40,602 nt of DNA, taken from NCBI GenBank assembly GCA_001464625.1, contig LNFJ01000146.1, positions 1-40,602 on the forward strand. The letters run 5' to 3'. A model generated the notes under the pieces. It made no database searches. It was not told the DNA's origin and was given only the letters and a program-made list of their open reading frames with translations. The position numbers and the translations under genes were made by a program. The stretch comes from Bacteroidia bacterium Ga0077558 (lineage in GTDB: Bacteria; Bacteroidota; Bacteroidia; Chitinophagales; Chitinophagaceae). Shown one piece after another: positions 1 through 40,602 of this stretch (its first letter is position 1; each line of letters begins with the position of its first letter).

Positions 1-1575
1 AAGAGCCTTCTGAAACTCGGATTAAAAAATACCGAATCTATTCATTATCAATCATCACCCGAGGAGTTAGTACAAGACTCTATTCGCATTGGCGAAGGCG
101 TATTAAATGATACTGGTGCATTGGTAATTCGTACAGGAGAGTTTACGGGCCGTTCTCCAAAAGATAAGTTTACAGTAAAAGATGAGACCACGGCCGACTC
201 CGTTCATTGGAATGATTTCAATATCCCCATCGAGCCAAAATACTTTGATATTATTTTCGACAAGGTTACCAGCTATCTAGACTCTTTAAAAGAAATCTGG
301 GTAAGAGATTGTTTTGCCTGCGCCGACCCCCGCTATCGTTTGAATGTTCGGGTGATAAATGAAAAGCCCTGGAATAATTTGTTTGCCTACAATATGTTCT
401 TACGGCCCAATGAAGAAGAGTTAGAAAAATTTGAAGCAGACTGGCATGTTATTTCCGTTCCGGGATTAAAACTAGATCCGAAAGAATGTGGTACCCGGCA
501 ACATAACGGTGCTGTTGTTTCTTTCAAACATAAAATGATATTAATTGCCGGCACTGGATACACTGGTGAAACGAAAAAAGGCATCTTCACCATTCTCAAC
601 TACATTTTACCACACGAAAAAAATGTATTGAGTATGCACTGTAGTGCGAATATGGGCGAAGATGGTGATACAGCTATCTTCTTTGGCTTGAGTGGAACAG
701 GAAAAACAACACTGAGCGCCGATCCCAATAGAAAATTAATTGGCGATGATGAACATGCATGGACATCAGACAACATCTTCAACTTTGAAGGTGGTTGCTA
801 TGCAAAAACAATTAACCTGACTGAAGAAAAAGAACCAGAGATTTTTAATGCCATTCGCCCCGGTGCTTTGGTAGAGAATGTTACTTTTTATCCCGGTACC
901 AATAAAATAAATTTCGACGATGCTTCGATAACTGAGAACTCAAGAGTTTCCTACCCATTACATTTTATCAGCAATGCTAAAGAACCATCCATAGGTGGTT
1001 TACCTAAAAATATATTCTTTCTTACCTGCGACGCATTTGGTGTGCTGCCTCCAATTTCTAAATTAACTCCGGGACAAGCGATGTACCAGTTCATTTCTGG
1101 TTACACTGCTAAAGTTGCCGGAACAGAATTGGGAGTAACAGAACCTAAACCAACTTTCAGTGCTTGCTTTGGTGCACCATTTCTTCCCTTGCATCCGGGC
1201 AAGTATGCTCACATGCTGGGAGAAAAAATGCAGGAGCATAAAGTAGATGTCTGGATGATCAATACGGGTTGGACTGGTGGTCCTTATGGCGTTGGAAACC
1301 GTATGAAATTGAAGTATACAAGAGCAATGATCACCGCTGCTTTGGAAGGAAAATTGAATGATGTAAATTTCATTAATGACCCGATATTTGGGGTAGCCAT
1401 TCCAACAGCATGTCCTGATGTGCCTGCTGAAGTATTGAACCCGATAAATACCTGGGAGGATAAAATAGCCTTTACAGAGAAAGCGAAATATCTTGCCGGA
1501 TTGTTTATAAAGAACTTTGAAAAATACGCTGATGGTGTTACTGCAGAAGTTTTAGCTGCCGCACCAAAAGCATAA
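1..1575 (+). CDS. pckA: Phosphoenolpyruvate carboxykinase (ATP), 5' end cut off by window edge
   Basis: This enzyme converts oxaloacetate and ATP to phosphoenolpyruvate, CO2 and ADP, the entry step of gluconeogenesis in the cytoplasm. The frame is open from base 1, and the family-typical text (NTxxIHYQ, then GEGVLNDTGALVIRTGEFTGRSPKDKF split over two motifs) runs through the TTG at 121, so that TTG is not the start. The kinase-1a P-loop GLSGTGKTT (about bases 688-714) and the kinase-2 motif IGDDEHAW are intact; the first marks the ATP-dependent rather than GTP-dependent family. 524 codons are present against a usual 530-540, so only about 10-15 N-terminal residues are missing. A strong terminator follows, so the gene is probably transcribed alone or ends its operon. 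Confidence 0.97.
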   Translation, partial: KSLLKLGLKNTESIHYQSSPEELVQDSIRIGEGVLNDTGALVIRTGEFTGRSPKDKFTVKDETTADSVHWNDFNIPIEPKYFDIIFDKVTSYLDSLKEIWVRDCFACADPRYRLNVRVINEKPWNNLFAYNMFLRPNEEELEKFEADWHVISVPGLKLDPKECGTRQHNGAVVSFKHKMILIAGTGYTGETKKGIFTILNYILPHEKNVLSMHCSANMGEDGDTAIFFGLSGTGKTTLSADPNRKLIGDDEHAWTSDNIFNFEGGCYAKTINLTEEKEPEIFNAIRPGALVENVTFYPGTNKINFDDASITENSRVSYPLHFISNAKEPSIGGLPKNIFFLTCDAFGVLPPISKLTPGQAMYQFISGYTAKVAGTELGVTEPKPTFSACFGAPFLPLHPGKYAHMLGEKMQEHKVDVWMINTGWTGGPYGVGNRMKLKYTRAMITAALEGKLNDVNFINDPIFGVAIPTACPDVPAEVLNPINTWEDKIAFTEKAKYLAGLFIKNFEKYADGVTAEVLAAAPKA

Positions 1576-1603
1576 AATAGCAACTTTGGACGGTTGACCG
1601 ACT

Positions 1604-1636
1604 AACCCCTGGCATTATGTGTCAGGGGTTTTTTAT
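1604..1636 (+). terminator. Intrinsic terminator of pckA
   Basis: The arm AACCCCTG (1604-1611) pairs with CAGGGGTT (1623-1630); a G-T and a C-G pair extend the stem, the loop is short, and a T-run follows at once. It lies 29 bases after the pckA stop codon. Confidence 0.9.
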
Positions 1637-1701
1637 TTACTTTAACGATACTACTGCCCTCCTTTATAACTTTTTGTGCGACTTTACGTTGTTTACAAGC
1701 A

Positions 1702-2247
1702 ATGAAATTTTTACTCCTTTACATTAGTTTTCTCTTATTAGGTAGCAAGCCGGCTACTTCTCATGCACAGTCTGCTAATGAAGAATTGCTGGATTGGAAT
1801 GGTTCAAAAAGACTTACCTGGGCAGATTATAAAGGCAATGTTGATAGAAATAGTGACGCAGCAGCATCCACCACAACTTACCTGGCAATAGAGTACAATA
1901 TTAAAAATTCTAACTTCAGCTATACCATCCAATCCCGATTTTCAAAAACCCGTTCCTGGGGTTTGCACAAAACAGCTTATATATTGAGTCATGAGCAAGG
2001 CCATTTTGATATTGCAGAAGTTTTTGCCCGCAAACTGCATATGAAAATGAGTGAATACAAGTTTAACTCCAAAACGTATGCGAAAGATTTAAAGAAAATA
2101 TACCAGGACATACTGGATGAAAAAGAAGAAACGCAAAATGACTACGATAGAGAAACCCGCCATAGCATCAATAAAGAAAAGCAAGCCGAATGGCTGAAAA
2201 AAATAGAGAAGATGCTGGAAGAATATAAAGACTATGCGGATTATTAA
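1702..2247 (+). CDS. Secreted DUF922 family protein, predicted Zn-dependent protease
   Basis: The 181-aa product has an N-terminal signal peptide (residues 1-22, ending near SHA/QS), so it is probably exported to the periplasm. The key motif is HEQGH (residues 97-101) followed by Glu106 in SHEQGHFDIAEVFA. This HExxH-type zinc site is characteristic of DUF922, a family predicted but not firmly shown to be metalloproteases. The C-terminal half is Lys/Glu-rich and helical. The ATG at 1702 is chosen because it gives the signal peptide directly. The stop codon (2245-2247) overlaps the stop of the convergent deoxynucleoside kinase (2244-2246). The substrate is unknown. Confidence 0.85.
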   Translation: MKFLLLYISFLLLGSKPATSHAQSANEELLDWNGSKRLTWADYKGNVDRNSDAAASTTTYLAIEYNIKNSNFSYTIQSRFSKTRSWGLHKTAYILSHEQGHFDIAEVFARKLHMKMSEYKFNSKTYAKDLKKIYQDILDEKEETQNDYDRETRHSINKEKQAEWLKKIEKMLEEYKDYADY

Positions 2248-2882
2248 AACAATCCGTACAACTGGCTATCTACCTTACGAATGATCTCACCAAAATCTTC
2301 ATCCTTTTCGCCAAACTTATTTTTGTCAACATCAATTACTAATAACGGGCCTTCTTTGTATTCGCTGATCCATTTGTTATAGTATTCGTTGAGCTTCTTT
2401 AAATAATCAAGCCGGATGTTTTCTTCATACTCCCTTCCTCTTTTTTGAATTTGCCCTACCAGTGTCGGTACTGATGCATTCAGATATATCAATAAGTCTG
2501 GTGGTTGCACCAATGTTTTTAATGTTTGGAAGAAATGAAAATAGTTATCAAAATCTCTTTTGCTCATCAATCCCATTTCATGCAGGTTGGGCGCAAATAT
2601 GTTGGCATCTTCGTAGATCGTTCTGTCTTGTATAACAGTCTCAGTACCTTTTTGAATTTCTACCAATTGGCGAAGACGACTGTTTAAGAAAAATATTTGC
2701 AGGTTGAAACTCCAGCGGGGCATATCCTCATAAAAATCCATCAGGTAAGGATTGTGATCTACATCTTCAAAATTCGGTATCCACTTGTAATGCTTACTAA
2801 GCATTTCAGTTAATGTAGTTTTACCGGCACCGATATTACCGGCCACTGCTATATGCTTTGGTTTTGATTTTACTTTTGCCAT
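2244..2882 (-). CDS. Deoxynucleoside kinase (dGK/dCK family)
   Basis: Phosphorylates deoxynucleosides with ATP in the salvage route to dNTPs. The 212-aa protein starts MAKVKSKPKH, followed by the P-loop GNIGAGKTT, the DRT/ED motif (QDRTIYED) and the arginine-rich lid (KRGREYE), in the order of the dCK/dGK/TK2 family. The frame is open further upstream to 2993, but that stretch would be translated from repeat DNA and would overlap trpS; the family's sequence begins just before the P-loop, so I place the start at 2882. trpS lies upstream on the same strand, separated by a pair of REP-like repeats. Whether the substrate is dG, dA or dC cannot be read from the sequence. Confidence 0.9.
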   Translation of the reverse strand: MAKVKSKPKHIAVAGNIGAGKTTLTEMLSKHYKWIPNFEDVDHNPYLMDFYEDMPRWSFNLQIFFLNSRLRQLVEIQKGTETVIQDRTIYEDANIFAPNLHEMGLMSKRDFDNYFHFFQTLKTLVQPPDLLIYLNASVPTLVGQIQKRGREYEENIRLDYLKKLNEYYNKWISEYKEGPLLVIDVDKNKFGEKDEDFGEIIRKVDSQLYGLF

Positions 2883-2883
2883 A

Positions 2884-2907
2884 CCCCTACCCCCTAAAGG
2901 GGAATTT
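2884..2907 (+). repeat. REP-like palindrome R1
   Basis: Two C-runs are followed by CCCCTAAAGGGG (2891-2902), a short palindrome, then an AT-rich tail. It matches the R2, R3 and R4 elements in this window. R1 and R2 face each other across about 60 AT-rich bases and their tails are complementary (AATTTTT..AAAC against GTTT..AAAAATT), so the whole trpS-dNK gap (2884-2991) could fold into one long imperfect hairpin. Confidence 0.7.
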
Positions 2908-2969
2908 TTAAACATTAAAATATCTAATTGAATAAAAGTATTGAATTCTGGTTTAAGAAAAATTTTTTT

Positions 2970-2991
2970 CTCCCCTTCAGGGGTTGGGGGC
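2970..2991 (-). repeat. REP-like palindrome R2, contains the trpS stop codon
   Basis: Read on the minus strand this is GCCCCCAACCCCTGAAGGGG. It has the same layout as R1 and R4: two C-runs, a short A-rich loop, then a G-run. The loop contains TGA (2977-2979), which is the trpS stop codon, and the last four residues of TrpS (APNP) are read from the C-runs. Confidence 0.7.
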
Positions 2992-3993
2992 AAAATAATT
3001 GAGACCCATTGCTTGCCGCACTAATTCCATCGTGGCCTTTGCACTTTTACGGGCTTTTTCGGCTCCTTTTTCCATTACCTCTTTCAGATAAGCCGGGTTA
3101 TTTCGAATGCCTTCTGCCTTTTCCCGGATAGGTGCTATAAACTTCACCATATCCTCTCCCAATTGCTTTTTCATATCACCGTAACGGATAACACAATTGT
3201 TGTAGTCACCTTCATATTTTGCAATTGTTTCAGCAGAGCTTACGAGTTTCATCAACCCGAAAATATTTTCAATATAATCCGGTTTAAGTGAGTTTTTTTC
3301 TGTTGGCCCACTATCCGTTTTAGCTTTCATTACTTTTTTACAGATCAGTTCATCATCATCACTCAGGTACAGGGTGGCCATCTGGTTTTCACTCTTGCTC
3401 ATTTTACCAGTTCCATCTAGACTTGGCACTTTTACCAGCTCGTCTCCATAATTAAAAGCATGTGGCTCGGGAAACACATCACCATACCGGTGATTAAAAC
3501 GGTTGGCAAAGTTGCGGGCCATCTCCAAATGTTGTTCCTGGTCTTTACCAACTGGTACATACGATGCTCGATGTAAAATAATATCGGCAGCTTGCAAAAC
3601 AGGGTAAGTCAATAAACCTGCATTTACATTTTCCGGGTGCTGACGAACTTTGTCTTTAAACGTTACTGTTTTTTCCAACTCGCCTTTATAAGCCAGCATA
3701 TTTAGATAGAGATAAAGTTCTGAAGTTTCATACACATGACTCTGGCAAAACAACGCAACTTTATCCGGGTCAAGTCCGCAGGCAATATTTTCTGACAAAA
3801 CCCGATGAACATTTTCCTTTAGTTCTTTTGTATCAGGGTGAGTAGTTAAAGAATGCAGATCGGCTACCATAAAGTAGCACTCAAACTCTTCCTGCATCCG
3901 CACATAATTTCTAACGGCACCAAAGTAATTTCCGAGGTGTAAAAACCCAGTAGGCCGAATGCCGCTCATTACTATTTTTTTCTGCATATCCAT
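2977..3993 (-). CDS. trpS: Tryptophanyl-tRNA synthetase
   Basis: Charges tRNA-Trp with tryptophan using ATP. It is a class I synthetase of 338 aa, a normal length. The HIGH-equivalent HLGN is at residues 19-22 after SGIRPTG, and KMSKS is at 197-201 in DGTGKMSKSENQM. It starts MDMQKK; either Met1 or Met3 could be used. The natural family end is near MGL, but here the frame runs seven residues further (NYFAPNP), the last four encoded by a REP-like repeat whose loop supplies the stop codon. The gene is divergent from gatC, and the deoxynucleoside kinase follows on the same strand. Confidence 0.97.
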   Translation of the reverse strand: MDMQKKIVMSGIRPTGFLHLGNYFGAVRNYVRMQEEFECYFMVADLHSLTTHPDTKELKENVHRVLSENIACGLDPDKVALFCQSHVYETSELYLYLNMLAYKGELEKTVTFKDKVRQHPENVNAGLLTYPVLQAADIILHRASYVPVGKDQEQHLEMARNFANRFNHRYGDVFPEPHAFNYGDELVKVPSLDGTGKMSKSENQMATLYLSDDDELICKKVMKAKTDSGPTEKNSLKPDYIENIFGLMKLVSSAETIAKYEGDYNNCVIRYGDMKKQLGEDMVKFIAPIREKAEGIRNNPAYLKEVMEKGAEKARKSAKATMELVRQAMGLNYFAPNP

Positions 3994-4014
3994 AAGGCGG
4001 CGAAGATAATAAAA

Positions 4015-4090
4015 TAGTCGGGAGCCATGAGTAGTGAGCCTGGAGTGAGCCTCTGCTATGAAAGTTTCCCGACTAATGACTCCTGACTAT
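4015..4090. repeat. Degenerate direct-repeat spacer with flanking inverted arms
   Basis: The trpS-gatC gap holds quasi-tandem words (GTAGTGAGCC, GGAGTGAGCC, GACTAATGACTCCTGACTAT). TAGTCGGGA (4015-4023) pairs with TCCCGACTA (4067-4075), 9 bp. The GACTCCTGACT word recurs just after fabI (as GACTCCAGACTAT) and inside nrdJ, so this looks like a dispersed spacer family. Confidence 0.55.
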
Positions 4091-4095
4091 ATTTG
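4088..4095 (+). promoter_or_regulatory. Possible -7 element TATATTTG upstream of gatC
   Basis: Matches the Bacteroidota -7 consensus TAnnTTTG. TTTC lies 19 bases upstream as a weak -33 box. It is only three bases from the ATG at 4099, so if it is real the transcript would be leaderless or translation would begin at the in-frame ATG at 4117. Confidence 0.4.
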
Positions 4096-4098
4096 CAT

Positions 4099-4389
4099 AT
4101 GGAAGTAAATGAAGAAATGGTTGACAAACTGGCTCATCTTTCCCGCCTACAATTTAATGAAACGGAGAAAGCGGAAGTAAAAAACGATCTGCAGCAGATG
4201 ATAGCATTTGTTGAAAAATTAAATGAGCTCAATTTGGATGGAGTGCAACCACTTCTACATATGAGCCCCGAAGTAAATGTGCTGCGGGAAGATGAAATAA
4301 AAGGATCCATAAGCCGGGAAGAAGCATTGAAAAATGCGCCGCTGCACGATGAACAATTTTTTATGGTACCCAAAGTAATTAAGAAATAA
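4099..4389 (+). CDS. gatC: Asp-tRNA(Asn)/Glu-tRNA(Gln) amidotransferase subunit C
   Basis: GatC is the small belt-like subunit that holds GatA and GatB together in GatCAB, which amidates mischarged Glu-tRNA(Gln) and Asp-tRNA(Asn). The 96-aa product carries the family's pattern: [12 protein letters not shown] near the start, then a helix with [16 protein letters not shown], and the C-terminal [20 protein letters not shown] use the ATG at 4099 over the TTG six bases upstream; ATG 4117 would also keep the domain. The stop codon is one base from the next ATG, so it is co-transcribed and probably translationally coupled with the ABC ATPase. gatA lies about 11 kb downstream and gatB is not in the window. 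Confidence 0.93.
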
Positions 4390-4390
4390 A

Positions 4391-5089
4391 ATGGGAATTA
4401 TTCATTTAGAAAATATTCACAAAAGCTATTTTATGGGCAAGCAAGAGCTTCCTGTACTAAAAGGTATTTCCCTGAATATTTTTAAAAATGAATATGTGGC
4501 TTTAATGGGTCCTTCCGGCTCGGGAAAAAGCACACTGATGAATATAATAGGTTGTTTAGATACTCCCACTGGCGGAAAGTATATTTTAAACAACTACGAT
4601 GTAAGCCAAATGAAGGACAACGACCTGGCTGATATCCGCAATAAAGAAATTGGTTTTGTATTTCAGCAATTTAATTTACTTCCCCGTTTAACAGCTTTGG
4701 AAAATGTAGCATTGCCATTAGTATATGCAGGCATCGGAAAAAAGATCCGCAATGAAAAAGCAAAACATGTGCTGGATATGGTCAATCTTTCCGACAGAAG
4801 CCATCATAAACCAAATGAATTAAGCGGAGGTCAAAGTCAACGGGTAGCCATTGCCCGTGCATTAGTGAATGACCCGGCTATTATTCTGGCTGATGAACCA
4901 ACAGGTAATCTTGATTCAAAGACTTCGCATGAGATAATGGAAATTTTTCACCAGATACATTCAGCGGGCAACACCATTGTTTTGGTTACACATGAGGAAG
5001 ACATTGCGAACCATGCACACCGGGTTGTGCGATTAAGAGATGGTGTGGTAGAGAGTGATGGAAAAAGAATTTTAGTTCATGGTTCATAG
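4391..5089 (+). CDS. ABC transporter ATP-binding protein (MacB/LolD type)
   Basis: A 232-aa nucleotide-binding subunit. Walker [10 protein letters not shown] is at residues 40-48, the Q-loop at [12 protein letters not shown], the signature LSGGQ at 144-148, Walker B at [14 protein letters not shown], and the switch His at LVTHEED. The [12 protein letters not shown] and TGNLDS text is typical of the MacB/LolD/FtsE group, which powers mechanotransmission or lipoprotein release rather than substrate channels. No permease gene is adjacent, so the membrane partner is unknown. It sits directly behind gatC. The last residues (ILVHGS) run into a GTTCATGGTTCATAGTTC spacer and may not be functional. 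It differs in sequence from the second ATPase at 6777-7427. Confidence 0.93.
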
Positions 5090-5147
5090 TTCAGCACTCG
5101 TTCCTGTTTAATCAACTTCTTTAATTAATTTACAACCAAACACATTT

Positions 5148-5155
5148 TACCTTTG
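5148..5155 (+). promoter_or_regulatory. -7 element TACCTTTG upstream of the adenosyltransferase
   Basis: Exact match to TAnnTTTG, 64 bases before the ATG at 5220. The expected -33 position reads TTAA, so the upstream box is weak. This implies the adenosyltransferase has its own promoter separate from gatC and the ABC gene. Confidence 0.5.
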
Positions 5156-5219
5156 TTAAACATCTTGAACGTTCAGGTTATGCAATGAACAACGAACTAC
5201 AAACAATTAGCTTTCTCCC

Positions 5220-5783
5220 ATGGCAATGAAAATATATACCAAAACAGGCGACAAAGGAACTACTTCATTAATTGGAGGAACCAAAGTTTCCAAAGCACAT
5301 TTGCGAATAGAATCTTATGGCACTGTAGATGAATTGAATTCTTATATTGGATTGTGCAAAGATTTATTAACGGATGATACCGGTAAGAAAATATTACTCG
5401 AAGTACAAGATCGTTTATTCACCATTGGTTCTTCATTAGCCTGCGACCCAGTGAAAGAACCAAAAATGAAAATTCCTGATCTTAAGGAAACTGATGTTGA
5501 ACTATTAGAAAAAGAAATAGACCGGATGAATGAAACTATTCCTCCAATGAAAAATTTTATTTTACCCGGAGGTCATCCTACTTTATCGCATTTGCATATT
5601 GCCCGCTGTGTGTGCCGCCGTGCAGAAAGATGTTGTGTAAGATTGGAAGCAGAAGACCAGGAAGTGGAAAACATCATCATCAAATATCTTAACCGCCTCA
5701 GCGATTATTTGTTTGTACTAAGCCGATATACAGGGCATCAAATGAATGTGGAAGAAATTCCGTGGAAGCCGAGAATACAATAA
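5220..5783 (+). CDS. ATP:cob(I)alamin adenosyltransferase, PduO type
   Basis: Transfers the adenosyl group of ATP to cob(I)alamin to give adenosylcobalamin. The 187-aa protein has the PduO/MMAB N-terminal motif YTKTGDKGTTSL (residues 6-17), the conserved YGTVDELNSYIG, and the helical C-terminal part with ARCVCRRAER and LNRLSDYLFVLSRY, the ATP and cobalamin site. It starts MAMKIYTKTG; ATG 5220 and ATG 5226 are both possible. No B12 riboswitch is visible upstream. The window also encodes a class II ribonucleotide reductase (nrdJ), which needs exactly this cofactor, so this enzyme probably serves it as well as any other B12 enzyme. Confidence 0.95.
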   Translation: MAMKIYTKTGDKGTTSLIGGTKVSKAHLRIESYGTVDELNSYIGLCKDLLTDDTGKKILLEVQDRLFTIGSSLACDPVKEPKMKIPDLKETDVELLEKEIDRMNETIPPMKNFILPGGHPTLSHLHIARCVCRRAERCCVRLEAEDQEVENIIIKYLNRLSDYLFVLSRYTGHQMNVEEIPWKPRIQ

Positions 5784-5880
5784 ATCATTACCCCAATTAT
5801 TTAACTTTACAAATTCTCTATTGCTTTGTAAACTTTTAAAGCAAAAATATCGTCAGAATATGATTGTTAAAAATTACTTT

Positions 5881-6759
5881 ATGAAGCTTTATATTTTTGT
5901 TCTATGCACTATGCTAATATCAGTATTAGGGGGTTGTCGGCCTGACACCACAATTACGCCACCCCCACCCCCACCCGGACCATTAAAAGACACAACAATT
6001 CAAAATCTATCATACGGAAATGATGTCAGTCAAAAACTTGACTTGGGACTTCCTGCTGGAAGAACTTCATCTACTCCACTTATTATTGTCGTTCATGGCG
6101 GTGGCTGGTCACAAGGAGATAAAGGTGAATTAACCTGGATGCTAAATGGCATGAAACAACGGGGATTTGCAGTAGCGAATATCAACTACCGGCTTACATT
6201 AAATCAACCAGACAATTTTAAAATGCAATTGGATGATATTGACAGTGCTATTCAATTTACTTTCAGGCAGGCTGCTACTTACACTTTTAATAATCAAAAA
6301 TTGTATATAATCGGTCACAGTGCTGGTGGACATTTGTCATTATCATATGCATATACCAGAAATACGAATGGCAAAGTAAAAGCAGCTGGATCAATGGCAG
6401 CGCCGCTTGATCTATTTGCAATGGGTTACTACAACCCTGTTGTATTTAACTCAATTCTTCAACCATTTTTAGGAGTCTCCTTATACCCAATAACCGCTGC
6501 GTCAGAACAACGATATAAAGAATGTAGCCCACAATATCTGGCTACATCTGCTTCACCAGCAACAATTTTATTTCATGGCGAGGCAGATTTTTTTATAACT
6601 CCAGACAATAGCTCAAATATGGCTGTGAAACTTGCATCTCTTGGAGTAAACAGAAAACTAATTACCTACCCTTTTACTTTTCATGATTGGTGGGCAGATG
6701 GCGCTAAAACATCAAATACAATGGAAGAACTAAAAACATGGTTCAACCTTCACCCATAA
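5881..6759 (+). CDS. Lipoprotein alpha/beta hydrolase (esterase/lipase-like)
   Basis: A 292-aa alpha/beta-hydrolase anchored as a lipoprotein. The signal peptide MKLYIFVLC..ISVLGGC ends at a lipobox with Cys19, followed by a proline linker (TPPPPPPGP). The oxyanion motif HGGGW is at 72-76, the nucleophile elbow GHSAGG has Ser147, and Asp236 (EADFF) and His268 (FHDWW) complete the triad. This resembles the BD-FAE/acetyl-esterase group (carbohydrate or small-ester esterases); the substrate is not predictable. The frame is open back to 5746, overlapping the adenosyltransferase, but the lipobox distance fits a start at 5881 (or 5860). It could be co-transcribed with the gene before it. It converges with the lolD-like gene after 17 bases. 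Confidence 0.88.
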   Translation: MKLYIFVLCTMLISVLGGCRPDTTITPPPPPPGPLKDTTIQNLSYGNDVSQKLDLGLPAGRTSSTPLIIVVHGGGWSQGDKGELTWMLNGMKQRGFAVANINYRLTLNQPDNFKMQLDDIDSAIQFTFRQAATYTFNNQKLYIIGHSAGGHLSLSYAYTRNTNGKVKAAGSMAAPLDLFAMGYYNPVVFNSILQPFLGVSLYPITAASEQRYKECSPQYLATSASPATILFHGEADFFITPDNSSNMAVKLASLGVNRKLITYPFTFHDWWADGAKTSNTMEELKTWFNLHP

Positions 6760-6776
6760 AAATTTAATACTTGCTT

Positions 6777-7427
6777 TCAAACAATCTTCCCATCCTTCAT
6801 ATACAAAACCCTGTCACTAAGTTTCGCCAACTCTTCATTGTGCGTTACGATCAAAAAGGTTTGATTGAATTTTTTTCGCAGCTCAAAAAATAATTGGTGC
6901 AGCTCATTCGCATTTGCTGAATCCAAATTTCCCGTTGGCTCATCCGCCATTACTATATCAGGATTGTTGATCAATGCTCTTGCTACAGCTACCCGTTGTT
7001 GCTCGCCGCCACTCATCTGGTTCGGTTTATTATCCATGCGATGTGAAAGCCCCAGCATTTTTAATAGCTCTTCCGCCCTTTCTTTTACTTCAGCTTTTTT
7101 TCTACCCGCCAGCCAGCCCGGAATACTTACATTTTCCAACGCTGTAAACTCCGGCAACAAATGATGAAACTGGAAAACAAAACCAATATGCTTGTTGCGA
7201 AAGGCTGCCATTTTTTTGGCCGATAAAGAGCTGGTCACTGTATTATTCATACTCACTTCACCCTTATCCGCTTTGTCAAGTGTGCCCAAAATATGCAGCA
7301 AAGTACTCTTGCCTGAACCCGAAGGCCCGACAATCGATACAATTCCTCCCTTATCAATTGCTATATCAACTCCTTTTAAAACCTCTACAGTCCCGTACCG
7401 TTTATGAATATTTTTTCCAGTTATCAT
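6777..7427 (-). CDS. lolD: LolD-like ABC transporter ATP-binding protein
   Basis: A 216-aa ATPase with Walker [10 protein letters not shown] (34-42), the Q-loop FVFQFHHLLPEFTALENV, the signature MSGGEQQ, Walker [17 protein letters not shown], and the switch His in VTHNEEL. The phrase HHLLPEFTALENV is typical of LolD, the ATPase of the LolCDE complex that releases lipoproteins from the inner membrane for transport to the outer membrane. No lolC/E permease gene is adjacent; in Bacteroidota this subunit is often encoded apart. It starts MITGKNIHKRYG at an ATG. The neighbour at 5881 is itself a lipoprotein, but this is probably coincidence. Confidence 0.88.
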   Translation of the reverse strand: MITGKNIHKRYGTVEVLKGVDIAIDKGGIVSIVGPSGSGKSTLLHILGTLDKADKGEVSMNNTVTSSLSAKKMAAFRNKHIGFVFQFHHLLPEFTALENVSIPGWLAGRKKAEVKERAEELLKMLGLSHRMDNKPNQMSGGEQQRVAVARALINNPDIVMADEPTGNLDSANANELHQLFFELRKKFNQTFLIVTHNEELAKLSDRVLYMKDGKIV

Positions 7428-7548
7428 GCAGCCAATTGTGGGTTTATAAAATCAAATATCATTAAAAGCAAGCCGGTGGCAAAACTCCATTTCCGCAACT
7501 CGGCGATTTTGTTTAAAAAACCCATTAATAGCCCGTGAACAATAAGGA

Positions 7549-7579
7549 TTTGGTAAATTCAGTAATACAACTACATTTG
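7549..7579 (+). promoter_or_regulatory. Bacteroidota promoter for the DUF2795 gene
   Basis: The -33 box TTTG (7549-7552), exactly 19 bases, then the -7 box TACATTTG (7572-7579). This is a full match to the Bacteroidota housekeeping consensus, with transcription expected to start near 7586, about 56 bases before the ATG at 7642. Confidence 0.75.
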
Positions 7580-7641
7580 CGGAAAATTACGGGTCTTTTA
7601 ACCCTGAAAACCTTATTCAAAATTACTTTAAACCCTAGCAG

Positions 7642-7863
7642 ATGTTTTGGACTTTAGAACTTGCTTCCTACCTCGAAGATGCACCCTGGCCAGCTACCAA
7701 AGATGAGCTGATCGATTATTCTATCCGTTCCGGCGCACCGCTGGAAGTGGTGGAAAACCTGCAGGAACTGGAAGATGAAGGCGATGTGTACGAAACTATC
7801 GAAGATATCTGGCCCGACTATCCGACTACGGATGATTTCCTGTTCAACGAAGATGAATATTAG
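7642..7863 (+). CDS. DUF2795 domain-containing small acidic protein
   Basis: A 73-aa cytoplasmic protein of the DUF2795 family. The text LASYLEDAPWPATKDELIDY, then RSGAPLEVVENLQELEDEG and the acidic C-terminus are, from memory, almost invariant across Bacteroidota. The fold is expected to be small and helical and the function is unknown; strong conservation and a strong promoter suggest a steady housekeeping role. It stands alone, with its own promoter and its own terminator, and converges with fabI. Confidence 0.9.
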   Translation: MFWTLELASYLEDAPWPATKDELIDYSIRSGAPLEVVENLQELEDEGDVYETIEDIWPDYPTTDDFLFNEDEY

Positions 7864-7867
7864 AGAT

Positions 7868-7900
7868 AGCTACGAGCTGTTAGTTTCGAGCTACGAGACG
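7868..7900. repeat. GAGCTACGAG-type spacer after the DUF2795 gene
   Basis: Quasi-tandem AGCTACGAGCTGTTAG and TCGAGCTACGAGACG between stop codon and terminator. Such degenerate spacers recur in several gaps of this window. Confidence 0.5.
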
Positions 7901-7904
7901 TATA

Positions 7905-7942
7905 AATTGAAAAGCCTCCGTAAATGGAGGCTTTTCAATTTG
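7905..7942 (+). terminator. Perfect 15-bp intrinsic terminator, possibly bidirectional
   Basis: AATTGAAAAGCCTCC (7905-7919) pairs without mismatch with GGAGGCTTTTCAATT (7926-7940), with a six-base loop. T-runs are present in both directions, so it can end both the DUF2795 gene and the convergent fabI transcript. Confidence 0.9.
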
Positions 7943-7958
7943 ATTTTATCTTCTGCGG

Positions 7959-8020
7959 TTCCCTAAGCATCGTTCCTTGCGTCGTACACTTCATCTTTCT
8001 GCCTGCCGGCAAAGGCAGGT
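7959..8020. repeat. Dispersed repeat core plus GCCTGCCGGC palindrome (copy 1)
   Basis: The core at 7959-8000 (GCATCGTTCCTTGCGTCG and flanks, ending CTTCATC) matches, with few differences over about 41 bases, the reverse complement of 33794-33834 between the clpP genes. It runs directly into a palindrome (7999-8020, CTGCCT..AGGCAG) related to the one inside pabB. No coding frame covers it. Confidence 0.7.
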
Positions 8021-8053
8021 TCGCTACTCGGCATTTCACAACGACCTTACTCC

Positions 8054-8080
8054 GAACTAACGACTGACGACTCCAGACTA
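8054..8080. repeat. GACTGACGACTCCAGACTAT spacer abutting the fabI stop codon
   Basis: Quasi-tandem GAACTAACGACTGACGACTCCAGACTA. The last three bases (8078-8080, CTA) are the fabI TAG stop codon read on the minus strand. It is related to the trpS-gatC spacer and to the nrdJ linker sequence. Confidence 0.5.
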
Positions 8081-8899
8081 TCCTTGTTCCACTCCCAACT
8101 TCGTCATTACCTCATTACTTACACCAGTAGAAGAATATCCGCCGTCATGAAATAAGTTCTGCATCGTCACCATTCTTGTTAAATCAGAGAAAAGAGTGAT
8201 ACAATAGTTAGCACAATCCTCTGCACTGGCATTTCCTAATGGAGCAATTGATTCAGCAAAGTCGAAGAAATCGCCAAAGCCTTTGATGCCTGTACCCGCC
8301 GTAGTTTTGGTAGGCGATTGAGAAACAGTATTGATACGAACTTTTTTATCCACTCCATAATGATAACCAAAGCTGCGGGCTATTGATTCCAGCATAGCTT
8401 TAATATCTGCCATATCGGTATAGAATGGATAGGTACGTTGTGCTGCCATATAAGTCAGGGCAACTACACTTCCCCATTCGCTTATCGCATCTAATTTTTT
8501 GGCAACTGCCAGCATTTTATGAAATGACATTGCAGATACATCGATCCCTTTCATGAAATAATCATAATTGGATTCAGTATAAGGTATCTTTTTCCGGATG
8601 TTTACACTCATACCGATTGAATGCAAAACAAAATCAATTTTGCCACCCAACACTTCCTGTGATTGGGTGAACAAAGTTGTCAACTCTTCTACACTGGTAG
8701 CATCCGCCGGAATAATTTGAGAGTTGGTTTTTTCTGCCAGCTTATTGATCTCTCCCATTCGCATAGCAATAGGAGCATTGGTCAAAACAAAAGTAGCTCC
8801 TTCTTCATGTGCTTTTTCCGCTACTTTCCAGGCAATAGAATTTTCATCTAATGCGCCGGTAATAATTCCTCGTTTTCCTTTTAAAAGATTATACGCCAT
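8078..8899 (-). CDS. fabI: Enoyl-[acyl-carrier-protein] reductase (NADH)
   Basis: Catalyses the last reduction of each fatty-acid elongation cycle, trans-2-enoyl-ACP to acyl-ACP. The 273-aa protein is a divergent short-chain dehydrogenase: the nucleotide site starts GKRGIITGALDENSIAW, and the FabI-type catalytic set is Tyr150, Tyr160 and Lys167 in LTYMAAQRTYPFYTDMADIK, spaced as in E. coli FabI. HSIGM (93-97) is also typical. Length is slightly above the usual 260. It starts MAYNLLKGK. The stop codon TAG lies at the edge of a dispersed repeat. It is divergent from pheT and convergent with the DUF2795 gene, so it is probably monocistronic. Confidence 0.95.
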   Translation of the reverse strand: MAYNLLKGKRGIITGALDENSIAWKVAEKAHEEGATFVLTNAPIAMRMGEINKLAEKTNSQIIPADATSVEELTTLFTQSQEVLGGKIDFVLHSIGMSVNIRKKIPYTESNYDYFMKGIDVSAMSFHKMLAVAKKLDAISEWGSVVALTYMAAQRTYPFYTDMADIKAMLESIARSFGYHYGVDKKVRINTVSQSPTKTTAGTGIKGFGDFFDFAESIAPLGNASAEDCANYCITLFSDLTRMVTMQNLFHDGGYSSTGVSNEVMTKLGVEQG

Positions 8900-8936
8900 A
8901 AAATCAGATTGTTGTTAGTTATTATTGGTTCTGCCG

Positions 8937-8944
8937 TAAAAGTA
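8937..8944 (-). promoter_or_regulatory. -7-like element TACTTTTA upstream of fabI
   Basis: On the minus strand TACTTTTA resembles TAnnTTTG (last base differs) and lies 38 bases before the fabI ATG. No clear -33 box. Confidence 0.4.
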
Positions 8945-9013
8945 AGGAGATATTTTTAAGCTAGGGAAACAGCTTCCGGTTATCTATGTAAGCAGTACTT
9001 GGCACCTTTCCTT

Positions 9014-9021
9014 TATCTTCG
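9014..9021 (+). promoter_or_regulatory. -7 element TATCTTCG upstream of pheT
   Basis: The TATCTTCG variant of TAnnTTTG is shared with the rny promoter. It lies 27 bases before the pheT ATG. The -33 position has no good match. Confidence 0.45.
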
Positions 9022-9047
9022 CTGACAATAAAAAGACGCTACCGGAC

Positions 9048-11474
9048 ATGACGATTTCCTACAAATGGCTCAGTGAATATCTCCCTGTAACTGTTGACCC
9101 TGAAAGATTAAGCCGCATTCTTACTTCCATCGGTTTGGAAGTAGAAAGCATGCATAACTATGAAGAAGTAAAAGGCGGATTAAAAGGACTTGTAATTGGT
9201 GAAGTGCTAAGCACCGAAAAACATCCTAATGCCGATAAACTTACATTGACCAAAGTAAATGTGGGCGGAGCAGAACCTTTGCAAATTGTTTGCGGTGCTC
9301 CCAATGTAGCAGCGGGACAAAAAGTAGTGGTAGCAACTGTTGGTACTACTATTTATCCCAGCACTGGTGATCCCTTAACCATGAAAGTGGCAAAGATCCG
9401 CAGTGTAGAAAGCCATGGAATGATCTGTGCCGAAGATGAGATCGGTTTAGGAACATCTCATGCCGGCATTATGGTATTACCGGCCGACACACCGGCAGGA
9501 AAATTGGCCGTTGATTATTTTCAACCTTACAACGATATTATTTATGAGATAGGGCTTACTCCCAATCGTATGGACGCAATGAGCCATTGGGGAGTGGCAA
9601 GAGATGTTTGTGCATATCTCAATCACCACGATAAAAAAGATGCAAAACCAAAACTGCCAAATGGTAATGGCTTTAAAGTTGATAACAACTCTCTTATCAT
9701 TGAGGTGAAAATTGAGAATGCAACTGCTTGCCCCCGATATTCAGGTGTAAGCATTGCCAATGTTACCATTGCTGAATCGCCAAAATGGTTACAACAAAAA
9801 TTAAAAGCCATCGGCTTACGTCCCATTAATAATATCGTCGACATCACTAATTACGTTCAGCATGAAACCGGGCAACCGTTACATGCTTTTGATGCAGATA
9901 AAATCGGCGGTAAAAAAATAGTAGTAAAAAATCTGCCGGAAGGCACCCCATTTATTACACTGGATGAAAAAGAAAGAAAACTTTCGTCGGATGATCTGAT
10001 GATCTGCGATGACAAAGAAGGAATGTGTATTGCCGGAGTATTTGGTGGTGTCCACAGCGGCGTAACAAATAGCACAAAAAATATTTTTTTGGAAAGTGCA
10101 TTTTTTGATGGCATTACGTTGCGCAAAACTTCTTTCCGTCATGGATTAAGAACAGATGCAGCCAGCCGTTTTGAAAAAGGCACTGATATTTCTGCAACGG
10201 TCAATGTGTTGAAGAGAGCAGCAAATCTCATTAAAGAAATTTGCGGCGGGCAAATTGCATCAGAGATTGTAGATGTATATCCTGACCCAAGACATAAAAC
10301 AGAAGTTGCTATCAAATATCATTTCCTGAAAAGATTGAGTGGCAAAAATTATCATCCCGATGCTGTAAAAAATATTTTAAACAGCCTTGGTTTTGAAACA
10401 CTCAAAGAAGGAATTGATGAGCTACGGGTGGCTGTTCCTTTTCATAAACCCGATATCAGTCTTTCTGCTGACCTGGTTGAAGAAATTCTACGGATCGATG
10501 GATTGGATAATGTGCAAATTCCCGATGCTATCACTATCACTCCATCAGTAGAAGAAGATTATGCTGCCGAAGTGTATAGGGAAAAAGCCGCTAACTATTT
10601 AGTAGGACAAGGCTTCAATGAAATGATGACCAACTCCATTGTAAATGCAGCCTGGTTTTCCGAAGAAGAATTGCAAACAATGGTGAAAATGATGAACAGC
10701 CTGAGTGCTGAGTTAAACATTTTACGCAACTCACTTTTTGAAACTACTTTGCAAGCGGTGGCACATAACCTGAATCATAAAAACAATTCCCTTCGTCTTT
10801 TTGAATTTGGCAAAGCCTATAGCACTTCCGGTTCCGGAGAGTATGCAGAAGCAGAAAAACTTTGTATAGTTATCACCGGGAATAAAACAGACGATAGCTG
10901 GAAACAAAAAGGAAGTTCTTCTGATTTCTATTTATTGAAGGGAACTGTTGATACTATTTTAAGATCATTGGGCATTACTCCATCTTCAATAGAAACATTG
11001 GCGGTGCCTAAACTGGACAATCATATTGTTTACAAATTAAATGGCGAAATCATTGCAGGCGCAGGCGATGTAAAGAAAAACATCTTGGATAAATTCGGTA
11101 TCAAACAACCGGTTTTCTTTGCAGGACTTAATTGGGCTACGTTATCTCAATTAGCATCAGTACAGACTAACAAAATAAAAGAACTACCAAAATTTCCTTC
11201 TGTACAAAGGGATTTGGCAATGATCGTTTCCAAAGAACTTGCCTGGGAGCAGGTGCAGCAAACGATACAAAAAATAAAACTGAATAAACTTACAGACATC
11301 AAACTGTTCGATATTTTTGAAAGTGAAAAACTCGGGGCTGCAAAAAAATCGGTTGCCGTTAATTTTACCTTTTTAGATGATGAGAAAACACTGACGGATA
11401 AAGAGATTGATGGCTGGATGAATAAAATTATGGCGACACTGGAAACTGACTTGCAGGCAGAGATCAGAAAATAA
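9048..11474 (+). CDS. pheT: Phenylalanyl-tRNA synthetase beta subunit
   Basis: The beta subunit of the (alpha-beta)2 enzyme that charges tRNA-Phe; it carries the B3/B4 editing site. The 808-aa length is normal. Domains in order: an N-terminal part (YKWLSEYLPV), the OB-fold tRNA-binding domain (about 40-155, HPNADKLTLTKVNVG), the B3/B4 domain (about 215-390, PRYSGVSIANV, FEKGTD), B5 (about 405-480), a catalytic-core-like domain, and the FDX-ACB anticodon domain at the C-terminus (KFPSVQRDLAMIV). pheS is not in this window. The coiled-coil gene follows after eight bases, so they share a transcript. Confidence 0.97.
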   Translation: MTISYKWLSEYLPVTVDPERLSRILTSIGLEVESMHNYEEVKGGLKGLVIGEVLSTEKHPNADKLTLTKVNVGGAEPLQIVCGAPNVAAGQKVVVATVGTTIYPSTGDPLTMKVAKIRSVESHGMICAEDEIGLGTSHAGIMVLPADTPAGKLAVDYFQPYNDIIYEIGLTPNRMDAMSHWGVARDVCAYLNHHDKKDAKPKLPNGNGFKVDNNSLIIEVKIENATACPRYSGVSIANVTIAESPKWLQQKLKAIGLRPINNIVDITNYVQHETGQPLHAFDADKIGGKKIVVKNLPEGTPFITLDEKERKLSSDDLMICDDKEGMCIAGVFGGVHSGVTNSTKNIFLESAFFDGITLRKTSFRHGLRTDAASRFEKGTDISATVNVLKRAANLIKEICGGQIASEIVDVYPDPRHKTEVAIKYHFLKRLSGKNYHPDAVKNILNSLGFETLKEGIDELRVAVPFHKPDISLSADLVEEILRIDGLDNVQIPDAITITPSVEEDYAAEVYREKAANYLVGQGFNEMMTNSIVNAAWFSEEELQTMVKMMNSLSAELNILRNSLFETTLQAVAHNLNHKNNSLRLFEFGKAYSTSGSGEYAEAEKLCIVITGNKTDDSWKQKGSSSDFYLLKGTVDTILRSLGITPSSIETLAVPKLDNHIVYKLNGEIIAGAGDVKKNILDKFGIKQPVFFAGLNWATLSQLASVQTNKIKELPKFPSVQRDLAMIVSKELAWEQVQQTIQKIKLNKLTDIKLFDIFESEKLGAAKKSVAVNFTFLDDEKTLTDKEIDGWMNKIMATLETDLQAEIRK

Positions 11475-11481
11475 TTTTAGT

Positions 11482-11769
11482 ATGAGTACAGCAGAACAAC
11501 AATTAAAAAGAATACAGGATAAACTTCAGCAATTGTTGAAACAGCATTCGGCTGTGCAAAAAGAAAACAGCAAACTCAACGAAGAAATTGAGGTTTTGAA
11601 TAAAAAAATACTAACTCAACAACAAAGTGCAGATGAGTTAAAACAGCAAGTAAGTATTTTGAAATTAAATGCCGGCGAAATGGGTGAGGCTGATAAAAAA
11701 GAATTTGAAAAACGAATCAATGCGTACGTAAAAGAAATAGACCGCTGTATAGCTATGCTCGGAAAATAG
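11482..11769 (+). CDS. Small coiled-coil protein downstream of pheT
   Basis: A 95-aa protein that is almost entirely predicted coiled coil: LKRIQDKLQQLLKQHSAVQ and the following residues show clear heptads with Gln, Lys and Glu, no signal peptide and no cysteine in the N-terminal two thirds. The C-terminus (EFEKRINAYVKEIDRCIAML) is a further amphipathic helix. It starts eight bases after pheT and lies upstream of zapA. By position and shape it could be a division accessory protein analogous to ZapB, but that is inference; sequence alone does not identify it. Confidence 0.85.
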   Translation: MSTAEQQLKRIQDKLQQLLKQHSAVQKENSKLNEEIEVLNKKILTQQQSADELKQQVSILKLNAGEMGEADKKEFEKRINAYVKEIDRCIAMLGK

Positions 11770-11770
11770 G

Positions 11771-12025
11771 TTACACCCTTTTTACAAGGTTCATCTTCAT
11801 TTCATCTTCGCCTTGTGAAAGTTCCAGTGTATATCGGCCATATGGAAGTTCACTTAAACCAGTCCAGGTCAATTGTTCTTTATCAGCTGCAATATCTTTT
11901 TCAATAGTGCTGCAAATGCTTCCTTTATCATCTTTTAAAACACCCCGAAGACAATTACCTTTGGGACCTGACAATTCCAATTGAAAGGCATCAATAAAGA
12001 CTAGCGACTTAATTTTGGCAAACAT
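11771..12025 (-). CDS. Small hypothetical protein, beta-rich
   Basis: An 84-aa minus-strand product (start MFAKIKSLVFIDAFQLEL) with alternating hydrophobic residues and Gly/Pro turns (SELPYGRYTLELSQGEDEM), suggesting a small beta-sandwich. I do not recognise a family; the C-terminal part vaguely recalls FlgD/secretion-tail strands. There is no signal peptide, so it is likely cytoplasmic. It converges with the coiled-coil gene (one base between stops) and is divergent from zapA. Support is the protein-like composition and the fact that it exactly fills an otherwise empty gap. No clear promoter was seen. Confidence 0.6.
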   Translation of the reverse strand: MFAKIKSLVFIDAFQLELSGPKGNCLRGVLKDDKGSICSTIEKDIAADKEQLTWTGLSELPYGRYTLELSQGEDEMKMNLVKRV

Positions 12026-12148
12026 GACTTAAACGTTTAGTTAGTTTTGTTTCACCGGCGGACCTTAACCATAGCAGCTTTCAGTGGATCAGATTATTTA
12101 TCAACGGGGTATCTAATGTAGTAAATTGATTTTGAAAATTCAAACATT

Positions 12149-12430
12149 ATGAGTGAATTAATTGCCATATCGGCCGTAATAGGAGATAGAAACTACCGGA
12201 TTAAGATCAATCCTTCCGATGAGGAGGTGGTTCGAAAGACCCTAAAGACCATCAATGACAAGATAATTGAGTTCAAAACCATCTTTGCAGGCAAGGATAT
12301 GCAGGATTATATTGCCATGGTGCTTATCTGGTTTGCTACCGAACAGCACAGTGGAGCAGCGGCAGATATTGAGAAAGAAAATCTGTCTGACCAACTGAAT
12401 GCTATCGAAAAACTACTTGATGGCCAGTAA
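12149..12430 (+). CDS. zapA: Cell division protein ZapA
   Basis: ZapA binds FtsZ and bundles protofilaments at the division ring. The 93-aa protein has the family layout: a globular N-terminal head (ISAVIGDRNYRIKINPSDEEVVRKTLKTIND) followed by a long C-terminal helix (EQHSGAAADIEKENLSDQLNAIEKLL). YRIKI and the VRKT helix fit ZapA/DUF710. It starts MSELIAIS at an ATG. It lies between pheT plus the coiled-coil gene and rny, a neighbourhood I recall as common in Bacteroidota. Confidence 0.9.
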   Translation: MSELIAISAVIGDRNYRIKINPSDEEVVRKTLKTINDKIIEFKTIFAGKDMQDYIAMVLIWFATEQHSGAAADIEKENLSDQLNAIEKLLDGQ

Positions 12431-12623
12431 AATTGTAGTTATAGGACCACGGGACTGGCAAATGTCTCATTTAATCATAAAAGAGCTCAAAATCGCTGAA
12501 AATCAAAATACTCAACCCTTCGGGGATTAGTCGCCGTTTTGTATCTTCGCCAACTACAAAACTTCTGTAATATGAAGTTTCTATTAAATCAAAGCATTGT
12601 GCCACAATTAAACAAACACATTC
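12431..12623 (+). other. zapA-rny intergenic region
   Basis: 193 bases without a gene. In Proteobacteria 6S RNA often follows zapA, so I looked for a long, bulged hairpin here; I see only a small CCC-TTCG-GGG hairpin (12516-12525) and the rny promoter. Confidence 0.5.
12519..12549 (+). promoter_or_regulatory. rny promoter
   Basis: TTCG (12519-12522), 19 bases, then TATCTTCG (12542-12549): both boxes are one-base variants of the Bacteroidota consensus at the exact canonical spacing. The predicted leader is about 65-70 bases. The -33 box overlaps the small TTCG hairpin. Confidence 0.6.
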
Positions 12624-14198
12624 ATGGACCCGAATATACTTTCCATCATCATCGGTGCAGCCGCCCTTATTATCGGGCTTGTACTTGGTAAGCTCATTTT
12701 TGCTAAGAATACAACCAGAAAATTAGAAGAGGCTGAACTTCAATCACAAACAATTCTCAAAGAAGCGGAGCTTAGAGCCGAAACGATTCGTAAAGAAAAA
12801 GAGCTGGAAGCAAAGGAACGTTTTGTGCAATTGAAATCTGTTCATGAAAAAGAAGTAAATGAACGGAACAGGAAAATGAACGATGCGGAAAACCGTGTCC
12901 GCCAGAAAGAACAGGCCATTACACAAAAAGAAACCAGTCTTGATAAACAGATAAAGGACAATGACACTATCAAAGACAACCTGAACAGACAGATAGAACT
13001 GGTGAATATCAAACGAACAGAACTTGAAAAGCACCAGGAAGAACATATTCGCCGACTGGAAAAAATTTCCAACCTAACTGCGGAAGATGCAAAAGCCCAA
13101 TTGATAGAAAGCCTGAAGAACGAAGCTCATACTCAAGCAGTAGGCATCCAACAAGAAATCATTGATGATGCCAAGCAAAAGGCTAATAAAGAAGCCCGGA
13201 AGATCATCATCCAAACAATACAACGTACGGCTGCAGAACAAGCTATTGAAAACTCTATCACTGTTTTCAATCTTGAAAGCGACGAAATAAAAGGACAGAT
13301 AATCGGTAGAGAAGGTCGCAACATCAGGGCTATTGAAGCTGCAACGGGTGTTGATCTGATTGTAGATGATACTCCTGAGGCTATTCTTTTATCTTCTTTC
13401 GACCCACTTCGCCGTGAAATTGCCCGCCTCAGTTTACAGAGATTAGTAACCGATGGACGTATTCACCCTGCAAGAATTGAAGAAGTAGTAGAAAAAACCA
13501 AGAAGCAGATTGAAGAGCAGGTGATGGAAATTGGGGAGAGAACGGTTATTGAATTAGGCATTCATGGTTTACACAAAGAACTGGTAAGAATGGTAGGCCG
13601 TATGCGTTTCCGTTCTTCTTATGGACAAAATTTGTTGATGCATAGCCGGGAAACAGCGAATCTATGTGCAACAATGGCAGCTGAATTAGGCTTACCCCCA
13701 AACATGGTTAAGCTGGCGAAAAGAGCCGGTTTGCTACACGATATTGGTAAAGTGCCGGATGAAGAAAGTGAATTGAGCCATGCACCACTAGGCGCTAAAC
13801 TGGCTGAAAAATATGGAGAGAACCCTGCTGTGGTAAATGCAATTGGAGCTCACCACGATGAGATGGAAATGCAATATGTCATCTCTCCGATTATTCAGGC
13901 TTGTGACGCCATCAGTGGTGCAAGACCGGGTGCCCGCAGGGAGATCATGCAGCAATACATTCAGCGTATTAAGGACCTTGAAAATCTTGCTATGGCTTAT
14001 GAGGGGGTAGAAAAAGCATATGCTATACAGGCGGGTCGTGAGTTAAGGGTAATTGTAGAGGCTGACCGTGTATCGGACCAGGATTCAGAAAGATTATCAT
14101 TTGAAATTGCCCAGAAAATACAGACTGAAATGACCTTCCCCGGACAGATAAAAGTGACCGTAATCAGGGAAAAGAGAGCCGTGAATGTAGCCAGGTAA
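12624..14198 (+). CDS. rny: Ribonuclease Y
   Basis: A membrane-anchored endoribonuclease that starts mRNA decay. The 524-aa protein has the full family plan: an N-terminal transmembrane helix (about residues 4-26, [18 protein letters not shown]), a long charged coiled coil (about 30-190), a KH RNA-binding domain ([19 protein letters not shown], about 220-285) and an HD phosphohydrolase domain with LLHDIGK, metal-binding His372 and Asp373. Length is typical. It starts MDPNILS. It follows zapA but has its own promoter. Nothing is missing. Confidence 0.97.
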
Positions 14199-14202
14199 TC
14201 TA

Positions 14203-14320
14203 TTAAGAGTTTAATAATTAAGAGTTTAAGGTTGCCTAATCAGCAACTTTTTATTATTTGAATAAAGGCCGATAGAATAGCGAGAAACTTTTAAACTTTA
14301 AACCTCAAACTTTAAACTGT
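14203..14320. repeat. TTAAGAGTTTAA / ACTTTAAAC quasi-tandem spacer
   Basis: Between rny and rplS there are two ATTAAGAGTTTAA copies (14206-14229) and later runs of TTTTAAACTTTAAAC, CTCAAACTTTAAAC (14288-14317). These are AT-rich degenerate direct repeats of the type seen before clpP1. Confidence 0.5.
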
Positions 14321-14327
14321 TTTTCCT

Positions 14328-14335
14328 TACCTTTG
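14328..14335 (+). promoter_or_regulatory. -7 element TACCTTTG of rplS
   Basis: Exact match to TAnnTTTG, 21 bases before the ATG, implying a leader of about 15 bases. The -33 position has no TTTG. The adjoining TTG (14333) is part of the promoter, not a start codon. Confidence 0.55.
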
Positions 14336-14356
14336 CCGTCCCTAAAAATCAGGTTT

Positions 14357-14725
14357 ATGAACGCCATCGCATTTGTACATGAGCAGCTTACAGGAAAGAA
14401 AGAATTTCCAAAATTTAAAGCTGGTGACAACATTACTGTTAACTACAAGATCATTGAAGGCAGCAAGGAAAGAATTCAGTCTTTTAAAGGCGATGTGATC
14501 AAAAAACAAGGAAATGGCGCTACAGCTAGTTTCACTGTTCGTAAAATATCTGACGGTATCGGTGTTGAAAGGGTATTTCCTTTCTTTTCGCCAAACGTTG
14601 AGTCAATTGTGATGAACAAAACTGGTAATGTACGCCGGGCTAAATTGTTCTATCAGCGTAAGCGTAGCGGTAAAAGTGCAAGGATCCGTGAAAAACGCCA
14701 GGCTGTTGCAGAAGTTGCAAAGTAA
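14357..14725 (+). CDS. rplS: 50S ribosomal protein L19
   Basis: L19 lies at the 30S-50S interface. The 122-aa protein shows the family text: FKAGDNITVNYKIIEGSKERIQSFKGDVI, then RKISDGIGVERVFPFFSPNVESI and RRAKLFYQRKRSGKSARI. I choose the ATG at 14357 (MNAIAFVHEQL); the TTG at 14333 lies in the promoter. The gene is monocistronic with its own promoter and a strong terminator, unlike the E. coli rpsP-rimM-trmD-rplS operon. Confidence 0.97.
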   Translation: MNAIAFVHEQLTGKKEFPKFKAGDNITVNYKIIEGSKERIQSFKGDVIKKQGNGATASFTVRKISDGIGVERVFPFFSPNVESIVMNKTGNVRRAKLFYQRKRSGKSARIREKRQAVAEVAK

Positions 14726-14744
14726 TTTTTCTTATAAATATTTG

Positions 14745-14777
14745 AAAAGCCCTGATAAAACATCGGGGCTTTTTATT
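14745..14777 (+). terminator. Intrinsic terminator of rplS
   Basis: AAAAGCCCTGAT (14745-14756) pairs with ATCGGGGCTTTT (14762-14773), one G-T pair, five-base loop, followed by more T. Confidence 0.92.
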
Positions 14778-14803
14778 TTGGGCTAAATACAAGCAATTAA
14801 ATG

Positions 14804-14834
14804 TTTCTTTGTTTTTAAGTACTTAGTATCTTTA
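14804..14834 (+). promoter_or_regulatory. tatA promoter
   Basis: TTTC (14804-14807), 19 bases, then TATCTTTA (14827-14834): near-consensus boxes at canonical spacing, 18 bases before the tatA ATG. Confidence 0.5.
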
Positions 14835-14852
14835 CCGTCTAATTATTTGACT

Positions 14853-15062
14853 ATGACATATCCTGTATTATTGGGCATGCTGGGAACAAACGAGATCATC
14901 ATCATCCTGGTTATCGTTTTACTATTATTCGGAGGTCGCAAAATACCTGAGTTGATGCGTGGGTTAGGCAAAGGCGTTCGTGAATTCAATGATGCAAAGA
15001 GCAATGTAAAAAAGGAAATTGAAGAGAGTGCAAACGACGTTAAGAACGCTACGAATAATTAA
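14853..15062 (+). CDS. tatA: Twin-arginine translocase subunit TatA/E
   Basis: TatA forms the pore-like assembly that lets folded proteins cross the inner membrane. The 69-aa protein has the short N-terminal helix ([16 protein letters not shown], about residues 13-28), the hinge [20 protein letters not shown] and an amphipathic, charged tail. ATG 14853 is chosen over the TTG at 14847 because the promoter lies just upstream. tatC is not in the window. gatA follows after 42 bases and may share the transcript. Confidence 0.94.
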
Positions 15063-15104
15063 TTCCTGCCTCTTTCTTTAAATTAAACCCTAAAGCAATC
15101 GCTT

Positions 15105-16544
15105 TTGTTTGAGTTCTCTTCAATTGAGCAATACCATGCTCAATTACTGAAAGGAAATACAACCTGCTTACAGGCAGTAGAACATTACCTGCATCGCATC
15201 GATGCTACTAAACATCTCAATGCATTTATAGAAGTATATGCTAATGAAGCTATACAGCAAGCTAAAGAGTTGGATGCAAAAAGAAAGTCAGGCAAGCAGG
15301 CCGGCAAATTGCATGGCGTTGTTATAGGTTTAAAAGATGTGATCTGCTACAAGGGTCATAAAGTTTCTGCAGCATCCGCTATTCTACAAAATTTTACGTC
15401 GATCTATTCGGCAACAGCCGTTGAAAGATTGCTGAAGGAAGAAGCGATCATTATTGGCAATTTGAATTGTGACGAATTTGCCATGGGGTCGACCAATGAA
15501 AATTCAACGTACGGCAAAGTGTTGAATGCATTGGATGAAACAAGAGTTCCCGGTGGTTCTTCAGGCGGATCAGCAGTTGCAGTACAAGCCAATCTTTGCA
15601 TGGTTTCGTTAGGAAGTGATACCGGCGGTTCTGTTCGCCAACCGGCAGATTTTTGTGGCATTATTGGATTAAAACCAACCTATGGAAGAATTTCCCGCTA
15701 CGGCTTAATTGCTTATGCTTCTTCATTTGACCAGATAGGCATTTTTGGAAATACTGTTGCAGATGTTTCTCTTTTATTAGAAGTTATGGCTGGTGCAGAT
15801 GAGTATGATAGTACTGTATCGCAACATGAAGTGCCTTCCTATTCTTCCCTATTAAAGTCTAATAAAAAATTTCGCTTTGCTTATTTCAATGAAGCATTAG
15901 ATCATCCGGGTATTGATAAAGAAATTGCTGCTGCAATAAAAAATCGCATTGACGAATTAAAAAAAGAATGTCACACTGTTGTAGCAGTTGAGTTTGACCT
16001 GCTCGATTATATCGTTCCGGCCTATTACGTTTTAACCACTGCTGAAGCCTCTTCTAATCTTTCAAGGTTTGATGGTGTAAAATTTGGCTACCGAACTAAT
16101 AGTCCCGGCGTTGAATTAACAGAGTTTTATAAGCAATCAAGATCAGCAGGATTTGGTAAAGAAGTGAAGCGGCGAATAATGCTTGGAACCTTTGTACTAA
16201 GTGCCGGTTATTTCGATGCTTATTTTACCAGGGCACAAAAAGTCCGTCAATTGCTAAAAGACAAAACAGAGCTGATTTTCAGTCAGTTTGATTTTATATT
16301 ACTCCCAACCTCACCCGTAACAGCTTTTAAAGCAGGCGAAAAAATGGGCGACCCGATCGCTATGTATCTTGCTGATATTTATACGGTAATGGCCAATTTG
16401 GTGGGTATTCCTGCTATCTCTCTTCCACTGTTTAAACACAGTAACGGCATGCCTTTTGGCTTACAGGTTATGGCAAACGCCTTTGATGAGGTATCTTTGC
16501 TGCAGGTTTCAGAGACATTGATGCCATACGAAAGTCAAAAGTAA
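15105..16544 (+). CDS. gatA: Asp-tRNA(Asn)/Glu-tRNA(Gln) amidotransferase subunit A
   Basis: GatA is the amidase that releases ammonia from glutamine for the GatCAB reaction. The 479-aa protein has the amidase-signature triad Lys77 (LKDVI), cis-Ser152 (GGSSGGS) and Ser176 (SDTGGSVRQP), spaced as in known GatA. The first residues (MFEFSSIEQYHAQLL) match the family start. No ATG is available: the frame closes upstream at 15084, so the TTG at 15105 is the probable start codon. It is behind tatA and about 11 kb from gatC. Confidence 0.95.
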   Translation: MFEFSSIEQYHAQLLKGNTTCLQAVEHYLHRIDATKHLNAFIEVYANEAIQQAKELDAKRKSGKQAGKLHGVVIGLKDVICYKGHKVSAASAILQNFTSIYSATAVERLLKEEAIIIGNLNCDEFAMGSTNENSTYGKVLNALDETRVPGGSSGGSAVAVQANLCMVSLGSDTGGSVRQPADFCGIIGLKPTYGRISRYGLIAYASSFDQIGIFGNTVADVSLLLEVMAGADEYDSTVSQHEVPSYSSLLKSNKKFRFAYFNEALDHPGIDKEIAAAIKNRIDELKKECHTVVAVEFDLLDYIVPAYYVLTTAEASSNLSRFDGVKFGYRTNSPGVELTEFYKQSRSAGFGKEVKRRIMLGTFVLSAGYFDAYFTRAQKVRQLLKDKTELIFSQFDFILLPTSPVTAFKAGEKMGDPIAMYLADIYTVMANLVGIPAISLPLFKHSNGMPFGLQVMANAFDEVSLLQVSETLMPYESQK

Positions 16545-16577
16545 AAAATCAAAAAAGGAAGTCATCTTCTGGTGTTT

Positions 16578-16585
16578 TACTTTTT
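16578..16585 (+). promoter_or_regulatory. Possible -7 element TACTTTTT before the transglycosylase
   Basis: A weak match to TAnnTTTG, 12 bases before the TTG start codon. gatA ends 52 bases before the start, so read-through is the alternative. Confidence 0.3.
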
Positions 16586-16596
16586 AATTTATTTAA

Positions 16597-17634
16597 TTGA
16601 GAATACTAAAAAAAATATCATTCTCGCTATTTCTTGTTCTGCTGGTAACAAATCTGTTAGCCGGGCAGCAACAAGCTATTGACACAACCGTAAAGAAGGA
16701 TTCAGTTAAACTAAATGCTATTTCTGCAACTGATCCAAAGCTTGGATTTAAAAATTTATTCGCCACTGCCATTACGGGTGATGGATTAAATGGAGCAAGA
16801 TTAAATCCGATGGCCGTAAGTTTTGTGGAGAGTTATATTGCCAAAAATAAAAAGGGAATGCTGGCGATGAAGGATTGGGCTTCTCCCTATTTTGATATGA
16901 TGGATGCCATATTGATGCAACATGGTGTGCCCAAAGAAATGAAGTATTTGGCGGTGATCGAATCCGGGCTTCGATACAATGCCATTTCCTGGGCCGGAGC
17001 TGTTGGCCCATGGGCTTTTATGCCAGCAGCAGCAAAAGAATATGGATTAAAAGTTACAAAGCACTACGACGAAAGATTGGATTATTATAAAAGCACTCAT
17101 GCGGCAGCAAGTCTTCTTACAGATTTGTATAGAAAATATGGCGACTGGTTGCTGGTAGTAGCAGCTTATAACGGCGGGCCCGGCAATGTAAATAAAGCTA
17201 TTAAAAGAAGTGGTGGCAGTAAGGATTTCTGGACCTTACAATATCACCTTCCAAATGAATCAATGAACCATGTAAAAAAATTCATTGCTACCCATTATAT
17301 TTTTGAAGGTGAAGGTGGTATTACTACCATTACAAAAAGTGAAGTAAAAGATTTGCTTGATGGAAGTCTTCAGTTGAAAGAAGATGAAATGGCTAATTCA
17401 ACAGCCTATAACATTACAGGACGATTTAGTTCTACAGTCATCATTAAGCATACAGAAATTGATGTAGCAACTTTTAATAAGTATAACCCAGGCTTCGACA
17501 ATGAAATAGCATTGAATGGAAAATACAACCTACGTTTGCCCACACAGAAGATGAATATTTTTGTTGCTAAAAGATACCAGATATTGGATGAGAGTATTCA
17601 ACAGTTACTAAAATCTTCAAGCGGAATTCAATAG
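16597..17634 (+). CDS. Lytic transglycosylase (MltD-like)
   Basis: Cleaves the glycan strands of peptidoglycan to form 1,6-anhydro-muropeptides. The 345-aa product begins with a signal peptide (MRILKKISFSLFLVLLVTNLLAG), then an SLT domain with catalytic Glu122 (AVIESGLRYNAIS), GAVGPWAFMP and AAYNGGPGNV (189-197). GPWAFMPAAA replaces the usual GlWQFMPxTA. The C-terminal part (about 270-335) resembles a degenerate LysM cell-wall-binding domain. No ATG precedes the signal peptide, so TTG 16597 is the likely start. The last seven bases overlap the end of convergent pabB. Confidence 0.88.
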   Translation: MRILKKISFSLFLVLLVTNLLAGQQQAIDTTVKKDSVKLNAISATDPKLGFKNLFATAITGDGLNGARLNPMAVSFVESYIAKNKKGMLAMKDWASPYFDMMDAILMQHGVPKEMKYLAVIESGLRYNAISWAGAVGPWAFMPAAAKEYGLKVTKHYDERLDYYKSTHAAASLLTDLYRKYGDWLLVVAAYNGGPGNVNKAIKRSGGSKDFWTLQYHLPNESMNHVKKFIATHYIFEGEGGITTITKSEVKDLLDGSLQLKEDEMANSTAYNITGRFSSTVIIKHTEIDVATFNKYNPGFDNEIALNGKYNLRLPTQKMNIFVAKRYQILDESIQQLLKSSSGIQ

Positions 17635-18944
17635 TTAGCTTCTAACACCCTTTTTATTGCCGCCGCTTTTAATAAACATTCTTCCCATTCCATTTCAGGA
17701 TCGCTGTAAAAAGTAATACCAGAACCAGCTTTATAAGAAAGATAAGAGGTAGCTGCGTTATACATAATACTTCTTATCACTACATTAAAATCAAAACCTG
17801 CCTGTCCGGTAGGCAGGTCACCTTCGGGAGAAATATAACCTACGGCGCCTGAAAAAATGCCCCGCTTCGTAGTTTCGTACTGTTCAATTAAGTCCATAAC
17901 TTTTTTCTTTGGCGCACCTGTCATGGATCCCATAGGAAAAGTTGCTCGTATTATTTCACTAAAAGAAATATCATCCGTTAACTCACCACTGATCGTTGAG
18001 ATCATTTGATGTACTTGCGGGAAAGAATAAATACCATACAACTCATCAACATTTACGGTTCCTTCTTTACAAATTTTGGCGAGGTCATTTCGTACCAGGT
18101 CAACTACCATTACATTCTCTGATCGGTCTTTAGCACTATGATACAGATCGAGTTTGTTCAGCTCATCCAATTCTGTATTTAATAATTCTCTTTTGGACGT
18201 TCCTTTAATGGGTTGCGATAAAATGCTGTTACCTTGCTTTTTTAAAAAACGTTCGGGGCTGGCACAGATCAGCCATTGGTCACTCACTCTGTATAATGCT
18301 GAAAAAGGATTAGGAGATTCAATGCTTAATCTTTTATAAATATTAAGCGGATCAATAGTACAATCTTCGGCAAAAAAATCCTGGCAAAAATTTATTTCAT
18401 AACAATCACCCCGAAGAATATGTTCTTTCAATTTCTTAATGACTGTTTTATATTCTTCACGGGAAAGGCTGCTTCTTATTGCTGGTGAAGTTGTTTTTTT
18501 GTTATTCCAACTGCCTGCATTATTAATCTCGTCAAAAACAAGTTTTGGATTTGCTCCTTCAATAATTATTTCTTGTTGTGATAATCGAATTAGAAATTCA
18601 GGTTCAAAAAAGAAAAGGTCAGGAAACCCTATTGCGTCAACATGGGAAGAATGCACTTCTTCGATTTCATTTTTCAGATCATACCCCAAATGGCCGAAAA
18701 GCCAACTTTGGCTATTCCCAATAAATTCTTGTAATTGCTCCAACGCATTGCCGGCATTTGCTTTGAGCTGGCGTTTTACTCCCGCCCCCAGCAAACATTC
18801 TTGTGAATGTGGCAGTATTTGGTATTGGTGATTATCCAAAAAACAAAAAGTGTCGAACCGTTGTACCCAGTTCAACACTTTTTGTTTGGTCTCTATAAAG
18901 TTGCTTATCGGGTAAGTAACTTTTGTGGTAGAAGTTTGCGTCAA
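17628..18944 (-). CDS. pabB: Aminodeoxychorismate synthase component I
   Basis: Makes 4-amino-4-deoxychorismate from chorismate and ammonia, the first step to p-aminobenzoate and folate. The 438-aa protein has the chorismate-binding domain (about 150-438). PIKGT with Lys247 (SQPIKGTSKR) identifies PabB; anthranilate synthase has PIAGT. DRSENVMVVDLVRNDL, FPMGSMTGAPK and RGIFSGAVGY are intact. Odd: residues 377-383 (LPTGQAG) lie between GD and FDFNVV, where relatives read GD(F/M)DFNVV; the codons are a 21-base part of a G/C palindrome (17796-17818). The frame stays open. The gene is last in the purA, acidic protein, pabB series and overlaps the transglycosylase tail-to-tail. Confidence 0.94.
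   Translation of the reverse strand: MTQTSTTKVTYPISNFIETKQKVLNWVQRFDTFCFLDNHQYQILPHSQECLLGAGVKRQLKANAGNALEQLQEFIGNSQSWLFGHLGYDLKNEIEEVHSSHVDAIGFPDLFFFEPEFLIRLSQQEIIIEGANPKLVFDEINNAGSWNNKKTTSPAIRSSLSREEYKTVIKKLKEHILRGDCYEINFCQDFFAEDCTIDPLNIYKRLSIESPNPFSALYRVSDQWLICASPERFLKKQGNSILSQPIKGTSKRELLNTELDELNKLDLYHSAKDRSENVMVVDLVRNDLAKICKEGTVNVDELYGIYSFPQVHQMISTISGELTDDISFSEIIRATFPMGSMTGAPKKKVMDLIEQYETTKRGIFSGAVGYISPEGDLPTGQAGFDFNVVIRSIMYNAATSYLSYKAGSGITFYSDPEMEWEECLLKAAAIKRVLEANY
17796..17818. repeat. Palindromic repeat inserted in frame in pabB
   Basis: ACCTGCCT (17796-17803) and AGGCAGGT (17811-17818) are perfect inverted arms around a GTCCGGT loop. A related copy (CTGCCT, GCCGGC centre, AGGCAG) lies in the DUF2795-fabI gap at 7999-8020. 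In pabB it is read as LPTGQAG. Confidence 0.8.
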
Positions 18945-18974
18945 AATATTTTCTCCACTTTAATATCGTAAGCT

Positions 18975-19406
18975 TTAATAATCGTCATCCTCGTCGTCAA
19001 GATCATCCTTATCATTGAACAAATCTTTGAATTCATCATCCAATTTCAAATCATCGTCATCATCAGCAGGCTTTTTACCTCCGCCGACTGCTTTCTTTCC
19101 TTTCGACTTAGGAACATCAAACTCTTCAAAATCGGGATCCCATTCTTCTTCCTCTTCTTCGGGTTTTTCCCAATCATCAGGCTCATCTTCTCCGCTGTCA
19201 TCATCATCGTCATCGTCTTTTCCTTTTTTTGCCGAAGATTTAGCTCCTTTCTTTGCAGGTGCTACATCATCATCATCATCTTCAAAATCGTCATCATCAT
19301 CATCTTCCTCTTTCTTCTTAGATTTTGGAGATGGTTTTTTTGCAGCCTCTTTTTCGGATTCCGAATTAGTTTTGCCTGCTATTTTTCTTTCTGGTTTTGC
19401 TGCCAT
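18975..19406 (-). CDS. Very acidic, disordered hypothetical protein
   Basis: A 143-aa protein composed mostly of Asp, Glu, Lys and Ser, with runs such as DDDDDD and EEEEEEW and no hydrophobic core, signal peptide or membrane helix. It must be largely disordered. Alternating basic (KKPSPKSKKK, KSKGKK) and acidic blocks suggest a nucleic-acid or ribosome-associated tail, in the manner of RNA polymerase delta, but that is a guess. WDPDFEEFDVPKS is the only ordered-looking motif. It lies between purA (90 bases upstream) and pabB (30 bases downstream), all minus, so it is probably in one operon. The complementary strand also has a long Ser-rich frame, an artefact of the Asp/Glu codons. Confidence 0.75.
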   Translation of the reverse strand: MAAKPERKIAGKTNSESEKEAAKKPSPKSKKKEEDDDDDDFEDDDDDVAPAKKGAKSSAKKGKDDDDDDDSGEDEPDDWEKPEEEEEEWDPDFEEFDVPKSKGKKAVGGGKKPADDDDDLKLDDEFKDLFNDKDDLDDEDDDY

Positions 19407-19495
19407 ATGCTTATAGGATTAATGCTGTAAAATTTCAGCGAAGTTTTTAAATCGCCAAATTTTTAAAGTGTTTTTTTCGGTAATAATATTTACGC

Positions 19496-20761
19496 TTATT
19501 CTGTTGATACAATTTGGTCTCTTCCCGGGCCATTAGAGATATAAGAAACCTTCACTCCCAGGTATTCATTAATGAAGTTAACATAGGTTTTCATGGTATC
19601 AGGCAAATCTGCATAAGTTTTTGCTGCACTGGTATCAATGTTCCAACCTGGAAAAGCTTTAAACACTGGCTCAGGCTTTGACCTCTCCAGTTGAAAAGGG
19701 ATTTCCCGGCTTGTTTTCCCGTTTATTTTATATTCGGTACAAACTTGAAGTTCTTTAAAGGAATCCAGCACATCTGCCTTTGTCATAACAATTTTTGTAA
19801 CTCCGTTTATCATACAGGCAAAGTTCAAGGCTACCAGATCTACCCAACCACAACGGCGTGGCCTTCCGGTAGTAGCACCAAATTCATTCCCAATCTTTCT
19901 CAACTCCTCTCCCGTTTCATTTTCCAATTCTGTGGGAAAAGGGCCGCCTCCGACTCTTGTGCAATAGGCTTTCGTTACGCCTATTACATCTCTGATAAGC
20001 TGGGGCGCAACACCTAAGCCGCTGCTTACTCCTGCAGATATAGTGCTTGAAGAGGTAACAAATGGGAAAGTACCAAAATCAATATCCAGCATGCTTCCTT
20101 GTGCGCCTTCCGCCAATACTCTTTTTCCTTCTTTGATATGCTTATTAATAAAATACTCCCCGTTTACAATATTCAATTCTTTTAAAAACTCCACAGCTTC
20201 AAAAAACTCTTCTTCCCACGCAGTAATATCTTCCTGGAAATTGTAGTTATCCAACAAACGTTGGTGCTTCAATCTTAGTTTTATATAAGAAGTAGTAAAA
20301 CTTTTATCGAGCAAGTCACCTACTCTTAAACCATTACGACCCGTTTTGTCCATATATGTTGGGCCGATCCCCTTAAGAGTTGAGCCAATTTTCTGGCTAC
20401 CCTTTGATAATTCCGCTGCTTTATCTAAAGCCCGGTGTGTAGGTAAAATGAGATGTGTTCTTTCTGCTATGAAAAGATTCTTCTTCAGGTCAATTCCAAA
20501 AGAAGCAACCAAGTCACATTCTTTTTTTAAAGTAACCGGATCAAGCACTACCCCATTACCAATAAGATTGATGATCCCTTTATGAAAAACACCGGATGGT
20601 ATTTGGTGCAGTACTACTTTCTTATCATTCACATATAAAGTGTGCCCGGCATTGGGGCCTCCCTGGAAACGGGCTACCAGATCATAATCCTTTGCAAAAA
20701 AGTCAACGATCTTGCCTTTTCCTTCATCGCCCCATTGGAGGCCGAGTAATACATCTACCAT
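19496..20761 (-). CDS. purA: Adenylosuccinate synthetase
   Basis: Converts IMP, aspartate and GTP to adenylosuccinate, the first committed step to AMP. The 421-aa length is normal. The GTP/IMP site motifs are intact: VLLGLQWGDEGKGK at the N-terminus (catalytic Asp in WGDEGKGK), GGPNAGHTL with its catalytic His, GIGPTYMDKTGRNGLR, and EGAQGSMLDIDFGTFPFVTSS. The C-terminal base-recognition segment ends YISNGPGRDQIV. It starts MVDVLLGL at an ATG. It is probably first in an operon with the acidic protein and pabB. Confidence 0.97.
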   Translation of the reverse strand: MVDVLLGLQWGDEGKGKIVDFFAKDYDLVARFQGGPNAGHTLYVNDKKVVLHQIPSGVFHKGIINLIGNGVVLDPVTLKKECDLVASFGIDLKKNLFIAERTHLILPTHRALDKAAELSKGSQKIGSTLKGIGPTYMDKTGRNGLRVGDLLDKSFTTSYIKLRLKHQRLLDNYNFQEDITAWEEEFFEAVEFLKELNIVNGEYFINKHIKEGKRVLAEGAQGSMLDIDFGTFPFVTSSSTISAGVSSGLGVAPQLIRDVIGVTKAYCTRVGGGPFPTELENETGEELRKIGNEFGATTGRPRRCGWVDLVALNFACMINGVTKIVMTKADVLDSFKELQVCTEYKINGKTSREIPFQLERSKPEPVFKAFPGWNIDTSAAKTYADLPDTMKTYVNFINEYLGVKVSYISNGPGRDQIVSTE

Positions 20762-20808
20762 GATTGTTTGGAATTAATTTACTCATCAAAAAACAACTGA
20801 TGAGGTCG

Positions 20809-20816
20809 CAAAAATA
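20809..20816 (-). promoter_or_regulatory. -7 element TATTTTTG of purA
   Basis: An exact TAnnTTTG match on the minus strand, 47 bases before the purA ATG. It lies directly after the terminator of the gene upstream, with the -33 region inside that hairpin. Confidence 0.5.
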
Positions 20817-20823
20817 AGGCTTC

Positions 20824-20854
20824 AATAAAAAGCCACCGAATTAAATCCGGTGGC
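20824..20854 (-). terminator. Intrinsic terminator of the first T9SS substrate gene
   Basis: Read on the minus strand, GCCACCG and CGGTGGC (20832-20838 and 20848-20854) form a 7-bp stem followed by TTTTT. It insulates purA from the 3.7 kb gene upstream. Confidence 0.88.
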
Positions 20855-20890
20855 GTAATCAATATTTTATTAACGGAAAAAGATGACTTA

Positions 20891-23800
20891 CTAACGAATG
20901 AGCATAATGGTGCCTTTTTTCGTAATAACTTCATTACTGCCTGTTATTCCTTCAGCCATCCAAACATATACATCACTGGGCTGTTGGACTCCTTTAAACC
21001 TACCATCCCAGGCATCACCGATTCTGCTGGTAGAAAAAATCAACTGACCGGAACGATTGAACACTCTGAAATATTTTATTTCTTTAATACCCACGGTAAA
21101 TGGTGCGAACGTATCATTTCGCCCATCGCCATTAGGAGTAAATCCGGTAGGTATATACATATCCGGACCTTTGTAAACCCGGATTTTTACAAATCCTTCT
21201 GCTTTACATCCTTCAGGTGTAGTTGCTATTACTTTATAAAGATTATCGGCACTTACGGTTAACTCAGGGTTGGCAATAAATGGATTATCCAAACCAAATG
21301 AAGGCGACCAAACGAATGTAGCATCTTTTGCAATTGCCGATAATTTAAATTTAGTACCGGCATGAACTACAGTATCTGATGGAGAGGCTAATACTATAAG
21401 CGGTGGCTTTACAAGAACTTTTACCGTATCCTTAATTAAAGACGAACAGTTATTAGCATCCACTACCGATAATGTATAGGTAATGTCTCTATCGGGAGTA
21501 ATAGTAGGGCTTGCCCCTGTTCCATTAATAAAAGTTGATGGTGACCATGTATATCTTGTTCCTCCTGAACCTTGTAACTGCTTTGTTTGTCCTTCACACA
21601 TTGTTATATCTGCACCAGCATTTGGAATTGGTGCAGCGTTTACAATAAGATTTATTGTGCCTGCTAATTGGCAAGTACCTAACGTAGCAGTAACAGTATA
21701 TTGGGTGGTTGTAGCAGGACTTGCTACCGGGTTTGCTATATTGGCGTTACTTAATCCAATTGCTGGCGACCAGGAAAACTGGCTTGCAATAGAAGACACC
21801 GCAAGTTGAGTTGAGCTACCTTCACAAATCGAAACACTTGAAGGCACTGAAAGAGTTAGCATATTATTCATTCCAACAACAATACCGCTGATGGTGACGG
21901 CACATCCTGTGTTATCTAAAACATAACCAGAATAATTGCCTGGTACGATACTAAATGAATTAGATGCTTGCCAGTTTTCATTGTTTAAGGAATACCTGTA
22001 TGGCGCATTCCCTCCTGTGGCATTTATCGTAATGCTACCATTGGCACTTAAACATGTTGCATTAATAACAGTAGCCGCTGCTTGTATAGAATTTATACCG
22101 CTCATTACTACAACAGGTAAAGATTGAGTACAACCATTATTATCCCTTATTCTAGGTTGATAGCTGCCGGCTGAAAGTCCGTTAAAAGTATTCCCACTCT
22201 GCCAGGTAGTTCCGTTTAACGAATATTGATACGGTGAAACCCCACCTGCGCCAGTTATTATTATTGAGCCATTTGCCTGAGCACAAGTTGGGTGAATCAC
22301 AGAACTCGTTAAAGACAATATTGATGGTTGGGTAATAACAACATTGTTTTGACTTCCCTGACACCCTCCATTGTCACGATAATAAATGGTGTATGTTCCC
22401 GCAACTAATCCACTAAAAATAGCAGAGTTTTGCCAAAAAGCACCATCTAGTGAATACAGATATGGTGCGTTTCCACCGGTTATATTGGAAACTGTTATTG
22501 ATCCGGTTGCGCTTCCATTACACAATATATTTATTTGATTAATTGTTGCGCTTAGTGTGCCGGTGGATGTTAAAATAACAGATGGCAGGGATTGGGTACA
22601 ATTATTATTGTCCCTGATCATTGGTTGATAGTTGCCGGCTGAAAGTCCGGTAAAAGTATTCCCACTCTGCCAGGTAGTTCCGTTTAATGAATATTGATAC
22701 GGTGAAACCCCACCTGTGCCAGTTATTACTATTGAGCCATTTGCCTGAGCACAAGTTGGTTGAGAAACGGAACTCATTAGAGACAGTGTGGCTGGTTGAA
22801 TAATCACAATATTATTTTGACTAAACTGGCAGCCATTATTATCCCGGAAATAAGCTGAATATGTAGCGGCCCCCAATCCATTAAATACATTTGATGTTTG
22901 CCAGTTTACTCCATCCAAAGAATACTGATATGGCGCTGACCCTCCTGCTGCATTGGCAATTGTAATAGATCCAGTTGAAGCCCCATTACAAAGAATATTC
23001 GTATGACTAACTGTTCCCGTTAACACAGTACCTGCACCAACAATAATTGTTGTGGGAGTGGTGGAGCAACCTGCCGAATTGCTTACAACGACTGAATGGC
23101 TGCCTGCACTAACATTGGAAAAAACGACTGAGCCAAGGCCAGTAAGTGTTATGTTGCCATCTAATACAAAAGTATAGGGGCCAACTCCGCTGGTTGGAGT
23201 AACCGTAATAGTGCCATTATTATTGCCTGAACATGTTACCGCTGTAGACGCTGTAGTAATAGTAAGTGTCGAGTTTTGTGTAACAGTAATACTTACAGTG
23301 CTACTGCAGCCACTAGCATCTTGTACAAAGCCGGTATATACAGCGGCTGATAAGTTTGTAAAAGTATTGGCCGTTTGTAAGGGTCCTCCATTAAGTGAGT
23401 ATTGGTATGGTGCAACCCCACTTCCGGCAGGAACATTAATAGTAGCCGTTCCATTTGGTTGTCCGCAAGTTGCGGGTGTTGATATTGCTGTAGCATTTAA
23501 GCCACCTGAATTATTTCTTGTAACATGTATTGTGTCTGATCCATAAACTTCAACAGCGGGATTATCAATTTTGGTGTACACTGACCGGGCAATATATGTT
23601 GTAGTGCCAGTTGGTCCGCAAATATTTGGAAAATTTACTTGTAGCTGTCCGTTATTAAGATTTGTAACAGTTCCGGTGGAAACTATATTTCCAGACATAT
23701 CCAATAACTCTGCCCGCCGAAATAAAGAGGCACCTGAAGATGGTACAAAACGCCATGTCTCATACATATTTGGAGATCCCCAGGCATTATCGGATGCTCT

Positions 23801-24610
23801 GCGCCCCGGAGCCATAATTCCCTGATCCCGATTATAGTTTTGCATCCCAACCATAGCCCTTCCCTCATTCCAGTCACTGCATATTTGCATATCATAAATC
23901 AATACTTCAACAATACCTGTAGATTCATAAAGAATAATCTGATGAGTATTTTCAATCAATAATTCGCAACCTGAACCCGGCCGGGTATACATAGGCACTT
24001 TATAGTAACTCGCCACCCATCGACGATGTGGCGCTGTACCTGTTACTGAATATTGAATACGTTGAGTTGGAGATGTAATATATGTAGGATTAAGATCATG
24101 ATATGGCCCCATTATGACTGCACGACTATACATGGTGCTTGGAAGATTAACAGGGGCTCCAATATCTGCATTTAAGTTACCCTGATCATCCAGCATTCCA
24201 AAATGAGCAAATATATTAGCCATTCCAAGATCAAAACAAAGCAAACCATTCGGACTCATAAGTACCCTGTTATAGGTTGCTCCGTAATAATAAAATGGAA
24301 AGCCAATATCTAGGGGAGCCGAGTAAACATCATCATCAGCAAATCCTGCAGATGTTCCAACACCATTTGGCTGTGTATAAACCGGAAAACAAGAACTTGA
24401 ATATGATGGAATGGGATTTACAGTATAAGCACCAGTATTAGCATGTATGTCTGGTATGATATGTTGCAATGTAAAACAACTGGTAGCACCACAGCCATTA
24501 ATTGTTGTATCTCTCGTACAATTAAAAGAAAAAGCTTGAGCATGTAACGTATGGGCAGAGATTACTGCAGATAAGAGTAGTATACTATATTTCAACAAGC
24601 GGTTTTTCAT
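20891..24610 (-). CDS. Giant T9SS substrate with seven SprB repeats (paralog 1)
   Basis: A 1239-aa cell-surface protein. Order: signal peptide (1-24, ending HTLHA); a Cys-containing N-terminal domain (about 25-365, FSFNCTRDTTINGC, then NIDO-like text IMGPYHDLNP and NTHQIILYESTGIVEV); seven SprB-type repeats (about 370-910, each with a Cys, a GSITI strand, APYQYSLDG and a GCxxS end); three Ig/PKD-like units (SWSPAIGLS, TWSPSTF, VWSPSFG); and the CHU_C/type B sorting domain (about 1152-1239, IPTGFTPNGDGRND), which directs export by the type IX system. FNRSGQLIF has Ser where most relatives have Trp. A 156-aa (two-repeat) unit is internally duplicated at near-identical DNA. Likely role: adhesin or gliding-surface polymer. 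It is tandem with a same-architecture paralog. Confidence 0.92.
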   Translation of the reverse strand: MKNRLLKYSILLLSAVISAHTLHAQAFSFNCTRDTTINGCGATSCFTLQHIIPDIHANTGAYTVNPIPSYSSSCFPVYTQPNGVGTSAGFADDDVYSAPLDIGFPFYYYGATYNRVLMSPNGLLCFDLGMANIFAHFGMLDDQGNLNADIGAPVNLPSTMYSRAVIMGPYHDLNPTYITSPTQRIQYSVTGTAPHRRWVASYYKVPMYTRPGSGCELLIENTHQIILYESTGIVEVLIYDMQICSDWNEGRAMVGMQNYNRDQGIMAPGRRASDNAWGSPNMYETWRFVPSSGASLFRRAELLDMSGNIVSTGTVTNLNNGQLQVNFPNICGPTGTTTYIARSVYTKIDNPAVEVYGSDTIHVTRNNSGGLNATAISTPATCGQPNGTATINVPAGSGVAPYQYSLNGGPLQTANTFTNLSAAVYTGFVQDASGCSSTVSITVTQNSTLTITTASTAVTCSGNNNGTITVTPTSGVGPYTFVLDGNITLTGLGSVVFSNVSAGSHSVVVSNSAGCSTTPTTIIVGAGTVLTGTVSHTNILCNGASTGSITIANAAGGSAPYQYSLDGVNWQTSNVFNGLGAATYSAYFRDNNGCQFSQNNIVIIQPATLSLMSSVSQPTCAQANGSIVITGTGGVSPYQYSLNGTTWQSGNTFTGLSAGNYQPMIRDNNNCTQSLPSVILTSTGTLSATINQINILCNGSATGSITVSNITGGNAPYLYSLDGAFWQNSAIFSGLVAGTYTIYYRDNGGCQGSQNNVVITQPSILSLTSSVIHPTCAQANGSIIITGAGGVSPYQYSLNGTTWQSGNTFNGLSAGSYQPRIRDNNGCTQSLPVVVMSGINSIQAAATVINATCLSANGSITINATGGNAPYRYSLNNENWQASNSFSIVPGNYSGYVLDNTGCAVTISGIVVGMNNMLTLSVPSSVSICEGSSTQLAVSSIASQFSWSPAIGLSNANIANPVASPATTTQYTVTATLGTCQLAGTINLIVNAAPIPNAGADITMCEGQTKQLQGSGGTRYTWSPSTFINGTGASPTITPDRDITYTLSVVDANNCSSLIKDTVKVLVKPPLIVLASPSDTVVHAGTKFKLSAIAKDATFVWSPSFGLDNPFIANPELTVSADNLYKVIATTPEGCKAEGFVKIRVYKGPDMYIPTGFTPNGDGRNDTFAPFTVGIKEIKYFRVFNRSGQLIFSTSRIGDAWDGRFKGVQQPSDVYVWMAEGITGSNEVITKKGTIMLIR
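22158..22291 (-). repeat. Internal duplication in paralog 1, copy A
   Basis: About 134 bases that match 22626-22759, offset exactly 468 bases (two SprB repeats), with about five differences by eye. Both encode GVSPYQYSLNGTTWQSGNTF. Confidence 0.85.
22626..22759 (-). repeat. Internal duplication in paralog 1, copy B
   Basis: Partner of the copy at 22158-22291. The high DNA identity, against much lower identity to the other SprB repeats, indicates a recent in-frame duplication of a two-repeat unit. Confidence 0.85.
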
Positions 24611-24664
24611 AGCCTGTTCCTCAGGATTCCACGTATCAATTTTTAATTGATTTTAGGAGGTGGA

Positions 24665-24680
24665 AGGTATTGTAATACCT
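24665..24680. promoter_or_regulatory. Inverted repeat AGGTATT-GT-AATACCT in the leader region of paralog 1
   Basis: Perfect 7-bp arms separated by two bases, 55 bases upstream of the paralog 1 start codon. The shape fits an operator for a dimeric regulator; no regulator gene is near. The rest of the 260-base gap is AT-rich, with no convincing TAnnTTTG. Confidence 0.35.
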
Positions 24681-24783
24681 GTTTATTGGATTTTAAAAAG
24701 TAGTCGAATTATAAACAAAATATTCCCTTTTTTATTGCACTTGTTCACAAACGCAAAAACAACTACACTGCAAAAAAAAGTCC

Positions 24784-24819
24784 AAAAAAAAGATGTGCAG
24801 TATATATCTGCACATCTTT
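24784..24819 (-). terminator. Intrinsic terminator of paralog 2
   Basis: A perfect 12-bp stem, AAAGATGTGCAG (24789-24800) with CTGCACATCTTT (24808-24819), then T8 on the minus strand. It shows the two paralogs are separate transcription units. Confidence 0.95.
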
Positions 24820-24870
24820 CAATATTTCATGCTTCAAATCAATTTACTAATCGTAATTGTACGAGTTAGC

Positions 24871-27800
24871 CTACCGGATTAACACGACTGTCCCTTTTCG
24901 GGTAATAATTTTATTATCGGCAGTTACACCTTCAGCCATCCATACATAAGTTCCGGTGGCTTGTTCTACACCATTTGATTTTCCATCCCAACCATCAAGC
25001 AACCGGGTTGATGAAAATACCAATTGCCCCCAACGGTTGAATACCCGGAAGTAATTAATATTTTTTATTCCAACCGGGAATGGATAAAATGTATCATTCT
25101 TTCCATCATTATTAGGAGTAAACCCGGTTGGCACATATAGCTCAGGTCCTTTATATACACGGATTCTCACATAACCCTCTCCCTTGCAGCCAGCTGTAGT
25201 TTCGGCAGTTACCTTATACACAATATCATCTCCGATGTTTCCGATGGTTACTACTGGATTTGAAATACTCGCATTGCTCAAACCGATAGCAGGAGACCAG
25301 GTAAAAATATTCGCAGTTGTTACCTCTGCAACAGCAGATAGTTGAAATATATCCCCGGGATGCACTATTGTATCGTATGGAAATGTATTTACTTTAATTG
25401 GCGGAGTTACATCCACAATGACGTCGTCTGTTGTTAACGATTCACAACCGTTGGCATCAATAACTTTCGACAAAGTATACGTAATTGTTCTTGCCGGATT
25501 TGAAACAGGGTTTGCACCTGAAGTGCTATTAAGATAAGTTGAAGGCGTCCAGGTATATTGAACTCCACCCAATCCTAGTAATGTATACGTTTGTCCATAA
25601 CAAATAAATGCATCAGCACCCGCATCTGGAATTGGTGCTGCATTTACATTTACTGTTACAATATCATCAGCACTGCAACGACCTAATGTGGCTGTAACAG
25701 TATATGTTGTTGTGATAGTTGGGCTGGCAACAGGATTTGCAATAATTGTACTACTTAATCCTGTTGCCGGTGTCCAGGCATATTGAATGGCGTTGGAAAC
25801 CAATTCTAATTGGGTTGATTTACTTTCACAAATCGTGGCATCAATTTGCGGAGTAAAAGTAAGATCGTTCGTAAGACCAACTGTTGTAGTAAACTGGTAA
25901 GTACATCCGAGATTGTCTCTTACACTAACAGTATAATTGTTCGGTGCTACATTAAATGTATTTGATGATTGCCAGTTGGCTCCCCCATCTATAGAGTATT
26001 CATAAGTGGCATTCCCACCAATTGCTGTTACGGTTATTGTTCCATCATTACCACCATTGCAACTTGCATTGGTAGTAGCAGCTGTTGCGGTTAAAGCTGC
26101 TGGTTGTGTTACTGTTATAGTTTGCGTAGTGGTACAGAGATTTGCATCTCGTATTGTTACAGTATAACTATTCGCAACAACATTAAAAATATTGGATGGC
26201 TGCCAGTTAGCTCCACCATCTATAGAGTATTGATAAGGAGCAGTACCTCCAGTTGGAGTTATAGTTATTATTCCATTGCTTTGACCATTACATATAACAG
26301 GCACTGCATTAGTTGTTGCATTTAAAACTAAGGGTTCAGTTATAGTTCGAGTTAACTGGCCTGAACATCCATTACTTTCTCTAAAATAAATAGTATACGT
26401 TCCTGCAATTAATCCATTAAAAATATTTGCTGGCTGCCAGGTAGCATTATCTATGGAATATTCATACGGCGCTGTGCCTGCAGCCGGTACTGCAACGGTG
26501 ATAGAACCAGTGGCCCCACCATTGCATAATACATTTGTATGCGTAGCAGTGGTAGTTAAGGCAGGGCCGGAAGTTATAGTTACTGGGATTGGACTGCTAA
26601 CACATCCGGTAGGTATATCTGTTATCGTAACCGTGTATGCACTAGCAGCAAGACCTGTATATACTGCTGTTGCTCCGGTTTGTGTAATAGCACCCGGGTT
26701 CAACACAAAATTATAGGGTCCGGTTCCGTTTGTGGGTGTTACAGTTATTGTTCCGTTGGTAGCACCGCTACATGAAGTGCTACTCGTATTTGTAGTCGCT
26801 GCTAGCGTTGCCCCGGGCAAAACATTTATTGTAAGATCAGGATTAGTGATACAGCCATTCGCATCAGTAATTCTTATAGTATGGAGGCCGGCAGCAATGC
26901 CGGTAAATATAGATGTTGCTCCTGTATGAGTAGTTACTCCATCTAATAAAAAAGTATAAGGGCCAGTTCCGTTGGTAGGAGTAACCGTTATTGTTCCATT
27001 GGTAGCACCTGCACAAGTGGTTGCTGTTTGTGAAGTATTAGCTGTTAATCCCGCACCAGCAGGAACGGATGCATTGAGTGCTGGTGACGTTGTACAACCA
27101 CTTGCATCAGTAATTGTTATTGTATATCCTCCGGATGATAAACCAGTATATGACGCAGTAGCACCTGTTTGTACAATATTGCCCGGATTGAGTGTAAAAG
27201 TATAGGGCGCAGTACCAATTGTGGGTGTAACGGTCAAACTACCATTATTTACACCGGGGCAAGAAGTAGCGACGGGTGTAATATTTGCAGTAAGATTATT
27301 GTTTTGTGTAACCGGAACCGTAACAGTACTGTTACAAACACCAGATGCATCCGTTACATACACAGTATGGGGGCCTGCTGGTACGCTGGTAAATGTCATT
27401 GGAGTTGCACCTGTTTGAATTACCTGACCAGGCCCAGGATCTAATGTATATGTAAATGGAGGAGTTCCTGTTGGTACATTAATTGTAATTGTTCCCGAAG
27501 GCGGGCCGCAGCTTGTAGCAGTTGAAGTAGCAGTTGCATTTAAATCGGTTGGAGGCCCTTTAGTAACCCGAACAGTATCTGTTCCGAATATTTCCACTAA
27601 CGGATCATCAATTTTTTGATAAACTGACCGGATTATATAGCTGGTAGTAGCACCAGCCGATGGACAAATATTTGGAAAGGATGCTTCTAATCTTCCATTA
27701 CCAATATTAACAATGGTCCCGGTGGATATAATAGTACCAGCAATATCAGTTAATTCAACTCTTTTAAATAAGGAAGGGCCGCTGGCAGGTACAAAACGCC

Positions 27801-28602
27801 AGGTTTCGTTCATGCCTACTGAGCCCCAAGCCGGGTCACTCATTCTTCTTCCAGGAGCCATTAAAGATTGTGTCTTTGTTATATCCTGAATTCCCACCAT
27901 AGATTTACCGGCTTGCCAACTACATATTTGTTTGCTGAATATATTCACTTCAATAATTCCTGTTGACTCATATAAAATAATCTGATGTGTATTTTCAATA
28001 AGACTTGTGCAGTTAAATAAGGGTACTCTATAAAAACTAAGTATCCATCGTCTATGAGGGGCAGATCCGAATTGCTGATATTGTATACGTTGAGTGGGAG
28101 AACTTGCTAAGCTAGGTAAAAGGTCATGGTATGGCCCCATAATAATAGCCCCATCATATTGTATATTAGGAAGGTCTCCAAAATTTTCATAATGAGCATT
28201 AGTTTGACCTGCTCTCGAAGCATCAAATGTTATATATCCATTTGTTGTGGCTACAAGAGAGTTATAAGTTGTACCATAAAAGGGGAAATTGAAACCAAAA
28301 TTGATAAGTCCGCTATATGTATCATCAATATTAAGATTTGTTGGAGTTCCTGCCGGGTCATTAGGTTGAACATATACAGGAACACAACCCGTTGTTGTGC
28401 TACCTGGATTTAAAGTATAGGTATTTGAAAGACCATGTAAATCTGGAATAATTCCTTTTAATGTAAAACAAGGAACTGGGTCACAGCCTGCAATAATGGT
28501 ATCACGGCTGCAATTAAAAGAGAAACTTTGCGCTGAAAGATTTCCGGAATGAAAAGTAAAATAAGTAATCAGGACCAGAAGCCCCAATAATTTCAATCTC
28601 AT
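24871..28602 (-). CDS. Giant T9SS substrate with seven SprB repeats (paralog 2)
   Basis: A 1243-aa cell-surface protein with the same plan as its neighbour: signal peptide (1-24, ending NLSA), an N-terminal domain opening FSFNCSRDTIIAGC and carrying IMGPYHDLLP and NTHQIILYESTGIIEV, seven SprB repeats (units starting LNATATS, LTANITP, LTANTSQ, LAATTNT, LTTTATH, LNATTNA, LTATAAT), three Ig/PKD-like units (AWTPATGLS, TWTPSTYL, TWSPAIGLS) and the CHU_C/type B sorting domain (1156-1243, VPTGFTPNNDGKND, with the usual FNRWGQLVFSS). It should be exported by the type IX system and attached to the surface; role in gliding or adhesion is inferred. No T9SS machinery gene is in the window. Confidence 0.92.
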   Translation of the reverse strand: MRLKLLGLLVLITYFTFHSGNLSAQSFSFNCSRDTIIAGCDPVPCFTLKGIIPDLHGLSNTYTLNPGSTTTGCVPVYVQPNDPAGTPTNLNIDDTYSGLINFGFNFPFYGTTYNSLVATTNGYITFDASRAGQTNAHYENFGDLPNIQYDGAIIMGPYHDLLPSLASSPTQRIQYQQFGSAPHRRWILSFYRVPLFNCTSLIENTHQIILYESTGIIEVNIFSKQICSWQAGKSMVGIQDITKTQSLMAPGRRMSDPAWGSVGMNETWRFVPASGPSLFKRVELTDIAGTIISTGTIVNIGNGRLEASFPNICPSAGATTSYIIRSVYQKIDDPLVEIFGTDTVRVTKGPPTDLNATATSTATSCGPPSGTITINVPTGTPPFTYTLDPGPGQVIQTGATPMTFTSVPAGPHTVYVTDASGVCNSTVTVPVTQNNNLTANITPVATSCPGVNNGSLTVTPTIGTAPYTFTLNPGNIVQTGATASYTGLSSGGYTITITDASGCTTSPALNASVPAGAGLTANTSQTATTCAGATNGTITVTPTNGTGPYTFLLDGVTTHTGATSIFTGIAAGLHTIRITDANGCITNPDLTINVLPGATLAATTNTSSTSCSGATNGTITVTPTNGTGPYNFVLNPGAITQTGATAVYTGLAASAYTVTITDIPTGCVSSPIPVTITSGPALTTTATHTNVLCNGGATGSITVAVPAAGTAPYEYSIDNATWQPANIFNGLIAGTYTIYFRESNGCSGQLTRTITEPLVLNATTNAVPVICNGQSNGIITITPTGGTAPYQYSIDGGANWQPSNIFNVVANSYTVTIRDANLCTTTQTITVTQPAALTATAATTNASCNGGNDGTITVTAIGGNATYEYSIDGGANWQSSNTFNVAPNNYTVSVRDNLGCTYQFTTTVGLTNDLTFTPQIDATICESKSTQLELVSNAIQYAWTPATGLSSTIIANPVASPTITTTYTVTATLGRCSADDIVTVNVNAAPIPDAGADAFICYGQTYTLLGLGGVQYTWTPSTYLNSTSGANPVSNPARTITYTLSKVIDANGCESLTTDDVIVDVTPPIKVNTFPYDTIVHPGDIFQLSAVAEVTTANIFTWSPAIGLSNASISNPVVTIGNIGDDIVYKVTAETTAGCKGEGYVRIRVYKGPELYVPTGFTPNNDGKNDTFYPFPVGIKNINYFRVFNRWGQLVFSSTRLLDGWDGKSNGVEQATGTYVWMAEGVTADNKIITRKGTVVLIR

Positions 28603-28735
28603 AAAAAGCAGTGTATAAGTCTTGGTAAAATGTTGCCTTGTCAGGCCTACAAGTTAATTAAAATATACTGTGGTGGCTACTTTTAAGAACTTGATTGGGA
28701 ACAAAAAATTATTGGGAAAACAGGCATTCGCATTT

Positions 28736-30979
28736 TTACGATGGAATGTCTTCCATATCATACCGTTCTACTGATTCAATGCCCGGTAAACTTAATAAAC
28801 TCCGCACCAAATTATCCAGCTCTTCTTTATCATGTACATAGAGTTTGATATTTCCTTCAAACAAACCTTCTTTAGCTTCAATCGTCAATGCTGCAATATT
28901 TATTTTCAATTCGCCGGAGATCAACATCGTTATTTTATTTACCACACCCACATCATCCATCCCCACAATCTTAATACCGGTAAGGAAAGAAATTTCTTTG
29001 TTCTTTGCCCATTTGGTTTTTACTACCCGGTGTCCATAATTAGAAAGCAGTTTGGTAGCATTGGGACAATTGGTTCGATGTATGGTCAATCCTTTTCCAG
29101 TTGTTATAAAACCAAACACATCATCACCCGGAATGGGTTTGCAACAGTTAGCCAAATTATAAACTATCCGGTCGCTGCTTTCTCCAAAAATTACCAACTC
29201 AGCATCCTTTCTTGATGCAGCCTGGTTCGGATTGTATTCCGGCTTATCGGCTAAAACTTTTATAGGTTTTGGTGCATCTATTTTATCTCCTATTACTGCA
29301 AACTCTTTTAATTCTTTTAAATCGATATTTTTTACAGCTACCTGGTAAAACAGATCCAGATTAGAACCCAGTTTATACCACTGCACCAATTCATCAATAT
29401 TATGTTGCGACATGGAAACACCCATGCCCTCCAACTTTCTTTGCACCGTGTACTTGCCTTCATCGGCTACTTGTCTTTTTTCTTCTTTTAACGCATCCCG
29501 TATTCTTCCTTTTGCTTTGGAAGTAACAACAAATCCCAACCAATCTTCAGATGCTTTTTGTTTGTTGCTGGTTATAATTTCTACCTGGTCGCCACTATTT
29601 AGTTTGTGACTGATAGGTACCAGCTTATGATTTACTTTAGCACCAATTGTTTTTACACCAATTGCACTGTGTATAGCAAATGCAAAATCCAAAGCTGTGG
29701 AACTTACAGGCAACATTTTTACATCGCCTTTCGGTGTGTACACATAAATTTCTTCAGCAAGAAAACTTGTTTTAAAATCTTGCAAAAAATCAATGCTGTC
29801 TGTTTCCTGGTTTGAGATTACTTCCCGTATCTGTTGAAACCATTTATCAAAGCGGCTTTCATCGCTGGCACCTTCTTTATATTTCCAGTGAGCAGCTAAG
29901 CCTTTCTCCGCAATCTCATTCATCCGTTTTGTTCTTATCTGTACTTCTACCCATTTTCCCTGTGGCCCCATCACGGTGGTATGCAAAGCTTCATACCCAT
30001 TCGATTTTGGGTTACTCAACCAGTCTCTTAATCGTTCGGGAGATGGATTGTATTCATCCGTTATCATGGAATACACTTTCCAGCAATCTTCCTTTTCTCT
30101 TTCCGGTGGCGAATCAAGAATGGCCCTGATAGCAAACAGGTCATACACTTCTTCAAAATCCACTCCTTTCTTCTTCATTTTATTGGAAATGGAATGAATG
30201 CTTTTGGGACGACCATATATTTCTGCATTCAGATGTGCTTTTTCTAACTTGTCTTTAATAGGCTTGATAAACTCATTAATGTATTTGGAACGTTCCTTTT
30301 TTGTTTCTGCCAATTTTTTGGCAATATCTTTATATACATCCGGCTCCATGTACTTCATCGCCAGGTCTTCCATTTCTGTTTTGATATTGTACAATCCCAT
30401 GCGATGTGCTAAAGGTGCATACACATAAACCGTTTCGGAAGAAATTTTTAATTGCTTCTCTCTTTTCATACTATCAAGAGTTCGCATATTGTGCAACCGG
30501 TCGGCCAGCTTAATTAATATCACCCGGGGATCATCCGTCAGGGTCAGCAAAATCTTTTTAAAATTTTCTGCCTGCTGCGATGCGTTTACATCTATTACAT
30601 TGGAAATTTTTGTGAGTCCGTCTACAATCCGGGTAATCTCTTCGCCAAATTCCCGTTTTACATCTTCGAGGGAAATATCGGTATCCTCTACCGTATCATG
30701 CAGCAAGGCGCAGATGGTAGAACGAACTCCAAGACCAATCTCTTCGGAACAAATTTTTGCTACTGCAATGGGGTGAAGAATATACGGTTCGCCACTTTTT
30801 CGGCGCATGGTTTTATGAGCTTCAGCCGCCATTTGAAAGGCCGTACGAATCAGGTCTTTATCACCCGGTTTTAATTTCGTTTTCAAGGTCTTGAGCAGGG
30901 AACGATACTCCCTTAAAATGAGCTTCTTCTCTTCTTCGTCGTTTAGATTGTATTTGGGTATCTGCGCTACAGTTTCCAT
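28736..30979 (-). CDS. Bifunctional (p)ppGpp synthetase/hydrolase (RelA/SpoT)
   Basis: Makes and degrades the alarmone (p)ppGpp. The 747-aa protein is a full-length RSH. The N-terminal HD hydrolase is intact: His94-Asp95 and Glu98-Asp99 in LLHDTVEDT, with RKSGEPYILHP just before. The synthetase has SIHSISNKM, the substrate loop YNPSPERLRDWLS and GYEALHTTVMGP. Then a TGS domain (EIYVYTPKGDVKMLP), a zinc-finger-like CCKPIPGDDV and a C-terminal ACT domain (GIKIVGMDDVGVVNKIT). Both activities are predicted to be active. It is the only RSH gene in the window. It lies head-to-head with tRNA-Leu and upstream of the T9SS paralogs on the same strand. Confidence 0.96.
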   Translation of the reverse strand: METVAQIPKYNLNDEEEKKLILREYRSLLKTLKTKLKPGDKDLIRTAFQMAAEAHKTMRRKSGEPYILHPIAVAKICSEEIGLGVRSTICALLHDTVEDTDISLEDVKREFGEEITRIVDGLTKISNVIDVNASQQAENFKKILLTLTDDPRVILIKLADRLHNMRTLDSMKREKQLKISSETVYVYAPLAHRMGLYNIKTEMEDLAMKYMEPDVYKDIAKKLAETKKERSKYINEFIKPIKDKLEKAHLNAEIYGRPKSIHSISNKMKKKGVDFEEVYDLFAIRAILDSPPEREKEDCWKVYSMITDEYNPSPERLRDWLSNPKSNGYEALHTTVMGPQGKWVEVQIRTKRMNEIAEKGLAAHWKYKEGASDESRFDKWFQQIREVISNQETDSIDFLQDFKTSFLAEEIYVYTPKGDVKMLPVSSTALDFAFAIHSAIGVKTIGAKVNHKLVPISHKLNSGDQVEIITSNKQKASEDWLGFVVTSKAKGRIRDALKEEKRQVADEGKYTVQRKLEGMGVSMSQHNIDELVQWYKLGSNLDLFYQVAVKNIDLKELKEFAVIGDKIDAPKPIKVLADKPEYNPNQAASRKDAELVIFGESSDRIVYNLANCCKPIPGDDVFGFITTGKGLTIHRTNCPNATKLLSNYGHRVVKTKWAKNKEISFLTGIKIVGMDDVGVVNKITMLISGELKINIAALTIEAKEGLFEGNIKLYVHDKEELDNLVRSLLSLPGIESVERYDMEDIPS

Positions 30980-31028
30980 TGTCTACGAATTTAGTGAAAA
31001 AGAGACAATTTTGTAGATAGAAAAGGCA

Positions 31029-31036
31029 TACATTTG
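31029..31036 (+). promoter_or_regulatory. Possible -7 element TACATTTG before tRNA-Leu
   Basis: Exact match to TAnnTTTG, but 105 bases before the tRNA; TTTTG lies 15 rather than 19 bases upstream. The intervening stretch has degenerate AATTGGAAACTGGGATTTGAG text of the spacer type. Confidence 0.35.
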
Positions 31037-31140
31037 CAACCCAAATCGAAAATTACAAAGGGAAAAATCGCAAATTCCAATCCTGCGCTTCGAAATTGGA
31101 AACTGGGATTTGAGATTTTACATTTTGGAAATTCATTACT

Positions 31141-31222
31141 GCGGGTGTGGCGAAATTGGTAGACGTACCAGACTTAGGATCTGGCGCCGTGAGGCATGGG
31201 GGTTCGAGTCCCTCCACCCGCA
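31141..31222 (+). tRNA. tRNA-Leu (anticodon TAG)
   Basis: 82 bases with a 7-bp acceptor stem (GCGGGTG with CACCCGC), the long variable arm of a class II tRNA, the T-loop GGTTCGAGTCC, and an anticodon loop CTTAGGA giving TAG, which reads CUA/CUN leucine codons. The discriminator is A and CCA is not encoded (ACTA follows). It is upstream of tig. No second copy of its 3' end was seen, so there is no sign of an integrated element. Confidence 0.97.
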
Positions 31223-31236
31223 CTACTTCAAAAATT

Positions 31237-31281
31237 GGTTAATTGGTGGATTGGTTATTTCATAACTACCTCCAATTAACC
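31237..31281 (+). promoter_or_regulatory. Leader hairpin of tig / tRNA-Leu trailer
   Basis: GGTTAATTGG (31237-31246) pairs perfectly with CCAATTAACC (31272-31281) across a 25-base loop that holds a further ATTGGTTA copy. It may end the tRNA transcript or fold in the tig leader; the low-complexity text also fits the dispersed spacer type. Confidence 0.45.
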
Positions 31282-31310
31282 ATTTAACTTAAAGAACATA
31301 ATCAATTACA

Positions 31311-32699
31311 ATGGCTACAGTTACAAAAGAAAATATCGGTCTGCTGCATGAAAAGCTGACAGTGAAATTAGAAAAGACCGATTACCTCCCTTCATTTGAA
31401 AAAGCATTAAAAGAATATAGCAAAAAAGCAAATATTCCCGGTTTTCGTAAGGGAATGGTGCCGGCTGGATTGATCAAGAAAATGTACGGTTCATCTTTAT
31501 TCACTGATGAGGTATTGAAATCTGTTGACAGGGAACTGATCAACTATCTTGAAACTGACAAAGTTGACATTTTTGCTCAACCACTTCCGTTGGAATCTGA
31601 TTTCAAACAATTAGATGTAAACAATCCTGCTGATTATTCTTTTGAATTTGAAATAGGCATGAAGCCTGAATTTACGTTGCCTGATCTGGCTAAAGTAAAA
31701 ACAACCCGCTACGTAGTTACGGTAACAGATGAAATGATCAATAATGAAATTGACCGTTTGCAGAACCGCTACGGCAATATGAAGGACGAAGAAACAGTAA
31801 CGACTGAAGACAATGTACTGAATGTACTATTTACTGAAGTAGATGCTGACGGGAATGTGGTGGAAGGTGGAATTAAAAAAGATAATTCAATTTTGGTAAA
31901 ATATTTTTCCGAAGGTTATCGCAAAAATTGGATGGGTAAAAAAGCAGGTGATGCTGAAACTATTGATCTAGCTACGGCTTTTGATGAGAAGGAAAGAGAG
32001 TGGATCATCAGCGACCTTGGATTAAAAGACGGGGCATCCGCAGCTGATAAAACATTCAAAATAGAAATTACAAAAGTTGGTTTGCTAGAGAAAAGAGCAT
32101 TGAATGAGGAATTCTTTACTCAACTTTATCCATCTGGTGAAGTAAAAACAGATGCTGATTTCAGAGAGAAAGTAAAAGGTGAAATAGAAAATCATTGGAC
32201 CAGCCAGGCAAACAACCAGATACACGACCAGGTGTTTCACCAACTGGTTGACCATACTGAAATAAAATTCCCGGAAGGATTTTTAAAAAAGTGGATCAAA
32301 ACACAAGCCGAGCAAGATAAAAATCAGGAACCAAAATCTGACGAACAGGTGGAACAAGAATTCCCCACTTTTATCAGCCAGTTAAAATGGACATTGATAT
32401 CTGATAAAATTGTTCAGGACAATGCTATACAGGTAAATCCAGATGAAGTAAGGGCTTTTGCAAAGAATCAATTGTTCAGCTACATGGGCGGTGCAAATTT
32501 GAGCGACGATCAGCCATGGGTTGCTGACTATGTAGAAAAAATGATGAAAGACAGAAAGTATGTGGAAGATGCTTACAATCGCTTACAGACCCAAAAAATA
32601 TTTGAATGGTCTGCATCACAGGTAAAACCTGCCGATAAAGACATCACAGCAGAAGAGTTTACGAAAATGGTGGAGGCGCATCAGCACAGTCATCATTAA
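31311..32699 (+). CDS. tig: Trigger factor
   Basis: A ribosome-bound chaperone that meets nascent chains at the exit tunnel. The 462-aa product has the N-terminal ribosome-binding signature GFRKGMVPAGLIKKMYG (about residues 43-59), a middle PPIase-like region that is weakly conserved, as is common in Bacteroidota, and a helical C-terminal domain. It ends with a His-rich tail (HQHSHH). It heads a plus-strand series tig, clpP1, clpP2, clpX, a common arrangement; a terminator separates it from clpP1. Confidence 0.94.
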   Translation: MATVTKENIGLLHEKLTVKLEKTDYLPSFEKALKEYSKKANIPGFRKGMVPAGLIKKMYGSSLFTDEVLKSVDRELINYLETDKVDIFAQPLPLESDFKQLDVNNPADYSFEFEIGMKPEFTLPDLAKVKTTRYVVTVTDEMINNEIDRLQNRYGNMKDEETVTTEDNVLNVLFTEVDADGNVVEGGIKKDNSILVKYFSEGYRKNWMGKKAGDAETIDLATAFDEKEREWIISDLGLKDGASAADKTFKIEITKVGLLEKRALNEEFFTQLYPSGEVKTDADFREKVKGEIENHWTSQANNQIHDQVFHQLVDHTEIKFPEGFLKKWIKTQAEQDKNQEPKSDEQVEQEFPTFISQLKWTLISDKIVQDNAIQVNPDEVRAFAKNQLFSYMGGANLSDDQPWVADYVEKMMKDRKYVEDAYNRLQTQKIFEWSASQVKPADKDITAEEFTKMVEAHQHSHH

Positions 32700-32702
32700 G
32701 AC

Positions 32703-32725
32703 ACCCCTGTTCCTTAAAGGGGAAC
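32703..32725 (+). repeat. REP-like element R3 after tig
   Basis: Degenerate copy of the R1/R2/R4 pattern (ACCCCTGTTCCTTAAAGGGG), starting three bases after the tig stop codon. Confidence 0.5.
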
Positions 32726-32753
32726 TTAGGTCATAAATACTTTACAGATTACG

Positions 32754-32785
32754 ACGCCTCGTCTATGCGAGGCGTTTCTGTTTTA
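32754..32785 (+). terminator. Intrinsic terminator of tig
   Basis: ACGCCTCG (32754-32761) with CGAGGCGT (32768-32775), six-base loop, then TTCTGTTTT. Confidence 0.88.
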
Positions 32786-33000
32786 CTGCCAGATTAACCG
32801 ACATATATTCGATTTATCTCAATTAATTTGTGATAACCTGTCACACATTTTGTGGTTTTGGCATTTGGACGGATATTTGATAAGTTCAATTGTCTTAAGT
32901 TATTAAATACCACCAATTTTAAAAGGGTTTTATTAGGCCTTCAAGTAATTTGGAAGTTCAGTAACTTAAAACTTTGAACATAAAACTTAAAACTTTCTTC

Positions 33001-33696
33001 ATGACGTTTAACTCTGAGTTTGAAAAATATGCGGTAAAACACCGTGGCCTTTCCAGCAATACCTTACATAGCTATGCATCGCACCTGGTAACAGGGATGA
33101 CGCCAAACATTATTGAAGAACGTTCCCTGAATGTGGCCGTAATGGATGTTTATAGCCGTTTGATGATGGATCGCATCATCTTCCTCGGTTATCCTATTAA
33201 TGATGAGATCGCCAATATTGTAACTGCACAATTATTATTTCTTGATTCTACTGATAGAACAAGAGATATTAATATGTACATCAACAGCCCGGGTGGAAGT
33301 GTTTATTCCGGCTTGGGAGTTTATGACACGATGCAATATGTAAGTCCGGATATCGCTACAATCTGTATTGGTGTAGCCGCATCCATGGCTTGTGTTTTAT
33401 TAGGTGCCGGTACCAAAGGAAAAAGAGCCGCATTGAAACATAGCCGCATCATGATGCACCAGCCAAGCGGTGCAATTGGAGGACAAGCAAGTGATATTGA
33501 AATTACCGTGAAAGAAATTCGCAAGCTGAAGAAAGAATTGTACGATGTGGTAAATGCGCATACCGGTAAATCGGTTGAACAAATTGAAAAAGATTTTGAC
33601 AGGGACAACTGGATGACTGCTGCTGAAGCAAAAGAGTATGGATTGGTAGATGAGGTGTTGTTGACGAATCCTAGGAAGTTGAAGAAAGAGTCTTGA
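33001..33696 (+). CDS. clpP: ATP-dependent Clp protease proteolytic subunit 1
   Basis: A serine-protease subunit of the Clp complex. The 231-aa product starts MTFNSEFEKYAVKH at the ATG (the TTG 27 bases upstream lies in repeat text). The triad is complete: Ser128 (GVAASMACV), His153 (IMMHQPSG) and Asp202 (DRDNW). It has the usual head text (EERSLNVAVMDVYSRLMMDRIIFLG) and NSPGGSVYSGL. It keeps the axial N-terminal region that docks ClpX, unlike ClpP2. A second clpP and clpX follow. Confidence 0.96.
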   Translation: MTFNSEFEKYAVKHRGLSSNTLHSYASHLVTGMTPNIIEERSLNVAVMDVYSRLMMDRIIFLGYPINDEIANIVTAQLLFLDSTDRTRDINMYINSPGGSVYSGLGVYDTMQYVSPDIATICIGVAASMACVLLGAGTKGKRAALKHSRIMMHQPSGAIGGQASDIEITVKEIRKLKKELYDVVNAHTGKSVEQIEKDFDRDNWMTAAEAKEYGLVDEVLLTNPRKLKKES

Positions 33697-33763
33697 GTTC
33701 ATAGTTCGGAATTGATACTCTGCAAATTTGAAATGTTCGATAGCATTTTGAGTATTTGCAAAT

Positions 33764-33845
33764 GCTGATACTTCGACAAGCTCAGTAGAGAACAGAACGA
33801 TGAAGAGTGCGACGCAAGGGACGATGCTCAGGAAACAGAACGATG
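33764..33845. repeat. Dispersed repeat in the clpP1-clpP2 gap (copy 2)
   Basis: The reverse complement of 33794-33834 matches 7959-8000 after the DUF2795 gene (shared GCATCGT, CCTTGCGTCG, CTTCATC) with few mismatches and one gap. It is preceded by CTTCGACAAGCTCAGTA, a word I recall as widespread in Bacteroidota intergenic DNA, and the 11-base word ACAGAACGATG flanks the core on both sides (33792-33802 and 33835-33845). Confidence 0.75.
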
Positions 33846-33878
33846 GTAACAAAATTTTTAAAAAAGAAACATTACAAT

Positions 33879-34520
33879 ATGAACCGTAATCATTTTTTAC
33901 ATAGCGACTGGAGAATGGATGATGAAGAAGAGGAAGAACAAGAAGAACGTCCGAAAGCCGATAATGAACTTGGCATGTTCAATAAAAAGTTAGAGAAATA
34001 TTTCTTTGAAAAAAGAGCTGTATATCTCTGGGGTGTGGTGGATGATAAAAGTGCAAAAGACATTGTAAGCAAATTATTATTGCTCGATGCAGATAAGCCA
34101 GGTGAAGAAATTAAATTTTACATCAACAGTCCGGGTGGTGTGGTGACGAGTGGTATGGTTATGTATGATACCATGCAGATGATCAGCAGCCCGGTGAGTA
34201 CAATTTGTATGGGACTTGCCGCATCAATGGGAAGTATTTTATTGAGCGGTGGTGTAAAAGGTAACCGATTTATTTATCCGCATGGTGAAGTGATGATTCA
34301 CCAACCGTCTTTGGGTGGGCATATTAGAGGCGTAAGTACTGATTTGGAAATACAAGCCGAGCAAACGATGAGAGTGAAGAAAATTGGTGCTGGCATTTTG
34401 GCCAAGAATTGCGGTAAAACAGTGGAACAGATCATGAAGGATTTTGACCGTGACTACTGGATGGATGCCGAAGGTGCTATTAAATATGGCATAGCAGACA
34501 AGCTGGTTGAAAAATTATAA
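33879..34520 (+). CDS. clpP: ATP-dependent Clp protease proteolytic subunit 2
   Basis: A second ClpP, 213 aa from the ATG at 33879. The triad is complete: Ser117 (GLAASMGSI), His141 (VMIHQPS) and Asp192 (DRDYW). The N-terminus is unusual: MNRNHFLHSDWRMDDEEEEEQEE is a long acidic head replacing the normal axial-loop sequence. An earlier ATG (33843) falls in repeat DNA and is unlikely. Two intact, different ClpPs beside one clpX suggest a mixed ring, or two forms of which only one binds ClpX. Terminator follows. Confidence 0.94.
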   Translation: MNRNHFLHSDWRMDDEEEEEQEERPKADNELGMFNKKLEKYFFEKRAVYLWGVVDDKSAKDIVSKLLLLDADKPGEEIKFYINSPGGVVTSGMVMYDTMQMISSPVSTICMGLAASMGSILLSGGVKGNRFIYPHGEVMIHQPSLGGHIRGVSTDLEIQAEQTMRVKKIGAGILAKNCGKTVEQIMKDFDRDYWMDAEGAIKYGIADKLVEKL

Positions 34521-34557
34521 GTATCTCTCAATTAGGCATTTAAGCCTGATTTAATAA

Positions 34558-34592
34558 AATAAAGCCGCTCATCATCGGGCGGTTTTATAATT
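34558..34592 (+). terminator. Intrinsic terminator of clpP2
   Basis: A short stem around CCGC/GCGG with A-T pairs (34561-34568 with 34579-34586) and one G-T, then T-rich. clpX therefore probably has its own start or read-through. Confidence 0.7.
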
Positions 34593-34638
34593 TTGCAGTT
34601 ACGAATACGTTTGTACATCGTTATAGATAAAATAGAAT

Positions 34639-35886
34639 ATGGCAAAGAACCCGTTACATTGTTCATTTTGTGGCCGCAGCAGGGATGAGGTGAAGATCCT
34701 TATTGCCGGACAGGAAGGACATATTTGTGAGAATTGCGTAGAGCATGCCCGTGAAATTATTGACCAGGAACTGACCATTAAAGATGAAAAAGGAAATTCC
34801 AATTTCAAGCTGACGGTTAAGAAACCGATGGAGATAAAAAAATTCCTGGATGAATATGCAATCGGCCAGGATGATGCCAAGAAAACATTGGCTGTGGCTG
34901 TGTACAATCACTATAAAAGATTACAACAAAAAAATACTGACGCTACTAACACATCCAATGATGTTGAAATTGAAAAAAGCAATATCATTATGGTAGGTGA
35001 AACCGGAACGGGTAAAACATTGCTGGCAAAAAGTATTGCCCGTATGTTGAACGTTCCTTTTGCTATTGTAGATGCTACGGTGTTTACAGAAGCTGGTTAT
35101 GTGGGTGAAGATGTAGAAAGTATTCTTTCCCGTTTGTTGCAGGTGTGTAACTATGATGTTGCTGCAGCCGAAAGGGGAATTGTATTTATTGATGAGATAG
35201 ACAAAGTGGCCCGTAAAGGTGATAATCCATCCATCACCCGTGATGTAAGTGGCGAAGGTGTGCAACAGGGTATGTTGAAATTACTGGAAGGGACAGATGT
35301 ATTGGTTCCACCACAAGGCGGCAGAAAACATCCGGAACAAAAGTTGATCAAAGTAAACACCCAAAATATTCTTTTCATTTGCGGTGGTGCTTTTGATGGA
35401 GTTGATAAAATAATTGCCCGCAGGGTACAAACCAATACCATTGGTTTTAATGTTGACAAAGAGTTGCAGGAAAATATGAAGAAGAACCTGTTGCGTTATA
35501 TCAATGCAACAGACCTTAAAACTTTTGGGTTGATTCCGGAATTATTGGGTCGTTTGCCAGTGGTTACTCACTTGGATCCGCTGGATGCTGTTACTCTAAG
35601 AGCTATTCTTACAGAACCAAAGAATGCTTTGATAAAGCAATACACTAAATTATTTGAGCTGGAAGGAATTAAGCTGACCATTGAAAATAATGTGCTTGAT
35701 TTTATGGTAGAAAAAGCAATGGAATATAAATTAGGTGCCCGTGGCCTGAGAAGTATTTGCGAAAGTATTTTGACAGATGCCATGTATGAATTGCCTTCTT
35801 CTAAAGAAACACAGTTTACACTTGACATTGAATATGCCCGTCGCAAATTTGATACAAGTAAGATGAGCTTGTTGAAAGTGGCTTAA
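34639..35886 (+). CDS. clpX: ATP-dependent Clp protease ATP-binding subunit ClpX
   Basis: AAA+ unfoldase that feeds substrates to ClpP. The 415-aa protein has the C4 zinc-binding domain (Cys8, Cys11, Cys30, Cys33), Walker A GETGTGKT, the pore loop GYVGEDVE, Walker B FIDEIDK, the IGF loop that binds ClpP (TNTIGF) and sensor-2 ([11 protein letters not shown]). Length is normal. It starts [12 protein letters not shown] at an ATG. A REP-like element starts immediately after the stop codon. Confidence 0.97.
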
Positions 35887-35905
35887 CCCCAACCCCCTAA
35901 AAGGG
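35887..35905 (+). repeat. REP-like element R4 abutting the clpX stop codon
   Basis: CCCCAACCCCCTAAAAGGG begins on the first base after the clpX TAA. Same pattern as R1 and R2. Confidence 0.65.
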
Positions 35906-35918
35906 ATTATAAATCATT

Positions 35919-35945
35919 AATGCCGGAAATCATTCCGGCATTTTA
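35919..35945 (+). terminator. Intrinsic terminator of clpX
   Basis: AATGCCGGAA (35919-35928) pairs perfectly with TTCCGGCATT (35933-35942), four-base loop, then T. The small gene's promoter starts within ten bases of it. Confidence 0.92.
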
Positions 35946-35952
35946 GTTTCCT

Positions 35953-35960
35953 TAATTTTG
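35953..35960 (+). promoter_or_regulatory. -7 element TAATTTTG before the 48-aa gene
   Basis: Exact TAnnTTTG match, 18 bases before the ATG. It supports separate expression of the small gene. Confidence 0.5.
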
Positions 35961-35978
35961 AATTTCAAATTTTAAAGA

Positions 35979-36125
35979 ATGCAAGAGTTAATCGACAAAT
36001 TAAAAGCAGAAGCTGGTCTTACTGACGAGCAAGCCAAACAAGCTATTGCCACCATCAAAGGATATGTAGTGGAAAAATTTCCGATGTTGGAAGGTGCTGT
36101 GAGCAATGTATTTGGTGGTGACTAA
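35979..36125 (+). CDS. Small 48-aa helical protein
   Basis: This short frame begins MQELIDKLKAEAGLTDEQAK and ends with the TAA at 36123-36125. The product is helical, with alternating charged and hydrophobic residues (LTDEQAKQAIATIKGYVVEKFPMLEGA) and a Gly-rich end (FGGD). The layout recalls small DUF2267/DUF2780-like helical proteins, but I cannot name it firmly. It has a good -7 box and an ATG at normal distance, and it does not overlap another gene. No signal peptide, so cytoplasmic. Function unknown. Confidence 0.75.
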   Translation: MQELIDKLKAEAGLTDEQAKQAIATIKGYVVEKFPMLEGAVSNVFGGD

Positions 36126-36167
36126 TTCGTAACCACCTTACATTTTCCTTCAAATAAAATTCAATGC

Positions 36168-36293
36168 TTATTTAATATCCCTGCACTTCTTTCCGCGGGG
36201 ATTATTTGCCGCTTCGTATGGCGACATTGCACGGCTGCATGATTCTAAAATAATGATAAGCACTAAAAGCCAAAGCAGGTTTTTTGTTTTCAT
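36168..36293 (-). CDS. Tiny 41-aa lipoprotein
   Basis: The minus-strand frame from the ATG at 36293 encodes MKTKNLLWLLVLIIILESCS and then RAMSPYEAANNPRGKKCRDIK. A charged start, a hydrophobic helix and the lipobox LESC (Cys19) of the Bacteroidota type make it a lipoprotein, with a mature part of only 23 residues. The C-terminal NPRGKKC with a second Cys is distinctive and resembles small lipoproteins I recall in this phylum. It converges with the 48-aa gene. No partner gene is near. Function unknown. Confidence 0.75.
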   Translation of the reverse strand: MKTKNLLWLLVLIIILESCSRAMSPYEAANNPRGKKCRDIK

Positions 36294-36360
36294 ATGTATT
36301 AGATTATAGGGTGAAAGTAATACCCGCCTGCTCAAATTCAAATAAAGAAATACCTGAATT

Positions 36361-36399
36361 ATCGCCTTTTTTTACAGGTGCTTTTCACCTAGCGGCGAT
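36361..36399. promoter_or_regulatory. Nested double hairpin upstream of the tiny lipoprotein
   Basis: The outer stem ATCGCC (36361-36366) with GGCGAT (36394-36399) encloses an inner stem AGGTG (36376-36380) with CACCT (36386-36390). It lies 68-106 bases upstream of the lipoprotein ATG on the minus strand. It could be a leader structure or a second terminator-like fold after nrdJ. Confidence 0.4.
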
Positions 36400-36442
36400 A
36401 GAAACTTTACTCATATCTTGAAAATAAACCGGAGAAGTATGT

Positions 36443-36481
36443 AAAAAGACATCCCGGCTCGCTTAAAACGAGACGGGATGT
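36443..36481 (-). terminator. Intrinsic terminator of nrdJ
   Basis: ACATCCCGGCTCG (36449-36461) with CGAGACGGGATGT (36469-36481), one internal mismatch, then TTTTT on the minus strand. Confidence 0.9.
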
Positions 36482-36558
36482 AGAATTAATGGGTACACTT
36501 TATTTGGTTTTCCGTCCGAGCTTCTTTGCTCTCTTTCTTATAGAGAAAGAGAGAAGTA

Positions 36559-39500
36559 TTAACTGCAACCTCCCTGTGTACCGCAATTCAAACATTTATA
36601 GCAAGTACCACTTCTCACTGTTATATGACCGCAGTTGGTACAAGGTGGTGCATCACCCTGCATTTTTTTGTTCATTGCATTCATTGCATCCATGCTACTT
36701 TCTGCAGTTGGTCCTTGTGTCTTTTTTGCAGAAGAAGCAGTTGCGGAAGCATATGATGGAGTTACACGAACACTTGATAACTCTTGTTCTTTAGCATATT
36801 CTAATCCATTAGAAGGGATTTCATCCCACTCATCTGCACCGGTATTCAATACTTCTGGCTTATCTAATACATGAACTAAATCTGTACGTCCAAGATATTC
36901 ATAGCCTAACACACGGAAGATGAAGTCAACAATAGAAGTAGTTGATTTAATATTCGGATGCTCTACAAAACCGGATGGATCAAATCTGGTAAATGCAAAT
37001 TTGTCAACGAACTCTTCTAACGGCACGCCATACTGCATCCCTATAGAAATGGAGATAGCGAAGCAGTTCATCATGCTACGCATTGTAGCACCTTCTTTCG
37101 CCATATCAATAAATATCTCTCCTAATGTTCCATCTCCATATTCACCCGTACGTAAGAATATAGCCTGCCCATTGATCTTTGCTTTTTGTGTAAAGCCACG
37201 ACGCTTGGCTGGTAATGCACGGCGTTCAACAATGCTTGCCAGTTTACGTTTCAATTTAGTATCAGGAGAAGCTTGCACTCTTTTTTGTACTTCTTCCAAT
37301 AGCTCTTCAACAGTCAATTTTCCCAGATCCACAATGTTAGATTCTTGTGGAACTGACTCCTGACTCACGACTAACGTATCCTGACTCTCTTCTGTCTTTT
37401 TCTTTTTATCAGATTTATTGCTGAGTGGTTGAGACAATTTAGAACCATCACGGTATAAAGCGTTTGCCTTTAAACCTAACTGCCAACTTAATAAATATGA
37501 ATCAGCAATTTCTTCCACCTTCGCTTCATGCGGAAGATTAATTGTTTTTGAAATAGCGCCGCTAATGAAAGGTTGTGTTGCACCCATCATACGAATATGA
37601 CCATGTGCATGAATATATCGCTTGCCTTTTGCTCCACATTTATTGGCACAATCAAATACAGGAAGATGTTCATCTTTCAATAATGGAGCACCTTCCAGCA
37701 TCATTGTTCCGCATACATAATCATTCGCTGCTTCTATCTGATCATCATTAAAACCTAATGCCTCTAACAAACTCCATTCAAGATTATTGTATTGCTCCGG
37801 AGTAAAGCCCAGGCGTTGCAGGCATTCTTCTCCCAATGTGTATTTATTAAATACAAATCCAATTTCAAAGGCTGTTAATGCAGCAGCATCAAGTCGTTTT
37901 ATTTCATCAGCAATAAATCCTTTTTCACTCAATGTTTGATGATTGATGAAAGGAGCTCCGGCAAAAGATGCAGAACCGGTAGCATATTTAATGATAGCTT
38001 CTGATTCTTTTTGAGAATACCCTAAGTTCTTCAATGCGGCAGGTACCGATTGGTTGATGATTTTGAAATAACCACCCCCAGATAATTTTTTGAATTTCAC
38101 CAATGCAAAATCTGGTTCAACACCTGTTGTATCACAATCCATTACCAATCCTATTGTTCCTGTTGGTGCAATAACAGTTGACTGTGCATTTCTATAACCG
38201 AACTTCTCTCCCATTTCTACTGCATCATCCCATGCTTTGCAAGCAGCTTTCAATAAATAATCAGGGCAATATTTTGCTTTGATGCCCATAGGCTTCAAGC
38301 TCAATGTTTCATATTCATCCGCATCATATGCAGCAAGGCGATGGTTTCGCATTACTCTCATCATATGATGTTTGTTCTCTTCATATCTTGGAAAAGCACC
38401 TAATACTTCGGCCATCTCTGCAGAAGTTTTATAGGCGATACCGGTCATAATAGCTGAAATAGCACCTGCAATACCTCTTGCTTCTTCGCTATCATAAGGA
38501 ATTCCGCTAACCATCAGCATAGTGCCCAGGTTTGCATATCCTAATCCCAATGTTCTGTACTCATAGCTCAATTGCGCCACTTCTTTTGAAGGGAACTGCG
38601 CCATCAACACAGATATTTCTAATACAACAGTCCATAAGCGGCAGTTGTATTCATAGCCTGTTACATCAAACTGATTTGTTTCAGTATCGAAAAATTTCAT
38701 CAGGTTGGCTGATGCAAGATTACAAGCAGTATTATCCAGGAACATATACTCCGAGCAAGGATTAGATGCTCTGATCTCACCACCTTCTGGGCAGGTATGC
38801 CATTCGTTGATAGTAGTGTTGTATTGTGTGCCGGGATCAGCACAACTCCATGCTGCAAAAGCAATCTGGTTCCAAATTTCCCTGGCCGGAATTTTTTTCA
38901 TTACTCTTCCATCCATTCTTCCTTTCAATTCCCAATCGCCATCTTCTGCTAATACTTTGAAGAATTCGTTAGGTATACGAATAGAGTTATTAGAATTTTG
39001 TCCGCTTACAGTTCTGTATGCCTCATCTTCATAGCCGGAAGGATAGCCAGCAGCAATCAATGCGCCTACTTTCTTTTCTTCTTCTACTTTCCAGTTGATG
39101 AATTCAACAATTTCAGGATGGTCGAGATCCAAACAAACCATTTTAGCAGCACGACGGGTTGTACCGCCTGATTTTATCGCACCAGCGGCTCTGTCGCCTA
39201 TCTTTAAGAAGCTCATCAAACCTGATGAAGTTCCACCACCACTTAATTTTTCGCCGGCTCCACGCAGATTAGAATAGTTGGTGCCTACGCCTGAACCATA
39301 TTTGAAAATTCTTGCTTCCCGAACCCACAAATCCATAATACCGCCTTCATTCACTAAATCATCATCTACACTCAGGATGAAGCAGGCATGTGGCTGTGGA
39401 CGTTCGTATGCATTTTGCGATTTTTTTAATTGCCCATCTATCTGGTCAACATAATAGTGACCCTGCGGCTTACCAGTAATACCATACACTTCATGCAAAC

Positions 39501-39930
39501 CAGTATTGAACCACTGTGGTGAGTTAGGCACACACATCTGGTTTAATATAGAGTACACTAACTCTTCATAAAAAACCTGTGCGTCATCGGTTGAAGTAAA
39601 ATATCCATAACGTTCGCCCCACATTCTCCAGCAATGAGCCAAACGGTGAGCTACTTGTTTTGCAGATGTTTCTCGTCCCAAACTTCCGTCGGGTTGTGGT
39701 ACGCCAGCTTTTCTAAAATATTTTTGTGCTAAAATATCGGTGGCAATCTGGCTCCATTGTTTCGGTACTTCTACATTGTTCATTTCAAACACAACTTCAC
39801 CAGAAGGATTACGAATTACCGAGGTTCGGTAATCATATTCAAACATATCATACACACTAATATCATCTCGGGTGAAGCGACGACTGAACTGCAAACCGCT
39901 TTTGGCGGATGCTTGCTTTTTATTTGCCAT
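36559..39930 (-). CDS. nrdJ: Adenosylcobalamin-dependent (class II) ribonucleotide reductase
   Basis: Reduces ribonucleotides to deoxyribonucleotides with adenosylcobalamin, without oxygen. The 1123-aa length matches the long NrdJ type. The catalytic half has HACFILSVDDDL, KYGSGVGTNYS and the active-site NPCSEYMFLDNTACNLAS (around residues 390-405). A variable linker (about 830-870) contains sequence of the GACTCCTGACT spacer type, read as SQDTLVVSQES. The C-terminal domain (KRRGFTQKAKINGQ, then LRTGEYGDGTLGEIF) is followed by a zinc ribbon (CTNCG..CYKCLNCG). It starts MANKKQASAKSG. The cobalamin adenosyltransferase at 5220 makes its cofactor. It has a good promoter and its own terminator. 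Confidence 0.96.
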   Translation of the reverse strand: MANKKQASAKSGLQFSRRFTRDDISVYDMFEYDYRTSVIRNPSGEVVFEMNNVEVPKQWSQIATDILAQKYFRKAGVPQPDGSLGRETSAKQVAHRLAHCWRMWGERYGYFTSTDDAQVFYEELVYSILNQMCVPNSPQWFNTGLHEVYGITGKPQGHYYVDQIDGQLKKSQNAYERPQPHACFILSVDDDLVNEGGIMDLWVREARIFKYGSGVGTNYSNLRGAGEKLSGGGTSSGLMSFLKIGDRAAGAIKSGGTTRRAAKMVCLDLDHPEIVEFINWKVEEEKKVGALIAAGYPSGYEDEAYRTVSGQNSNNSIRIPNEFFKVLAEDGDWELKGRMDGRVMKKIPAREIWNQIAFAAWSCADPGTQYNTTINEWHTCPEGGEIRASNPCSEYMFLDNTACNLASANLMKFFDTETNQFDVTGYEYNCRLWTVVLEISVLMAQFPSKEVAQLSYEYRTLGLGYANLGTMLMVSGIPYDSEEARGIAGAISAIMTGIAYKTSAEMAEVLGAFPRYEENKHHMMRVMRNHRLAAYDADEYETLSLKPMGIKAKYCPDYLLKAACKAWDDAVEMGEKFGYRNAQSTVIAPTGTIGLVMDCDTTGVEPDFALVKFKKLSGGGYFKIINQSVPAALKNLGYSQKESEAIIKYATGSASFAGAPFINHQTLSEKGFIADEIKRLDAAALTAFEIGFVFNKYTLGEECLQRLGFTPEQYNNLEWSLLEALGFNDDQIEAANDYVCGTMMLEGAPLLKDEHLPVFDCANKCGAKGKRYIHAHGHIRMMGATQPFISGAISKTINLPHEAKVEEIADSYLLSWQLGLKANALYRDGSKLSQPLSNKSDKKKKTEESQDTLVVSQESVPQESNIVDLGKLTVEELLEEVQKRVQASPDTKLKRKLASIVERRALPAKRRGFTQKAKINGQAIFLRTGEYGDGTLGEIFIDMAKEGATMRSMMNCFAISISIGMQYGVPLEEFVDKFAFTRFDPSGFVEHPNIKSTTSIVDFIFRVLGYEYLGRTDLVHVLDKPEVLNTGADEWDEIPSNGLEYAKEQELSSVRVTPSYASATASSAKKTQGPTAESSMDAMNAMNKKMQGDAPPCTNCGHITVRSGTCYKCLNCGTQGGCS
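37354..37389. repeat. GACTCCTGACT spacer repeat captured in the nrdJ linker
   Basis: TGACTCCTGACTCACGACT and the following bases (plus strand) share words with the intergenic spacers at 4071-4090 and 8061-8080, but here they are coding (about residues 847-859) in a linker where NrdJ proteins vary. Confidence 0.55.
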
Positions 39931-39999
39931 AACTAAGAAAAATTTAACGGGTTATTGGTCCTACTCTTAAAATAAACCTCTCTGGCGAAAGGTCTGTTA

Positions 40000-40030
40000 C
40001 GAAAGTATTTTTTACAAGCAGAATATCAAA
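40000..40030 (-). promoter_or_regulatory. nrdJ promoter
   Basis: On the minus strand TTTG (40027-40030), exactly 19 bases, then TACTTTCG (40000-40007). Transcription should begin near 39993, giving a leader of about 63 bases. No NrdR box or B12 riboswitch signature was seen in or near it. Confidence 0.75.
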
Positions 40031-40062
40031 CCTTCAAATATTAACATTGTGTGGATAAGACC

Positions 40063-40239
40063 CTATGGCTGCCCTGAAGTGCTTTGCTGTATTGGCTTAG
40101 CGAACTTCTTCACACCCGGGAATTGAGTTTCGGGTAAATTTTTTTTGGAAAATCCGTTGCCATCTATTAAAAAAAATACTGTTAAAAATAGCGGCCCTGA
40201 AACACAAAACAGGTATCGCTTTTTGCGATTATATTTCAT
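40063..40239 (-). CDS. Possible 58-aa membrane or secreted peptide
   Basis: Weak candidate. From the ATG at 40239 the frame reads MKYNRKKRYLFCVSGPLFLT, VFFLIDGNGF and a basic, Pro-containing tail (KKNLPETQFPGVKKFAKPIQ). The charged start and 17-residue hydrophobic stretch resemble a signal peptide or single membrane helix. It lies in the 430-base gap between divergent nrdJ and the DUF2490 gene and ends 33 bases before the nrdJ -33 box. No promoter is evident, and no family is recognised. It may be non-coding. Confidence 0.35.
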   Translation of the reverse strand: MKYNRKKRYLFCVSGPLFLTVFFLIDGNGFSKKNLPETQFPGVKKFAKPIQQSTSGQP

Positions 40240-40265
40240 GAAACCCTTGACCACAAAGGGTTTCA
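40239..40265. promoter_or_regulatory. Perfect 10-bp inverted repeat in the nrdJ-DUF2490 gap
   Basis: TGAAACCCTT (40239-40248) with AAGGGTTTCA (40256-40265), seven-base loop. It has no T-run on either strand, so it is not a normal terminator; operator or leader hairpin are the alternatives. Confidence 0.5.
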
Positions 40266-40360
40266 CTAATTAAGTTGCTTAAAAGCCTTGCCCATCAAGT
40301 AATACAGAAATAATGTAATGATAAAAATTTAGTAACATTCTTTTTTCGTTTTTTTGCCGA

Positions 40361-40602
40361 ATGAAAAAATATCTGCTGACAACATTGATTATTTTATCCG
40401 GCCATTTATTTTCTGTTTGTACTGCACAATCTCAATTTACCGGATGGCTTGCTTCGTTTAATACCATCAAAACAAGTAAAAGAATAAGTATTCATAACGA
40501 TGTTCAATTTAGAAGTACCGATGAAATAAAACAACTGCAAACATTTTTATTTCGCACAGGATTAAATTATCATGTCAATAAAAATATAATCATCACTGCA
40601 GG
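40361..40602 (+). CDS. DUF2490 domain-containing protein, 3' end cut off by window edge
   Basis: The first 80 codons of a secreted protein. The signal peptide MKKYLLTTLIILSGHLFSVC ends near TAQ. The visible mature part (WLASFNTIKTSKRISIHNDV, then FRSTDEIKQLQTFLFRTGLNY) matches DUF2490, a family of outer-membrane beta-barrel-like proteins of unknown function. A T-rich TTTTTTTG box lies just before the ATG. Divergent from nrdJ. Confidence 0.75.
   Translation, partial: MKKYLLTTLIILSGHLFSVCTAQSQFTGWLASFNTIKTSKRISIHNDVQFRSTDEIKQLQTFLFRTGLNYHVNKNIIITA

Follow-up and report, generated by a model that had tools for sequence, protein, structure and literature searches.

A 21-bp palindrome lying in frame in pabB is probably a copy of a tiny mobile element

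Palindromic repeats inside bacterial genes are already known. Very small mobile repeats of cyanobacteria were reportedly described by Elhai et al. in 2008 and, going by the title of that report alone, resemble the element considered here in being tiny repeats described as mobile. The further systems named below are compared on the accessible portions of the cited papers. Rickettsia palindromic elements (RPEs) are palindromic repeats that lie in frame inside unrelated genes (PMC3733652, PMC10969869), and as first reported in Rickettsia they are about 150 bp long (PMC10969869). The RU small mobile sequences of enterobacteria, at 103-168 bp, are likewise found inside genes (PMC2759123). REPs tagged with GTAG or CGTC are palindromes of 20-40 bp, some of them intragenic, and in recB of two Xanthomonas species they occupy about the same site (PMC3733652). 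Among the RAYT (tnpAREP) transposases, subclass 2.6 is found mostly in Bacteroidetes, and in subclass 2.4 the gene for the transposase often has REPs within it (PMC6006769). Open-licence literature on RAYTs or palindromes in Bacteroidetes yielded PMC3733652 and PMC6006769 alone, and in-frame palindromes in Bacteroidetes were not found there. No description of the present element turned up: neither the tag peptides nor two 20-21-mers had a match in open-licence full texts, a collection outside which most subscription papers lie.

We analyzed a window of 40,602 nucleotides (the whole stretch of DNA under study, contig LNFJ01000146.1 of Bacteroidia bacterium Ga0077558) that carries such a palindrome within pabB. 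Like an RPE, this palindrome lies in frame in otherwise conserved genes. However, it comprises 21 bp rather than the roughly 150 bp given in the RPE reports, adds seven residues, is read mostly in one frame, and appears in records whose titles name several phyla. It is also far shorter than the 103-168 bp of RU sequences, a comparison that rests on their description in PMC2759123. The REPs, as described in the parts of the literature cited above, end in a tetranucleotide and are mainly extragenic, whereas this element has neither GTAG nor CGTC at its palindrome ends and, in its 21-bp form, is genic in nine of ten copies in its own genome. Recurrence at the same site is frequent here, with tags in 18 of 120 listed PurH proteins. 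As in RAYT subclass 2.4, two RAYT genes in our material contain an internal copy, of 20 bp; unlike what is described for subclasses 2.4 and 2.6, both copies break the reading frame, and 27 of 30 RAYT loci have no palindrome. What is new is therefore not the presence of palindromes in genes but the 21-bp size, the near-single frame within the genus, the recurrence at the same point, and the multi-phylum titles.

Table 1. Coordinates of the pabB insertion and of related features in the window.
Feature	Position	Strand	Basis or remark
21-bp palindromic insert CCTGCCTACCGGACAGGCAGG (coding strand)	17797..17817	-	Adds LPTGQAG to PabB; 27 of 28 site-covering relatives without insert
Palindrome plus flanking purine/pyrimidine pair	17796..17818	.	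Perfect 8-bp arms ACCTGCCT/AGGCAGGT; hairpin fold
Split Asp codon	First two bases GA 17818..17819, third base T 17796	-	Codon comparison with relatives
pabB downstream part (C-terminal FDFNVVIRS... to stop)	17628..17795	-	ORF; Pfam Chorismate_bind on both sides of the insert
pabB upstream part (aminodeoxychorismate synthase component I)	17820..18944	-	ORF, Pfam, comparison with solved PabB
Related 18-bp palindrome CCTGCCGGCAAAGGCAGG	8002..8019	.	Intergenic; 3' flank TTCGCTAC common to three other copies outside long genes

The pabB open reading frame (17628-18944, minus strand) encodes 438 amino acids, and the window's top-strand sequence at 17797-17817 is CCTGCCTGTCCGGTAGGCAGG. A perfect palindrome with 8-bp arms had been reported there from the sequence alone, and it is indeed present, in frame, at 17796-17818; its 21 bases keep the reading frame of pabB, as had been claimed. 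As a single strand, a 35-nucleotide segment around the palindrome forms a hairpin with a folding energy of -8.4 kcal/mol (z -4.0). When up to three mismatches are allowed, the 21-mer has one match in the window compared with none in 100 shuffled versions. The insertion point falls between GGTGA and TTTTGAT, such that the Asp codon is split after GA and becomes GAC...GGT. The protein thereby gains LPTGQAG between EGD and FDFNVV. The sequence-only reading had described this peptide as taking the place of residues in the PabB core; the seven extra residues are there, but none is replaced, and it is the Asp codon that has been split. In the predicted structure of PabB the tag lies between the strands at 365-372 and 383-389 (mean pLDDT 58.9, low confidence), a placement that hints at a hairpin turn.

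To place the insert among relatives, we searched 58 genomes including the window's own, found a PabB-like match in 46, and fetched 30 loci, 29 of which cover the site. Apart from the window gene, 27 of the 28 covering relatives have an empty site; the position of the split codon reads GAY in 22 of them (GAT in 19) and AAT in 5. In the sole tagged relative (L029, from genome G032) the peptide is LPAGQAG, and its position is exactly that of the window's tag. The seven residues are also absent from the solved PabB structure 3h9m. Among the 120 nearest PabB proteins listed, 5 are tagged at the site (including that of the window) and 115 are untagged, so the proposal that related PabB proteins would lack these residues is borne out. 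Even close neighbors differ, as P0002 is tagged and P0003 untagged, each being 90% identical to the window protein. A tree of 149 PabB sequences from which the tag had been removed, some of them from the same genome and one (L038) not reaching the site, has six tagged tips that need six changes; one of these falls on a node with support 0.34, and five may suffice. Separately, a TrpE-like chorismate enzyme in genome G028 (L151:989-2452), itself a relative of PabB, is also tagged; it has LPVRQAG close to where its N-terminal domain ends.

The window's own genome (G000; 4.08 Mb, 93% complete) holds 54 forward matches to CCTGCC and GGCAGG spaced by 2-12 nucleotides, with none for the reversed control. 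After overlaps were merged, 37 sites were read; one further CCTGCC...GGCAGG site lies outside this set. Ten of the sites are 21-bp copies (reversed control 0), a count from which five places with three mismatches to the 21-mer were left out, and nine of the ten lie inside genes. The sequence-only reading had called for repeats of the palindrome elsewhere in the genome, and these copies supply them. Open frames of at least 200 amino acids hold 9 of the 10 21-bp copies versus 4 of the 27 sites of other lengths (p 5e-5), the remaining 23 falling outside such frames. By Pfam, the nine tagged genes encode PabB, an asparaginase, a DUF2851 protein, PurH, an alpha-2-macroglobulin, a polyphosphate kinase, an FAD-dependent protein, a DsbH-like protein, and a PHP/helix-hairpin-helix protein. 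All nine copies are read in one frame, which yields [N/D]LPxxQAG. The remark, made from the sequence alone, that peptides of the LPTGQAG type occur in other proteins thus proved correct for nine of nine in-gene copies, and many more are found in other genomes.

Sites of other lengths differ in placement. The window contains two CCTGCC...GGCAGG sites where 0.02 would be expected, and the second of these, a related intergenic palindrome that had been placed near 7999-8020, does exist, at 8002-8019. Along with those at L055, L057, and L080, it belongs to a set of 16-24 bp palindromes outside long genes that have the 3' flank TTCGCTAC in common, and this shared flank is suggestive of a longer version of the element, distinct from the 21-bp form in genes. 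Copies of 20 bp also occur inside genes. Those in two RAYT transposase genes (L322:1919-1938 in G000 and L316:1428-1447 in G033) shift the frame, whereas the frame stays open around the copies in genes for a leucyl-tRNA synthetase and a Vps10-like protein.

Across the genus, the 21-bp pattern occurs at 108 places in 14 of 42 genomes (reversed control 0), and we read 52 copies, namely the 10 of the window's genome and 42 of the 98 elsewhere. The two main variants of the palindrome offer five or six open readings. Nevertheless, among 37 copies in open frames of at least 180 amino acids, frames 2, 1, and 0 are used 31, 4, and 2 times. When we kept the 30 copies for which Pfam or orthology confirmed the protein and the tag lies inside it, the counts became 28, 2, and 0 (p 9e-12 against an expectation of one third). 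Note that the seven copies dropped before this count (frames 2/1/0 = 3/2/2) are two in L122 and one each in L129, L131, and L146, where the tag precedes the domain near the N-terminal end, and those in L124 and L147, which have no Pfam family; L114, L134, and L029 entered the count through orthology to L054, L117, and the window gene. Confirmed tagged proteins include methionyl-tRNA synthetase, DNA primase, 2-oxoglutarate dehydrogenase E1, YebC, PdxJ, MurB, and BshC.

The codon that is split obeys a simple rule within the genus. All 28 frame-2 copies interrupt an RRY codon (17 Asn, 8 Asp, 2 Ser, 1 Gly), versus a share of 17.6% RRY in the same genes, and a purine before and a pyrimidine after the insertion point are near-fixed in genus copies. 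The flanks of 28 genic copies (frame 2, open frames of at least 250 amino acids) and of 14 copies outside long frames show no fixed tetranucleotide, and on these copies a conserved tetranucleotide target was rejected.

PurH provides a second site of recurrence. Among the 120 nearest proteins listed, 18 carry an insert of six or seven residues after IAKYFN (IANYFN in P0256) and 102 do not; 11 of the 18 inserts fit LPxxQAG by pattern and 7 are altered. The tag varies among PurH copies (LPTGQAG, LPAGQAG, LPDRQAG, and altered forms), as it does among copies genome-wide. On the PurH tree the tags need 17 changes, and 500 shuffles of the labels give a mean of 17.0 (range 13-18); therefore, the presence of the tag follows no clade. 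Insertion at the same nucleotide was seen in the two purH genes (from G000 and G058) and the two pabB genes that were read as DNA. In the nearest untagged genome (G061) the empty purH site reads TTCAA followed at the insertion point by TTCCTCTGAG, also written TTCAA followed by TTCCTCTGAGTCATTATTC, and the filled G000 gene differs from it by exactly 21 bp at that point, which is an insertion without target duplication. A separate set of inserts lies at another point of PurH, after consensus residue 256 (P0241-P0360); these are rich in Pro and Ser, such as ASPNPSQGGALDSG..., are unrelated to the palindrome tag, and perhaps come from another repeat family.

Identical copies occupy unrelated genes of one genome, and distant PurH and PabB proteins are tagged at the same residue. 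We conclude that pabB has received the 21-bp palindrome by in-frame insertion, and that this palindrome is probably a copy of a tiny mobile element that is inserted exactly and apparently without target duplication. Because the pabB and purH spots are empty in most relatives, the element is likely mobile and has probably entered the same spots many separate times. The original proposal of a short palindromic mobile element that enters genes and leaves a peptide tag is therefore supported, with mobility inferred from the empty sites and the scatter of tags. The scatter in PurH and PabB would reflect independent insertion, not loss or allele exchange. We nevertheless considered that the tag entered each gene a single time and then spread between species by short-tract homologous recombination. 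Such spread would account for tags at one and the same residue in lineages far apart, conservation immediately around both sites is high enough to allow recombination over short tracts, and the upstream flank of purH fails to separate lineages (of its 30 bases in G000, 27 match G061 and 26 match G058). The downstream flank is harder to reconcile with such an exchange: the 30 bases that follow the insert in G000 match the untagged G061 at 30 of 30 positions and the tagged G058 at 23, and because of this difference the G058 tag is, judged from these bases, likely a separate event. In pabB, G000 and G032 show synonymous differences on both sides of the insert within 27 bases. Moreover, the PurH tag itself varies as the genome-wide copies do, and an insertion mechanism would still be required for many different genes, and we regard such spread as improbable. 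Still less probable, and to our minds very unlikely, is an ancient single insertion in pabB and purH with later exact excision in most lineages. Some PurH inserts do look old and altered, and for Pseudomonas fluorescens a study of sequencing reads concluded that REP doublets are excised (PMC3116915). However, the same study looked for excised REP singlets and found none. The tag is the minority state, being absent from 102 of 120 listed PurH and 143 of 149 PabB sequences (including L038, which stops short of the site), and a single gain therefore needs many losses; furthermore, the tagged PurH P0252 is at a distance of only 0.016 from an untagged neighbor. Both exchange and repeated loss agree less well than insertion with the downstream flanks and with the tag being the minority state.

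A further possibility is that the palindrome is an ordinary REP element moved by a resident RAYT transposase. Of the 42 genus genomes, 20 have a match to RAYT (NF047646), which exceeds the curated cut-off in 7; among the 14 that carry the 21-mer, 12 have such a match. Counting G019 (best match E 2.5e-5) as without RAYT, the 21-mer occurs in 12 of 19 genomes with RAYT versus 2 of 23 without (p 3e-4), a contrast confounded by small genomes that have neither. Insertion without target duplication is what HUH single-strand transposases would leave. However, the palindrome lacks the GTAG or CGTC tag of REPs, its 21-bp form resides mainly inside genes, and two copy-bearing genomes (G061 and G021) have no RAYT match. 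The palindrome lies within about 1.5 kb at 3 of 30 RAYT loci, breaking the RAYT gene in two of the three; no pair of palindromes flanks a RAYT gene at any of the 30 loci, and none lies inside the 120 RAYT homologs listed. We therefore consider the REP reading doubtful, though somewhat less so than spread by recombination, and the data hint at a link between the 21-bp element and RAYT transposases. RAYT as the proven mover was set aside on the 3 of 30 loci, the 0 of 120 listed homologs, and the two copy-bearing genomes without a match.

HUH single-strand transposases of the IS200/IS605 group insert hairpin DNA without target duplication, and by analogy a route of this type is likely in kind for the 21-bp element. 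Under the preferred reading of repeated independent insertion, a trans-acting HUH transposase (RAYT-like) or another transposase would move the element as a single-stranded hairpin. Putative selection would then remove copies in other frames and those whose lengths are not multiples of three, and the peptide left behind would be the loop-compatible [N/D/S/G]LPxxQAG in surface turns.

The element is not confined to the genus. In a survey of the phylum, 32 of 395 genomes from many families have at least one match (reversed control 0), and one genome (G356) stands far above the rest: the 21-bp pattern matches 25 times forward and 33 times in reverse, where a single site may be counted on both strands. 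Among genomes of named species, the exact 21-mer is present in at least 116 stretches, and we read 80 loci with 88 elements. Titles among the 80 listed name Bacteroidota, Patescibacteria candidate phyla, Omnitrophota, Nitrospirae, and Elusimicrobia; most of the listed records are binned metagenome assemblies, and the reach beyond Bacteroidota could partly reflect misplaced contigs. The isolates we recognized in the list (Arenibacter, Muricauda, Salegentibacter, and Pleomorphovibrio) are Bacteroidota. For named genomes outside the genus we counted copies in open frames of at least 230 amino acids with 30 amino acids on each side, leaving out four loci that repeat G022 and G025 records, and the 32 copies use frames 2, 0, and 1 in 21, 9, and 2 cases (p 2e-4), a bias weaker than that in the genus. 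All 20 of the frame-2 proteins have a Pfam match, and so do the 11 others except L193, although for L215 and L239 the matches are only weak. The RRY rule fails outside the genus, for example at L200, L196, and L243, and the codon rule is therefore, as far as seen, a property of the genus. An NAD-dependent DNA ligase in a Moraniibacteriota bin (L255:882-3275) bears two tags, LPRRQAG and LPTGQAG. Also, 25 stretches of viral contigs (L358-L382) contain the exact 21-mer, several of them in one contig; such contigs are possibly vehicles, or host sequence binned as viral.

A bolder version of these ideas, which we hold to be unlikely, is that some cellular or mobile system is dedicated to writing the 21-bp tag again and again, and perhaps to erasing it, at chosen Asn/Asp codons where conserved enzymes form turns. 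The element would then perhaps be the smallest mobile element known, with a sequence shaped to read as a harmless single-frame peptide, and the identical 21-mer would have spread across several phyla.

If our preferred reading is true, an element that to our knowledge ranks among the smallest mobile ones repeatedly adds nearly identical sets of seven residues to enzymes, PabB, PurH, methionyl-tRNA synthetase, and DNA primase among them. The PurH and PabB sites, filled and empty in close relatives, would therefore offer natural replicates for studying the rate of insertion, the choice of target, and the tolerance of proteins for the added residues. This reading would also explain the LPxGQAG peptide, which could otherwise be mistaken for a protein motif, and it would bear on the annotation and alignment of proteins from Bacteroidota and perhaps other groups.
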